Assembly (NCBI GenBank): GCA_963971425.1
Contig: OZ020524.1
Location: 7,054,417 to 7,118,416 of the forward strand
Length of the DNA: 64,000 nt
Direction: 5' to 3'
DNA from: Bryoerythrophyllum caledonicum
Lineage: Eukaryota; Streptophyta; Bryopsida; Pottiales; Pottiaceae
Shown: positions 1 to 64,000 of the stretch, in pieces
How the letters are laid out: every line of letters begins with the position of its first letter
Numbering within the stretch: the first letter of the stretch is position 1
Made by a program: the position numbers and the translations under genes
Notes under the pieces: generated by a model
What the model saw: only the letters and a program-made list of their open reading frames with translations
Told to the model about the DNA's origin: nothing
The model's database searches: none

Positions 1-107
1 TGCGTGAACACAGCTCAGAACGTTGAAGTCGTGATAATTCCCTATCACCTGCAATATCACATGTGCTGTAAGGTCCTTCGAGGAATCAACTGTAGCAGAA
101 CTCTTCC

Positions 108-2570
108 TCATCCCTTCCAGCCACCCATCGTGTTGTCAACACCAACACGTAGAAGAATGTCGCGGTCAACTTCGAGGACTTTGCTGAAAGCTGAGACCTC
201 GATGCGATGGTGTGGCTCCATCTCCGCTCCAAACTGAGCCAACCATGGGACTGCCAAATGGATGGGCGACGAAGCAAGGTGCGGATCTGTGCACCGATGG
301 CATCTATAATCGCGCATCGACAGCAACTCTGCTACGCAACGGGGATGGACGAAGCATCCGCAAGAGCTCAGCACCGCTGCTTTCCAAACAAAGCCGAGGC
401 CACAAAAAGCACACATGTCATTCACTTCTAATCCTAGAGGAGGAATAGATTTCTATTTGGGATATTCGAAAGGACTCGGTGTGGAGAGTTTGAGGAACTG
501 CTGCCGTGCTTCTGCAACCTTTGCTTGGGCGCGAGTCAACGCTGCCAATGCCGCGTCATGTGCTGCACGTTGCGTTGCCAATGCGGACTCGAGCTTCAGC
601 ACCTCCTCCCGAGAAGCGGCGTCTGCTGCCCGCTCAGAATCGAGCTAAGTGGCCAACAACTTCACCTCTGCGGCCTTCTTTGCATAGTCAGCAGCTGGAG
701 CGCCCTCACGGAGAAGGCGCTTTGCTTCCTTCGAAGCTGCAAGATATGCCGCATTAAGAGCATCCAAGGCCTCATCGTCTTCCTCACGCAGCTTCAGTAA
801 GGCGGCGTCCAACTTGACCCGCGTCTCCTGTAGAGGCGCATCCATCTTCGCGAACTCCTTCGCCGCCACTGACTCCTCTTCCGGGGCAGCAGCGAGTGCA
901 TCCGGAGTCTGCGTACATTTGTCGCAATTGACCGCTGCTTTGAAGAGAAAAAGCAGACAATACACATGGAATATTAGATGGTGAATGTGTGCTCGGATAG
1001 TATGTAGATGCATCACAAGGTAAACCTCAAGTCCCCATAGACTATGACACACTGTTCAAAATTTAATAACAGATTCCACCCTCATTTTCAGCAAAGTGCA
1101 GAGATGTCAACACACTAAAACAGAGATGAAATTTTTTGAAAGCATAAGGCATAATGATAAAGCGGCTGCAGAGACGATCTTTGTATGACAGAAAAGCATT
1201 GCACCACTCTGGTTCAATATTGGAAGGAGAAGAATAATGAAAACGATATGACCGAGGGACCCTATATAAAAAACTTCAGTGCCATAAACTGTCGACTCTT
1301 CTAATGTGAAGAAATTAGAAATAGTTTCCACCCTATCAACAGTGATACTCGTTAATGTTATATGTTACATGAACTGTCCCGTTTCAAAATACACCCCTGC
1401 TTACGTATCAGTGTCTCACTATTCACACAGGTCCTACCTTGTTATCAAACAATAAAACAGTTTGGGCTAATTTTTAGGATTGGCAACTCTTCCCAAATAA
1501 CCAGACTTAAGCTCAAGAAAGGGCAATCAAACGAGACACTCGATGTGTAACATACCATTCCTGCACAAAATTTGATGTGCATTTCCTACTCTGTTCTGGA
1601 GAAATCGAATACTTGGCTTGTGCATGGCACCCTTCTAGATTAAAAAAACTCTAGGCACATGATAATCAACCTCAAGAAACTGCTCAACGACAAGCTATCA
1701 TTAAAAATGTATACAAATAAAAAAGAAAAAACAAGAACAACAAAAAAAAACAAAGAATTGGAATGAACATGTACCAAACGGCTTTGAATCAAGCTCAACA
1801 CCCAACAAATTCTTCTACAAACAGACGCATTTCTGGGCAACCACCTTAAAACAACAAAAATCCCTGTGACGTAATCAGACGCTACTGGACGAACTGCAGT
1901 TGAAGTCATCACCGACTAAACACTCGATCAAGACATTAAATGATTAGGATCAAGACTATAAATGTTTAGAGATTAGGATCAAATTGCAGAAAATGTAAGG
2001 AAAATTTCCACCAATGTTCATAACCGACGAAATAGTCAACAGATGAAATAGGAAACATTAAAAACTCAACATTCCAGAAACCATAAAACACAAAAGCATC
2101 AAAGAAAAAGAATGAAAACAAAAAACAAAAACCCTGGGATGAATGAAAGAGGCGGAAGATAAAGAATAAAAACAATTCACTGAAATTAGAAAAAAAAATT
2201 CAAAACAGACAGTAGTTCCAAGCAAAGGCAGAAGCCTTACCTGAAGTGGAGGCCCGAGGGTCGAGGTTGACCGATGCGGTGCTTCTGCAAGACAACTGTG
2301 CGATGATCTTGCACAATCCCTCAACTTGGCATGGCGTAGCCACTGGCCCGAGCTTCTGCGGATTGCGGAGTTGATTCTTCTGTCGATTCGCCATTCGAGA
2401 CATTGCTTCCGCAAGCCAGTTGACAGGTAGCCCGTAGATAAACGTGGCGTAGCAGGCCCTCAAAAAACGGAAGGAGTAGTACGCATTGTCGGGCTTATTC
2501 CCGTAGACTTTGAAGTAGTGTGCCGAAAATTGCTTCCGCTAAGTAGGATCAGTGCACCTGGAGATCCTCA
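108..2570 (-). pseudogene. Decayed unknown-family gene, copy A (coiled coil plus RING-like Cys/His cluster)
   Basis: Function unknown. Read on the minus strand, three pieces line up with the plus-strand gene at 12790-15024. The first (about 2550-2242) contains KVYGNKPDN and ends at a plausible GTAAGG donor. A second exon starts near 942 after an AAAGCAG acceptor and is a charged, Ala/Glu-rich coiled coil. The third is a C-terminal cluster at about 416-290 with spacing C-x2-C-x13-C-x-C-x2-H-x2-C-x11-C-x2-C, beginning CAFC and ending CHRC. The last two pieces share one frame over 942-108, broken by TAG at 645-647 and another TAG near 450. A further in-frame TAG sits near 2539, and the 5' end is lost where a tandem repeat begins. 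The eight Cys/His residues resemble a RING finger, which usually recruits E2 enzymes for ubiquitination; that role is inference. The identical spacing in the second copy shows this was once a real gene. Confidence 0.55.
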
Positions 2571-3620
2571 AAATTAGTGAAGTGTGTTTTTTTTTTTTTT
2601 TTTTAATTTTAAATTTTAAATTTAAGTCATAAAATTTCTTCATATCTTGAAGAATTGAAGTGGTAGTGGGTTTTGTCTCCATTAGTAAGTACTTAGATAT
2701 GACGGAACAAAAAATCATAAATGATAGATATAATCCTTATTACAGCAAATTTCATAACTAATTGTAGGTTGGCAAACACTAAGATGTAGTCTTCATGTCA
2801 CTCTCCCTCAAAATTAGCGGAGATTTCCTTTTTCAAAAAAATTAGTAAAAAAAATTAAATATTTTATAATTCTTCTTCCTATCTTTCAGGCTAGATGTGG
2901 TAGTGGGTTTCTCTAGATCAGTAAGTATTTAGATATGAAGGAACAAGAAATCAGAAATGATAGATATAAGCCTTGCAATATCAAATTTCAAAAGATAAAA
3001 TAGGAGGCTCGAAAAAATTGAGATGCACCATACATGTCCCTCTCCCTCGAAGTTAGTGAGCAGTGGTCTTTGTTTTTTTTCAATTTTTTATATGCACACA
3101 AATTATAATTTTTCGCCAGATCAAGTTTGTTTGATGTCATAATGGGTTTCTCTGCATTAGTAAGTACATCGAGAAGAGTGAACCAGAAATCAACCAGAAA
3201 TCGGAACTCATAGATATATGGGCCTACCAACATCAAATTTAAAATAACAATGCAGACTTCCTAAAAATTGAGATGTAGCGGAACCCGGTTCTGTCCCTCA
3301 TATTTAGTGGGTAGTGATCTTTGTTTAATTTTATTTTGTAATTGGAAAACAATTTATAATCCTTCTTCATATCTTCAGACTTCAAGGCTTGTTGTGGTAG
3401 TGGGTTTCTCTACATTAGTATGTACTTATAAAAGAAGGAATCAAAAATCTTAAAGGTTAAATGAGTAAGTACTTAGAGAAGAGGCTACATTTGCAAGTAC
3501 TTACTTAAAAGATGGAACCCGATGTCAAAAAACATAGACTCCTAAGCCTATCAACATCAAATTTCGGAAATAAAGTTGTGACTAAAACTAGAATTTGTAG
3601 CCTTCCTATCACTGGCCTAT
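2571..3620. repeat. Four diverged ~240-bp tandem repeats
   Basis: The phrase GTAGTGGGTTTCTCT and its variants recur near 2661, 2903, 3143 and 3395, giving a period of about 240-250 bp. Each unit also carries TTAGTAAGTACTTAGA, a run of T near its start and a CCCTC-AAATTAG motif. The units are AT-rich and diverged from one another. The array directly adjoins the broken 5' end of the decayed gene on its left. Confidence 0.8.
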
Positions 3621-5043
3621 TTAGTCGTTTGGATAATTTTTATTTTCAGTTTCTCTGAAAAGACTCTATTTCTCTTAAAAGCGTGATGTGGACTCTCCTA
3701 AATCTTTACATGTAAGGAGCTTAGATTTAGAATTAGACTCTATATTTCCTATCCATGAGAATGAGAATTTGTTGGTTTTATATTTGTAGGGTCTATTTGC
3801 ATATACCATGTTGTCCTGCAAGATTGATGGAAGTGGGCTTCTCCCGCTTCTTTGCTTCCAATTTTTCGATAACAAGTACACAGTTGAGCGTTAGAAACAT
3901 TGTGACTTTCCACCCCCGACTTCTAAATTGCGGTCTGTAACTGACTGTTAGTATTTTTGATGGTACCGAGCTATGTAACTCCATTGTAGCTGTCGCTTTT
4001 CTGTAATTCGCTTTTGCAACCAGATATACTTCTCTCCAGATTAAGTGCACTGATTTTTACTTGGACCGGCATAAAGTTATGATGGTTTCAACTGAGATAA
4101 ATCTACGAAAATCACGCTGACGGAGCCGTTGCATTACGCTGACGTGTACAGTACAATATGTACGAAGGGGCACATTCTGAATGCTCACGTGTACAATGCA
4201 GAATATACAGAAGTTCCAGAGCCTGCATCTACAAAATCCAGAGCTTGCATCTACAATATCCAGAGCCTGCATCTACGATATCCAGAGCCTGCGTCTACGA
4301 TATCCAGAGCCTACACATTAGAGAGATCTCCAAGACAGCGAGTCACATGTGAAGCAGACTTACAGGATGCGCCTAAATATAAGAAGCACTTGCTTCCACA
4401 GAAAACTATTAGGGACAATGAAAAAGGCCCGGGACGGTCGTTGCACACCAGTTATCCTTTGTTGAATCGCCTTGTTCTCTCGTGGCTAAAAAGGTATAAA
4501 ATTTTTGATATAAGATTTCAGTTACTTATTTATTTATTATTGTAATACCAGGATTACCAGCTCCTGTAACATTTGCTATAGCATGTCGTCGAACCTAAAA
4601 CCATCAAATTTCGGCGCTGTGAAGTGAACCTACATCGAATTTCTCAATGTTTTGGAAAATTAAGCAATTTAGGCATTGCAATGTTCTTTAACATTTTAAA
4701 GGGAGATCGATTTTGTTGCAGAATTTCCTCGACAGAGATAACACAGCAGATGAGTATGTGTGCCCTGTTTGCTAAACAGACATGTTATTTGAAGTCCATT
4801 GGCTACGTAGACATGTTGGTTAAATTCTACAGTTTTGACACAACATAGACTGTTTACATGTCCTAGTTGATATGAAATGCGCAAGCAGCATTTTCTTCTC
4901 CATAGCATTAAAGTGCTGCAGCATTGCTGACATCGAATTACAGTGGCGAGTAAAACTTCGCTGCAATGGAGGGTTCTGAAAACTACATCAGATCCTCAAT
5001 ATCTATTGCAATTGCTGTACGGGTTTGATGTGGGAGTGCCCCG
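3621..5043. other. Intergenic DNA, no gene recognised
   Basis: Only short open frames without recognisable motifs occur here. The one structured element is the 22-bp minisatellite at 4215-4312. Confidence 0.5.
4215..4312. repeat. 22-bp minisatellite, about 4.5 units
   Basis: Unit CAGAGCCTGCATCTACGATA plus TC, repeated with a few substitutions (TTGC for CTGC, AAAATCC for ATATCC, GCGTC for GCATC). Confidence 0.85.
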
Positions 5044-6270
5044 TTACGACGGGACAATCTTCAAGGTACTCGACTTGTGCACTAAGAGAGCACCAAACTC
5101 TGTGTTACGCTCAGAGCGAGCATTGATCTTGATATCAGGCAAACCACGGCGCTTCAGAACAAGGTCGTAGTATTCAGGGATGGCCTCTCGCGGCAGCAGG
5201 ATGGAAATCACCTCGCGGATATGCGACACTGGCCACAGCGAGCCAACCTCAATGCCAGGTAAATCCTTACCTTCAAACTCGACTTTCACGGGGATCATGT
5301 GCTGAATAACGGCCTGGTCGATGGGTACCCATGCAGCGCCGTCCTTTCTGTATCGAACGTACTGGAAGTTCAGGTATAAGACTTGACGTGCTAGATGATA
5401 GCGGAAGACCATGCTACCCTTGCAGACAACGGATTTCAAAACATCTTGCCCCGCTTGGTATTTCTCGTCCCATCCAACGTCCATGAGACTACTGAGAACG
5501 GCCTTCGAGGGTGATTTGAAGATGTACATCGTAGCAGAACGACGTATGGATTCTGAGACTGCAAACAGATCTACCATGATATGGACAGGCATGAACCATT
5601 TCACATGCGCCGCTTTGCTCCCGGTTCCACCTTTCATTGCTTCAGCAATGTCTGTGGCAAGCTTCAACCTGAACGCCTCCGAGGTGTGCATGTCCGGGAG
5701 GGGCCAGTGGGGGTCATCTAGGGCGGGCAAGGGCAAGTCCTCAAGACTCCCGTACAAGGCGGACCCAGATTGGGGAACGTAGACCGCCTTTAGGAAAAAT
5801 GTGCCATTCTCCAGTAACGTCTTGTGACTACGACCATTGCGTATAGCAGCCTCTCCAACTTCGTGGTGAAGCACGAGGATGACGTCCATCACCGCTGCGG
5901 GATCAATCCAGTTGTCCCAATACGACTGATAAAGGAAGTTACAGCCGCGAGGCTCCCTCGCAGCAATGGCCGGATCAAGTTGCAACTGTCGGCATTGATA
6001 AGCGTGTCTCACTTTGATGGCATCGAGCTTAAGCCCGTCTCTACCACGCCTCGCCGTCGCCTTAAACCTGAAACCCATAATTTGAGCCTTCCATGCTCCA
6101 GCAAAGGAGTCAAGTCCATGAATCCTAGCATCTCGGGACCATGGACCTCTCAGAGCCGCCCTCAGTGTCACCCAAGATCCTACCTCTACCCTCAGTGGAA
6201 CATACTTTCCACGTGCATCTACGTTGTTGTAAAGCACGACACTGTGGACCTCTTCGATTGGCCTAGCCAT
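5044..6270 (-). CDS. Unknown 408-residue protein, possible ubiquitin-like C-terminal domain
   Basis: A single uninterrupted frame from ATG at 6270 to TAA at 5044-5046, the longest open frame in the left 25 kb. I do not recognise the family. The N-terminal two thirds hold mixed hydrophobic strands and aromatic residues (for example NFLYQSYWDNWIDP and VKWFMPVHIMVDLF). The last ~80 residues alternate short strands and a helix (VKVEFEG, PVSHIREVISILLP, YYDLVLKRRG, STLKIVPS), suggesting a ubiquitin-like fold; that is inference from pattern only. No signal peptide or membrane segment is evident. The start is supported by the frame and by a non-coding CACTA element that begins 99 bp upstream, which may have separated the gene from its original promoter or upstream exons. 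No in-frame stops are seen, unlike most nearby coding relics, so it may still be functional or recently active. Confidence 0.6.
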   Translation of the reverse strand: MARPIEEVHSVVLYNNVDARGKYVPLRVEVGSWVTLRAALRGPWSRDARIHGLDSFAGAWKAQIMGFRFKATARRGRDGLKLDAIKVRHAYQCRQLQLDPAIAAREPRGCNFLYQSYWDNWIDPAAVMDVILVLHHEVGEAAIRNGRSHKTLLENGTFFLKAVYVPQSGSALYGSLEDLPLPALDDPHWPLPDMHTSEAFRLKLATDIAEAMKGGTGSKAAHVKWFMPVHIMVDLFAVSESIRRSATMYIFKSPSKAVLSSLMDVGWDEKYQAGQDVLKSVVCKGSMVFRYHLARQVLYLNFQYVRYRKDGAAWVPIDQAVIQHMIPVKVEFEGKDLPGIEVGSLWPVSHIREVISILLPREAIPEYYDLVLKRRGLPDIKINARSERNTEFGALLVHKSSTLKIVPS

Positions 6271-7074
6271 CCTTGCTATAGCAGAAATGAATGCTTTAGC
6301 ATAAAACTAGTTACTCCGGAGCCCTCACTGATCACTTCAACTTATTCCCCGCTCTCGGAAGTCACTCTCCACTATAACAAACCCGTGTTTTTTGTCACGT
6401 CCTGAATCATGTCCCAGGAGACATGTAGACATCCGAATTTACATCCCTCTGACGTACCAACGCGTGTAACACGCTGTAACGCGTGGGGACATCACCAAAA
6501 ACGCGAGGACATCCCTACGACAGGGATGATTTTCGGAGATTTTGGGAGGCTGGAAATGGTGCCAATTGGGCGCCACGTAGACGACACCTAAGCGGCAGGA
6601 TGACGGGCAGTGCCACATGGCCGGGAAATTCATCCTCTCCATTGGTGACGTGGCATCTGACGTGGCATGTGACGTGGACCCACGTGGCCTCTGATGTGGA
6701 CCCGGGAAAGAGTGACGTGGCGTGCCACGTCAGCAGAGATTTGCGTGGTTTTTTTTTTAGATTCGTGTTTGCAGGGACGTCATTGGTAACATGGCTGTGT
6801 TTTTTAAGACGTCCCGGGTTGACGTGGAGATGTCCTGCTCGACGTCTACGCCAACGCTACCTGGATTTTGATGCTGATTTCGTTGAACATCGCCATGCCC
6901 TAGAGGACGTGGCGATGGACATGATCGCGTCTTCCAATACGTTGCCGACCCATGGTCGTCGGCACTGAGGGTGTCATTGCAGACGTCTCAAAGAACTTAT
7001 GCGTGTCTGACGTGACATCCCCTGATGCATGGTATTGTTGACGCTGTGTATGTGATGGTGTTTTGAAGGACATC

Positions 7075-7152
7075 AAGAGATGTTGTACAAGACATGAATA
7101 CGTTGTACAAGACATGAGTATGTTGTACAAGACATGAGTACAAGACATGAAT
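7075..7152. repeat. 22-bp repeat inside the CACTA element
   Basis: TTGTACAAGACATGAATACG and variants occur about three times in tandem, followed by a partial fourth copy. Confidence 0.75.
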
Positions 7153-7376
7153 ACCTCATCTTACATGTAACATGTACATTCATCCAAATTCATGCTTACT
7201 GGCCTACTTGCAAATGTGGTAATATGATATACACGCAATTTAAAATATGTCTCCATAGACACGGGGATGTTTCAAAAGACGTCCCTGCGTTTCCTAAGTG
7301 CTGCGGCATACATCTTCTACAACATGGTCACGTCTATATGTCGCTCACAGCACATTGCATGTCCAACACTGCACTT

Positions 7377-7545
7377 CTAACCTCTACACTCTAAACTCTA
7401 ACCTCTACACTCAAAACTCTAACCTCTACACTCAAAACTCTAACCTCTACACTCAAAACTCTAACCTCTACACTCTAAACTCTAACATTCTAACTTGTAA
7501 ACTCAGTCTACACTCTAAAACTCCAACCTCTACATTCTAAATTCT
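7377..7545. repeat. 20-bp minisatellite inside the CACTA element
   Basis: Unit AAACTCTAACCTCTACACTC is repeated about five times almost exactly, followed by degenerate copies. The short open frame through it (7298-7540) is a product of the repeat. Confidence 0.9.
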
Positions 7546-9055
7546 AACTACTTGGAGAAATGAAGGCCAAAGTGAGCTTTGTGCAACCTCAAATTCTACT
7601 TAAAGGTCTCATGACCTAACTATGGCTGCAGCAGCGAACCCTAGCCGCCTCATGACCTAACTATGGCTGGAGCAGCTAACCCTCGCCGCCTCTATTCATC
7701 CAATGAACTTGACGAAATTCATCCTACTTGATGGTTATGTTTTGCAAGACACGATGATGTTTTCCAAGACATGTCGATGTTTTCCAGGACATGTCAATGT
7801 TTTGCCAAACACTGCTGATGTTTTCAGAGACGTCTCTGTGGGATGTCCTCAAAGACATGTAGACGTTACTCGAGACATCTTCAATTGGATGTCTCAAGTG
7901 ACGTGGACCTATACACAGAATGACGTGTCACCTTGTCCGACATGGAATTGTGTTTGCCATGTAGATGAAGTGCTGTAAACTACAAAATATATAATATGTC
8001 CACATGGGTAAGCCACCAAGGACTTTACAAAATCACCCTAAATTCCTTATAATTCGGGTTTTGGTAGAAAAGTGGTATTTTAATATTATATTAATTAATA
8101 AATATTATTTAATATTTAAATATACAGTACTGAATTTAATATGTCCGCTTTAATTACAGAATAATCAGTTTTTATAAAATATTATTATAATATTAATTAA
8201 TATTTTGTATTTTTAATATTTAAAATTTTATTTTATTTTGGAAACCATTTTGATACGAAGTGGACAAATCAAAAATTTCAGAGGATCAAAGTTAATAAAT
8301 ATAATCATAATATTCTTCAATTTTATATACTTTATTTTTTTATTTTTAAAAAAAAAATCTAGTTTTATAAGGCTCGTGCCTTTTTTTTTCTCCTCTTGCA
8401 GACCGCTGCCCGTTTCGATGTTTTTTTTAACGTTGGGCTGCTTTCTACCTTGCACAACAGTAACTTCGACATTCTTACCTCAGGTGAAACGCTTGTCCGC
8501 TGCCAGCATGGCAGTTTTGCGTCACCCAAGATGTCCTCGATGACGTCCTTGGAGACGGGCGCGTTGTTGGAGACATCGTCGCGTCTCCTATTTCGCACGC
8601 GCGTTTCGGGACCCTCCCACCTCCACTGTTCACTATTGACGCGTGGACATCCTCACGTTCACGGGGACATTACTGGCTAGCTCCAAGACATCAAAAAAAC
8701 ACGCTGACATGATTAAGGACATAACAAAAAACACGGGTTTCTTATAGTGCTCACCTATGCCCCGCTCTCAGTATCCACTCCCAGTCTTGCCCTCCTAAAC
8801 GTATAGTAATAATTGGATCAGAAGGAGAGGGTTCACGAAGCTCTACAAAACCTTTGCTATGCGGTCTTAACCGTCTCATTTTCCAGAAGTGGATACAGCA
8901 AACCATGAAGACGTCTTTGAATTGCCTGAAGCAGGGCAAAACACTAGTGAGACGTCACTGGCCGACCGAATCCAGCTAGGAAAGCCTTTCCCCACAATTA
9001 GCAATATCCTAATACTACCCTGTCGCATCAGCTTGGAAAGGACATGGCTTTGTTG

Positions 9056-9124
9056 ATAAACAGATCTTTTTTTTTTTTGACACAAGCAAAGAAGAACTTT
9101 TACTGCAAAAAATAAACAGATCTT
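9056..9124 (-). mobile_element. Tiny poly-T-headed insertion with 13-bp direct flanks
   Basis: ATAAACAGATCTT occurs at 9056-9068 and again at 9112-9124. Between the copies lie a run of T and about 30 bp of other sequence. A poly-T head plus a long target duplication is the mark of LINE-mediated insertion of a very short, minus-strand polyadenylated RNA. Confidence 0.6.
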
Positions 9125-10934
9125 CGTATGTAAAAATAAGCAGCGTCACATTTAAGCGTGCGGTGTACCTAGAATGCTTCGGTCGCCACTTGCACATGCC
9201 TAATTGGCGGGCATATATCACCGTTGTAGTACGCAGGCATAGACAATGCTGACTTTACCTAGAATATGGATTAATAACAAAGTGGTACAGAAGGCCGAAC
9301 GCAAGAATCTCGGTACAGTTATATTATGTCTTTTTTTGACGCCTTGTCGGCGCTACAAATTCCAAAGTCAACCATGGCCTGGCTCTTTTTGTACACTGTT
9401 CTAACATGCTGATCCTCTTCTAATTTGTTGCAATGAATATTTTGATTTTGTTGAACTTAAAAATTATAAAACAATAATAAAAATAACGTCATGATCCCGA
9501 CGGTAGTCCTGGACCTTCATCATGACTATGAGCACCTAGATTGGGCCGGATGACCTACATCTGCGTTGAACCCATCAACCCGTGCATATTACATGTTTTC
9601 ATGAGGGGCGGTTTTGCTCGTTTTTGTGGGAACGTGTTTTCGTCACCGTTCACAAGTAGTGTGCACTGTAGTGCCCTGTTCTAATAGATTTTCAACGTTG
9701 GCCGCACGTGAAAGATCTTGCCGTATACAATTTTGTATGAAGAATTCATACATTGGCCGAATGTTGAAAGGAAGTATAATTTAATGCCCCAGGATTGTGT
9801 GGAAAGCTCAGTTGTGTACCCTGAACAAATCTTCTCCATCGAATTAATAAGAGACTGCATTCTCATGAACAGTCAGTTTGCGTTCCAACATACACGACTA
9901 AATTTGTAATTAATGGTGTTGTATCTATTAGTTTGCTTTAGTCTAAAATAATCTCACATATCACATATTCTGCAATGATGTGGCATATCACATATCAAAG
10001 TAAAAGGCACATTTGCTACAAAGGCTTCCAGCAGTGTGTTTAGCTTACATTAATAAAAAATTGATAATTTATAAACGCATACTCTAAATTATATATACAT
10101 TAATATATATATATATAATGTATATATTCTATATTATATATATTGATTTATTTTAATATATTTTCTATATATACGCACATAGAAAATTATCATCATTTTC
10201 TTCACTCTCCTTGAAATAGTGGGTTTTCATGAGTATCATTACTTTTGCAATCTCCGTAATCATTATAATTTATATGCTTGATATCTTTCCAAGTGAAGAG
10301 GCTCTTTTCTTTGAAGTTGATTTTCAACCCTCGTACAAATAATAATGCTGCAGGAGGTGTTGTTGGTATATAAATAGTGGTGTCGATGAACTTCTTGCCA
10401 TGCAATTTCTAAATTTTTTTTCTCCCAATACGGAGCTTCGAACATAACTTTATGGCGGGTATGCTTCCATAGCTAATGACAATTCCCATGTCTATTTTTA
10501 TGTCATTTTTTTTTCTAATTCAAGATAATTCAAGATATCTTTTTCGCACCCGTGCACATTGTAGAACTTTGTATGCAAAGGACATTTACAAATTCTCGGT
10601 ATAACTTGTTATTACTTGGGGGAAAATTTGTAAGCCCTGAAAAATATGATCAACAACACCACTGACTTGTTTTTTCAATATCCACCAAGTGACAGACGTA
10701 TTAAAGATATATCCTGTATGCTTTGTAGTTCATTATGGCCGGCAGGTCAGCTTTTGAGTCAGATTATTTTTGCTCACAAATGTCAAGGTGGTCAGGGTTT
10801 GAATAAAGGCAAACAAAGGCTTGATTTGGTCATGAGGAATTACGAAAAGCATAGTTAAACTGTGATTCAATATCATTATAAAAATTCCAAAGTTCTAATG
10901 CAAAATATTTGAAGCACCTCAAAATAATTGAATG

Positions 10935-11275
10935 TTTGAAAATTATAAATGGAAGATTAAAAATCATAAATAGAAGATTAAAAATCATAAATGGAAGACC
11001 GAAAATCATAAATGGAAGATTAAAAATCATAAATGGAAGATTAAAAAACTTAAATGGACGATCAAAAATCATAAATGGGAGATTGAAAATTGTAAATTGC
11101 GTAAGTTTGAAAATCATAAATGTAAGATTGAAAATCACAAATATCTAAAGATCCAAAAATGAAAATTGAAAATCCAAAAATGAAAATTGTAGATCCAAGA
11201 TTGAAAAACATAAATAGAAGATGAAAAAATGAAAATTGAAGATCCAAAAATGAAAGTTGAAGATCCAAATATGAA
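10935..11275. repeat. ~21-bp AT-rich minisatellite
   Basis: Unit AAAATCATAAATGGAAGATT is repeated about nine times, then grades into a second form, GATCCAAAAATGAAAATTGA. Open frames on both strands here are a result of the period being a multiple of three. Confidence 0.9.
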
Positions 11276-12789
11276 TTTATAAAATATATCTTGATGGAAT
11301 ATATAAATTTAAATATAAGCATATGATAATAAAATATATTTCTAAAAAAAATATTGATCTTCAAGGAGGGTGTATAAGAAAATGATGAAAGGACTGGCAA
11401 GAGGTAGTATCTCTTTAAAATGGCTAGAACATTCTCAAGTTCTGGATCACTTCCAACTAAATCACAGAATTCAGTTTAATCCACCAAAGTGAATGCATTC
11501 CAAAAACACTCATATTGGAGGTTAAAATTTAAATGTCAGTAGGCATACTGTTGATTTTAATGGAACGAATTTTTGGATTCCGTTATGTATTTGTAAGTCA
11601 CTTTCATCGTAAGTATGTATAGAAAGCAAATATATGTATCAAAACAGAAGACGCTGTAAGGGCAGACATATTTAACTAGTATGATGAAAGCAAACACTAG
11701 CCATTAGAGAAGAATAGTATCAGCATCGGTCTTTATTTTTACAGTAGGAATTAGCCTTAGTATCATTGCATCGGTACAGAAAATTCCAAGCAACTGAAGT
11801 ACTTTTACATTAGGAATTTGCAGTATTGACAGTGCATGACATCCAAGAATACCAAACCTGCAAGGATGGAGTATCTGAACTTCAAGTGCATCTTACTCGT
11901 ATCAATGTCACTTTTCCATTTTCAACCTCCGACATTCCTAACTCAAAACCATGCAAATTTCTGTGAAAAATAACATTGCGTACAGCGGCCTCTCCAATAC
12001 ATAATCTACTACTACCAGAGTATTATAAAATACAATCCCATGTACATTGTCAAATTTTACTAATCGTGAGAGCTCCCTAATGTTAGCATCATAAAGGCGG
12101 CTTCAAGATTGAAGTGCTAATGGTTGAAAATTATCCACTACGATTCATTGAGTCAACTTTCTTTATCACGTAGTACAAGTGTTGACTAGTGTGATAAGCA
12201 TGAACCGGAAATTGGGGTAGGAGAGGTTCAGGACAAGAGATACCTATCGATTAGGGCGTTCCCATCAAGCAGCAATACTTCTTGTCCTTTCGAAGGGGAG
12301 AGCCGGCTTTCACAATGGGATTCGTGAATCACTCCAACGTACCTAAAAAGTTTAATAATGGTGGAGCCCAACTAGCAAGGGCGGAACCCACATTTCCAGT
12401 ACATTTTCTAGGCTCCACTAACTGGGACCTTCTGAATCAACGTGTACATGTTGCTGTACACGAGCATGGGTTAGGTTTTCTAGACACACCAAATCATGAT
12501 GGTTGAAGGATGTGTACCGAAAATATTGAATGGGCGGGAGAGTTTACGAAATTCACCACTCTAATTCATCGATTGAACTTACCACATCAAGAGTACAGTC
12601 CACGACTCTCCTTCATTGTTTAAGTCTTTATATGACATCTCAATATGACGGGACAAGGAATTCAATCCATGAGATCAATACCTCACACTTCCTGTCTTCA
12701 TTCACAGTAGTGCCTCGAAGAATTCGACGCCGCAACTCCGCTTCTCACTCCGGGAGTCCTCCGCACCCTTGCTGTAGCAATCTCCTTCG

Positions 12790-15024
12790 ATGGGAAAGTC
12801 GAAGAAACAACAGAGAGTGGTTGTCCCGCCAGTCGAGGCGAGTTCTTCAGAGACTAGTAGTTTTGAAACGCCTCCCACATCCGACTTCATGAATCCGTCT
12901 ATCTGGGCAGAGGCATTTGATCTTCGAGGAATAGGAGAGAATTTAAGGAAGCATTTAACCACCGTTGCGCCGTTTTTTCTTGGGGACGCAGCTCACTACA
13001 ACTTGGACTTTTTCCATGACGTAGGCGGACTGTCGATGAATGGCGTCCCCTTCAAGCGTTTGAAGGAGGAACATAACCTCCCGCTGGAAGCAATGGTCGG
13101 CACCTACCCCCTCAACAAGAACGAGAACCGGCACCCGCTTAGGCACATGACCAGAGATGTGGCCGCTAGAGCTCTGAGAATGTACCAACGTGTTTATGGC
13201 AGGACTGCTCCGGACAATGGAGAATTTGGGACTGCCTTTGTGAGGGGCTTGATGCTTGATGCAAAAAAGTGGAAGATTAACTGGGCCGAAGGTGCCGCAG
13301 AGATGGCAAAGGTACGTTGGAGCATACAATTTCTCAGAGATTCCAAGCAGTCGCTGAACGTCGATGCATATTGATGTGATTCGTCTTATTGATTTTGATG
13401 TCATGTGAGCCTTGACGTTTGGTCAATATAACCATTTACTGACTGCCAGCCTTGCGTATGCAGAGCCGCCTCAAAAGCCCTGGGATGAATCCAGCGAAGC
13501 TCACCCCACCCTGCTTACGTGAGCAAATCCAGGCCATGTTGCAGGTGTTCAGGGCGGTGGTCGACAAGGTGGTCCGCGAGAAGAATGCGGCAGCGAAGAC
13601 CATTTCCAAGGGAGGTGTACCGCGACCTGGAGGTATTGTGCGACAGCCACGTAGTGCAGTGCCGTTGGAGGAAGCACTTCGCAATTCCCCGGTAGCCCGA
13701 CGTGTGGTAGTGGTCAAGGGTCCCTTCTGAAGCAACGCATCAGTCTCCGCCAACATCATCAGTGCAGCAACGTGAGAGGAAGCCCACGGAGAGGAGAGTA
13801 GATGTGGCGCGGGAGAAGCCTTCAGTTCTAGGAGCTGAACAATTGCGTAAGTAACGTTTTATAAAAGAGGCGGCGCTAGTCAAGGTCAGAGACGAACTAG
13901 AGCGTGCGGAGATTTCGCTCGCTATGCGGAAGACCAACCGCCAGGAGTTGGCGCGCTTTGAGCAATCAAAATGGGAGGAATTCGCCGGGATCCAGCAATC
14001 CAAGCACGGCATGGTACTGGACGACGCCTCGAAGAAGGTGGTTGATACACGCCTGCGATCTCTCATGGAGGATGCAGTTGCCGTCTCTACGAAGCTGTCA
14101 ACTTTGGTCCCCGAGATATCGCACTGGACTTTAGAAGCTACAAACTTGCGATCCCAGTTGACCCCGCTTCAGGAGTCCATTAACAATCTCAGCGCCAGAA
14201 TTGACGTCCTCGTGGTTCAAGAGAGCTGCATATGTCCACAACAATTTTATTCAGCATTTCCCGTAAACCTTGATGAAATGGTGCCGCTGAAGATGAACCT
14301 CTCATGCGCAGAATGCGGTCGCTAGTGGGCTGATATGGCTCTGGTGAACCTACCTTGCGGATGCCTTCTCCACCCGAGCTGCTTGTTCCAGGTTGCTCTA
14401 TCCTCCAAACCTTGTTGTCCTGGATGCAACACCAAGCCTTCTACAGGCTGGATGGGCCAATGGGGCTTTAAATCGGACCTTGCTACAGCCGAGGCAGCAT
14501 CATCGGCCGTTAATAGATCAGGCTGGGCGCCTCCGTTGACTCGCATCGAGGCGAGGGCTATTAGTACCAAGCGGAAGATTGTTGACGCGCCACCCAACAG
14601 ACTTTCCTCCCCCAAACGAGTCTACCATGCAACATTGTTCACAAAGTAGCCTGACGTCGAAGAGGACACGCACCTGGAGTTGGCACTTGATATCCCACCA
14701 CGTGCTGCCGCAGGAGGTGTCAACGTTGATGCCGTGACATGCGATGTTACCGTTCACAGCAAGTTAGAGGTTGAAATATGAGAGGAAGTAGCAAGTGCCA
14801 GCCCGCACCATGCACTATGTGGAATTACAGCACTCGTAGTTGAAAGTGACACTGTATTATACGGAAGCCAACGCACTGTATCATCTGGCCGCACTGAACC
14901 CACGGCTGCACACGAAGACCCACAGGACGGAACCCCAGATGAAACTACTCGTACAGAGTATGGGGATATTCTCAACATCGCAAATGCCGCGGCAGTAGAA
15001 GCAATTTCAACTACACCATCATGA
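12790..15024 (+). pseudogene. Unknown-family gene, copy B (coiled coil plus RING-like Cys/His cluster)
   Basis: Homologous to the minus-strand copy at 108-2570. Exon 1 starts MGKSKKQQRV at 12790, contains RVYGRTAPDN and NWAEGAAEMAK, and reaches a GTACG donor at about 13312. Exon 2 follows the TATGCAG acceptor near 13461 and aligns with the other copy around PAKLTPPC. From about 13863 to 15024 one frame carries a coiled coil (13870-14220), then a C-x2-C-x13-C-x-C-x2-H-x2-C-x11-C-x2-C cluster at about 14308-14432, then an acidic tail. That frame is broken by TAG at 14323-14325, TAG at 14647-14649 and a TGA near 14778. The first stop lies inside the zinc-binding spacer without changing its length, so it replaced a sense codon. 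A probable frameshift lies between 13700 and 13860. A RING-like role in ubiquitination is a guess. Confidence 0.55.
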
Positions 15025-16005
15025 TCATAAGAATGCACATATTAGTACAATGTAGAGGGATAGTCTTAACAGACCTGGGAGGTTTGGTGCAGCTAGAAGA
15101 TCAAAAAACACTAGAGTCTTTGGCTCCTTATCACACCACCGTGTAATAAGTATATATCCGCTCCACTTCAATGGAAGCTAAAACGCTGCTTTTTTGACAA
15201 CATCTCTAAACTTCGTGAATGCCGTGTACCTATAAGTCGATGGTATGAAGGACTCAATAATCAATCCATGGTAATGGTGACTCTTTTAGGATGCAATTGC
15301 TAGTATCACTGTATCACCGATGCCGATTCAGGGCCGCTGCGGCTTGGTCGTTACCCACGTCGTGTGACTGCAGTTCATGTCGAATCTTGTTACATTGCAT
15401 AATATTGACTTCATATTATTCCAATGAATCCAGACATTCATTAAATCTCTAGTGAGGTTTACTCTGCTCAGCCGTTGTGTGATCATCTGTGACTACTGTT
15501 TGCTGGCTTAGAATGAATTAAGTTTTGATCATATAGACATTATGTCTAGTATAGCAAACATGGTCTATTCGGGACAAGGGTTTAAGTCAACATAAATACA
15601 AACTGTAAGCAATACAACTCTTACCGGAAGAGAGACGTCTAAAACCAGAATTCTACTACGAAGTAAGATAACAACTTCACGTTGAAGCATGGGTCCATTA
15701 CTTATAACTGTGTTGCTCCTTACAATAGAAACCATGCGATGCTTATGACACATCATCATTACTTCCTGTATTAGTTTCAGTACTTGGCATCAACACAAAC
15801 AAAGCGCCATCAAGTCGCACATGTGTGCCGAGGGCTACACATAAAAAGCAGAATAAGAAACCCGACAAATTATAAATACATCAAGTGCCACCAAGATATG
15901 GGTGGCATAAATTTATCTCCACGAATGAACATTCAATAAAATATTCCCGAAAAGTTCTCATTCTGAATGGCTTAACAGTTCTTAACAATGAAGTATAGAG
16001 TAAAC
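15025..16005. other. Intergenic, nothing recognised
   Basis: AT-rich sequence without long open frames, repeats or RNA-gene signals that I can identify. Confidence 0.5.
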
Positions 16006-17930
16006 TCAAGTGATATCAGTTACATCTTCTACGCTAGTCTGGGATTCACTAACACCCGCTTCTGCGCCACTAACGGACTCACCTATATCTGATGCCTCAG
16101 GGGATACATATCTACTGCCCTGGCGGGTACGACTCTCACGCCAAGCCTCACTAGCCGCCTCTGCCCTAGACGCATGCCATGCGTCGCGCCTCCTAGCCAT
16201 ACTTTCAACCGTCGCTGGATCGGGCAATGTCTACTCGGATTCCGAAGTCCTCTTTTGCAACTTTGCAGCATACCTGTGCTGTATATTTCTATACCAGAAC
16301 TCGTATTGCTCCACAATAACACTTGTCCTAGCTGTTGTCCCTCCATGTTGTCCATGGTATTGGCTAGAGGTTTTAGCAGCATGTTGCGACTTCTCCATCC
16401 CTTGGCAGTTCCATACAGACAAACTCCCATATCTTTCTATAAACCAGGGTCCGTGCTTCACCAATACGTGCTGCAGACATTGAGAGCACAAGATCAATGT
16501 CAAATCAGAACTCTGAACAATATAGCATAAATAGTGAGCATGGTTGCTGCACATCAATGACATGAAGGGCACCACTTAGAAGATTCCCGAACAAGCTAAA
16601 ACACTCACAAAAATGGCCAAGCGGGTCGCTGAATTACTCACGATATAGTGTGTCACATGACCCTCCCCATGTGCCGCAACAAAAGCTCTTCCAAAACTCT
16701 CAATGACAGATTTACAGTTCCTCCTTTGATCGTCTGATAGAATCAACCTGGTGAAGTATGGCTGCAAAGCCTCGAGAGTCTCCCACACTCGCCTGCGCTT
16801 CACCCTTGCTTGTCCATTTTCAAGGTTATTCGATTCTGAAGCAAGGACGTCCTTCCAAACCCAGTCATTCCTGGACCATGAACTTGGTCCAAACAATTTG
16901 CTTGCCAAGACTCCACCAATGCTCTGCTTCTGGACGACATTCCCTGTTTTCCCAGAGGCTGCGGGTCCTGCTTTAGCACACAGTTCGACCCTTCTACACC
17001 AATTGCAGACATGGTTTTCTCCATCGCGTCAATCGCAACGGATTTCCTCTCTCCATCTTGCATGTTCCAGACGAACATGAAGTGCAAGTGTAGGACTTTT
17101 TCAACAATTCGAACCAGTGCATGCAAAGTGCATATGTGTGTCCTGCTCAAAGGAATTGGCAGAATGGGTTTCCATCGAGGATGTGTCGATGTCGCATCGT
17201 GCACCTTGAATCCTAGTCGCAAACAAACCTCCCTGCGAGGTTCCTTTTCCACGAGAGGATGATGTCTGCTCTGCTTCAGCACCTGTGCAGGTCCTTAAAC
17301 GTTCGTGCTTCTGCTCACAGTATATGCAATTCATCTTGCATGCCGGTCCATGTTGTAACCCATACATACACTTGATTGTCTTCATATCGGCACTTAAATG
17401 CCACTCAACTGGATAACTCCCGTAACCTGGTACTTCAAGTTCTTCCCCGTTGGATTGTGCTTTAATAATATCTAGAAAAGTTGTTTGTTGAAAGACCCAT
17501 TGCAGGATATCATACGACTCTTTCTCCACTTGAAAGCAACCTATTGGCCAAATCTCTTGCTCAGATTGAACCAAAAAATATCTATCATCATTTCTCTGGA
17601 TCTCTGGATCAAGGGCTCGATTCATGAGTGTCAGGCTCACTCGCTCAAACTTCTTCCCATGCAACACTTCCGCCTCGTCCAGCTTTAGCACAAATATCAG
17701 TGCCCCACCCCTCAACTCTGATATAAACCAAAGTAATTAATCACAACTGCGCATCGCATATATTAACAAGACCCTCCTGCTTTCTAATAAAAAAATTAAC
17801 AGAAATTCCTTTTTTGGGACTCATCTTCAAGCTTGATGTCGTAGAACAGCACCATTGATCGTTGAACAACCTCTTCGATGCTTCCAAAAACTCGCGAGCC
17901 AACACAAGGGGCTCCAGGAGCCATTACCAC
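16006..17930 (-). pseudogene. Decayed multi-exon transposon-derived gene
   Basis: Minus-strand coding fragments follow one another from about 17925 to 16006. An upstream piece contains VVQRSMVLFYDIKLED. After a TATATCAG acceptor comes LRGGALIFVLKLDEAEV and, further on, the segment LSADMKTIKCMYGLQ with a downstream CxxxCIYC. A shifted frame carries PILPIPLSRTHICTLHALVR, then another shift leads to SWSRNDWVWKDVL. A GTGAGT donor after THYI and a TCTGCAG acceptor join it to HVLVKHGPWFIERYG, CQGMEKSQH and an acidic tail. A single TAG at 16231-16233 interrupts the tail. The order (acidic strand, LSADMK, Cys-x-x-Cys, then PIPL...LH) resembles transposon-derived proteins common in invertebrates and algae whose superfamily I cannot name. 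At least two frameshifts and one stop mark it as inactive. Confidence 0.45.
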
Positions 17931-18125
17931 ATGTAAAATGGTTGATTTTACCATGTTGATTTCATATATATTACACTAAACGGATAATCTCACTTGATGT
18001 GGTAAAAATGCGACACTACCACATGGAAAATTACCATATGGTAATTTGACATGGTAAATTGCGGGGTTTTCTCACATGGTAAATTGCAGGGTTTTCTCAC
18101 ATGATAATTTTTTCTTTTGAATATT
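17931..18125. repeat. Short ACATGGTAAA-type repeats
   Basis: TTTACCAT, ATGGTAAA, ACCACATG and CACATGGTAAATTGC-GGGTTTTCT recur in both orientations. The second half is a clear 34-bp direct duplication around 18055-18110. Similar TTTACCAT motifs return at 19319-19450, on the other side of the TTAA element. Confidence 0.55.
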
Positions 18126-18383
18126 ATTTGTCATTAGCCAGGTCTTCAAATACATAATTAGACCAAAATAATATTAACATGCATTTTATATTTGAACGTG
18201 GATGACCTACAAGCCTACAAGGTAGAGTATCCAACTCTAACTCTAAAATAGCATGTCAAGAGTAATTGGAAAGTCGAAAGTAATTGGAAGATATCTTTGC
18301 ACCTTAATATACTTGTCCTTCACTTGCCCAGGACAAACCTTATGGGATATACAAGAAACCATGGTTTACAATCAAAGTATTAA

Positions 18384-19306
18384 CCCCTAAAGGACCAAAC
18401 GTCCCCCCGGGGTCATTTTGGATTTTGGGCATGTACCTACAATTTGAAAAAAAATCCTTTTTAATTGAATTTTTTTTTCAAGATAGGATCTGATAAGAGC
18501 TTCGTGGAGATTTTTTTTAATCTTTTTTTGGATTTGTGGTTTGAAAGTTAGTACCACTTAAAGCCAAAAGTGGGACTTTGGGCACCTCCAAAAATTTTGA
18601 CAAAAGTTTCTATTGGCATTGAGATTTTTCAAACATATAAAGAATATTTCCATATTTAGAAAATTTCAAAAAAAATTCTTGTCTTTAGTGTAAAAAGGCA
18701 TTTTATTCCAAGTCAAACATTTTCACACATTGTTGGGCAACGGGGAAAAAAACTTCATCTTTTCTACATAAAACCTAGAGATCTTCATATTTTTCACTTT
18801 TTTTTTTCCCAACAACAATATATGGTGAAAACTTTCTTATTGACCGTTTGGATTATCATTTGAATACATACGTAGTTCACAAAAAAATAAAACGTGAAAT
18901 GGCAATTTTTGAACCTCCACTCCTTGCACACTTGATTTGAATATGCTACACCCCTTTTTTACCTCTAAAAATTGGTGTGTTGGGAAATAGCATCATGCTT
19001 AAGACAATGGTAAAAGATTTAGACCTTGTACAATGCAAAAATTTGATACAAAATGAAGTCAAAGTCAGCTGATCTACTCAACGCAGGGATGAAAATGAAC
19101 CATTGTTTGACTTTAAACACTAAAATCTATCAATCCATGCGGTGGATTGCAACCAAAATTTGGTGGCATGTTTATATGGAAGTTTTTTTTAAGATCTTAC
19201 GGTTGAAAATCCAAAATTCACTTTAAAATGTGATTTTCATGTCTCTTTTTGACAGTGGCAGTTTTGGACTGGTTTTAGAGCGAATTAGGTCGTGGTCCTT
19301 TAGGGG
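18384..19306. mobile_element. TTAA-flanked non-autonomous element A (piggyBac-like), 923 bp
   Basis: TTAA at 18380-18383 is followed by CCCCTAAAGGACCA. The other end is TGGTCCTTTAGGGG followed by TTAA at 19307-19310, so there is a perfect 14-bp inverted repeat with a TTAA duplication. The ends starting CCC and the TTAA target fit piggyBac-type elements. There is no coding frame inside. Internal sequence is shared with the element starting at 63354 and, more distantly, with 23522-24408. Confidence 0.85.
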
Positions 19307-19477
19307 TTAAAAGTGCAGGTTTTACCATATGCTTCAAATGGTAAAACCTTCTAGAAGTAGTAAAAATAGTGTTTTTGACTCAAGGAATGAAAATTACACA
19401 TTGGCAGTGAGTAGACCTGTTAAAAGTGCAGCTTTTATCATGTCCTTCAAGTGGTAACACCTCCCGGGACCCTTGTG

Positions 19478-19643
19478 CAAGACGAGCATGGCGCTGACCT
19501 CGGACATGTTCATGCTGACGGTGCTCCGTGGGCGCGAGCGGACACGCGCGGAGTGGACGCCGCTGCTGGCCAGCGGGGGGTTCTCCGAGGTCTCGTTCCT
19601 GAGTCTGCATGGAGTGGATCTCATCGAGTGCGTCAAGACGTGA
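19478..19643 (+). pseudogene. Orphan terminal exon of a plant-type O-methyltransferase
   Basis: A GC-rich island in AT-rich DNA. In the frame ending at TGA 19641-19643 it encodes about 54 residues with DMFMLTVLRGRERTRAEW followed by LLASGGFSEVSFLSL and a C-terminal LIECVKT. This matches the C-terminus of COMT-type S-adenosylmethionine-dependent methyltransferases, where D-x2-M ... G-x-E-R-T-x2-E-W/Y and L-L ... A/G-G-F form the last helices and strands. No methyl-donor-binding or catalytic-His exon is visible upstream. Instead there is a TTAA element 170 bp away. It is either a gene fragment or the last exon of a gene whose other exons are far upstream. Confidence 0.6.
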
Positions 19644-20126
19644 ACATGGAACGAGCTCTTCGAGACCGCGTATTTAACTGTTAAGCATGGGCGTTCATCA
19701 CCCTTGACGAATGTCGTGGATGAATTATGGTTTTGTCGTTTCCCTGTTTAAACTCTGATTTCGCGTCGCAGTTTCTATCTTTTCTAGTCTACTAATAAGC
19801 ATGTATTCGTTTTGCTCGCGAGAGCTTTATAGAGGCGCTGTACGTTCCTGCAGTGTTTATCTGTATTGGCCTTGGATTATTCCAATAGTGTGTAGTACGT
19901 AGATGAATAAAGAGAGCTCGTGAAGAGCATGCATTCTGGAAACATGAGAGAATCGAGTGTGTGTGTCTTTGGTGTGTCTCAAATTAAGTACTGTGAGATA
20001 AACAAGTACACAAGTACTTGTACACAAGTATTTGTACACAAGTACTTTGAGGTACTTGTGTGATAGAATTTAACAGTACCCGAGTACGAAATGAGGAATT
20101 CAGGATACTCTTGTGTTTGGTATTCT

Positions 20127-20219
20127 CACTACAAGACAACAGGGTGCTTAGCAACAGGGTGCTTAGTTTTGCTTAATTTTTTTTCAAAACGTTGCTAAAC
20201 ACCCTATTTTCTTGTAGTG
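20127..20219. mobile_element. 93-bp CACTA-type MITE
   Basis: Left end CACTACAAGACAACAGGGTG. The right end, reverse complemented, begins CACTACAAGAAAATAGGGTG. The pairing extends through TTAGCAAC. CACTACAAGAAAA is the classic plant EnSpm terminus. Flanking triplets are TCT and TCA, a near match to a 3-bp duplication. Confidence 0.75.
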
Positions 20220-23200
20220 TCATCCTGGGTTTGGCTGCAACAAGTGACGCGGACATTTGTCATATTGATAGAGCAGGACTTTCAAGTTGTACATTGGCCG
20301 TTAGAGAGTCCACCTTCTTAGAGATGAAGGTTGAGTGATCTCTTCTGACTTTGATAGAGGGAACTGGACAAGCTATCGATTTTTCATGCGCTTACTAATA
20401 TATTAGTTAGCTCACACAATAAATTCTTGGCAGTTATACTATGTTTGGGTATGATATCTCTACAATACCTAGGCGATTCTAGTCCCATACACGGGTGATA
20501 TTCGGATGATATTGGTTAGGTAACTACTTTGTACTTGGGTGAACTACCCTATTCCGTGGTTGAGTGGGAGGTCTCGGAAAATGTCCTGATTGCTTGACAT
20601 GTTCAGAATGGGACTGTCTCCAATTTGACTATGGAACCTTGTTCCTTAGGCATGGAACGGATATCCAAGAAAAGATATTGGCAAAGACAAATGCCTGAAA
20701 AGAAATTAAACGCTCTAAAGAAGAAGAAAAATAAAATACAAAAATAAAAATGTTACAAATTTGTAACAAATTTTTAATGTGTCAAGCTAAAGATAAAGAA
20801 AAAGGAATGAATGAGATTAACAAAAGAGTTGGGATGAGGAATAATACCACAATGCATCTTAAAAAAAACAATGTACATTGAGAGGTTAAGTCTTATCCAT
20901 TGCTTTCTGTGAAATATATCCTTTACCATTTAAACAACATTATTTGTCATACATACACTCATTCCAGTAAATGTAATTTACAGTGGTCCAACCAAATTCT
21001 CATTCCACATCAAGTTGTGTTTGTTAGAAATTAAAAGGAAAATGATTCAAAATTGTTCACACACAATTTAGAAAATAGAAGAAAATATATTATATTGACA
21101 AAATAAACACAATAAAGTAAAGATACATAAAAACTTTAATATAAGGGATTTTGAAAAAACACAATCTCTAAACCTCAAGGAACACAAATCGTTCCAAATT
21201 TAAAACTTGGATATGTGGTACTTCATAGCAAAGTTTCCACGGATTTAGGCAATAATATAACAAACTCATTACGGATATAGGCTTCACCATTGCCAATTTT
21301 CCACAATTATTTAGCCTGCTTCTAAAAATTTGTCACAAAATTTTCCAACAACTTAATGTTCACCGCTCACCGCTCACGTTCCATCACTCATGGCTCACAA
21401 ACTAGAAATCCTAGGACCCGCATCAATCCCCTTCGATATAATATCCTTTCCCATTCATCTTCCAAGCGGTGCAATTCCGAATGACATCAAAGCAGATCCA
21501 GGGACTTGTCAATAACACTGCTATTGGAGCATCGTTGCGATTAGCCGTACAGATAGTAGAAATAGGATTTCGTGATGGAAACATTGCAAGATCTTATCAT
21601 GAACAACATTGGATGAAGGTGCGACCACTTGCACATGCATTTTTTTAGATCCGACATTGACTTAATCGCAATCAGTGGATCCGCAACTGTAAACCAGGAA
21701 ATGCCGCACTCCTAGAACACGGCCTCAAAACTCTAACAATTGAGGATCTAGACTGCTTGAATAATCTAATGAAGAAGTCTCATAATCTTACAAGACTCCG
21801 ATGGCACAATGATGAAGCCAATCCGTGGCCCTCAAATGATTTGACATTGTGGTATCAAGCACCTCTTGCATCTGAGTGGCAAAAGGATTAGGAATATAGC
21901 AGGCCAATGAATTTGAGAATGATTACACTCATCTCACAAAATCCAAACGAGCCTAAACTTTGTTGAAGTCTGAGGAATCAGAGGAGGTTGGATTGCGAGA
22001 GAGGCAGTGAGGACTACCTTCATTAGAAAAACCACATAAGAAAAGCATCTCAATGTTCCACAATTTCTACAGTACAAGGATGCCAAAATTAATGAAGATC
22101 TCCTCGTTACAACCGTTTTCAATTTGATTGATTATGAATATCCTTTGCAAACTTGTAACATATCTCACATATTTACATGCTTAGTATTTTACGCATGAGT
22201 CGGTTTTGGACACTCCCAGTTGAAATATTTAAATTTTTCAATTCAAAGTAGTTTGGACACAACGGATATCACATAGGTATTAAATGGACACCATCTAGGT
22301 ATTACATGCTTATCACTTGGATAATTAAAAAGGGTATCTCTTGGCATTATATGGGTATTGCCTTCCATAAAATGATAAATCCTTTTGTTTCCAAATTTTT
22401 TTATTAATCTTCAATCAAAAAATTATATGTAAAACTGACCAACAAGTAGGATATTTTTGTACGCCCATACTTTTTTTTCTATCTATGTATCTATTTTTAT
22501 AAAGACATGTCAAATTATCCTAAACCTAAACCCATAGCTATAGGCTTTCCTTTCGATTTTTAGAGGAATTGTTGGAATAAAAACCTCAACTATTTAGACT
22601 TCCATATATCCAAGTATCTTGTCGTTGTAAATTTTACATGTTTTTTTTCATATGTCAAAACAATCTAAATATAATCCACCGCCACATGCGTGTAAAATTT
22701 ACAAATTTTACAATTTTGAAAAAAAATTGACAAAAAAATTCAGAAATTGTGTGCTCATAGCTTGCTGCTAAAGTAGCATTCCTGAAGCTAATGCATGCAA
22801 AATACATACAAAGAATAACATAAAAATATAAATACAAAATACTCTTACCATAACTAAAGAGCTTCTTGTACTCCTACTAGCTTGAAACCTAGGACTCACA
22901 CCTTGCATTAATCTTGTGTGGTATTAATACTACATTTGGTAGCCTATTTAATATACTACTAATTCTCAAAAGGTATGTCCTTTGGTAAAAGATTTCCCCG
23001 AAAGCCCTACCAATCATCTAGTTCTATTTTATGCTCCATACATGTTCATCAAAAGGTATGTCTTTCTATAAGGATATGACTTTAACCCTTTTTACATTCT
23101 ATTTCCATTTCTTAGTGTAAATAATTCTCTTTTAAGCATTGAATTAACTTAATGTGAATATTAACATTATCTATTTAGTTTTTAAAGTAACCACAACCCT

Positions 23201-23517
23201 TTTTACACAATGAATTTTGATAACAAAGCTAAAAACAATCTTTGCCACAATAATCTCTTATGTACTTGGGGACATGACAAGAAGCAGTTAACGAAGAAGA
23301 GTTGGTTGGAACAAACAAGATAGGCTACATCATTTGAGAGGAGGCTTTGAACTAGACATATGGCGTGACCCTTTTTTTAAGGGGTCATTTGTTGGCTCCG
23401 TGGTGCGGACTTCCACAACAATTAGGTGGTTGGCTTTGCATCCCCCTACCACCGCAATCCCCACCATAGCTCGAACAAGATGGAGTGGTGCAGTTGTTCT
23501 TAGGTTAACAAGTGAGG
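20220..23517. other. AT-rich intergenic region, no intact gene
   Basis: Low-complexity, AT-rich DNA. The only coding-like stretch is at 21481-21960. Confidence 0.45.
21481..21960 (+). pseudogene. Possible decayed coding segment, family unknown
   Basis: One frame from ATG 21481 reads nearly open over about 160 codons, interrupted by TAG and TGA near 21645-21660, TAG near 21890 and TGA near 21965. It has natural-looking composition (for example IVEIGFRDGNIARSYHEQHW and TIEDLDCLNNLMKKSHNL). I recognise no family. It could be a transposon relic or chance. Confidence 0.25.
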
Positions 23518-23521
23518 TTAA

Positions 23522-24408
23522 CCCCTAAGGAATTAGAGTTCCCTTGGGAAAGACTTTGAATTTCAATTGAGTCCTTTGGTCTCAAATTTTGGCATGATTT
23601 TTTAACATTTTTATTTGTTGAAAGAGCAACTTTTTAATAGCTATCCGTTGACATGATTTTTGTAGAAATTTGACTTACCGTACAAAAGTTAAACACATTT
23701 TTAGTAACATGTATAGAAATATGCAGCGGTTTAATGTGACATATAACAAATAGTGTAACAAAATTTTAATTAATTCCAGTTTCAATATAAATTCAAGTTT
23801 TTGTCCATTTGAAAAAAAGAAAAACTCTTCTTGGAAAGGGAATGGAAATCTTTGCATCTACCATAAGGGTTTTTGAATTTCAAAAATATGAGAAGGATAT
23901 GTATGATACATGCAAAACTTATTAGTGTAATATTAATTCTCAGTACATAGTTGTATTGTAGGATTTTTTAAAATATCTTCTATCCCTCTTCTACTTCTAA
24001 ACTTTGGTGCACATGTGCCTAACATGATCTTTTTTAGGTTAGAATTAGAAAATCACAACCCGTAGTACAATAATTTGCCATAGAAGGTGGTCAAAGTTTG
24101 TTGAAGGTATTTAGTATGACCTCAAGAAGAGTTTATATCTCACTTCAAAGGCTATTATCTTTCAATCCGTGCGGTCAAGCTGAACAAAAGTTTTACCACA
24201 CTTGTATAGTACATGTCTTCAATGCTATGATCTTCCAATATGTGTGGTAAAAATTCATATAATATTGAATATGGTTTATTCTTCTAAAAACATATACTAA
24301 GACCATCAATTAGAAGTGGTAGGAGATCATTACTTGTATATTGTTATATGAGCACTAGGAATGGTAGTTTTGTTTTCTTTCCAAAACATAGTCATGTTCC
24401 TTTAAAGG
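23522..24408. mobile_element. TTAA-flanked element B, diverged, 887 bp
   Basis: TTAA at 23518-23521 then CCCCTAAGGAA. The other end, reverse complemented, is TTAA then CCTTTAAAGGAA. Internal blocks such as AATCCGTGCGGT and the AATTTGACTT-type stretches resemble element A, so it is probably an older member of the same family. Confidence 0.6.
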
Positions 24409-24476
24409 TTAAATACCACATATACCTAGTAGGTCCAAAATGCAACAAAAAACTACAAAAGGGAGGAAAGACAACC

Positions 24477-24743
24477 AGGGTAAATTGACCCCTCGTTGGG
24501 ACTTACCCAAGGTAGGCCCCATCTTAATTGCATGGGGACATTTTTCTGGCCCTCTTATTTTGGAGGGTCCAAAGGCTTTTTTGGATTTTTTTTACAAATT
24601 TGGGGCCTACAAACATTGATAATCTTGGAGAAAACCTCCCTTGCTATAAATAGGGACCCATCCAAAAACAAAATAGGGCCATGTTTAGCCCCACCACCTC
24701 ATGGCCCCCTCGGTAAGTCCCAGTGAGGGGGTCAATTTGCCCT
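24477..24743. mobile_element. 267-bp MITE with ~31-bp terminal inverted repeats
   Basis: Left AGGGTAAATTGACCCCTCGT then TGGGACTTACC. The right end reversed is AGGGCAAATTGACCCCCTCA then CTGGGACTTACC. The core (GGGGACATTTTTCTGGCCCT, later GGGCCATGTTTAGCCCCACC) recurs in the elements at 34872-35110 and 40841-41044. Confidence 0.75.
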
Positions 24744-24751
24744 AGCCGAGG

Positions 24752-25282
24752 AAAGACAAGGGTCCTAAACTACAAACTCCACCAAATCACCCATTCTTAT
24801 TATATTCAACTTAGATAAAAATGATCTACACTAGAAATCAAATCTCAGAAACAAAACAATTTTTCCTTAAATTCACCATCACTAAAAAATACCAAGCTTA
24901 TCTAACTGCTAATGTTACAGTAGTCCAAGCCAAAATAAGCATTAACCCTAACCCTATCCCCCTCAACTCACATCCTACACCGTTAGATCATGATCAAGTC
25001 CAAAATGCAACAAGGTAGCAAACTAAAAAAGAAAAAAGACAAGGGTCCTAAAACTACAAACTCCACAAAATCACCCCTTCTTCTTATGTTCAACTTGATG
25101 AATATAACATACACCAAAAGTCAAATCTTGGAAACAACTCAATCATGACTCAGATTTGCCACCACAAAAAAGGACCAAGTTTACCCAACTACCAAATGTT
25201 AATAGTAGTCCAAGCCAAAAGAAGCAAGACCCATAATCATCTCCCCCTCAACTCACATCCTACACCCTTAGATCATGATCAA
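24752..25282. repeat. Tandem duplication of a ~255-bp unit
   Basis: GACAAGGGTCCTAAACTACA starts one unit near 24756 and a near-identical form starts the next near 25039. Both run to CCCCTCAACTCACATCCTAC and TTAGATCATGATCAAG. Confidence 0.8.
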
Positions 25283-25442
25283 GATTTAAGGTTTAGGATT
25301 TTAGGGTTTAGGGTACACACATTACATCGGTAACCTAATGCATGTCTGTATCTAAGTACGGAGGGCCGAAACCAAAAGATGGATCCCGAACCGGGAGATG
25401 GGTTTGGGTTTGGGTTTAGGTTAGGTTTAGGGTTTAGAGTAT
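25283..25442. repeat. Degenerate TTTAGGG telomere-like motifs
   Basis: TTTAGGGTTTAGGG-type and GGGTTTGGGTTTGGGTTTAG runs occur just downstream of the THFS stop. They are short interstitial plant-telomere-like repeats. Confidence 0.7.
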
Positions 25443-28400
25443 CTACGACAAGCCCAGAACCATGCCGTTGTCGAGGTCCATGTCGATGTCGAAGAAGCAG
25501 GGGCGCGTAGGCAGGCCGGGCATGGTGCTCATGGCGCCGATGAGCGGGTAGATGAACCCCGCGCCCACGCTGGCGCGCACGTCGCGGATGGGCAGCGTGA
25601 ACCCCGTCGGCACGCCCTTCGCCGCCGCGTTGTCCGAGAATGAGTACTGCGTCTTCGCCACGCAAATCGGCAGCTTCGTGAACCCCTGCCTCGTGTACGT
25701 CTCGATCTGCTTCTCCGCCTGCATTGCCATCCCACCCAATCGTCAAGAGATCAGTGATCATGTCAGTTGTAACCTCAGTATGAGAAAATTCACAGCTTAC
25801 CTCGGGAGAATATTCGACTCCGGCCGCACCGTAAGACTTGGCGATCGCCTCAATCTTCTCCTTGATGCTGATATCAAGCGGGTACAAAAACTTGAACTCT
25901 CCAGTGTGCTGCTCACACGCCTTCTGGACCGCCTTCCCGAGCTCCACCTGAACGCAACAACATCGAGTTTCAACCAGAAAGTGGAGGAGGAGGAGGAGGA
26001 GGAGGAGGAGAAAACCAGCCCTACCGCGCCAGCGCCGCCGTGAGCGAAATGGGTGCAGATTACGGCATCTGACGCGCCCGCTGCGACGGCGGCCTCGCGC
26101 ACAGCCTGCAGCTCTGCGTCTGTATCGGTCGCAAATGCGTTCACCGCGACCACCACGTTCACGCCGTACGTTCTCGTATTCTCGATGTGCTTCACCAGGT
26201 TGCAGCACCCGCGCTTCACCATCTCCACGTTCTCGCTCTTGTACGCGTGGTCCAGCGGCCTCCCGGCGACCACCGGGGGGCCACCGCCGTGCATCTTGAG
26301 CGCCCTCACCGTGGCCACGATGACCGCGCACTGCGGAGTGAGTCCACTGTACCTGCACTTGATGTTGAAGAACTTCTCCACGCCAATGTCCGACCCGAAT
26401 CCGGCCTCGGTGACGACAAACCCTTCGGGCCCGACGAGCTTGAGCGCGATCTGGTCCGCGACGACGGAGGAGTTGCCGTGGGCGATGTTGGCGAACGGGC
26501 CGGCGTGGACGAGCACCGGCGTGCCTTCGAGCGTTTGCATGAGCGTGGGGTGGATCGCGTCCTTCATCAGGACCGTGAGCGCGCCCCCGATGCCGAGGTC
26601 GTCGGCCGTCACCGGGTCCCCGCCGCGGCTCGTGCCCACCACCATGTTGCCCAGGCGCTCACGCATGTCGGCCAGCGAGGTCGTCAGCGCCAGCACCGCC
26701 ATGATCTCGCTCCCCACCGCGATGTCGAACCCGGTTTCCCGCGTCATGCCCTTCTCGTCGGGCCCTTGACCCACTGTGATCTTGCGCAGGAAGCGGTCGT
26801 TGACGTCCAGGACACGCTTCCAAGTGATGAGCGCGGGGTCCAGGTTCAGACGCACGAACTTGGTCACCTCTTCCAGCGTCAACTCGTCGGGATTCGTCTT
26901 GTCGATTCCCAGCTTCTTCAGACGCTTCAGCATCACCTTGGCGAAGGTCCGCTTCTTGTCCTTGTCGGCGGGGCACAACCTGTTGAGGAGCGCTTTGTCG
27001 GATTGCGTCGCTTCATGGAACATGCGCGCATCGATCGCTGCGGCGAGCAGGTTGTTGGCCGCCGTGATGGCATGGATGTCACCTGCAAATCATGCAGAAC
27101 ACACATTCTCAGTCTACACATTCTCACTCTCAGTAGATGTCTAGACCTTGCCTCGAGAGCTTCTCAGAAGATTGAGAATGTACGAGAGAAGGGGAGGTGT
27201 TTGTGAAGTTGCCTGAAGTTTATCCCCTCTTTCTCCTTTGTTTGAACTGAATTAGAACTAGCTACGAATACTTCTTAATCAATCTGAATCAGTTCAAAGC
27301 AGAGAAAGGCCGCGAATGTTCATAATGGTTGATCTCACGTGAACTCTTTCTGAAACTACATTGACTTGAGTTTAAAGACAACCAAGCTCTTCCATACTTC
27401 ATTGAATTCTCTCACATGCAAATTCTTCCTTCACTCTCGCAGAGTTTTGACTTGAGTATAGAGACCACCATACTGAATTGAAGGATTCTAACTGAAAGCC
27501 ACCAAGCACTTCTACTGATCTAATAAATCGAATGATTCTCAGGGTGACTTTGCAGCTTAATATCCATACCTGTCATGTGGAGATTGAACTCGTCCATGGG
27601 GATGACCTGGCTGTACCCACCGCCGGCTGCGCCTCCTTTGATCCCGAATGTGGGGCCCTGACTGGGCTGCCTGATGCAGGTCACCACCTGAAAAAACCCC
27701 CCACAAGTGCAACCCTAAGGAGGCTAACTTACACATTCGCAAGGAAGACAACTTGCTATTGATTAACATTACATACCTTCTTCCCGAGGTACGCCCCAAG
27801 GGCTTGGCATAGTCCCACAGTGGTGGTAGACTTCCCCTCTCCAAGGGGTGTGGGTGTGATCCCACCTACGACTACGTAGTAGCCATTCGGTGCGTCTTGT
27901 AGCCTGTCTAGGGTTGAGAGAAGGACCTGCAAAAGCACAACAGACATTGATCATTCATAATCCCACATTCACAATAAATCTCATCAACAAAGGTGCTCGA
28001 AGATTGGCAGGTAGAATATGATATGTTTCTTCGTTGCATATAAAACACATTGGCCTCTCTAAGGTCAAAAGAGAAGCTGGAGTTTGAATCCACATGGTTC
28101 TAGTGAGCTATTGACTCAGAGCTTAATAAATAATGCCAAATATACAGCTCTCGAAAGCTTCCGTATCACAAGCTTAAAACTAGATCCTTCACATCCACCC
28201 CATCGACATATACAACCCAGAAAACAATACACTCCGATTCTGTGACACCCTCTCCAAAATGCACCAAATTCTCCAGGAGTTTATCCGAATTGCGATTACC
28301 GTACAAAATCAGCGTTTCCACAAAAGCAGTATCTCGACATAACCACAGAGAAAGGTGCCAAGAGTGAAGACCTTGCAAAATTCGCGATCACCCGCATTGT

Positions 28401-28643
28401 GGAACGATCAGTCTGCTAGCGGACAATAAAACCCCACCACTCAAAAAGGAATTTGCAACCGCACTCTCAATCAATCAATCCACCACCCACCTTGGCCTTG
28501 GACTTGCCGTAGCAATCGTACTCCTCGGTCTGCAATCCGAGCGCCTCTGCAATGGCCGTAACGTGCAGCGCCTTCACGGAGTTGGCGACGTCGATGTCGG
28601 CCGGCACCGGGCTCACCACCTCCAGCTTCCTGATCGTCGCCAT
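25443..28643 (-). CDS. THFS: Formate--tetrahydrofolate ligase (10-formyl-THF synthetase), six exons
   Basis: ATP-dependent ligation of formate to tetrahydrofolate, giving 10-formyl-THF for purine and one-carbon metabolism, probably cytosolic. Exons: 28643-28491, 27926-27777, 27687-27570, 27082-26025, 25947-25801 and 25718-25443. They sum to 1902 nt, encoding 633 residues plus TAG, the normal length of the plant single-function enzyme. All introns are GT-AG. The start at [10 protein letters not shown] is chosen because it begins the conserved plant N-terminus; the frame is open further upstream but not conserved. Residues 75-87 ([13 protein letters not shown]) form the ATP-binding loop. Downstream conserved blocks include [54 protein letters not shown] and the C-terminal [20 protein letters not shown]. 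The large fourth exon is GC-rich. Its GTAGG donor lies just before a (CTC)n tract in the intron. No damage is seen. It is divergent from the hydrolase gene 750 bp away. Confidence 0.97.
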
Positions 28644-29392
28644 CTCTCCAAACAACCGAGCTCCACCCAACCAACAAAATTCCGCGCCTCGAAACGCTTG
28701 TGGCACAGAAATGGTGACCGAAAAGGCTGCAATTGAAGAGGGCTCTAAACCCGTCACGGTGTCGGAATCCAAAATCAGTAGATCTCAGATGAAGGGGTGT
28801 ACAAAAGAGGTACACACTGGCAGCTTTAGGTGCGATGACGGGGCTGGGGTACGAACGAGCTCCAGTCCGGGACGGCGTCAGCGCTACAGATACTCGGGTT
28901 ATAATACTGTGATACTAAGGTGATACTAGGATTATACTCGGGTGCGCGTGGTGTGAGATTAGGACATGATCTTAATCCTGTGAAAGATGCTGTGGGTGAT
29001 GATGATCATGAATCCATAATGATCACAGGTTTGCTATAGTCCTTGTTTTGTTTGGGTGGTACATGGCGGGTACCATGGCGGTTGATAAGGGTATCAATGC
29101 TGAATAGGAGGGGATAGGGCTGGTATCAATCTAGGGGAAGTAGCACCGGGGTTTTTGGCGGGGAAGTACAGTGAAAGTCCCAACAGACTGTGACTGGACG
29201 AAACACAAATCTATGACAGTAGTAGATTACGTTGTTATATCATCTACACGTGTGGGTCATTTCACTCCTCACCTGTCGATCGTCCTTGTCCATATGAATC
29301 CCATGGAAACTTTTGCAGGCGAGCCATGAAGCACAAGAAGCAGCTCCATCGCCATCGCCGTCGCCAATTCCCTCTTCAATTCTCGTTACAGA
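28644..29392. promoter_or_regulatory. Shared intergenic region between divergent THFS and hydrolase genes
   Basis: About 750 bp separate the two start codons, so this must contain both 5' UTRs and promoters. A clear TATA box or element cannot be assigned. ATACTCGGGT-type motifs and repeated GATACTA sequences occur at 28890-28945. Confidence 0.45.
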
Positions 29393-30082
29393 ATGGCGAC
29401 GGAGGCGTGCTGCACTCCGGCTCCGGCCGCGGCGCCCACGCACACCGGCAAGGAGGAGTTTCTGGCCGGGACGAAGGTGTACACGACGGGCTCCGCGGCC
29501 GCGCCCGCGGCCGTGATGCTCGCGAGTGACGTGTTCGGGTACGACACGCCGTTGCTGCGCAAGCTCGCGGACAAGGTGGCGGCCGCGGGGTACTACGTCG
29601 CGGTGCCGGACTTGCTGCAGGGGGAGCCCTTCGTCCCGGGCGGCGAGATCGCGCCGTGGCTGTCGCAGCACCCCGCCACGGGCGCGGCGCTCGAGAGCGC
29701 GCACGGCGTCGTGGAGGCGCTCAAGGACAAGGGCTTCGGCGCGGTCGGGTGTGCGGGGTTCTGCTGGGGGGCGAAGGTGGTGGTCACGCTCGGGAAGGAG
29801 CGTGACGTGCGCGCCGTGGTGCAGATGCACCCGTCGCTTGTGGAGAAGGCGGACTACGAGGAGGTGGTGGTGCCGATCGCGGTGATTGCGTCCCCGAAGG
29901 ACGGGATCGAGCAGTACGAGGACCTCATCGCGGCGCGCTCGGAGCTCAAGAGCTTCGTCAAGATCTTCTCCGATGTGCGCCATGGCTGGACGGTGCGGTA
30001 CGAGGAGAGCGACGAGGAGGCCGTCGAGAAGGCGCACGAGGCGCATGAGCTTATGCTCGACTGGTTCGCCAAGTTCCTGTGA
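29393..30082 (+). CDS. Dienelactone hydrolase family protein (alpha/beta hydrolase)
   Basis: A 229-residue single-exon protein of the dienelactone hydrolase family. Plant members are poorly characterised and are often labelled endo-1,3;1,4-beta-glucanase-like; the true substrate here is unknown. Catalytic residues visible are Cys124 in GFCWGAK (the G-x-C-x-G nucleophile elbow), Asp170 in ASPKDGI and His197 in DVRHGWTVRY. The DVFGYDTP segment (residues 46-53) and VPDLLQGEP match the family's early conserved loops. Length is normal. ATG 29393 is chosen because it gives the typical short N-terminus (MATEACCTP); an in-frame extension is not needed. Codon use is strongly GC-rich, unlike the AT-rich flanks. 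There is no signal peptide, so it is likely cytosolic. It ends ...LMLDWFAKFL, a tail copied again 100 bp downstream. Confidence 0.92.
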   Translation: MATEACCTPAPAAAPTHTGKEEFLAGTKVYTTGSAAAPAAVMLASDVFGYDTPLLRKLADKVAAAGYYVAVPDLLQGEPFVPGGEIAPWLSQHPATGAALESAHGVVEALKDKGFGAVGCAGFCWGAKVVVTLGKERDVRAVVQMHPSLVEKADYEEVVVPIAVIASPKDGIEQYEDLIAARSELKSFVKIFSDVRHGWTVRYEESDEEAVEKAHEAHELMLDWFAKFL

Positions 30083-30245
30083 TGCGGCTTCTTGGTTAGT
30101 ATCTTGTACATATAATTTATTTGCAAATACTTTATCTCCGGTTTCAAGTTTCGATGAGCTTTTGCTTGACTGGTTTGCGAACTTCCTGTGATGTGGATTT
30201 AGGATCTGTGTCTTGTATATCTTTTTTGGCGAGTATTTTGCCGCC
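30040..30245 (+). repeat. Tandem partial duplication of the hydrolase 3' end
   Basis: GAGCTTATGCTCGACTGGTT ... AACTTCCTGTGATG-type sequence from the end of the gene recurs at about 30154-30192 as GAGCTTTTGCTTGACTGGTT ... TTCCTGTGATG, followed in both cases by GG(C/A)TT and CTTGTA(C/T)AT. The copy re-encodes the last 12 codons and the stop plus some 3' UTR. Confidence 0.8.
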
Positions 30246-30724
30246 GGTGCCATGTTTCGATGTTATTTGCGTCTCATTGTGTTTAGTATGGTTCAAATTG
30301 GCGTTGTGTGCGTGTATAGTTTCATTTGCATGCTTCTGGAATCTGCTTCCATTTCGTGTATCTTCTCATTCGTTCAGCATTCGTCTGCATGTTTTGCATG
30401 CTTCATTTTGTTTTCATTGTATGCTTCATTTTGGATTTGTTGTATCCTTTATTTTGAATCAAGTCGTCAAAACAGACGGCATATTATTGTTCACGGACGC
30501 ATGGCTTCAATTAGCGCTAACTAATGGCTGCCAATCTTCGGAGCCCCATAAATTTCTAAAACATTATCCAAATTGGATATATGTAGATGTTTTTTTAGCA
30601 TCTACATTTTTTGCATGCTTCATATTGGATTTCCTGTATCTTCATTTTGGATTCCTTGACATGGTTTTTTTTGCAGATTTTGGAATTAAGTAGAGATATA
30701 TGAAGCAGTTTTAGCTACCTTTAA

Positions 30725-31017
30725 CCCTTTAAGGCTGATGAACTTTTCAGTATTGTGAAAGTCTACGAGTGTTCTAGGTCATGTAGAACAACATCTAATA
30801 TGCTCTTGGTACATTTAGGCACAAAAATCTACAAATCCATTTCACCAAAATCACTGTAGCTTGTTGATGCTTGCAACGATTGTCATGGCAATGGTCTCAA
30901 TGGATGTCCATCATCCTTCACCTCATAGTCTATTTTTTCCTTTTAGGTGGCGTGTAGTGCTTGCTACAAAGGTTTTGTGTCAAAACTACCCAAATATGAT
31001 CATTCGGCCTTAAAAGG
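30725..31017. mobile_element. TTAA-flanked MITE D, 293 bp
   Basis: TTAA (30721-30724) then CCCTTTAAGGCTG. The other end, reversed, is TTAA then CCTTTTAAGGCCG. Internal CACAAAAATCTACAA and GTAG(C/T)TTGTTGATGC are shared with the element at 41195-41490. Confidence 0.75.
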
Positions 31018-31719
31018 TTAAGAAGGAAGGGATAGGATTGTAGACCCCTTTCTATGAATCCTAGACACCTTTCTCCTAGAATCCTATGGTGTCTAGAAGG
31101 AAGGCTTAAGGACTCATAGCCTACAAGGTGAGTACATTTGTACAATCACAAATTAGTATCACATTTTGAGGGATACTAACCTTTAAAAAAATTTGTTGGA
31201 AGAGCTTAAGTTTCCCAGATTAATAAGTTTTTATTTCAATTCTAAATTTTTTTTCATCATAGCTTTATTTTTCAATCTTCCTTTAAAATGTATCATTACA
31301 TTTGCAATTCTATAAAAGAAAAATTTATTATTATCTGTGTCAATGATTATGACTACCACATAAGTTAGTATCATAGATGTAGTTTTTCTTTTTAAAGGTA
31401 GGAACAAACATGGAATATGTCAAGAATGATACTACAACAAGAACAATAATAAGCAAGAATAGAGTTGTACTAACCAATATGTCCATTACGGTATCAAAGG
31501 GTCGGATTTGGCAATTTGTTTTGCAATAATATCTGCCAAAATTTTCAGGAATCACTTTTCAAAAATAACTTGGTGAAGATATGGATTTTGAGAATTATTG
31601 ATTTTGCCAAACTTAAGAAATTAGTAATCATTGTGGCACTATAGTGCCAAATTCAACCCTCAGGTACAATATATGACAACAAACAAAGTGCATCATAAAT
31701 ATAGTGTTGAAAACTACTA

Positions 31720-32028
31720 CACTAAAAATCACATTTAGTGTCGTCTACACTAAATACGAACTCTTACACTAAAAGGAAGAATTACAATTAGTGTAACAAC
31801 ACAACATTACACTAAATGTGAAACATTACACTATATGTAAAAATGGGTGGTTTTTTTTTTTACTTGTGCACAATTAGTGTAGCTGTGTAAGCTTGCCGCA
31901 GTGAATAAAATCACTATTAGTGTATGAAAAAGCTTGCCGCAACTAACACTAATTGTGAACAAGTTCGCAAATAGTGTAGTAGGGTAATTACACTATTTGT
32001 GTGACTACACTAAATGCAATGTTTAGTG
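31720..32028. mobile_element. 309-bp MITE with CACTA-like ends
   Basis: Left CACTAAAAATCACATTTAGT. The right end reversed is CACTAAACATTGCATTTAGT. ACACTAA and TTAGTGTA motifs recur about ten times within, in both orientations. Both sides are bordered by TA; no clean 3-bp duplication is visible. Confidence 0.7.
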
Positions 32029-33277
32029 TAGATATACAATTTGAATTTATTTTTAATTTTGCTAATTTATTGGATTTTTTGCCTAATTGTTGGAAAAAAA
32101 AAATCAAGAAAATGGCCAAAGTGCTCATCAGACAAAATATTCTAGCACACGCATCGGCACACAAAATTTCAAGTAAAACAAATTACATGAAAATTAAGGT
32201 TAAAGAATTTCAATAAAAAGAAATTAGCAAAGAAGTTTTCGTAAAAATTTAGGTAAAATGAAGTTACTGTTTTTATCTAGCGAGTGAAATCTTGTCAAAT
32301 TTTGATTATTTTAATGGAAAAAAAATTGCACTGTAATAAGAGTTTGGGTTTCACGTTCGACCCAAAGTTTCCTCAAGAGTCTGAACACTTAGCAACAAAA
32401 CTCTCAAAAAATGTTGCCATGTAGGCATTTTGGACACCTTCACCCTCCTAACCTGAGTGTGAAAGCCAACAGGCTAACTACAGCTGATTTAGACCAATCG
32501 AATTGCTAGTAGGTCTCGGCCACTCAACTCTTGGTTTGAGTGTAAAACCCCCCTCATGAAGCAAAGAGAGGAAAGTTTGACTACAAGTACTATTAGACTA
32601 GGAAGTCCTACATCCAATAAATTTCTTAGGATTAAATCAAAAAATCTATAACAAATTAACAAGGATTTATTCTAACAGCTTTGAAATTGTGTAAATTCAA
32701 ATGTTTTTAAGATGCAAATAATAATCCCCCTCCTTCATTTGGTTCAATGAAAATTCATCTCTTTCTTGTAAACTCACTGCAATGACACGTTCTCCTTGCA
32801 ATGAATGAATGTGTCCATTATTTAAAAAAGATCAGCTGTCAAATGCTCCACCACCACCACCAAATCCTGACATGCATATTTAATGAATGCACATCAAAGC
32901 ACAGAAATTGTTTGTTGCAGGTACTTATTTATGAACACATTTGTGCACAAATACCAGTGAAGAGAAAGTGGTTCTGGAAAATTACAGTAGTACATTTTCA
33001 ACAAAGAGTAACTTCACATAATGATTCCACCACAAACAACAAACAACGAACCAACACTACTACAAATAGGACTGTTTGGATTTTCTCACCAAAAAAATGT
33101 AAAAAAAAAGCCCCATTTGTACTAGGCTGGCACAACCACTTCATAATATAATACCAACACATGTACTTTTATTTACCATATGTAGCATACCATTTTTAAC
33201 AGTCTCGAAGCAGGTTCAGCAACAACACATCCAACTAGCATATTTGCAAAGGAATTGATCACAGTTCCCTGAGGTGT
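32029..33277. other. Intergenic, no gene recognised
   Basis: AT-rich. The 32801-33151 open frame has no recognisable domain. The last ~100 bp is probably the ACBP 3' UTR. Confidence 0.45.
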
Positions 33278-34357
33278 TTACAGGTCGTCACGGATCTGAG
33301 CAATCTTGATGATGTAATCTGCTTTGGATTCCTCCTTGGTTTTCCCTGCAAAACAGAAGCAAGTTAGTTTGGGTCATGTAAGATTGAAGTTAAATCGAGC
33401 TCAAAATCCAGACAAAACGCTCGCAACTCGCAAAGTACCAATGCAGGATCAGATGCTGATAATTTTATCACCTTCGAACATCTTCCATGCTCTGTACTTG
33501 GCATTGTCTGTGATGTTCAGAACCCCTGGATCCGCTGCACATTTGTCAACAAAAACCCTGATTATACTAAAAAAAATTAGCTAGTAAGGGTTTTATTCAC
33601 TATGTTGGCAGTTGTGAACTCTTCACTGAATAATCTCATTGTTTGACAAGAATGAAAAGTGTAAAAGTGTCCCATATGTGCTACTGACTAAAATACGAAT
33701 GGTAATTCATTGAAGCAATAAGAAAGAGGTGGAACTGTCCAAACACTCTCCATTGCCATTGTTGTTATTCAGAGGTCTAAAACCCCTTTTCCATCACATG
33801 CTACGTACTTTTGGAACGGTTCTCAAGGCTCTCAAGAAGCATGTAACTTAGCCAAGTTGCTGAAGAAGTAGCAGAATCAAATCAAAGGACAATCAAAGGG
33901 TGGTGCATGACGTACCGACGTTGCACTTGCCAATGGTGGCGGACTTGTAAAGCCCATACAACGTCAGCTTGTCCATGTAATCAATGGAGTCCGGAATGTC
34001 CTTGGCCTCCTCCACCGCCTTCTGAAAGTCCTCCTATCAATCAATACCACAAATGTCTAGTAAATCTCCTTCAATCAACACCAGGTTTTCCAGACCATGA
34101 AACAAACCAGAGCTCATTTTAACAGCAACGAAAACCTCACCTCAAGCTTGTGCGCTTGAGTATTGACAGCGCCTGGAGCGTCAGGCCTGGTTTCCATCGC
34201 CGGAGCAGCGGAAAATACCTTCTGGGACTCATCCTGGAAACAGAAACCACAACATCACCTCTTAAGTCTTCACCTTCAAATAAAATCAAGAAAAAGCTTT
34301 GAAAAAACCCTGGAGAATACCTGAGGTCTAAACTCATCATCTTACCTCCAAACCCAT
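33278..34357 (-). CDS. ACBP: Acyl-CoA-binding protein, five exons
   Basis: Small cytosolic protein that binds long-chain acyl-CoA esters and shuttles them between membranes and enzymes. Exons: 34357-34346, 34233-34141, 34033-33916, 33534-33472 and 33345-33278, totalling 354 nt (117 residues plus TAA), with GT-AG junctions throughout. The first exon is only four codons (MGLE). Exon 2 supplies a 31-residue segment absent from minimal ~90-residue ACBPs. The fold occupies residues 36-117. YGLYKSATIG (61-70) and AKYRAW (86-91) are the conserved ligand-binding blocks, with the Tyr and two Lys positions that contact the CoA 3'-phosphate. KEESKADYI then forms the last helix. There is no signal peptide or membrane segment. 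Sequence is more diverged than typical seed-plant small ACBPs, but no key residue is lost. Confidence 0.93.
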
Positions 34358-34871
34358 TGCGATCTGAGCAGCAACGACAACAGCAACTCTCAAGACTCAA
34401 CCAGAGAGCGAGAACTACGTTGCGGAGAAGAGAGAATACAATGGAGAGCTTGGCAGCTCACTTCCCTGTATTTAAGTTTGTGGAGGAGATGATGAGATGT
34501 GTACCTCATCAGTTTCCCTCCCTGTCTCCATTTAAATTATTTTGAGCTGTTTTTTTAATTGATGGTTTCTTGTTGTGTGGAAGAAGAAGAGGAAGAAGAG
34601 GAGATCACCGACATGAATCAAGTGTTTGTGGAGCTGATAATTTATTAAAAGGATGTTGCGTGGATGAAAGAGTGTCCTGTAGCTTGGTGTCCTTTGTGTA
34701 AGGTTGGTAAGAGCGGTGACTGCTGCCATGAATGAAGGGGTGGCCTGATCTTCTCAGGTTGCACATTGATTTCTGACATGTATGTGTACTATTGATTTCT
34801 GTCAACTTGGACTTCATATGACATGATGTGAGTGAACATGGGCTCTGAGACAGGATTTGCCTAAATACCCC

Positions 34872-35110
34872 GGTCGAGCGTTGCACCAAGCCTCAGGCTT
34901 GGAAGGGTGGGGGAGGGTAGGGACAAAACCGGCCCCTATTTTTATGTTGGAGGGGGGCTACTTGATCCTTAAGGGGGGCCCTGAGGGAAATCTGGGGCCG
35001 CGGGTCCCAATTTTGTAAAACAAAAAACAAAAAAAGCCTCTAAAATCCTAAATCGGACAGGGCCAGAAAAATGGTCCCACCTAAGCCTGGCGCACGACCC
35101 ACGCTCGACC
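34872..35110. mobile_element. ~239-bp MITE, second member of the GGCCAGAAAAATG core family
   Basis: Ends GGTCGAGCGTTGCACCAAGC and, reversed, GGTCGAGCGTGGGTCGTGCG pair imperfectly. Its core (CCTATTTT, TTTGTAAAAC, AAAAAAGCCT, GGGCCAGAAAAATG) matches the reverse complement of the MITE at 24477-24743, but the ends differ. Confidence 0.6.
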
Positions 35111-35164
35111 ACGGTGAATAAGGAGATCCTCTGGGACACAGCTGCAAGTTGTGCACATACACGG

Positions 35165-35460
35165 GCCCATATAATACATGGAGACACCTACTAGTAGGCG
35201 ATACCCTGCAATATCCGTGATATGATACGTGGAGATATCAGTGTGATACCTTGTAGTATCTGTGATATCCGGTAGTATGTGTAGTATCTATAATATACCT
35301 ATGTGACACCATGTAGTATGTGTGATATAATATGTGGAGATACCTAGGTGATACCCTATAGTATATGTGATGTAATATGTGGAGATAACTAGACCATACC
35401 TTGCAATATCTGTGAAATACCTATGTGACACCTTGTAGTATCTATGATACTATGAGTTTG
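35165..35460. repeat. Degenerate GATACC/TAGTATCTGTGATAT tandem repeat
   Basis: TGTGATACC-TTGTAGTATCTGTGATAT and variants recur about eight times. The same phrases return at 42838-42935. Confidence 0.7.
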
Positions 35461-35465
35461 GTTGG

Positions 35466-35800
35466 GTTGGTAGTCTTCAAGATTGGGCTATTTTTCAAGT
35501 TACAGATATTGGAAGAGCTTGTATGGAGGGGAAATTGCATCTGTACAAATTGATAGGAGATGCAACATATCTTGTTAGATCGTAGATGTACTATCCATTT
35601 AATGGAGGAAAGACCAAACTGTCACAAATACATACAAATTGGAATTTCATTTAATCTTCAACCCAAATGTGTGTGGAGAGAGCATTTGGAATCTTAAAAG
35701 GGCGATGGAAAATTATCATGAAGAGGTGTGATGTACCATTGAGGATGGTAACGGATATTTGTCTCAACATGGATTGTGATGCACAATTTTGTGCATCACA
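35466..35800 (+). pseudogene. PIF/Harbinger transposase relic
   Basis: The frame from 35466 reads LQDWAIFQVTD, then LIGDATYL (region of the second catalytic Asp), YYPFNGGKTKLS and VERAFGILKGRWKIIMKRCD, the family's hallmark block with the catalytic Glu. DVPLRMVTDI follows, and after a frameshift near 35755, WIVMHNFVHHNEG. Two in-frame stops (TAG 35583-35585 and TAA 35652-35654) and the frameshift inactivate it. The N-terminal half with the first Asp is missing, replaced by the GATACC repeat. In an intact element this DDE transposase cuts at TWA target sites together with a Myb-like partner. Confidence 0.85.
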
Positions 35801-36772
35801 ATGAAGGATAGATTCAATGTGGAATGGATTACAAAAGCCGAGAAACAACTATAAAAATAATAGATAGTGGTAATTTAAGAGAAGGTCAAGAATTCTAAAA
35901 GGGCATCAATTCTTGTAGTAAATAATAGAATTTTGAGTAGATATGATTTTATGGCAGCAAATGAAGTGAACAATGAAGAGGTAGAAGCGTTCTTATTGAA
36001 GGAGAATGAAAGGTCTGAAGACTTATTTCGTAAAATTACAACAACGCACAAAGTTCTGGCCAAAAGCCTATGGCATTACAAAATCCGGAAGGAGTCAAAT
36101 CTAGTGTTTTTTTATACTAGTTCTGATTCTATGGAGGAATAGCTAAAACCTCTCTAGAAGTGCTACAAAATTACGATCCATGTTTTTTAACAAATCTGCA
36201 AATCGTTGGAAGGTAGATATTGAAATGGTAGAATTTCCTACCACTTACTATAGAAGCCCTTCGATTGTGTCTTGCCTTTTATTTCTTCTCTTGTGTACTT
36301 GGTGTTGTGGAGGAATTGACTTGTGCCAATTCAAGAGTTGTAGGTGGTGAAGTAGTTGTTCCGAATGTGTTGTCTCCTTCCATAGTACTTGCCACAATTT
36401 GGTTGTGAAGACTTACACGTTTACTGATCCATATGTCCATGCCTTTGAACCAACGACACTTTTTTTTCGATTTGTCTTCAAAATTTCATTTGCCCTCTTG
36501 TTATTTTGGGATTCAGTCAAAATATTTTTGTGCTTCTTCTTACAAAAAGTCATGTCCGATTGAAACCTTGAATTCCGGTGACCATTTGGACTTGTAACTT
36601 CATCAACACATTCATTTCTACAACACATGTCAAAAAAATAAGAGAACTATGGCCAAAAACAAGCTCAAAAGGGGTGAAAATGCAACTTCTATGACTATTC
36701 CAGCTAAGAAATTGGGATAGTTTTCAATACAAGGAACACTCCAAAGAGAGCTTGGACATAAACAAGCTTGTG

Positions 36773-36840
36773 GTCGAATGGATAGTATCGAGGAGGAAAC
36801 TATCCACTCTCCAGAGACCGGAGTTCCAATCTCCTAGCTC
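36773..36840 (+). other. tRNA-like sequence (SINE head or tRNA relic)
   Basis: TGGTCGAATGG resembles a Pol III A box, and GAGTTCCAATCTCC about 45 bp later resembles a B box (GGTTCGAATCC). The acceptor stem does not pair well, so a working tRNA is unlikely. Confidence 0.3.
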
Positions 36841-37078
36841 GCGCACAACGGCGTTTTCGGGGATAAGGGGGCATTTTGATTTTGTAATCCTTCCATTTTG
36901 TAGGTGATACATCCTCCTCATCCGATTCTTCAAGCTCAATCACGATTGTTATAGCTTTCTTCTTCAAATTCTTCTTCAGATTCTTCTTTATTGAAGTCTT
37001 CTCCTTTCGTGGACGACCTCTCTTCTTTGAAGGCGGTTTAGACACCTTTATTGCACCTTCGTCTTGTTTCACCTCCAA
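36800..37078 (-). pseudogene. AT-hook-like basic protein fragment
   Basis: The minus-strand frame encodes PPSKKRGRPRKEKTS, a good AT-hook core (RGRPRK), followed by a Lys-rich stretch and an acidic ELEESDEED. Upstream minus-strand sequence (to about 37471) holds broken frames with SKWMKFATPF. AT-hooks bind the minor groove of AT-rich DNA. It lies 1 kb from the Harbinger relic, but a link is not shown. The end of the frame runs into the tRNA-like sequence. Confidence 0.3.
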
Positions 37079-37599
37079 AATCTCCTTTCCTCTTGCGTGA
37101 TTTAAGTGCCAATTTCTTCTAATTCTCTCTCACTACAAAGAAGTCTTCTAAAAAAAAGGTGTAGAAGAAGAGAGGAATGCACTACGATGTGAAGCAAACA
37201 AATTCGGCCCATGCTGAAATTGCACTTCAGAAATTTTAGATGGTGCATCTCTTGGAGGCAAAGAAAATGGTGTTGCAAATTTCATCCACTTGGAGTCTTG
37301 CGACCATGTTTGTCCTTCCAAATCTCTACACTCTCCATATGTATTATATCCTTCCATTGAAGGAAAAAATAGGAAAAAAAATTCAGCAACAAACATCGCA
37401 AAACATGCAAAAATAGTGCATGGACAAGAAATGAGAGAGGGAGGGAAACGGAACATATGGCCTTTATTCACTTTTTTTACACTCCAACGGCCTCAACAAA
37501 ACGACATAAAGAATAGTGTCCCAACATCATACATTAACATGGAAAAAATTGGGGAATTTTTTTTTAGAGATACTAAATAAGATAAATTTTAGCCAATCA

Positions 37600-38289
37600 T
37601 TGAATTTAAGCCCAACGGCCCTCTTGATTTCCGTCGAGTTGACCTCTTTGCCTTGATCCAACACAAAACCTATTGAACCAAGAAACATAATTTACTTGGC
37701 AAAAAATAACATACTTACTGTAGTGTAGGCACATTATGTAAATAATAAATGCTATAAGTTTTTACTATTGATTAATTACATCACCAAGTGCATGTATAAA
37801 TGCCTTCATTTTTTTGTCTTCTTTTTATGTATCATGTACCATGTGGAATTTCAATTGGCAATTCTGTTTGGATGATTGCATCTTTTCTACATTAAAATTC
37901 TTATAAGCTATTCAAAAAAATTTGTACAATGATATTAAATAGACACTTATCAAAGTTCAACGACGTTCCACTAAAAATTTGTTGAAAAAGCAGTTTAACA
38001 TCTTGTTAAATTGACATTTTTAATTGCACACAATATTGATCCAAGAACTCTACTTTTTTTTCAAAATTGACCAAAAAAATTCAAATGTGGGATTTTTGGT
38101 GAGCCATGGCCGTCGTAGTTCCTAAGTGCACTTTTAAATGGCCAAGTGCATAATTGCTTAATTGCATGTTTTAGGTAACCTTGAACTCTGTAGTCAATCT
38201 TGTTTTTTCAAGGTAGTGTAAAGCAAACTTGGATCATGACAACTTCCGTGGCCAATCACAAATTTTAGAAGGCCGGGGTCAATCTTTGT
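37600..38289. other. AT-rich intergenic DNA
   Basis: No gene, array or element ends recognised. Confidence 0.4.
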
Positions 38290-39250
38290 GGTCCATAGTG
38301 TAACTCTTGTTGTACTTGAATACACCTTTATTATTCTACAGAGTAAAGTACATGCATGTGTAAACGGCTCCCCACTGACATTTAACCCATGCAGGACGAG
38401 TACATGCATGTGTATACGGCTCCCCACTGACATTTAACCCCTGTAGGACAAGTACATGCATGTGTAAACGGTTCCCTACTAACGTTTAACCCCCTGTAGG
38501 ACAAGTACATGCATGTGTAAACGGCTCCCCACTGACATTTAACCATGCAGGACGAGTACATGCATGTGTATACGGCTCCCCACTGACATTTAACCTGTGT
38601 AGGACAAGTACATGCATTTGTAAACGGTTCCCCACTAACATTTAACCCCGGTAGGACAAGTACATGCATGTGTATACGGCTCCCCACTGACATTTAACCC
38701 TGGTAGGACAAGTACATGCATGTGTATACGGCTCCCCACTGACATTTAACCCCTGAAGGACAAGTACATGCATGTGTAAACGGTTCCCCACTGACATTTA
38801 ACCCTTGTCGGACAAGTCATGCATGTGTAAACGGTTCCTCACTGACATTTAACCCCTGTGGAACGAGTACATGCATGATGCATGTATATACAGTTCCCCA
38901 CTGACATTTAACCTCTAATGGACTAGGCCTTGTGCTTCACCGAAACCACTCCAAAACTCTCACTTTGACATGAGATGTTTTTAGACTAATTGAAACATCT
39001 ATTCACTATTTTCAACTGTAAAATTTTCAAGCTCGCTACTAAAAAGACACCCAAAAATATTCGTAAAAGTTGACCGTGCGGATTGTGAAATACCTGCATT
39101 TGAAGAGTGCAAATTGTTTTTTTCCAATGTGCCCGGACATGGCTAGCGTACTTTGACTCAAGATAATGGCATATTTTTCCACTACACATTGCATAAGCTC
39201 AATGGATGTACCTTGTGATAGGTCATCGCACGCCAAAAATCACAAGTAAT
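38290..39250. repeat. 52-bp tandem array, first copy, with flanking unique arms
   Basis: About eleven units of ~52 bp built on TACATGCATGTGTA-AACGG, TCCCCACTGACATTTAACCC and TGTAGGACAAG (38340-38930). The left arm (AACTCTTGTTGTACTTGAAT) and right arm (GGCCTTGTGCTTCACC) are the same as around the second array at 41895-42790. ACATGCATGT inside each unit is a perfect palindrome. Minus-strand open frames through the array are by-products. Confidence 0.9.
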
Positions 39251-39612
39251 GGAGGTGTCTATGATAAGAAAAATGGACATGTAACCACTAGGGATATTGA
39301 AAGTGGCCCTTTACTTAGGAAAGAAATATTATTTTTTGAAATAGAGAAATATTTGTTGGATCTAAAATCCAAACGATGAATATAATTATTGTGAATTATT
39401 CTAAAAATAGAAATATTTTTCAAAGAAAGTAAAATCCTCAATTTCCATGCATTTTGAAGTGAAAACAAACAAGGTTGCTAAAGGGAACATGCTTCTTATG
39501 TTTGAAGCACCATAAAACATTCCTTCTAAGTCCAAATAAAGAAAGAAACAAATTCTCACAAAGATAATCCGTATTTCTATTCTTACTAAAAATTTCAAGA
39601 AGTTTTCTTTAA

Positions 39613-39647
39613 AAATGGATTTCTAGGAAGTTCCTAGAAATCCATTT
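39613..39647. repeat. Perfect 35-bp palindrome
   Basis: AAATGGATTTCTAGGAA and its exact reverse complement are separated by a single G, giving a 17-bp perfect stem. Confidence 0.9.
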
Positions 39648-39964
39648 CTCAACCTGCCTAAAATTGATTTGTCACCCGCAGGTACAAATGGTCCTTAAGA
39701 AATAAGGGTGAACCAGTGGCCGCCAATAGGTACCCCAGAAGCGTCGACCAAAAGTAAAAAGTCTTGACAAATAGCAAATCTCCATTTATAATTGAATGGG
39801 ATGGAAGTGAGTTGGACATATTCCAACTTCATAAGTGTCAGGTATGGATTTTGGTTGATTTCCATGGGTTACCTTACATCACTATGGTTTATAAGGTTGG
39901 TAAGAGTAACTACAAACACAAACACAAAGTGTTGTTGGAGGCCTAAATGTATTAACCCTTCAGA

Positions 39965-40728
39965 ATTCTTCCCCTTCACATATTAGGAAGTGATTATATT
40001 GTGCTCCTTTAATATCCACCTAGCCAATTTTTGGATTCTTTAAGTAGAGAATCTCAATTGACATGAAAAAGAAGTAGATTTTTATGCATAAAGTTCAAAT
40101 TTGAATATACACTAGATGTACACATTTCCAAAATCAAATCATGGTTTAGAGTTATAAAACTCTTGGAATACTACATACATCAAAATACAATAAATTCTTT
40201 TATTGAAAAAATGAAGATGAACTTGTTTTCAAAGGAAATTGGCGTGAATATATGTCCATTTGTTCTCTTCATTTAGCTATAATGCCTATAAGACATAGAT
40301 TAATGAAATAGAACTATTGCCTCCTTTTAAGGGTAGACAATAGTCTATAGACACCTCTAGAATCTATAATTGATCATTAATAACTACACTAGTATAAAGA
40401 GACTAGTGGCCAATATTTAGTAAAATTGGTGGTTGTTTTTAATTTGAGAAGAGGTGTAATAGAGAATGATTATGTAGAGAAATTTTTTAAAACCAAATAT
40501 TGAGCTGATGTTGGTTGGTTTAGGTGTTTGTCACATTTGATTGGTCTAGGTTTGAACAAATGTTGGACCAATATCAAGATTTTGTAATACCTACCTAGTA
40601 CCAATATTAGAATTTTAATATAATGTCATCCGGGTTGGATCCCAAGTATCACAAGGATCATATTTTTACAAACCTAGTATGAGTATGAGTATGAGTATCA
40701 ATCTTGCAAAAATAAAGCTTCAAGGTAT
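39965..40728 (+). repeat. Dispersed ~760-bp repeat, copy 1
   Basis: From TTAGGAAGTGATTATATTGT through GTAGAGAATCTCAATTGACA to AATCTTGCAAAAATAAAGCT, this matches 57725-58450 in the same orientation at high identity with a few small gaps. No coding frame. Confidence 0.85.
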
Positions 40729-40840
40729 CTGACAAGGTCTTAAAAAGGTGTTCTAGCAGGTCTTTCTGGATGTCACAAGGTAGCCACCCTCCAAAAATCA
40801 AACTTATAGAAAAACTCTATAAGACAAATCTCAATATATT

Positions 40841-41044
40841 GGTTGCACGAGGTATTTTGGAGAGGTGGGCCCTCGTCTAAATGGCACCCTCTCATTTTTA
40901 TGGCCCTCCCACTTTAGAAGGTCTAGAAAAAAAATTTCCCCAATTTTATCCAAGCCTCGATTGCTCAAATATGTCTCCTATCCAAAAATCAAATGGGGGC
41001 CATGTTTAACTCCACCCCCCCTCTCAAGATACCTTGTGCAACCA
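40841..41044. mobile_element. ~204-bp MITE, third member of the core family
   Basis: Left GGTTGCACGAGGTATTTTGG. The right end reversed is GGTTGCACAAGGTATCTTGA, then GAGG. The core (ATTTTTATGGCCCTCC ... GGGGGCCATGTTTAACTCCA) matches the MITE at 24477-24743. Confidence 0.65.
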
Positions 41045-41194
41045 AAATATTGAGATCTTCATTACACCTTCAGTTATTACACCAAACTGACTAGTATTTA
41101 GTGTCAAATGGCAATCAGTAATTGACGTTCCTTGTATATATTAATGATGGTATTAAGATAAGCCCCCACCTTCCCCCAATAGTGCACAAGTTAA

Positions 41195-41490
41195 TCCTGT
41201 AACGTCTACGTGGACGACAAAATTAAGAGACAACCTACGAGTTGTAGAATAGGTAAAATATCATCTACACAGTGAATACATTTCAGCACAAAAATCTACA
41301 ACCCCACTTCATACAAATCATTGTAGTTTGTTGATGCCTACATGGATTAGAGATTGGAATGATCCGTTGGAAATCTAATAAGGAGCTCAAAATGCGTTCA
41401 AAAACGCGATAGACAAAAGACTATTGTAGAAAGAGTTACAAAAAAAAGCACAAAAAAGAACCCTGCTAGGGCCTAGTAGGTGCTAAAGGA
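41195..41490. mobile_element. TTAA-flanked MITE E, 296 bp
   Basis: TTAA (41191-41194) then TCCTGTAACG. The other end reversed is TTAA then TCCTTTAGCA. It shares internal ACAAAAATCTACAA and GTAGTTTGTTGATGCCTAC with element D at 30725-31017. Confidence 0.65.
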
Positions 41491-41894
41491 TTAAGCAATG
41501 TGCATATATAAAGAGAACAAATATTTATACATTTATTTTAAGGTGATATCCAATAGAATTACAACTTCAATCCAAGGGATTAGATATTTTTCAATGAAAT
41601 AGAAATCAATTATGAATCTTCAAAGTGTCTCCGGTGGGCATGGTCTTAGTAGTGGAACGAACAGACACTTTACTCACGCCGGTTCCCTTCGGATACCGGC
41701 GTTCTTCTTTTTCTTCTTCTTCTTCAAAGTGTGTTGCCATGTTTAACCCTTAAACGTTAGAACTTAGAAGGTGCCACTATGTTCACAATGGCCACAATAT
41801 TCTGTATGCATGGTGTTGTATTTGAACAAGACAAAGTTCAAATAATGATATGACCTCCAAACGAAAGATGTTAGTTGAAGAAATTCCAATCGAA

Positions 41895-42790
41895 AGGTGT
41901 AACTCTTGTTGTACTTGAATACACCTTTATTATTCTACAGAGTAAAGTACATGCATGTATATACAGTTCCCCACTGACATTTAATCCTGTAGGACAAGTA
42001 CATGCATGTGTAAATGGTTCCCCACTGACATTTAACCCATGCACGACGAGTACATGCATGTGTATACGGCTCCCCACTGACATTTAACCCCTGTAGGACA
42101 AGTACATGCATGTGTAAACGGTTCCCCACTAACATTTAACCCCTGTAGGACAAGTACATGCATGTGTATACGGTTCCCCACTGACATTTAACCCTTGTCG
42201 GAGAAGTCATGCATGTGTAAACGGTTCCTCACTGACATTTAACCCCTAAAGGACAAGTACATGCATGTGTAAACGGTTCCCCACTGACATTTAACCCCTG
42301 TAGGGCAAGTACATGCATGTGTAAACGGTTCCCCACTGACATTTAACCCCTGTCGGACGAGTACATCTATGATGCATGTATATACGGTTCCCCATTGACA
42401 TTTAACCCCTAGTGGACTGGGCCTTGTGCTTCACCAAAACCACCCCAAAATTGCCACTTTGACATGAAATATTTTTAGACTAATGAAAAACATTCTTTTA
42501 CTATTTTCAACCGTAGGGTCTTCAAGATAATTACTTAGAAAAGACATCCAAAAAAATTCATAAAATTTGATAGTGCGGATGAAAGAAACATGCATTTCAA
42601 GAGTGCAAAATTGTTTTTTTCATTGTACTTGGACAAGGTCAGCGCACTTTGACTTAGGATAATGGCATTTTTCTTCCACTACACATGCACTCAATGCATG
42701 CACTCAATGGTTCTATGTTCCACCTTTCATTAGGTCATCGCACCCCAAAAATCACAAGTAATCGAGGTGTTACAATAAGAAAACTCAAAA
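41895..42790. repeat. 52-bp tandem array, second copy
   Basis: About nine units (41940-42420) of the same 52-bp repeat as at 38340-38930, with the same left and right arms, in the same orientation 3.6 kb away. Confidence 0.9.
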
Positions 42791-43845
42791 TTCTGCAACG
42801 ACTATCGGTTACAAAAAAAAAAAACCCTTTATTTTGGAATACGTGGAGAGACCTAGGCAATACCCTATAATATTTGTGATGTACCTATTTGACACCCTAT
42901 AGTATCCATGATATACCTATGTGATGACAAGGATTTCATTTAACCTTTAAATGCGAAGCAACCAAAACTTGGCTTTTCGGATGACATTGTTGGATGATAA
43001 TCAACGTAAACTACTATTTTTCATCCATTTTTTTTTAGGAGAGTTCATTGTATGTACAAGCATTAGATGATGATGAAACTAGCCTGAATGAGGTAATCAT
43101 GTTTAAAGAAAGAAAATGCTTGTGACACGGATCTCAATACAATGAAATTGAGAAACTTCTAGCTTTAGCTCTAGTTCTAAATTCAAGCCATCAAAATGAT
43201 ATTATTTGAATTTGAGTGCAACTAATGAAATGAAGCTAATGGTGTCTAGTTTCCATACCATTTTGAAAATTAAAAAAATACATAAAAATGAATAAATAAT
43301 TGCAATTTGAACTTGGACCTATAACCGTGGTTCTAATTTTAGCCGAACACGGAACTTTCATTTACACCACAAGTTTTGGCACTATAATGTCCACCTTTGG
43401 TGAAATTACCAGAAATTTTTAGCATAATTTGTATATAATATAAATTTTCTCCCTTTTTCTTCAGAAAATTACAATAAATTCAACTTTCCACAAAAAAATT
43501 TGTGATTTTTGTAACATAATTGGGGCATATGATTTGGAATTAAAAAAAATTCCACTCATGTTTGATGACAAACTAGAGCATACAGTTGATTGAAAATTTA
43601 GATTGATGCCACGGTCATTGGCTCCGTTGTTTAAGGGATAAGAAGGTGTCTAAGTCCTTGTAATAGTGGTTAGCGTTCTAGCTGAATTTCATTTAATTTT
43701 TTTAATTTTTAGAGTGTACTAGTAGCAGGCTAGCAGCCAAATTTTCTTTATAGGTTTTCAACTAATTTTGACTTGTTCATGAATTGTTGTACAAGGCCAT
43801 GCACAATTATGGTCTTCTCTAGGGACAAGGCGCCAATAGGGACAT
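42791..43845. other. AT-rich interior of the 2.3-kb element
   Basis: A short GATACC-type repeat at 42838-42935. The rest has no gene. A short stretch near 43653-43682 resembles the start of a tRNA (TAGTGGTTAGCG) but lacks a B box. Confidence 0.4.
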
Positions 43846-44044
43846 TTTCAGAAGAAGAAGAAGAAGAAGAAGAACGCCGGTCTCCGAAGGAGCCGGCGTG
43901 AATAAAGTGTCTGTTCCTTCCACTACTAAGACCATGCCCACCGGACAAGGAATTAGTAAGATGGAACTACTTCCCCCTCTTGGGGGTAGACACTATGTAA
44001 CAAGTGACCGAACACCACAAAGCCAACCATCAAAAGAGTATCAA

Positions 44045-44115
44045 AGAGGGAGGGGGGGAGAGAAGGGAGAGAGGGGAGGAGGGAATGGGGAGGGGGGAAG
44101 GGTGGGGAGGAGGGT
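44045..44115. repeat. Polypurine (G/A) low-complexity tract
   Basis: About 70 nt almost entirely G and A (for example GGGAGGGGGGAGAGAAGGGA). Confidence 0.85.
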
Positions 44116-44201
44116 GTGTTTCGTAATGTCTCAAAATGTGGGGATAAATTTATGGAGGGTCTTGTGTAACGGGAAGGGCTTAGTTGTTTTTGATTTTGCG
44201 T

Positions 44202-44663
44202 TTATGTAGGAGGATGGACATAGCATGTTGGATGGCAATGATGTTTATATTTTTTCCATGTGTTTGTAATTGTATCAGTGGGAATTGTAAAGGTATCTTC
44301 TAGGATTTTTATCGATGGGATAAAGGTGGTGGCACGAGCGCCGGTTGTGATTACAATAAGGGGGTCCACTTTCCATTCGAGGGCAGTGATGTCCTCAATA
44401 AGGGGTTGATATTTATTGATTTTGTTTTTGATTGTTTTTGGGGAGAATCTGTCATTATAGTATGTAAATTCGATGAATTGAATGGTGTAGTTTTGATTAA
44501 TGTGGTCTGGTGGAGGGTTATTGTATGGTAGGCCTCTAATGCATAATATGTCCAATTTGAGTTGAGCATTGCAGTGGCATCGTTGAGTATCACATGTACA
44601 TGGGAGTAGCCATGGTGAAACCGTATTTTCTTGTGGGTTGTTATTGAAGGTGCCGACATTCAT
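44202..44663 (-). pseudogene. C-terminal fragment of a retroelement-like protein, cut by LTR insertion
   Basis: A 153-codon minus-strand frame containing QFIEFTYYNDRF, NKYQPLIEDI, WKVDPLIVITTGARATT and PSIKILEDTF. This arrangement (E-F-T ... K-Y-x-P-L ... G/D-P-L-I-V-x-T-x-G-A-R) resembles a domain seen at the end of some reverse-transcriptase-containing mobile elements, possibly endonuclease-like. I am not certain of the family. Its upstream part would lie across 44675, where the LTR begins, so the LTR insertion probably truncated it. Confidence 0.35.
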
Positions 44664-44674
44664 GAAGATAAAAT

Positions 44675-45575
44675 TGTTAACCGGAGATTTAGCATATTGT
44701 GAACGCCCGGGTAGTAATTTTTTGGTTACTCAGTAGTTATGGGTGGAAAAGTATGGACAGTGGTTGAAACTATCCGGACTTGACAGTGGATGAACCTTTC
44801 CGGGCTTGACAGCGGATGAAACTGTCTGGAATTGATAGTGGATGAAACTGTCCGGACATGGATGACATCCATCCGAATGTCTTTCATCCACTGTGAATGA
44901 TTAGGGTTTGGAAGGGGTAGAGAGCCGCCCTCTTGGACTTGGAGGCTCTCGTCTTTCCTCTTCTTTTTGGTGTGGAGACCTCTTGGTGTGTTAGAGCTAG
45001 AGTAGAGAAGTGTGGTTAGAGAGCTAGGAAGTGAAGCAAGTGTGTGGATCTAAAGTGGTAGTGAGTATGGAAGAGGTTTATGGAGGTTTGAGGAAGTAAA
45101 GCAAGACTTGGATACTATGTCTTGTGTGTTTGTGTTAGTGTTATGAAATTTGTGTGAGTAGATCTTGTTGTTAGAAGAGCATTTGGGGTGCAACTTGGTT
45201 GTGGGTATTGTAGATCTGGCCTAAATACACTAGATTTGGTATAGATCTAGCTTGATCTACTAAACCCTAATCAAATCTAGTGTGTTAGAGTTAGAAACAA
45301 GTCCGGATTTGTTGTGGGTATGGTTTGATTTGCTGTAATCGAGTGCGGAAACTTCATATCTGTGCGTAAAACTTAAGAAAAACAACAGAAATGAAGTCCC
45401 AACTAACCCTGAATTCAGATCTAGAGACTAGATTCAGATCTAGGTCGAATATGAGTTTTTAGACTCAGTAAAATTCCTGTTCCGGACTTTCGTCTACTCT
45501 CCTGAAACATCAGATTGATTAAGCATAGAATAGATTGTCTTTCACTTAAACTTGAGGTGAAATCCCCATTTAACA
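44675..45575 (+). repeat. Left LTR of the outer element, 901 bp
   Basis: Starts TGTTAACCGGAGATTTAGCA and ends CCCCATTTAACA. It contains four ~26-bp repeats of GACAGTGGATGAAACTGTCC type (44757-44862). Directly after it comes TTGGCGACCATGCATAAG, which is shared with the nested element's leader and sits where a primer-binding site should be (TGG following a one-base spacer). Confidence 0.75.
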
Positions 45576-45749
45576 TTGGCGACCATGCATAAGTTCGAAT
45601 CAAGTGGCTCTTGTTGACCCACAGCGCAAGACAACATTTTTCGGGACTGTCGTAGGTAGTGGCTGATCAACGGCAGCAAAACGATGCAACCAGCTCCAGA
45701 CAGACACAGACAACTGCCAACAAACACAGACAGCCACAGACAGCCACAG

Positions 45750-46290
45750 ACAGAAGAAGTCCGGCAGATACCTGCGAGATCCCTGGCTGGAGTGAAGTCT
45801 ATAGGATATCCTAGCAATACCCTGCTAGAGTAAAGTCCGGAGGATATCCTAGCGATACCTTGCTGGAGTGAAGTTCGGTAGAGGACCTGGAGATACCCAG
45901 CTGTAGTGATGTCTGAACGAGATCCTTAGGATACCCTATAGCAGTGCCGTCTAGCACCGATCCAACTGAGACCCTGTTGAAGTGAAGTCCAGCCCAGATC
46001 TGGATGATACCCGCCAGCAGAAGACCAGCAGCGACCTTGGTGATACCCTACAATAGAAGACCAACAGAGACCTTGGCGATACCCTGCAGTAGTAAAGACC
46101 AGCAGTGATCCTGTTGAGACCCTGCTAACGTGAAGTCCAGCAACGACCCGGGTATACCCTTTGGAGCGGCCGTTCCGCAGAGCTCCTAAGGATATCCTAT
46201 AGAAGTGAAGACCAACAGAGATCCTAGAGAGACCCTACTCATGTGAAGTCCGGCGGATACCCTGAAGATATCCTGCAATATAGTCCAGCC
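45750..46290 (+). repeat. 38-bp tandem repeat in the outer element leader
   Basis: CTGGAGTGAAGTCCGG-type cores recur at 45787, 45825, 45863, 45901, 45939 and 45977, an exact 38-bp spacing, continuing with drift to about 46290. Confidence 0.88.
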
Positions 46291-46425
46291 TAGAGATGGA
46301 CAATGTTTTCCAACACTTGTAACGCTCACTGCAATATCTGCAGCAGCCTCAAAAAGATTCATCAATTCAAGGTGGATGGGGTCTTGAGCTAGAACAAAGA
46401 GCTCAACAGTGAGGCGCAACTTCCA

Positions 46426-46980
46426 TTGGCACAACCCATTGCAGACTTTGACCATTACGTTGGTCATCAACACTATCGGGGCTTTGAAGAGGAGGAGGAC
46501 TTCTACACCGCCCCAAACAGCCCTTCCGGCTGTGACCATCTCACACCTGAAGAATTACAGAGGGGCATCTTGCGGCATTTGGAGTGTCAAGACTCATATC
46601 ACCCTAATCAGAGTCTTCCCCAACCTACCCCACGTTACAGGGAGACGTCCAAGATTACAATCCGGGAACTTGAGTTGAACAACTCCAGAAGACTCCCTTT
46701 GGACTCTCCACAAGCAGATCAAGTTTCTACAGCAGAAGGAATGGACGCAAGCGCAGATAACAAAGCACCGTCATTCTCCAATTTGGAGCCCTACATGTCT
46801 ACACCTCGACCAGAGTAGCAGACTGATAGTGACGCGCCCAACACTTTTGACTATGACCCCCGGACACTTGTCATGACCCGGGTATTGGCATTGGAACCTT
46901 GGAGCAGTGGTCTGGGAGATGATACACTGGAAGAGGTTGAGTGCGGTGAAGACTTGTCTAGATCTGGATCAGAGGACTGA
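46426..46980 (+). pseudogene. Acidic, disordered N-terminal gag-region frame
   Basis: One frame from 46426 (MAQPIADFDHYVG) to TGA 46978-46980, broken by TAG at 46816-46818. It is rich in Glu, Pro and Ser and resembles the variable N-terminal part of retrotransposon Gag. No domain recognised. Confidence 0.4.
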
Positions 46981-47998
46981 TCCTACGTCAAAAGGAGGAT
47001 AGTCCATTAAAAATGAGGTAAGTTCCAAATCCAAACATTTCACAGTTGTGCCACAACGAGATCGAATGGGGATGTTATTTGGTCAAAGGTCATCCATGTA
47101 TGTTAAACAAATACCAGTAACTGAACACAGACAGTAACTGGACGTTAACAAGAAACTTGGACAATTACTGGATATATCAGTAAAGAATACGAACAAAACT
47201 AGACATGAACCAAATATAACCCTAGATATGTATTAATATTTGGAGATTCACAAAAATTAAGATGAGAACATAAAAACCATAAAAAGGAAGAGCAAACAAC
47301 AAAAGCAACAAATGTGTATGGAGGGAAGAAAACAAGAGAAGAGAACCTAAACCAGTTGAGAACGATTAGGGCAGAACTGAGACCTAAGACTCAAAGGAAT
47401 TAGGTAAGGAAAAAGGGTGTAGCTGGAAATCAGATCCGGACATCCAGTGGGAAATGAACCAAAAAGGAAGCAGTGGCTAGACTAGTGTTATCCCAGGGAG
47501 AATGTTGGCAGAGAATATTTGACAGCAAAACAAATGATCTAAAACGGAGAAAGGACCTAACCTGAATGACGAGCATGTACTACTGAGTACTGGTATGAGT
47601 CGGGTGATCTGGATATAGAAACATGATAGTGGTAAAGACCAGAATATGTACAGGTGAAAAAAGCAATACCAGAGGAGGTAACTGACTGGAGGACCACACA
47701 CTAGAGTATTGGAGAAGCATACTACTGGAGTGATACAACAGAGAAATCGCAACATACAGTGGCAGCACCTGCTACAGGATGGGAGGGTGACTATGAAGGT
47801 CTAGACATGGAGCTCACAGCAAGATTCGAAGCACAACAAGAGAAGAGACGAACAACACATAGAATCTAGGAGCAGAAAGTAGAAGCGGAGGATACTACAG
47901 GGCACCAAAATCCAAGCTCGGAGGAGAGCACCACAAATCGGCAACATCCAATCGACATGGAAATTACTGGAGATAATTTATCATAGGAGGCATACAAT

Positions 47999-49478
47999 TT
48001 GCCCCATAGAAGGCAAGACGGACCCGGGGATCTAGGAGAGCTCCAGATTTGGACAAGGCACGACGACAGTGAAGCAGAGCGAGCACCGGAGATGAACCGG
48101 AGGAAGTTTGGAGTCCGAGAGGGTATACTCCACCACCGATGGGAGCTGGTCAAGACAGATATCAACATGCAAGTCCATGATCCAAACCCAGAGGATAGGA
48201 TGGATTTTAGAGCATGGAAAAGACTGCCAACTGCAAGGTATGAAGCTCAAACTCCAGACAATCTACGTGCAAGTTTGGATGAAATTAGTCAGAGGTTGGG
48301 ACAGAAATATCCAAGGAGATATGGTCCAGACATGGGACGTCCAGGACTGGACCAGCACATGAGTAATCAGGAATTACCACCTGCACGAAGGACACCAATG
48401 GACCACTTCACAGAAGAAGAAGATCTTGACCATGATCTGGAGTTCATCGCTGAACAAAGCCTAAAGGCGTATGCTGGATGAGTTTAAGGTTCAACAGAAG
48501 GCAGAGAAGGAGGCAAGATGTCAACGGACACAAGGAGACCCAATACTGCAGAATCGGAGGGAGTGGAGCTACCAGACTAGATCCGGACCTGAACTCCCAG
48601 AAGCTATGAGGCTACTGCACGAGCAGACCCAACGTCAGGATGCAGAAAAGATATGACAAGAAGAGCAACGGTGCTGGGAAGTCCAGAGAGCCAAAGACAT
48701 TCAACGGCGGAAGGAAGAAGCACGGCAAAATACTTTCCGATGGTGGGAAGCATGGGTGAGCGCTGCCGAGCCATCTACAGAAGCACCAAAACTCGATCCA
48801 TTAAGAAGATGGAGACACTATCCAGAAACCGATCCTCGAGGTCATTTAGGAGGCTCATCCAGACCACAAGGTCCAGAAGAATGGGAATACGTGGACCAAC
48901 GGCCCCCCAAAATAATGGGAGCGACATCATTGTCCAGACCCAACGGGATGGAAGCCGGTCCAGGAGGTCCAACCCATCCAACGGGAAACTTACGAAGGCC
49001 ACCAGAACCGGCGAACTATATGGAACAGTCGTATGTGGACACCTATGCTACGGTCTATCCACCTCAGGTCATTCGACCAAAGCCTAGACCCATGGCATCA
49101 GAATTTGTTCGAATGGGTCCACCTCCTAGTCTGGCTCCGAAACCAAACCCCAGCTATCTACCAATGGTGGATAACAGACCACTAAACACTGGAGAAGCAG
49201 ACTACCGAGGACCTATCCGCGCATATCCAGAGCCAACGCATCCCCCACTACGTTATTTGGCTGGACCTCTAGCTGCAATTCCAGTCTGGAGAACCGCAGC
49301 ACCCCCGGTGGTGGTACCAAACATGAAACCCCTACCATATACCAAGAACAAGGAAGGGAGTAATCCAGATGCTCACATACTCCAGTTTGAGAGGACATTG
49401 TGGCATAATGGAGAAACTGACAAACAAGTTTTCATCAACTTGTTTGGAACCACGTTGGGAGATAAAATTGGAGCCTGG
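47999..49478 (+). pseudogene. Gag capsid region, 5' part
   Basis: A Glu/Arg-rich frame from 47999 to 48481 is followed, after a frame change, by a frame from 48471 that passes one TGA (48654-48656) and continues to 49478. The last part is Pro-rich, then reads NPDAHILQFERTLWHNGETD and TTLGDKIGAW. This matches the start of the retrotransposon Gag capsid domain, with its conserved Trp. It stops because the nested LTR is inserted exactly after the Trp codon. Confidence 0.7.
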
Positions 49479-50032
49479 TGTTAAGCAGAGAACCAGGATT
49501 AGCGGACCTGGATAGTAGTTTTCATTTTTTGGACTCCATTTGAGTTTTTTAGCTCTCTAGTGGATGAACCTGACTAGGCGGATGATTTCCGTCATGGACA
49601 AATTTTCATCCACTGGGCTGGCCAGATGAAACCTGGCCAGACGGATGATTTCCGTCATGACCAATTTCATCCACCAATTGGATGAAACTGGGCAATTGGA
49701 TGACTTTCATCCATCCCGGTGTTCATCCACCGGATGACCTTTGTTAGGGCTTGGAGCTCTCTCTCTCTCTCACACACTTGGAACTTGGAGTTAGAGCTTA
49801 GACACAAATAGAGTTTGAGTAGTTTTGGAGGTGTTTTGAGGTCACATTGAGTTGGAGAGACTTTGCTATGTATAAACTATGAGCTAGCCAATAAAATCCG
49901 ACGTGATTTGAGGTTTTACAAGGTGTTTTGAGCAAATCAAGGTTTCTTAGGGTTTCTTAGGGTTTCTTAGGGTTTCTTAGGGTTTCTAGGGTTTATGTGA
50001 AAGTGAGTTTGTAGATCAACCTCCCTTTAACA
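49479..50032 (+). repeat. 5' LTR of the nested element
   Basis: 554 bp, 10 bp longer than its partner because of one extra TTTCTTAGGG unit in a short tandem run near its end. It differs from the 3' LTR at roughly one site in twenty by eye, mostly transitions. Confidence 0.92.
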
Positions 50033-50889
50033 TTGGCGACCATGCACAAGTTCAAGTCATGTGGCTCTTGCTACAAAGAGGCAACTAGGATTTGACGCTT
50101 GGAGATCTAGATCTAGGGTTTTAAAAGCTTGTTTTTGAAAAATTTGGTTGTTTTTGAGTTGCATCTTAGGTTTAGAGTGTTTTTCTACTCATTGCGCTAC
50201 TAGGGTTTTACGAGTTTTTGTCAAAATCCCAACATTTGTGATTTTTTAGGAAGAGGAAAAATTAGGGTTTCTGGCCATATTAGTCGTAGCTGCCCAGTTT
50301 TGGCCCAGTCGAGCGGTAGTTTTGGCCTAGTCCAAGTAGTAGTTCAGGCCCAGTCCAGGCCCAATTGAGGCATAGTCCCAGCGACAGTTCAGGCCCAATC
50401 CAGGCAGCAGTTCAGGCCCAGTCCAGGCAGTCCAACCCGCCTATCGTGCCCAAAAGCAGGAGGTGGAGGTGACCAGGACCTGGAGGTGATCAGGACCTGG
50501 AGTCGGCCGCGCAAGAGCTAATCAGGATCCGGCAACAGTCGGCAGCCAACAACAAATCTCCAAGAAAGTTTCCTTTCCCATTTCTAATTCTGGATTTATA
50601 ATTTTTTTGCTCCCAGTCACATTTTAGTAATTTGTGTGGATGTTTAGCGGAGCTTTCAAGACGTTTAGCGAAACTTTCTTGACACTTAGAGAACTTTTCT
50701 AGATGTTTAGCGGCAATTTTAGAGGCAGTTTTAGATGGAGTTTTGGAGCCAGTTTTAGTGGCACTTTTAGCCTATTCTGTAGCGGTTATTGTTGGGCTAC
50801 CCCAGACGTTTTGCAGCCAGTTCAGCCCGATGGTGTGTTTATTCGGCAGAGACAATAGCCAGCCTAAAGACAATCTAGCAGTGGGCCCA

Positions 50890-53390
50890 GTTCTGGACTG
50901 ATGGTATCACTCCCGCGACACCCAGAGACCCGGAGGCTTTTAGCTGCAGCCAGGCCGGAGTCCCAACCTGGCCACCCGATCACTTCCAATGACAGCCGGA
51001 GACCCGGAGGCTTCAAGATGCAGCCAGCTTGGAGTCCCGATCCGACCATCCGATCACTTCCAGTGACACCCAGAGACGTGGAGGCTTCAAGATGCAGCCA
51101 ACCTGGAGTCCCAATCGAGACATTCGAGCACTTCTGGTGACACCCGGAGACCTGGAGGCTTCTAGCTACAGCCAGCCCGGAGTCCAAACCCGGACATCTG
51201 AGAACTTCCGGTGACACCCAGATACTCGGAGGCTTCCAGCTACAGCCAACCCGAAGTCTCAACCCGGCCATGCGATCACTTCTATGACACTCAGAGACCC
51301 GGAGGCTTCCAACTGCAGTCAATCTAGAGTCCTAACCCGGCCATCTGATTATTTCCTGTGACAATAGGATACCTGGAGGCTTCGTGCTACAGCCAGCCCA
51401 GAGTGCCAACCCGGATATCCGAGCACTTCCCGTGACACCCAGAGACCCAGAGGCTTTTAGCTACAGCCAACCCGAAGTCTCAACCTAGCCATGCGATCAC
51501 TCCTGTGACACCCAGAGACCCGGAGGCTTTCAACTACAGCCAGTCTAGAGTCCTAACCCGACCATTCGGTTATTTTCTGTGACAATTGGAGACCTGGAGG
51601 ATTCGTGCTACAGCCAGCCTAGAGTGCCAACCCGGACATCCGAGTACTTCCGGTGACACCCAGAGACCCGGAGGCTTCTAGTTGCAGCCAGCCTGGAGTC
51701 CCAACCTTATCATCCGATCACTTCCAGTCACACCTGAAGACCAGTAGGCTTCCAACTACAACCAGCCGGGAGTCCAAACCCGGCCATTCGATCACTTCTG
51801 GTGGCACCCAGAGACTTGGAGGCTTTCAACTGCAGCCAGCCAGGAGTCACAACCCGGCCATCCGGACACTTCGAGTAACATCCAAGGACTCGAAGGCTTC
51901 CACTTCTAGCCAACCCGGAGTCTGAACCCGGCCATCTGATTACTTCCAGTGACACCGGTAGACCCGGAGGCTTCCAACTGCAGCTAGCGCGGAGTCCAAA
52001 CCTCGCCATCCGATTAAATCCTGTGAGACCCGGAGGCTTCCAGCAGCAGGTAGCCCGTAGTGCCAACCCGGCCATCCGATCACATCGAGTAACACCAGGA
52101 GACCTGGTAGCTTCCAGCTGTAGCCAGCGTGGAGTCCCAACCCGGACATCCGAGCAATTCCGGTGACATCCGGTGACCCGAAGGCTCCAGCTACAACCAA
52201 CGCGGAGTCTCTACCCGGACATCCGAGCACTTCCGGTGACTCCCAGAGACCCGGAGGCTTCCAACTGCAGCCAACCTCGAGTCCCAACCCGGACATCTGA
52301 GCACTTCCGGTGACACCCGGAGACGCGGAGGCCTTTAGTTGTCGCCAGCCCGGAGTCCGAATCCGGCCATCCGATCACTTCCAGTGACATCCGGCGACCC
52401 GGAGGCTTCCAGCTACAGCCAGCGCGTAGTCCCTACCCGGACATCCGAGCACTTCCGGTGACTCCCGGAGACCCGGAGGCTTCTAGCTGCAGCCATCCCG
52501 GAGTCCCAATCCGGCCATCCGTTCACTTTCAGGGACACCCGGCTACTCGGAGGCTTCCAATTGCAGCCAGCCCGGAGTCCCAATCCGGCCATCCGATTAT
52601 TTCCTGTGACACCCGGAGACTCAGAGGCTTCTAGCTGTATCCAGCACGGAGTCCCAACTCGGACATCCAAGCACTTCCACTGACACCCGGAGACCTAAAG
52701 GCTTCCAGCTGCAGCCAGCCAGGAGTCCTAATCCTGCCATCCGATTACTTCCAGTGATACCGAGAGACTTGGAGGCTTTCAGCTGCAGCTAGCCTGGAGT
52801 CCCAATCCGTCCATCCGATTATTTCATGTGACACCAAGAGACCTGGAGGCTTCGAGGTGCAGCCAGCCTGGAGTCCCAATCGAGACATTTGAGTACTTCT
52901 GGTGACACCCGGAGATCCGGAGGCTTCCAGTTTCAGCCAGCCCAGAGTTCGAATCTGGCCATCTGAATATTTCCAGTGACACCCGGAGACCTGGAACCTT
53001 CCAGCTGACCTCAACCCGGAGTCCCAACCCGGACATCTAAGCACTTCCGATGACACCTGGAGACTAGGAGACCTCCCAGCTGAAATCAACCTGGAGTCCC
53101 AACCCGGACATCCGATCATATCCTGTGACACCTTGAGACCTGGAGGCTTCCAACTGCAGCCGACCCGGAGTCCCAACCCGGACATCCGATCACTTCTGGT
53201 GATACCCGGAGACCCGGAGACCTTCCAGCTGCCGCCAATCCGGAGTCCCAACCCGGACATCCGATCATTTCCAGTGACACCCGGAGACCTGGAGGCTTCC
53301 AGTTGCTGCCAACCAGGAGTCCCAACCCGAACATACGATCATTTCCAATGACACCCGGAGACCCAGCGGCCTTCGAGCTGCGGACAACCT
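50890..53390 (+). repeat. 74-bp tandem array, about 33 units
   Basis: CGGAGGCTT marks each unit, at 50931, 51005, 51079, 51153 and 51227, an exact 74-bp period. Consensus parts are CCAGCTGCAGCCAGCCCGGA, GTCCCAACCCGGACATCCGA and CACTTCCGGTGACACCCGGA. Because 74 is not a multiple of three, the minus strand cycles through all three frames and stays open for long runs, giving several repeat-only frames (for example 52745-53260). Confidence 0.95.
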
Positions 53391-54285
53391 AGAGTCCGAA
53401 CTCGGATTTCCAGCTCTAACTCAATCCGGAGGTTCCAGACCGGAAACCCAAACATGTTCAATGAACACTGGAAACTCGCCAGTCTTCCAGCTGCAGTCAA
53501 CACCGGCGTACCACCCGGACTAGGGGACTATTCCACTCCAGAAGGAGATGGTGCACCCGGACCAGGGAAGTTTCCGGAAACACATCTTTCAAGTTAAAAA
53601 CTAAAAATTAAAAAAAGAAATACAAAAGGAAAGAGAAAAAATAAAAAAATAAAAAAATAAAATGAAAAAGATGTTATGTTAGGAGGTAATATTTGCAAAG
53701 GAAAATTCCAGCTACAATATGCGGACACTACTCACTAGGCAACACCTAGACTAGAGGAATACACTGCTAACCGGAAAGGAGGAAAGATAGTGGATGGTTG
53801 GCGAGATTGCAAGACCAGGGCAGTATATCGGCACCCGGAAAGGGAGGACCACAGGAGGGACGGAGGACAAAGGAGATCCCCGATCACTACCCGGGCACCT
53901 AGGGAAGACCAGATACTGAAGTAGCTGCCAAGATAACTCAACCAGGCCAACACCGGAAGTCAGTCACCGGAAGTAGAAGACAATTCACTTAGCATGAATG
54001 GTGACCAGGGAGGAGAAGGTCTAGGAGATGTAGGGAGTCAATTCCAACAACCGCGTACATCCCGGCTAGTAGTGCGGCCGGATAAATTGGAGGTTTACAC
54101 GGTCATGGGCGGACCACATAATACCTCGGAGGCCAACGTATGGCAAGCCTCACATAACTGGAGCAGCTCGTGAGAAAATACGTTGGGGGCATACTCGAAG
54201 GCAACACCAGAAGGAGTCATAGATGACCTTAAAAAAAAACAAAAAAAAAACATCGGAGGATTGATGTAGTTTAGAAGGGGGATAA
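53391..54285 (+). other. Non-coding 3' interior of the nested element
   Basis: No recognisable domain. Ends with A-rich runs and the polypurine tract at about 54270-54285. Confidence 0.5.
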
Positions 54286-54829
54286 TGTTAAGCGGAGAAC
54301 GAGGATTAGCGGACCCGGGTAGTAATTTTCATTTTTTGGACTCCATTTGAGTTTTTTAGCTCTCTAGTGGATGAACCTGACTAGGCGGATGATTTCCGTC
54401 CTGGACAGTTTTTCATCCAGTGGGCTGGCCAGATGAAACCTGGCCAGGCAGATAATTTCCGTCCTGACCAGTTTCATCGACCAGTTGGATGAACATGGGC
54501 AGCTGGATGACTTTCATCCAGCCCAGTGTTCATCCGCCGGATGACCTTTGTTAGGGCTTGGAGCTCTCTCTCTCTCTCACACACTTGGAATTTGGAATTA
54601 GAGCTTAGACACGATTATGGTTTGAGTAGTTTTGGAGGTGTTTTGAGGTCACATTGAGTTGGAGAGACTTTGCTATGTATAAACTATGAGCTAGCCAATA
54701 AAATCCGACGTGATTTGAGGTTTTATTAGGTGTTTTGAGCAAATCAAGGTTTCTTAGGGTTTCTTAGGGTTTCTTAGGATTTCTAGGGTTCATGTGAAAG
54801 TGAGTTTGTAGATCAACCTCCCTTTAACA
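54286..54829 (+). repeat. 3' LTR of the nested element
   Basis: 544 bp, starts TGTTAAGCGGAGAACGAGGA and ends CCTTTAACA, followed directly by the CCTAG target duplication. Confidence 0.92.
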
Positions 54830-55324
54830 CCTAGTATGAGACATACCTGGAGAATCACCTTTATTGTTCATGGAGGACATGAAGGCAGCATTTCGGAAGC
54901 GCTATCGGAGCCAGACTACTGATGAAGCATTATACCGGGAACTGAAGTCCTTTGCCCAACATATTGGAGAAAAAGTCCAAGATTCCTATGACCGGTTCAT
55001 GACTTCATGACATTGATCAAATGTCTACAATGGGATCCAGGAGAGGGCTTCCGGATTACTAACTTCAGAGTTGGACTTTTGGAGTACATCAAGTTAAGGA
55101 CCAGTATTGCTCCAGCCCGGACGCTGACAGAGTTACTGGATGCAGCACTTCGATGTGAGGAGAACTGTACGGACCTGAATGGAAAAACAACAAGCATCAA
55201 GATCCATATAAACAACTCCAGTGGCAAGGGAGGGGGTACCACAAGTAAGGCGGTCACTCCGGAAGCACCCAAGAAATTCTGCACCCGGTGTAAACGTGCA
55301 GGACATCTAAAGCCCAATTGCTAG
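54830..55324 (+). pseudogene. Gag capsid region, 3' part, and first zinc knuckle
   Basis: Resumes the outer element's gag after the nested insertion. YETYL follows the target duplication, then, after a frameshift, MEDMKAAFRKRYRSQ and SYDRFMT. An 8-bp TTCATGAC duplication near 55000 shifts the frame again before LIKCLQWDPGEGFRI and the knuckle CTRCKRAGHLKPNC (C-x2-C-x4-H-x4-C). A TAG follows the last Cys at 55322-55324. Gag packages element RNA. Confidence 0.8.
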
Positions 55325-56197
55325 TTTAATCCAGATAATCCACAAACACTGCCTCGCAGAACCACGGAAGGGGCATTAGTGAATGTCAATGAAGTCCGGA
55401 TCCAGCCAGAGTCAAATCAAGGCGCACAATAGAATTCTTCCGGAAGCTACTCCAGACCAATGTATTTGCGCACTGGAGGTGGGGACTCCAATTATAATAG
55501 ACTAGAGGTTTGCCACTTATGCGGTCAACCGGGGCACCAGAGATACAACTGCCCATGCAAGAAAGAGTGGGAAGAGTTTCTTGCGACGACGACTAAGAAC
55601 AAGGCTAATCCAGCCCACCACGTCAGCAACGTGGAGATCGAGTTACTGGAGGAAGAAGATCCAGTTGCAGTAGCCAGCTTGACTAGAGCTCAGTGTCTCA
55701 AGGCAAGATTAGCAGCACCAGACATGGATGCCATGACACCTGAACCTCGGAGTGCATGGACTGAGGCATACTGGAAAGAAGAAGAGAGATTGACGAACGA
55801 GATGATGGATACTATCAAGGAGATGCAAGAGCGGGAGCAGGCCAATCAAGGAACGACCTCTACTGAGCCCACTCTAGACCCAAACAAGGAAGTTGTACCT
55901 TCCTCTTCTGAAGATTGGTTGGAATTTCAAGACTCTGATGTCCTGGAAAGTCCAATCCGGACCAAGGAGACCACACCAAGCGAGTTACCTAAGTCTGGAG
56001 GTTCAGCACACATCACTCCTGGAGTTGGGAGGAAGATATTACAGAGTCCAGTAACGGTGACTCTAGGGCAGCTACTGCACATGGCTCCCAACCTCAGTGA
56101 CTTTATGAAAACTCACTTGTTTCCATTTCTAGAACCACGGGCAACTCCAGACCCGAGTACCATCCCGAAGACCAGTCCAGAAACATCTAGGGTATAG
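55325..56197 (+). pseudogene. Gag second zinc knuckle and linker
   Basis: The second knuckle, CHLCGQPGHQRYNC, is in the open frame 55460-56197. The same sequence upstream to 55325 is open apart from a TAG at about 55428. The rest is an acidic linker rich in Glu, Pro and Ser that ends at TAG 56195-56197. Confidence 0.8.
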
Positions 56198-56218
56198 AGT
56201 CCAGTTTCCAGTGCGGCA

Positions 56219-56965
56219 GTGGATGTGGATTGGAACCTACTTGTACTGCGCGTACAAATTGGTACTAGAACTTTCAAAAATGTTCTGTTGGATGGAGGAT
56301 CTGGAGTTAATCTCATCACGGATGAGAAGCGGAAGCGTTTGGGCCTGAGAGACCCACAATCTGCACCGTATAGATTACGTATGGCAGATCAGACTGTCGT
56401 GGAACCACTGGGCCTTATCCGGAATGTCAAGATTCTCATTCATGGTATTCCATACATGATTAGTCTTACGATGATCAAGAACAAGGAGGTTAACGAAGCT
56501 TACAGCATGTTGCTTGGAAGGCCATGGCTGACAGATGCCAAAGTCCAACACGATTGGGGCAACAACCTTGTGACAATTCGAGGAGGTGGCACGGTGAAAA
56601 CCATTCCGGTTAATGAGCGCATAGACCTGGACCTGGACCCGGATCAAGACCAACAGCGAGATCAAGATCCAGACCACGACCGGAAGCAAGAGCAAGACTT
56701 GCTGACAATGAAAAATGCGGACCAAAGATTACCAGAGATTGTTTGCAGTTTAAATCAACAGGGTGTGAGAGGAGCGGCGATATTTCACATGGCAACTATG
56801 AAGCAGTATGCATGCTCAAGAGGTTATGGTGGTCTGTATCAGTATCCACTTCCCGAGCACTATACCGGACCATATGGTGGTGTATCCGGACATTATGATA
56901 TGAGCACCGGACCTAGAGGCTATATGCCACAGCTTCTTCCGCACTCTGGAGTTCCACCTTACTAG
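56219..56965 (+). pseudogene. Retrotransposon aspartic protease
   Basis: NVLLDGGSGVNLIT has the Asp of the pepsin/retropepsin active site, in the LDGGSG form common in plant Ty3-type elements, and MLLGRPWLTDAKV is the C-terminal conserved block. The protease processes Gag and Pol. An Asp/Gln-rich tail (DLDPDQDQQRDQDPDHD) and a Tyr/Gly/Pro-rich tail follow, in place of reverse transcriptase. It ends at TAG 56963-56965, with further Pro-rich coding-like sequence to about 57200 broken by stops. Confidence 0.82.
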
Positions 56966-57219
56966 CAGTATTATCCGATGGCTCCACTTGTTACCTTTCC
57001 GGAGTCAGTCGAAGCACCTCTTGACCCTCCAAGAGGGGATTTGCCTATGACACCTAGTACGGAGATATGTTCAGGTCCATAACAAATTCAAGAGTTGGCA
57101 ACTATGTCCGGATCCGGACATGGTACGCAATCAGAGACTCGACCCGAGTCTGGAGTTAGAGCGCCAAGCAGCGAGGGTCTTTCCAACATGGTGGTTACTC
57201 CGTCTAGTAACTAGAATTT

Positions 57220-57421
57220 TCCGGTAGGTTTCATCCACTGTCAATTCCAGACAGTGTCATCCACTATCAAGCCTCGACAGATTCATCCACTTTCAAGTCC
57301 GGACAGTTTCGACCACTGTCCATACTTTTCCACCCATAACTACTGAGTAACCAAAAAATTACTACCCGGACGTTCACAATATGCTAAATCTCCGGTTAAC
57401 ATTATCCCCCTTTTGAATAGC
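57220..57421 (-). repeat. Inverted LTR start with polypurine tract
   Basis: Read on the minus strand: AAAAGGGGGATAA then TGTTAACCGGAGATTTAGCA, continuing about 180 bp into the outer LTR sequence and stopping. It therefore carries a polypurine tract and the 5' fifth of an LTR, in opposite orientation to the rest of the element. Confidence 0.88.
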
Positions 57422-57724
57422 ATCTGCCCTGCCGGATGAAAGATAAAGATTCATCCAATTTTGCATTATCTCAAACAAAGATTTGTCCAAACATAGGTTT
57501 AACATTCCTTCCAAACTTATTTTATGCTTCTGTGTTGACTAAGAGGTTTAGAATGATTGGGTTGTTATTTTTATAAAAATTCTCCATTGGCTCCAAGGAT
57601 GGAGATGCCCGTAAAGCATCCGATGGTGGCTCCTATTCATGTGCTAAGAGGTGGATGTTATAGATTCATTTGAAAAGCGGTTGTGTGCTTCACTAAGAGG
57701 AAGACGAAAGAATATTCTTCCCCT

Positions 57725-58450
57725 TCTCAAATTAGGAAGTGATAATATTGTACTCCTTTGATATCCACCAAACCAATTTTTGGACTTTTTAAGTAGAGAA
57801 TCTCAATTGACATGAGAAAGAAATAGAATATACACTAGATGTACACATTTCCAAAATCAAATCATGGTTTAGAGTTATAGACCTCTTGGAATACTACATA
57901 CACTAAAAATACAATAAATTCTTTTAATGAAAAAATGAAGATGAACACAGTTTTCGAAGGAAACTGGCGTGAATGTAATGTCTATTTGTTCTCTTTATTT
58001 AGTTATAGTGCCCATAAGACATAGATTAATGAAATAGAACTACTACCTGCTTTCAAGGATAGACAATAGTCTATAGACACCGAGTCTAGAATCTTTAATT
58101 GATAATTAATAACTACACTAGTATGAAGAGACTAGTGACCAATATTTAGTAAAATTGGTGGTTGTTTCTAATTTGAGTAGAGGTGTAATAGATAGTGTTT
58201 ATGAAGAGAAATTATGAAAAACCAAATATTGAGCTCATGTTGGTTGGTTTAGGTGTTTGTCACATTTGTTTGGTCTAGGTTTGAACTAGTATTGAACCAA
58301 TAACAAGATTTTGTGAGACCTACCTAGTACCAATATTAGAATTTTAATAAAATGTCATCGGGGTTGGATACCAAGTATCACAGGGATCATATTTTTACAA
58401 ACCTAGTATGAGTATGAGTATCAATCTTGCAAAAATAAAGCTTCAAGGTA
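57725..58450 (+). repeat. Dispersed ~730-bp repeat, copy 2
   Basis: Matches 39965-40728 in the same orientation (TAGAGAATCTCAATTGACAT, TACACTAGATGTACACATTT, AATCTTGCAAAAATAAAGCT). Confidence 0.85.
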
Positions 58451-59274
58451 TCAATATCAAGTATCATTGTAGTAAAGTATCAAGCATCAAATGTAATACC
58501 AGTAGAATATGCACACTGGTATGGTATTGATTTGTCGTATTACTTTTCTCAACTTTTTTCTTTTGAAGAACCTCTTTTTGACGTAAATTTTTTTTACTGA
58601 TTTAATAAAATTGAACATAATATATTTGCAGTCAAGTAACTTTGAACATGAACATACTAACTCAAATGCAAATGATTAAACACACAAAAAAAAACAACAA
58701 ATGTTGTACAATAGGGTGACATTCAAATTGGCCGTTTAGTAGTTCCAGGGATAGTGTCCTACACTGCTGCCAACTTCGACACCCTCCCCAAAGCTGAGAA
58801 ATTGTTATTTTACCATGAAAATTTGGGGACAACATCATCTTTATGTTGAAAACATGCATACCAAATTTCAAGTCCAGGAGACTTATACAAAAAAACTTAT
58901 GCAAGATCTACCAACATGGGATAGCTGTGAGAAAAGTGTCACAACTGCCAACTTTGACACCCTCCCAAGAATTGAGGAAATTTTTTTTGCCCATGAAATT
59001 TTTGGAGCAAAAACATTTTTATGTTGTTTGCATGTGTGGAAAATTTCAAGTCCAAAAGACCCATACAAAAAATAATATACCAAATCTACCAACATGTGTA
59101 GTTTTGAGAAACAAAGGGGAAAACCATTTTACTACTTCCAACTTTGACGCCCTCCTTAGGATTGAGTTTTTGTTGATACATAGTGAAATTTTTGGCACAA
59201 GATCATCTCTGCGCTGGTAACATGTAGGATCAATTTCAAAGCCAAAAGATGTACACAAAAAAGTTATTCCATAT

Positions 59275-60278
59275 CTACCAACGTGTATGTCCTCCATTAC
59301 CGTCAATCACTGCTCGTAACCTAGAGGGCATAGAATGACATAGTTGAAGGAGCTTTGTACCATTGACTAACTTCCACTCTCTTTCAAGAACTACCTTCAA
59401 CACATCTAAGCTTCTAGGGCATTGTTTGCCATGTTGCACAACATCTTTTAACATCCTCCAAACGTTCTCGATTGGATTGAGATCGGGAGAGTTTGCAGGT
59501 CAGTTGATCTATTCGAGAAGGTGGCTTTGTCTCCATTCTTCACATATTTTGCTCCTATGGACGGGTGCCCCATCTTCCATAAGCACTCCTTGTGGAATTT
59601 TACCCATGAAATGAACCAATTTGGCATCATAAACCACTTCTATAAAATCCTTAGCAGAACGTTGACCTTTAGGCATAAAGACAAGTTCTGACTTTTGTCC
59701 TCCGGCAAATGCGCCCCAAATCATTAAAGAAGTCCTTCCACTTTTAAAAGTAGGAGCTAGACAACTTGATGAATAACGCTCGTATGCACTTCTCCAAACA
59801 TGAATTTGCCGAGAATTTTTTCAAAAGTAGATTCATCTGTCCAAACAACACGCTCCCACTCTTTTGCACTCCATCCACGGTACTTCTGAGCAAAAGCTAA
59901 TCGTTGAGACATGTGACGAGGTGTCAAAAAAGGTTTTTTGACTGCAATTCGACTAAAAATGCCATTTTTATGTAAGACCCTTTGAATAGTACGTCTACAC
60001 ACTTGAGTAGGACATGCATTGGTAATCTCTGAGAGTGAAGAGCAACGATGAATTTTTGAGTTATGGACAATAGTACGAACATCTCTATCACTAAGCTTTT
60101 TAGCGTGACTTCCACCGCAAGGTTTGCGCTTGTAGGTTCCATCTTCTCTAAATGTTTTTACTAACCTTGTAACTATTCTAATAGGAACTCCAATAGTAGC
60201 TGCAATTTGAACTCCTGTCAATCCTCCTTCACTCAAACCTATGATGCGAGCACGAATTTCATCTGAAATTTCCATCAT
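59275..60278 (-). pseudogene. Tc1-like DD34E transposase (element 1)
   Basis: Starts MMEISDEIRARIIGLSEGGL with a paired-type helix-turn-helix (LTGVQIAATIGVPIRIV), then VVWTDESTFE (first Asp), LMEDGAPVH (second Asp) and SPDLNPIENVW (Glu), with 34 residues between the second Asp and the Glu, the Tc1 signature. A one-base frameshift in an A run near 59820 and two stops (TAG 59509-59511, then TGA replacing the Trp of WPANSPDLN) inactivate it. The end, GGHTRW-stop, overlaps the inner edge of the left inverted repeat. It cuts and pastes at TA. Confidence 0.92.
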
Positions 60279-60902
60279 AAACTTATAGAGTGCGTGATGC
60301 TAGCTACAGCAGTAGAGTAGGGGTTAGAGCAGACCAAGGGGGAGAGAAGGGGGCCAAAGGGCTAGAGCAGAGCAAAGGGGGTTGTAGGATTGACACGTGA
60401 CAATTGGCAGAGGAAGGAGAACAGGGCTGGAGCAGAGCAAGGGGGAGAGAAGGGAGCCAAGGCGCTGGAGCAGAGAGGAGAGAGAAGGGTCGCCAAAACA
60501 CAAGCCCATATGCATACATGAAAAATCGTTTTGCTCTTAATCACTCATCATGTATGCCCAATGTGAATCAACACTCATGCATCCCACAATACAACACTCT
60601 CTGTTTTAAGGATTGTCTCAACATTCAGTCTATCACAAATCACACACACCATTCCCTTTACATAGTGTTCAATAGATATTTAGAAGAAAAAATTTGTCAT
60701 GTATCTAATGCACACTTTATGGCCAAGTGGATTCTTCTGCATGGAACACCTCTTCACTTCTTCATTTAGATGTTATTGATCTTTTTGAGAAGCATTTATG
60801 TTTGGTGGCTTACTCACATGATTGAGTTCAATGAAAAAGCAGGAGGTGTCAAAGATATTTTGACATTTTCAATATGACCTTCAAATTGTTTATCATAGTT
60901 AC
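60279..60902. other. Interior of element 1 upstream of the transposase
   Basis: Non-coding. G-rich AGAGAAGGG-type direct repeats occur at 60316-60490, with AT-rich sequence after. Presumably holds the transposase promoter. Confidence 0.45.
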
Positions 60903-61483
60903 ACATGTTGATAGATATGGAATAACTTTTTTTATGTATGTCTTTTGGCTTTGAAATTTATCCCACATGTTACCAGCGTAGAGATGATCTTGTGCCAAAA
61001 ATTTCACTATGTATCAACAAAAACTCAATCCTAAGGAGGGCGTCAAAGTTGGAAGTAGTAAAATGGTTTTCCCCTTTGTTTCTCAAAACTACAAATGTTG
61101 GTAGATTTGGAATATTATTTTTTGTATGGGTCTTTTGGACTTGAAATTTTCCACACATACAAAGAACATAAAAATGTTTTTGCTCCAAAAATTTCATGGG
61201 CAAAAAAAATTTCCTCAATTCTTGGGAGGGTGTCAAAGTTGGCAGTTGTGACACTTTTCTCACAGCTATCCCATGTTGGTAGATCTTGCATAAGTTTTTT
61301 TGTATAAGTCTCCTGGACTTGAAATTTGGTATGCATGTTTTCAACATAAAGATGATGTTGTCCCCAAATTTTCATGGTAAAATAACAATTTCTCAGCTTT
61401 GGGGAGGGTGTCAAAGTTGGCAGCAGTGTAGGACACTATCCCTGGAACTACTAAACGGCCAATTTGAATGTCACCCTATTGTA

Positions 61484-62810
61484 CAGTTCCCTTCGGAAAG
61501 TCTTCGGACAAATCGAATCTAGGGTTCTTCAGAGTTCTCGCACTACTGACTTCAAACGGCTCCCATTTCTTCAGCCGGCCTTCAAACCCTAGATTTCTTT
61601 TCACAACATGGTGTACACAGGAGAGGAAAAGGCTCAAGTGGTTGGGATGTTCAAGGGTGGCTGTAGAGTGAGTGAAATTGCCGTTTCTTTAGGTATACCT
61701 AAACAGAGTATTTCTGACATTCTGAAGAAGTACCGCATTGAAAACACCGTGGAGACCTCGCAATGCAGTGGAAGGCCAAAGAAGTTGTCAGAGCGGGATA
61801 CTAGAGCAATTGTTCGAGTAGCCAAGCAGAACAGGAGGGCAACACTGGCAGACATCACGAATTCTTCGCCTATCCAAGTAAGTCATATTGTTGTGAGACA
61901 AGCATTGAAAGATTCTGGTTTGCAAAGTAGAATTGCTCGCAAAAAGCCATTTCTTTCACGTGTTCACAAAGAGAAGCGACTTGCTTTTGCGAAAAGTCAT
62001 GTCAATTGGACCGTAGAGCAGTGGAAGAATGTGATTTGGACAGACGAGGCAACCTTTGAAATTGGCAAAAATTTCCGGCAAATTCGGGTGTGGCGTAGCA
62101 CCAAAGAAACTTATGAACCGGACTGTTTGGCTCCAACTTTCAAGAGCGGTAGGACTTCAGTGATGATCTGGGGTGCTTTCTACAATAATCTAAGGTCATC
62201 ATTAGGGTTTATGATACCAGGAAAGCGAACTGCTCTTGATTTTGTGGATATAGTTTACGAAGGGCCTCTGAAAGAATTTTTGTTGTTAGTTCCTGGGGCA
62301 ATTCTCATGGAAGATGGTGCTCCTGTGCATCGTAGTCTTGCACCAAAAAAATGGAGAGAAGATTGAGGATTGCAGAAGCTTGAATGGCCGGCACAGTCAC
62401 CAGATTTGAATCCGATTGAAAATGTGTGGGCCATGATGAAGAGCAGTATACAGAATCGCTCAACACCAATTACAAACATTGCAGACATGAAGATAGCTCT
62501 GCAAGAGGTGTGGGTAGGCTTAGACATTGAGAACTTTGAAACTTTGATTGTAAGTTTGCCCACCAGAATGGCTGCTGTGATCAAGGCCAAGGGAGGAGCA
62601 ACTCGATGGTAAATTGGTATACTTGCAGAAAGAGATTCTCAATTGACTCAAGATTTTTCTTGTATTTTCATGTGTTGGTTGTCGATGAGTATAAAAAATT
62701 TGAGGTCAGTGCATGGATTTTGGATTGTGCTACATCAAATTTGATGCCAAGCGATGCGGCTGTCCAAAGTCAGTTTTCTTGGTTGTCCGAAGACTTTCCG
62801 AAGGGGACTG
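61484..62810 (+). mobile_element. Tc1/mariner element 2, 1327 bp, 28-bp terminal inverted repeats
   Basis: Left end CAGTTCCCTTCGGAAAGTCT then TCGGACAA. The right end reversed is identical except for C in place of the fifth-position T. Flanked by TA at 61482-61483 and 62811-62812. Standard length for the family with one transposase gene. Confidence 0.95.
61608..62612 (+). pseudogene. Tc1-like DD34E transposase (element 2), one premature stop
   Basis: A 334-residue frame from ATG 61608 (MVYTGEEKAQVVGMFKGG) to TAA, typical length. N-terminal helix-turn-helix (VSEIAVSLGIPKQSISDILK), a GRPKKLSERD linker to a second DNA-binding unit, then Asp146 in IWTDEAT, Asp236 in LMEDGAPVH and Glu271 in NPIENVW, so DD34E is intact. 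The only lesion is TGA at 62364-62366 in the same frame. It is about half identical to element 1's transposase by eye and much less damaged, so more recent or better preserved. Confidence 0.95.
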
Positions 62811-62812
62811 TA

Positions 62813-63349
62813 CAATGCATGCAAGAATTCAGAAAGAGAATACAATGGTGCTACACACGACACATACAATCGCTGATGGTGCTAGGCTATGATACAATTT
62901 GTGATACAAAGCTTGTATCCTACAACCAAAGGTAATCGACACAGAGAACAAAAACTACTACCATGCACTCATCCTCAAAATATCATGCCCCATCGAACTC
63001 ATCCTCATGGTCATCAAAGATCTCATGGACTTTGTTGAGAAATTCTACCACATCTGTAGAGGTCAATTTGCACTCACTTTTGGCAGAGCCAATCTGCAGA
63101 GCCGCCATTCTACCAAGGATTGAAGCAAACTTGCATACTAGGGTGTCGGGTTCTCAAAAGACGTGGTTGCGGGGGTAAGTATTGACCTTCAGATCCTGAC
63201 CAGGGTATCAAACACAAGTATTGGGAGTCAATACCGGCGCTGTACCAAGTACTGCCCCATCTAAATACTTTGGGCAATATGGTATTGAATACCATACTTG
63301 AACTTTTGCTCATACCAGGCTTGACATGCAATACCGGTCCAACACTGGT
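62813..63349. other. Intergenic, no gene recognised
   Basis: AATACCGG and GTACCAAGTA motifs recur at 63200-63345, giving a weak degenerate repeat like that near 58420-58540. Confidence 0.4.
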
Positions 63350-63353
63350 TTAA

Positions 63354-64000
63354 CCCCAAAGGTACCAAGTGTCAAAAATGGGCTTTTTGAAAGTTCGGTC
63401 AGGTTCCTATGGTGTCAATTTCTAACATTCTTCTTTGAAATTTTTACTATAGAAAGACATTACCAAGACCTTAGTGGGAAAACAATTTTTTCCTAAATTG
63501 GACATTTGATGAAAAAGTTATAGGGTTTTGAATTTTAAACGGGGAGGGCAGGCACCTCGGGCAGCTCCAAAAACTTTTGATAGGACACTCTATTGAAAGT
63601 GAGATTTTCAGTACTTGCAAGTCATATTATTTTCCTTCATATTGTCAAAAAAAAGTTCTTGTCTTTAGTGAAAAATAGCATACCAACCCAAGTCAAACAC
63701 TTTCACACATTGTCACTCATTGTCGGGCAAGGTACCAAAAAAACTTCTTCTTTTCCACATAAAACCTAGGTATCTTTATATTTTTCACTTTTTATTTTTT
63801 CCACAACAATATGTAATGTAAACCTTCTTATTAACCATTCGGATTATCAATCGAAAACATATTAAGTTCAAAAAAAATTAAAGTGTGAATTAACAAATTT
63901 CGAGCCTCCACTCCTTGCACACTTGTTTTGAATATGCTACACCCCGTCTTTACCTCTAAAAATTGGTGTGTAAGGAGCTAACATCATGCTTAACAAGATG
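63354..64000. mobile_element. TTAA-flanked element C, left part, runs off the window
   Basis: TTAA at 63350-63353 then CCCCAAAGGTACCA, like the end of element A. The interior matches element A in order (TTCTTGTCTTTAGTG, TTTCACACATTGT, ACATAAAACCTAG, CCTCCACTCCTTGCACACTT, TTTACCTCTAAAAATTGGTG). The right end lies beyond base 64000. Confidence 0.8.

Follow-up and report, generated by a model that had tools for sequence, protein, structure and literature searches.

Two abutting Tc1-like elements in a moss genome and a TGTACA target that their tips probably renew

The window, i.e. the whole stretch of 64,000 nucleotides of Bryoerythrophyllum caledonicum DNA analysed here (contig OZ020524.1, here C12), contains two Tc1-like DD34E elements that lie tip to tip. 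E1 spans 2773 bp on the reverse strand (58709..61481; tips CAATAGGG...CCCTATTG) and E2 1327 bp on the forward strand (61484..62810; tips CAGTTCCC...GGGGACTG). A single TA at 61482..61483 is common to both elements. The junction reads CCCTATTG-TA-CAGTTCCC with zero further bases between the elements, and its context, ATTG-TA-CAGT, includes the motif TGTACA. Reading of the sequence also places an outer TA to the left of E1 (58707..58708, context TTG-TA-CAA) and to the right of E2 (62811..62812, context ACTG-TA-CAAT). The initial annotation had described two abutting Tc1/mariner elements with one TA in common and intact outer TA flanks; direct reading of 58707-62812 shows this description to be exact. 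With up to three mismatches allowed, the E1 tip matches only the two ends of E1 itself within the window, and the E2 tip matches its own two ends and one site at 23534 with three mismatches. An Rfam scan of the window gave no match at the gathering threshold.

E1 is bounded by inverted arms of about 578 bp (58709..59286 and 60904..61481) with an identity of 97.6% over 583 bp, junction bases included. Three diverged direct repeats with a spacing of 178 and 190 bp are found in the left arm, and the same three repeats occur inverted in the right arm. The transposase remnant on the reverse strand (59278..60278) retains HTH_Tnp_Tc3_2 and DD34E pieces and is disrupted by a frame change and in-frame stops. 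Its HTH domain matches the PF01498 profile with E = 3e-15, and 34 positions separate the second D from the E when counted by eye with stops taken as positions. Ten other copies of E1 align end to end with 95.1–97.5% identity, and two more align in pieces.

E2 has inverted tips of 28 bp with one mismatch and is present in about 14 copies in the genome. The transposase frame (61608..62612, forward strand) contains a single in-frame stop at 62364-62366; the HTH domain matches PF01498 with E = 2.5e-18, and the spacing between the second D and the E is again 34 positions by eye, the stop counted as a position. E2 ends in CAGT, like the related families referred to below as cousins and X families, whereas the tips of E1 are CAAT. 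The arms of E1 mismatch at 12 of 555 positions, which lies within the range of 1.1–3.1% in 12 other copies, and the tip difference of E2 recurs in the other listed E2 copies, with GGGAACTG at one end and GGGGACTG at the other. Therefore, tip divergence favours neither order of insertion. As a weak hint, the reading frame of E1 is more broken than that of E2, so that E1 might be the older element.

Several relatives of these elements are present in the assembly. The cousin of E1 is a 3.7-kb element with CAGTAGGG tips, and in 20 larger loci E1, the cousin and several further families with CAGTACCC or CAGTCCCC tips abut at single TAs. Transposase identity amounts to 81% between E1 and its 3.7-kb cousin and to 40–59% between families. 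Since stop-free frames of 335–347 aa persist in several E1, cousin and X copies, some of these Tc1-like families may be recent. Nine of 13 long frames show the DDE spacing of 34; the remaining four were missed by the script motif, and one of them (L022x) has no E in the alignment. PDB searches returned Tc3 and Sleeping Beauty as relatives, and by sequence the transposases look like ordinary DD34E members. TA duplication, DD34E triad and Tc3-type HTH, as in Tc1-like elements, were all found; the duplication is seen from the TA at all three junctions of the window and from empty copies of the host repeat site described below, which have a single TA.

Tip-to-tip junctions recur in the genome. The assembly (437 Mb, 894 contigs) was searched with the pattern CCCTATTG-TA-CAGTTCCC, and with up to two mismatches at least 56 matches were obtained, compared with 10 for the reversed control. 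A unique or chance junction was rejected on this basis, and the provision in the initial annotation that the pair might be unique in the genome does not apply. In seven of eight loci from this search, the window included, an end of E1 or a close cousin lies on the left and the tip of another element on the right. Chains of three elements occur as well, e.g. L019 and L027 among the 20 larger loci. These 20 loci were picked for having a junction, and rates were therefore taken from other listings. Counts from genome searches are lower bounds, and long lists are represented by their first 100 matches, which come from the first contigs.

Among the matches listed, a tip neighbour adjoins 6 of 100 E1 ends (in one of the six after a footprint), 13 of 100 cousin ends (representing 11 junctions), 10 of 76 X-family ends and 3 of 28 E2 ends, one of which (C5:16257) has a tip with one changed base and was counted. 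The three E2 copies adjoin E1 (the window) and two different X families (C5:16257 and C15:1942960). Two tip-like rows at E1 ends (CAATGGCGG and CAGTCGGGTACTGG) were not recognised as element tips and were dropped, and one row in which a CTG footprint precedes the tip was kept. For the cousin the reversed control was high (601 vs 1461), and only listed exact rows were taken; decayed tips at C1:7696072, C2:24486571 and C2:23307124 were left uncounted. In the X-family listing (reversed control 83 vs 317), 24 of 100 rows without the family tip were dropped, and of nine footprints called by the script two were cousin tips and one was ambiguous. For E2 the count is confined to 28 rows with no more than one mismatch, as the reversed control (98) nearly equals the total (110).

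The probability of a single TA being struck by any of 1500–5000 insertions was computed as approximately 1e-4. The comparison with random TA sites suggested in the initial annotation thus gives a large excess of junctions, since 32 of 304 listed ends have a tip neighbour, these rows being partly dependent, with some junctions in two lists, twice in one or seen from both sides. Taken alone, the two elements of the window would be compatible with one chance insertion into the TA beside E1, but the recurrence of junctions and neighbours at about 10% of listed ends make coincidence extremely improbable. An abutting pair could also move as a unit, and its copies would then inflate the junction count. 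Two loci (L002 and L008) do carry a like pair, consisting of E1 and a CAGTACCCTCACAC element. Their partners, however, differ by about 7%, and ten partner tip sequences were seen abutting E1-type ends, so that we regard such composite transposition as very unlikely.

The insertion sites have more in common than the TA dinucleotide. Among the matches listed, CA follows the outer TA at 92 of 100 E1 ends and 83 of 100 cousin ends, and the same holds for 26 of 28 E2 ends (one mismatch or none), compared with 366 of 3918 TAs (9.3%) in the window. The X-family pattern required TG before the TA, and this family group was left out of the estimate. TG is found on the other side of the TA when read the same way from the opposite end, which completes the target TGTACA. 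The preference is strong but not absolute, as bases other than CA come after the outer TA at 17 of the 100 cousin ends listed. At two E1 copies on C1 (2582887/2585672 and 53559656/53562446) only the TA is duplicated. Both tips are exact there and the bases outside the TAs are unequal, which argues against a 6-bp duplication of the whole TGTACA, with later mutation of the flanks being possible. Assignment to the class of Tc1 elements that prefers ATATATAT, an AT-repeat target, was also considered and rejected, since CA follows the outer TA at most listed ends.

We propose that the palindrome TGTACA is the target into which related Tc1-like DD34E families move by cut and paste, with duplication of its central TA only. 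Because the element tips are CA...TG, an insertion would convert TG-TA-CA into TG-TA-[CA...TG]-TA-CA and would rebuild TGTACA on both sides of the element. Excision would often leave the terminal triplet of the element (CTG or CAG) with a TA on either side, and one TGTACA would remain. A site once used would stay usable, and different families could pile up tip to tip with one common TA each. The pair in the window would then be a two-element pile of this kind.

A host repeat provides a natural series of one such target. Its site, CCTTG-TA-CAATGC, has at least 2017 matches in the assembly, and 98 of 100 listed copies are empty. Tips on the CAATGC side are of the CCCTATTG type at 23 copies and of the cousin type at 9, and on the opposite side X-family tips were found at 7 copies. 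In the X-tip search 32 of 39 matches were host variants or CAG footprints and were excluded; in the other tip search at this site 20 of 56 matches were excluded by eye as host variants. After pairing of the sides by coordinates 48 sites are filled; tips were detected on both sides at 33 of them and on a single side at 15. The two-sided sites comprise 28 single elements, two abutting pairs, two elements beside footprints and one ambiguous case (C15, 4.15 kb). In the pairs (C3:5429497-5436013 and L021 on C11) TA has become TA-element-TA-element-TA, exactly at one TGTACA of a repeat whose empty form is common. This supports the proposal of the initial annotation that the TA flanking one element served as the insertion site of the other, and with it an origin of the E1/E2 pair by sequential insertion into a common TA.

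At one host site E1 lies beside a CTG footprint, and at a site on C14 (L062) an X-type element lies beside CAG and CTG footprints; the 3.4-kb span of the latter may hold a pair. Footprints without an element are present at 27 sites, namely 14 CTG, 8 CAG, two double CTG, one decayed double and two decayed singles. Both triplets correspond to the termini of elements with CAGT tips, and each footprint spares one TGTACA. Reading of the sequences shows L059 and L060 to be true double footprints instead of single ones on a host variant, and L061 to be a decayed double. All three may go back to one event, because the host variant GGCCTTG is common to them. This common variant also suggests that amplification of the host repeat may have multiplied insertions and footprints.

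Altogether, 75 of the 2017 host sites (3.7%) have been visited, 48 being filled and 27 footprint-only. Second visits amount to seven (two pairs, two elements with footprints and three double footprints), or to five if the doubles represent one event. If a renewed target were only as good as the original one, 4.6 second visits would be expected, with two renewed targets counted for each filled site and one for each footprint, and with the visited host copies treated as independent. For this one sequence context and a handful of events, five to seven second visits against 4.6 fit a renewal without extra attraction, and a few-fold excess would still be compatible.

These numbers bear on the further suggestion of the initial annotation that bound transposase steers the insertion of relatives. 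Steering is compatible with them, but the second visits can be accounted for without it. In such a process, a resident whose ends or internal repeats carry bound transposase would recruit the transposition complex of a relative, and a TGTACA at a tip would be a better target than this motif elsewhere. Consistent with this, 10.5% of the pooled, partly dependent listed ends have a tip neighbour (32/304), whereas 2.4% of the host sites are filled (48/2017; Fisher p ~8e-10). Moreover, CAGTNCCC-type tips, those of E2 included, were found at no fewer than 15 of 1752 E1-pattern ends and at 7 of 2017 host sites (p 0.052), and some partners have the direct-repeat core of the E1 arms. On the other hand, the neighbours span several families, E2 has short tips without the repeats of E1, the matched host sites give about as many second visits as expected without steering, and uneven target quality would yield an equal excess. 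We therefore consider steering by the tips unlikely. The same doubt applies to the idea that residents act as beacons, with transposase bound at its own family's ends raising several-fold the attraction of the adjacent TGTACA for other families; if true, this would be a cross-family target-capture system that builds arrays.

The genome-wide excess of 10.5% over 2.4% is most simply explained by hot sites, and steering would yield it too. Some TGTACA sites, in open chromatin or with better flanks, would be struck repeatedly, and uneven quality of this kind gives an excess of neighbours because the resident merely marks a good site. Repeated use is indicated by the element-free double footprints (L059, L060 and decayed L061), by the element with two footprints (L062) and by rows of footprints beside E1 in L019 and between two tips in L014. 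Of the 2017 copies of the host TTGTACAA site, 23 have a CCCTATTG-type tip, a share that exceeds the rough E1 average of 0.4–0.6% across the genome. This average is half of the 1752 ends divided by 144,000–226,000 TGTACA motifs, a total extrapolated from the window and 45.6 kb of flanking sequence. In the 45,570 bp (3275 TAs) that lie outward of the first 30 E1 ends listed, pattern-found tips abut in 3 of 30 cases and are absent elsewhere as independent insertions, in line with a renewed target. Against hot sites, none of 15 TGTACA motifs in these flanks, among them the far end of one abutting element, has an independent tip, although these numbers are small. The chances that hot sites contribute in addition to target renewal appear to be about even.

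TGTACA targeting combined with a target renewed by the elements themselves is, in our view, the probable explanation of the stacking. The preference for TGTACA, the series of empty, filled, footprint and pair sites and the recurrence of junctions were observed directly in the assembly. From the sequence comparisons we infer that the transposase may be the source of the preference and that insertion would proceed without additional steering. Tips that remake their own target would turn each insertion into two new landing sites and leave the resident unbroken; therefore, elements could stack instead of nesting. One assembly thus represents a natural experiment with about 2000 copies of one target, which are empty, filled, excised, re-used or doubly filled. 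The series lets insertion, excision and re-insertion be compared and also serves as a baseline for end-directed targeting.

A search of open-licence literature by title and beginning of the abstract found no report of Tc1-like elements that restore a TGTACA target through their own tips, and the combination of TGTACA, transposon target site and TA dinucleotide found nothing in this literature. Plant Tc1-like DD34E elements, PpTc1 and PpTc2, were described in moss by Liu and Yang 2014 (PMC4054914). According to the portions of that paper covered here, they resemble the present elements in the DD34E transposase of about 338 aa and in the TA duplication. Their CAGT tips match those of E2, of the cousins and of the X families and differ from the CAAT of E1; their TIRs of 33 bp contrast with the repeat-containing 578-bp arms of E1. 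In the same portions neither a TGTACA preference nor abutting elements are mentioned, and the words 'nested', 'tandem' and 'footprint' are absent from the main text to that extent.

Sleeping Beauty, ZB and Bari are Tc1-like as well and, in the covered portions of the respective papers, show a preference around the TA that is palindromic for Sleeping Beauty and ZB (PMC7913693, PMC4877112). The preferred target is ATATATAT for Sleeping Beauty and ZB and AT-rich sequence for Bari, in contrast to TGTACA for the group of E1 and E2, and stacking at a shared TA is not mentioned for the three elements in these portions. ZB footprints are described there as short, 0–3 bp (PMC7913693), and the CTG and CAG footprints found here are of like size. 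Bari loci are reported in the covered text to be enriched for other Tc1-mariner elements (PMC4877112). For the Drosophila TIR families studied, the part of the source covered describes palindromic target motifs that reach beyond the duplication (PMC3276498).

The covered portions of a study on a Stowaway MITE in intron 4 of beta-amylase in Triticeae describe one TA that was entered and vacated repeatedly, including an element next to an earlier footprint (Mason-Gamer 2007, PMC1925063). That case concerns a non-autonomous element at one locus across species, whereas here many copies of a site are compared in one genome and elements are stacked. Among non-autonomous MULEs, the SaTar elements of guayule and rice form end-to-end arrays of different elements, none of them interrupted, and their target also stays available after insertion, as stated in the portions covered (PMC5907723). 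Unlike E1 and E2, they are described there as members of the Mutator superfamily with microsatellite targets and, where present, duplications of 8–11 bp. The window pair, with its 2-bp duplication and the 6-bp palindrome TGTACA as target, stands outside this class and resembles SaTar in its end-to-end arrangement.

The inverted arms of E1 (58709-59286 and 60904-61481), a Tc1-like DD34E element, carry three diverged direct repeats with the common core CTGCCAACTTTGACACCC. This core is also present in some of the other Tc1-like elements that abut E1-type ends elsewhere in the assembly. E1 starts about 250 bp past the end of one copy (57714-58452) of a repeat of about 740-770 bp, and a second copy, 88% identical to the first, is located at 39965-40729.

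The window also contains a fragment of a formate-tetrahydrofolate ligase gene (25800-27023), a gene of the dienelactone hydrolase family (29393-30079) and a tandem array of about 33 copies of a 74-bp unit (50906-53381). A 52-bp satellite forms two arrays (38286-38929 and 41936-42474), each of which includes one Tc1-tip-like unit, TATATACAGTTCCCC. Similar sequence was found among the rows without a family tip that were left out of the tip counts for other Tc1-like families.

At two loci elsewhere in the genome (L013, 5328-5375, and L005), a 22-bp piece of the CAGTCCCC tip lies between two TAs and adjoins a further copy of the tip. Perhaps this piece is a long excision remnant. Short remnants (footprints) occur at the host repeat with the site TTGTACAA (L042, position 2844), of which the genome holds about 2000 copies. 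Double footprints at this repeat have one host variant in common, and occupied copies may therefore have been amplified. With its high copy number, the host repeat represents a ready-made series of targets.
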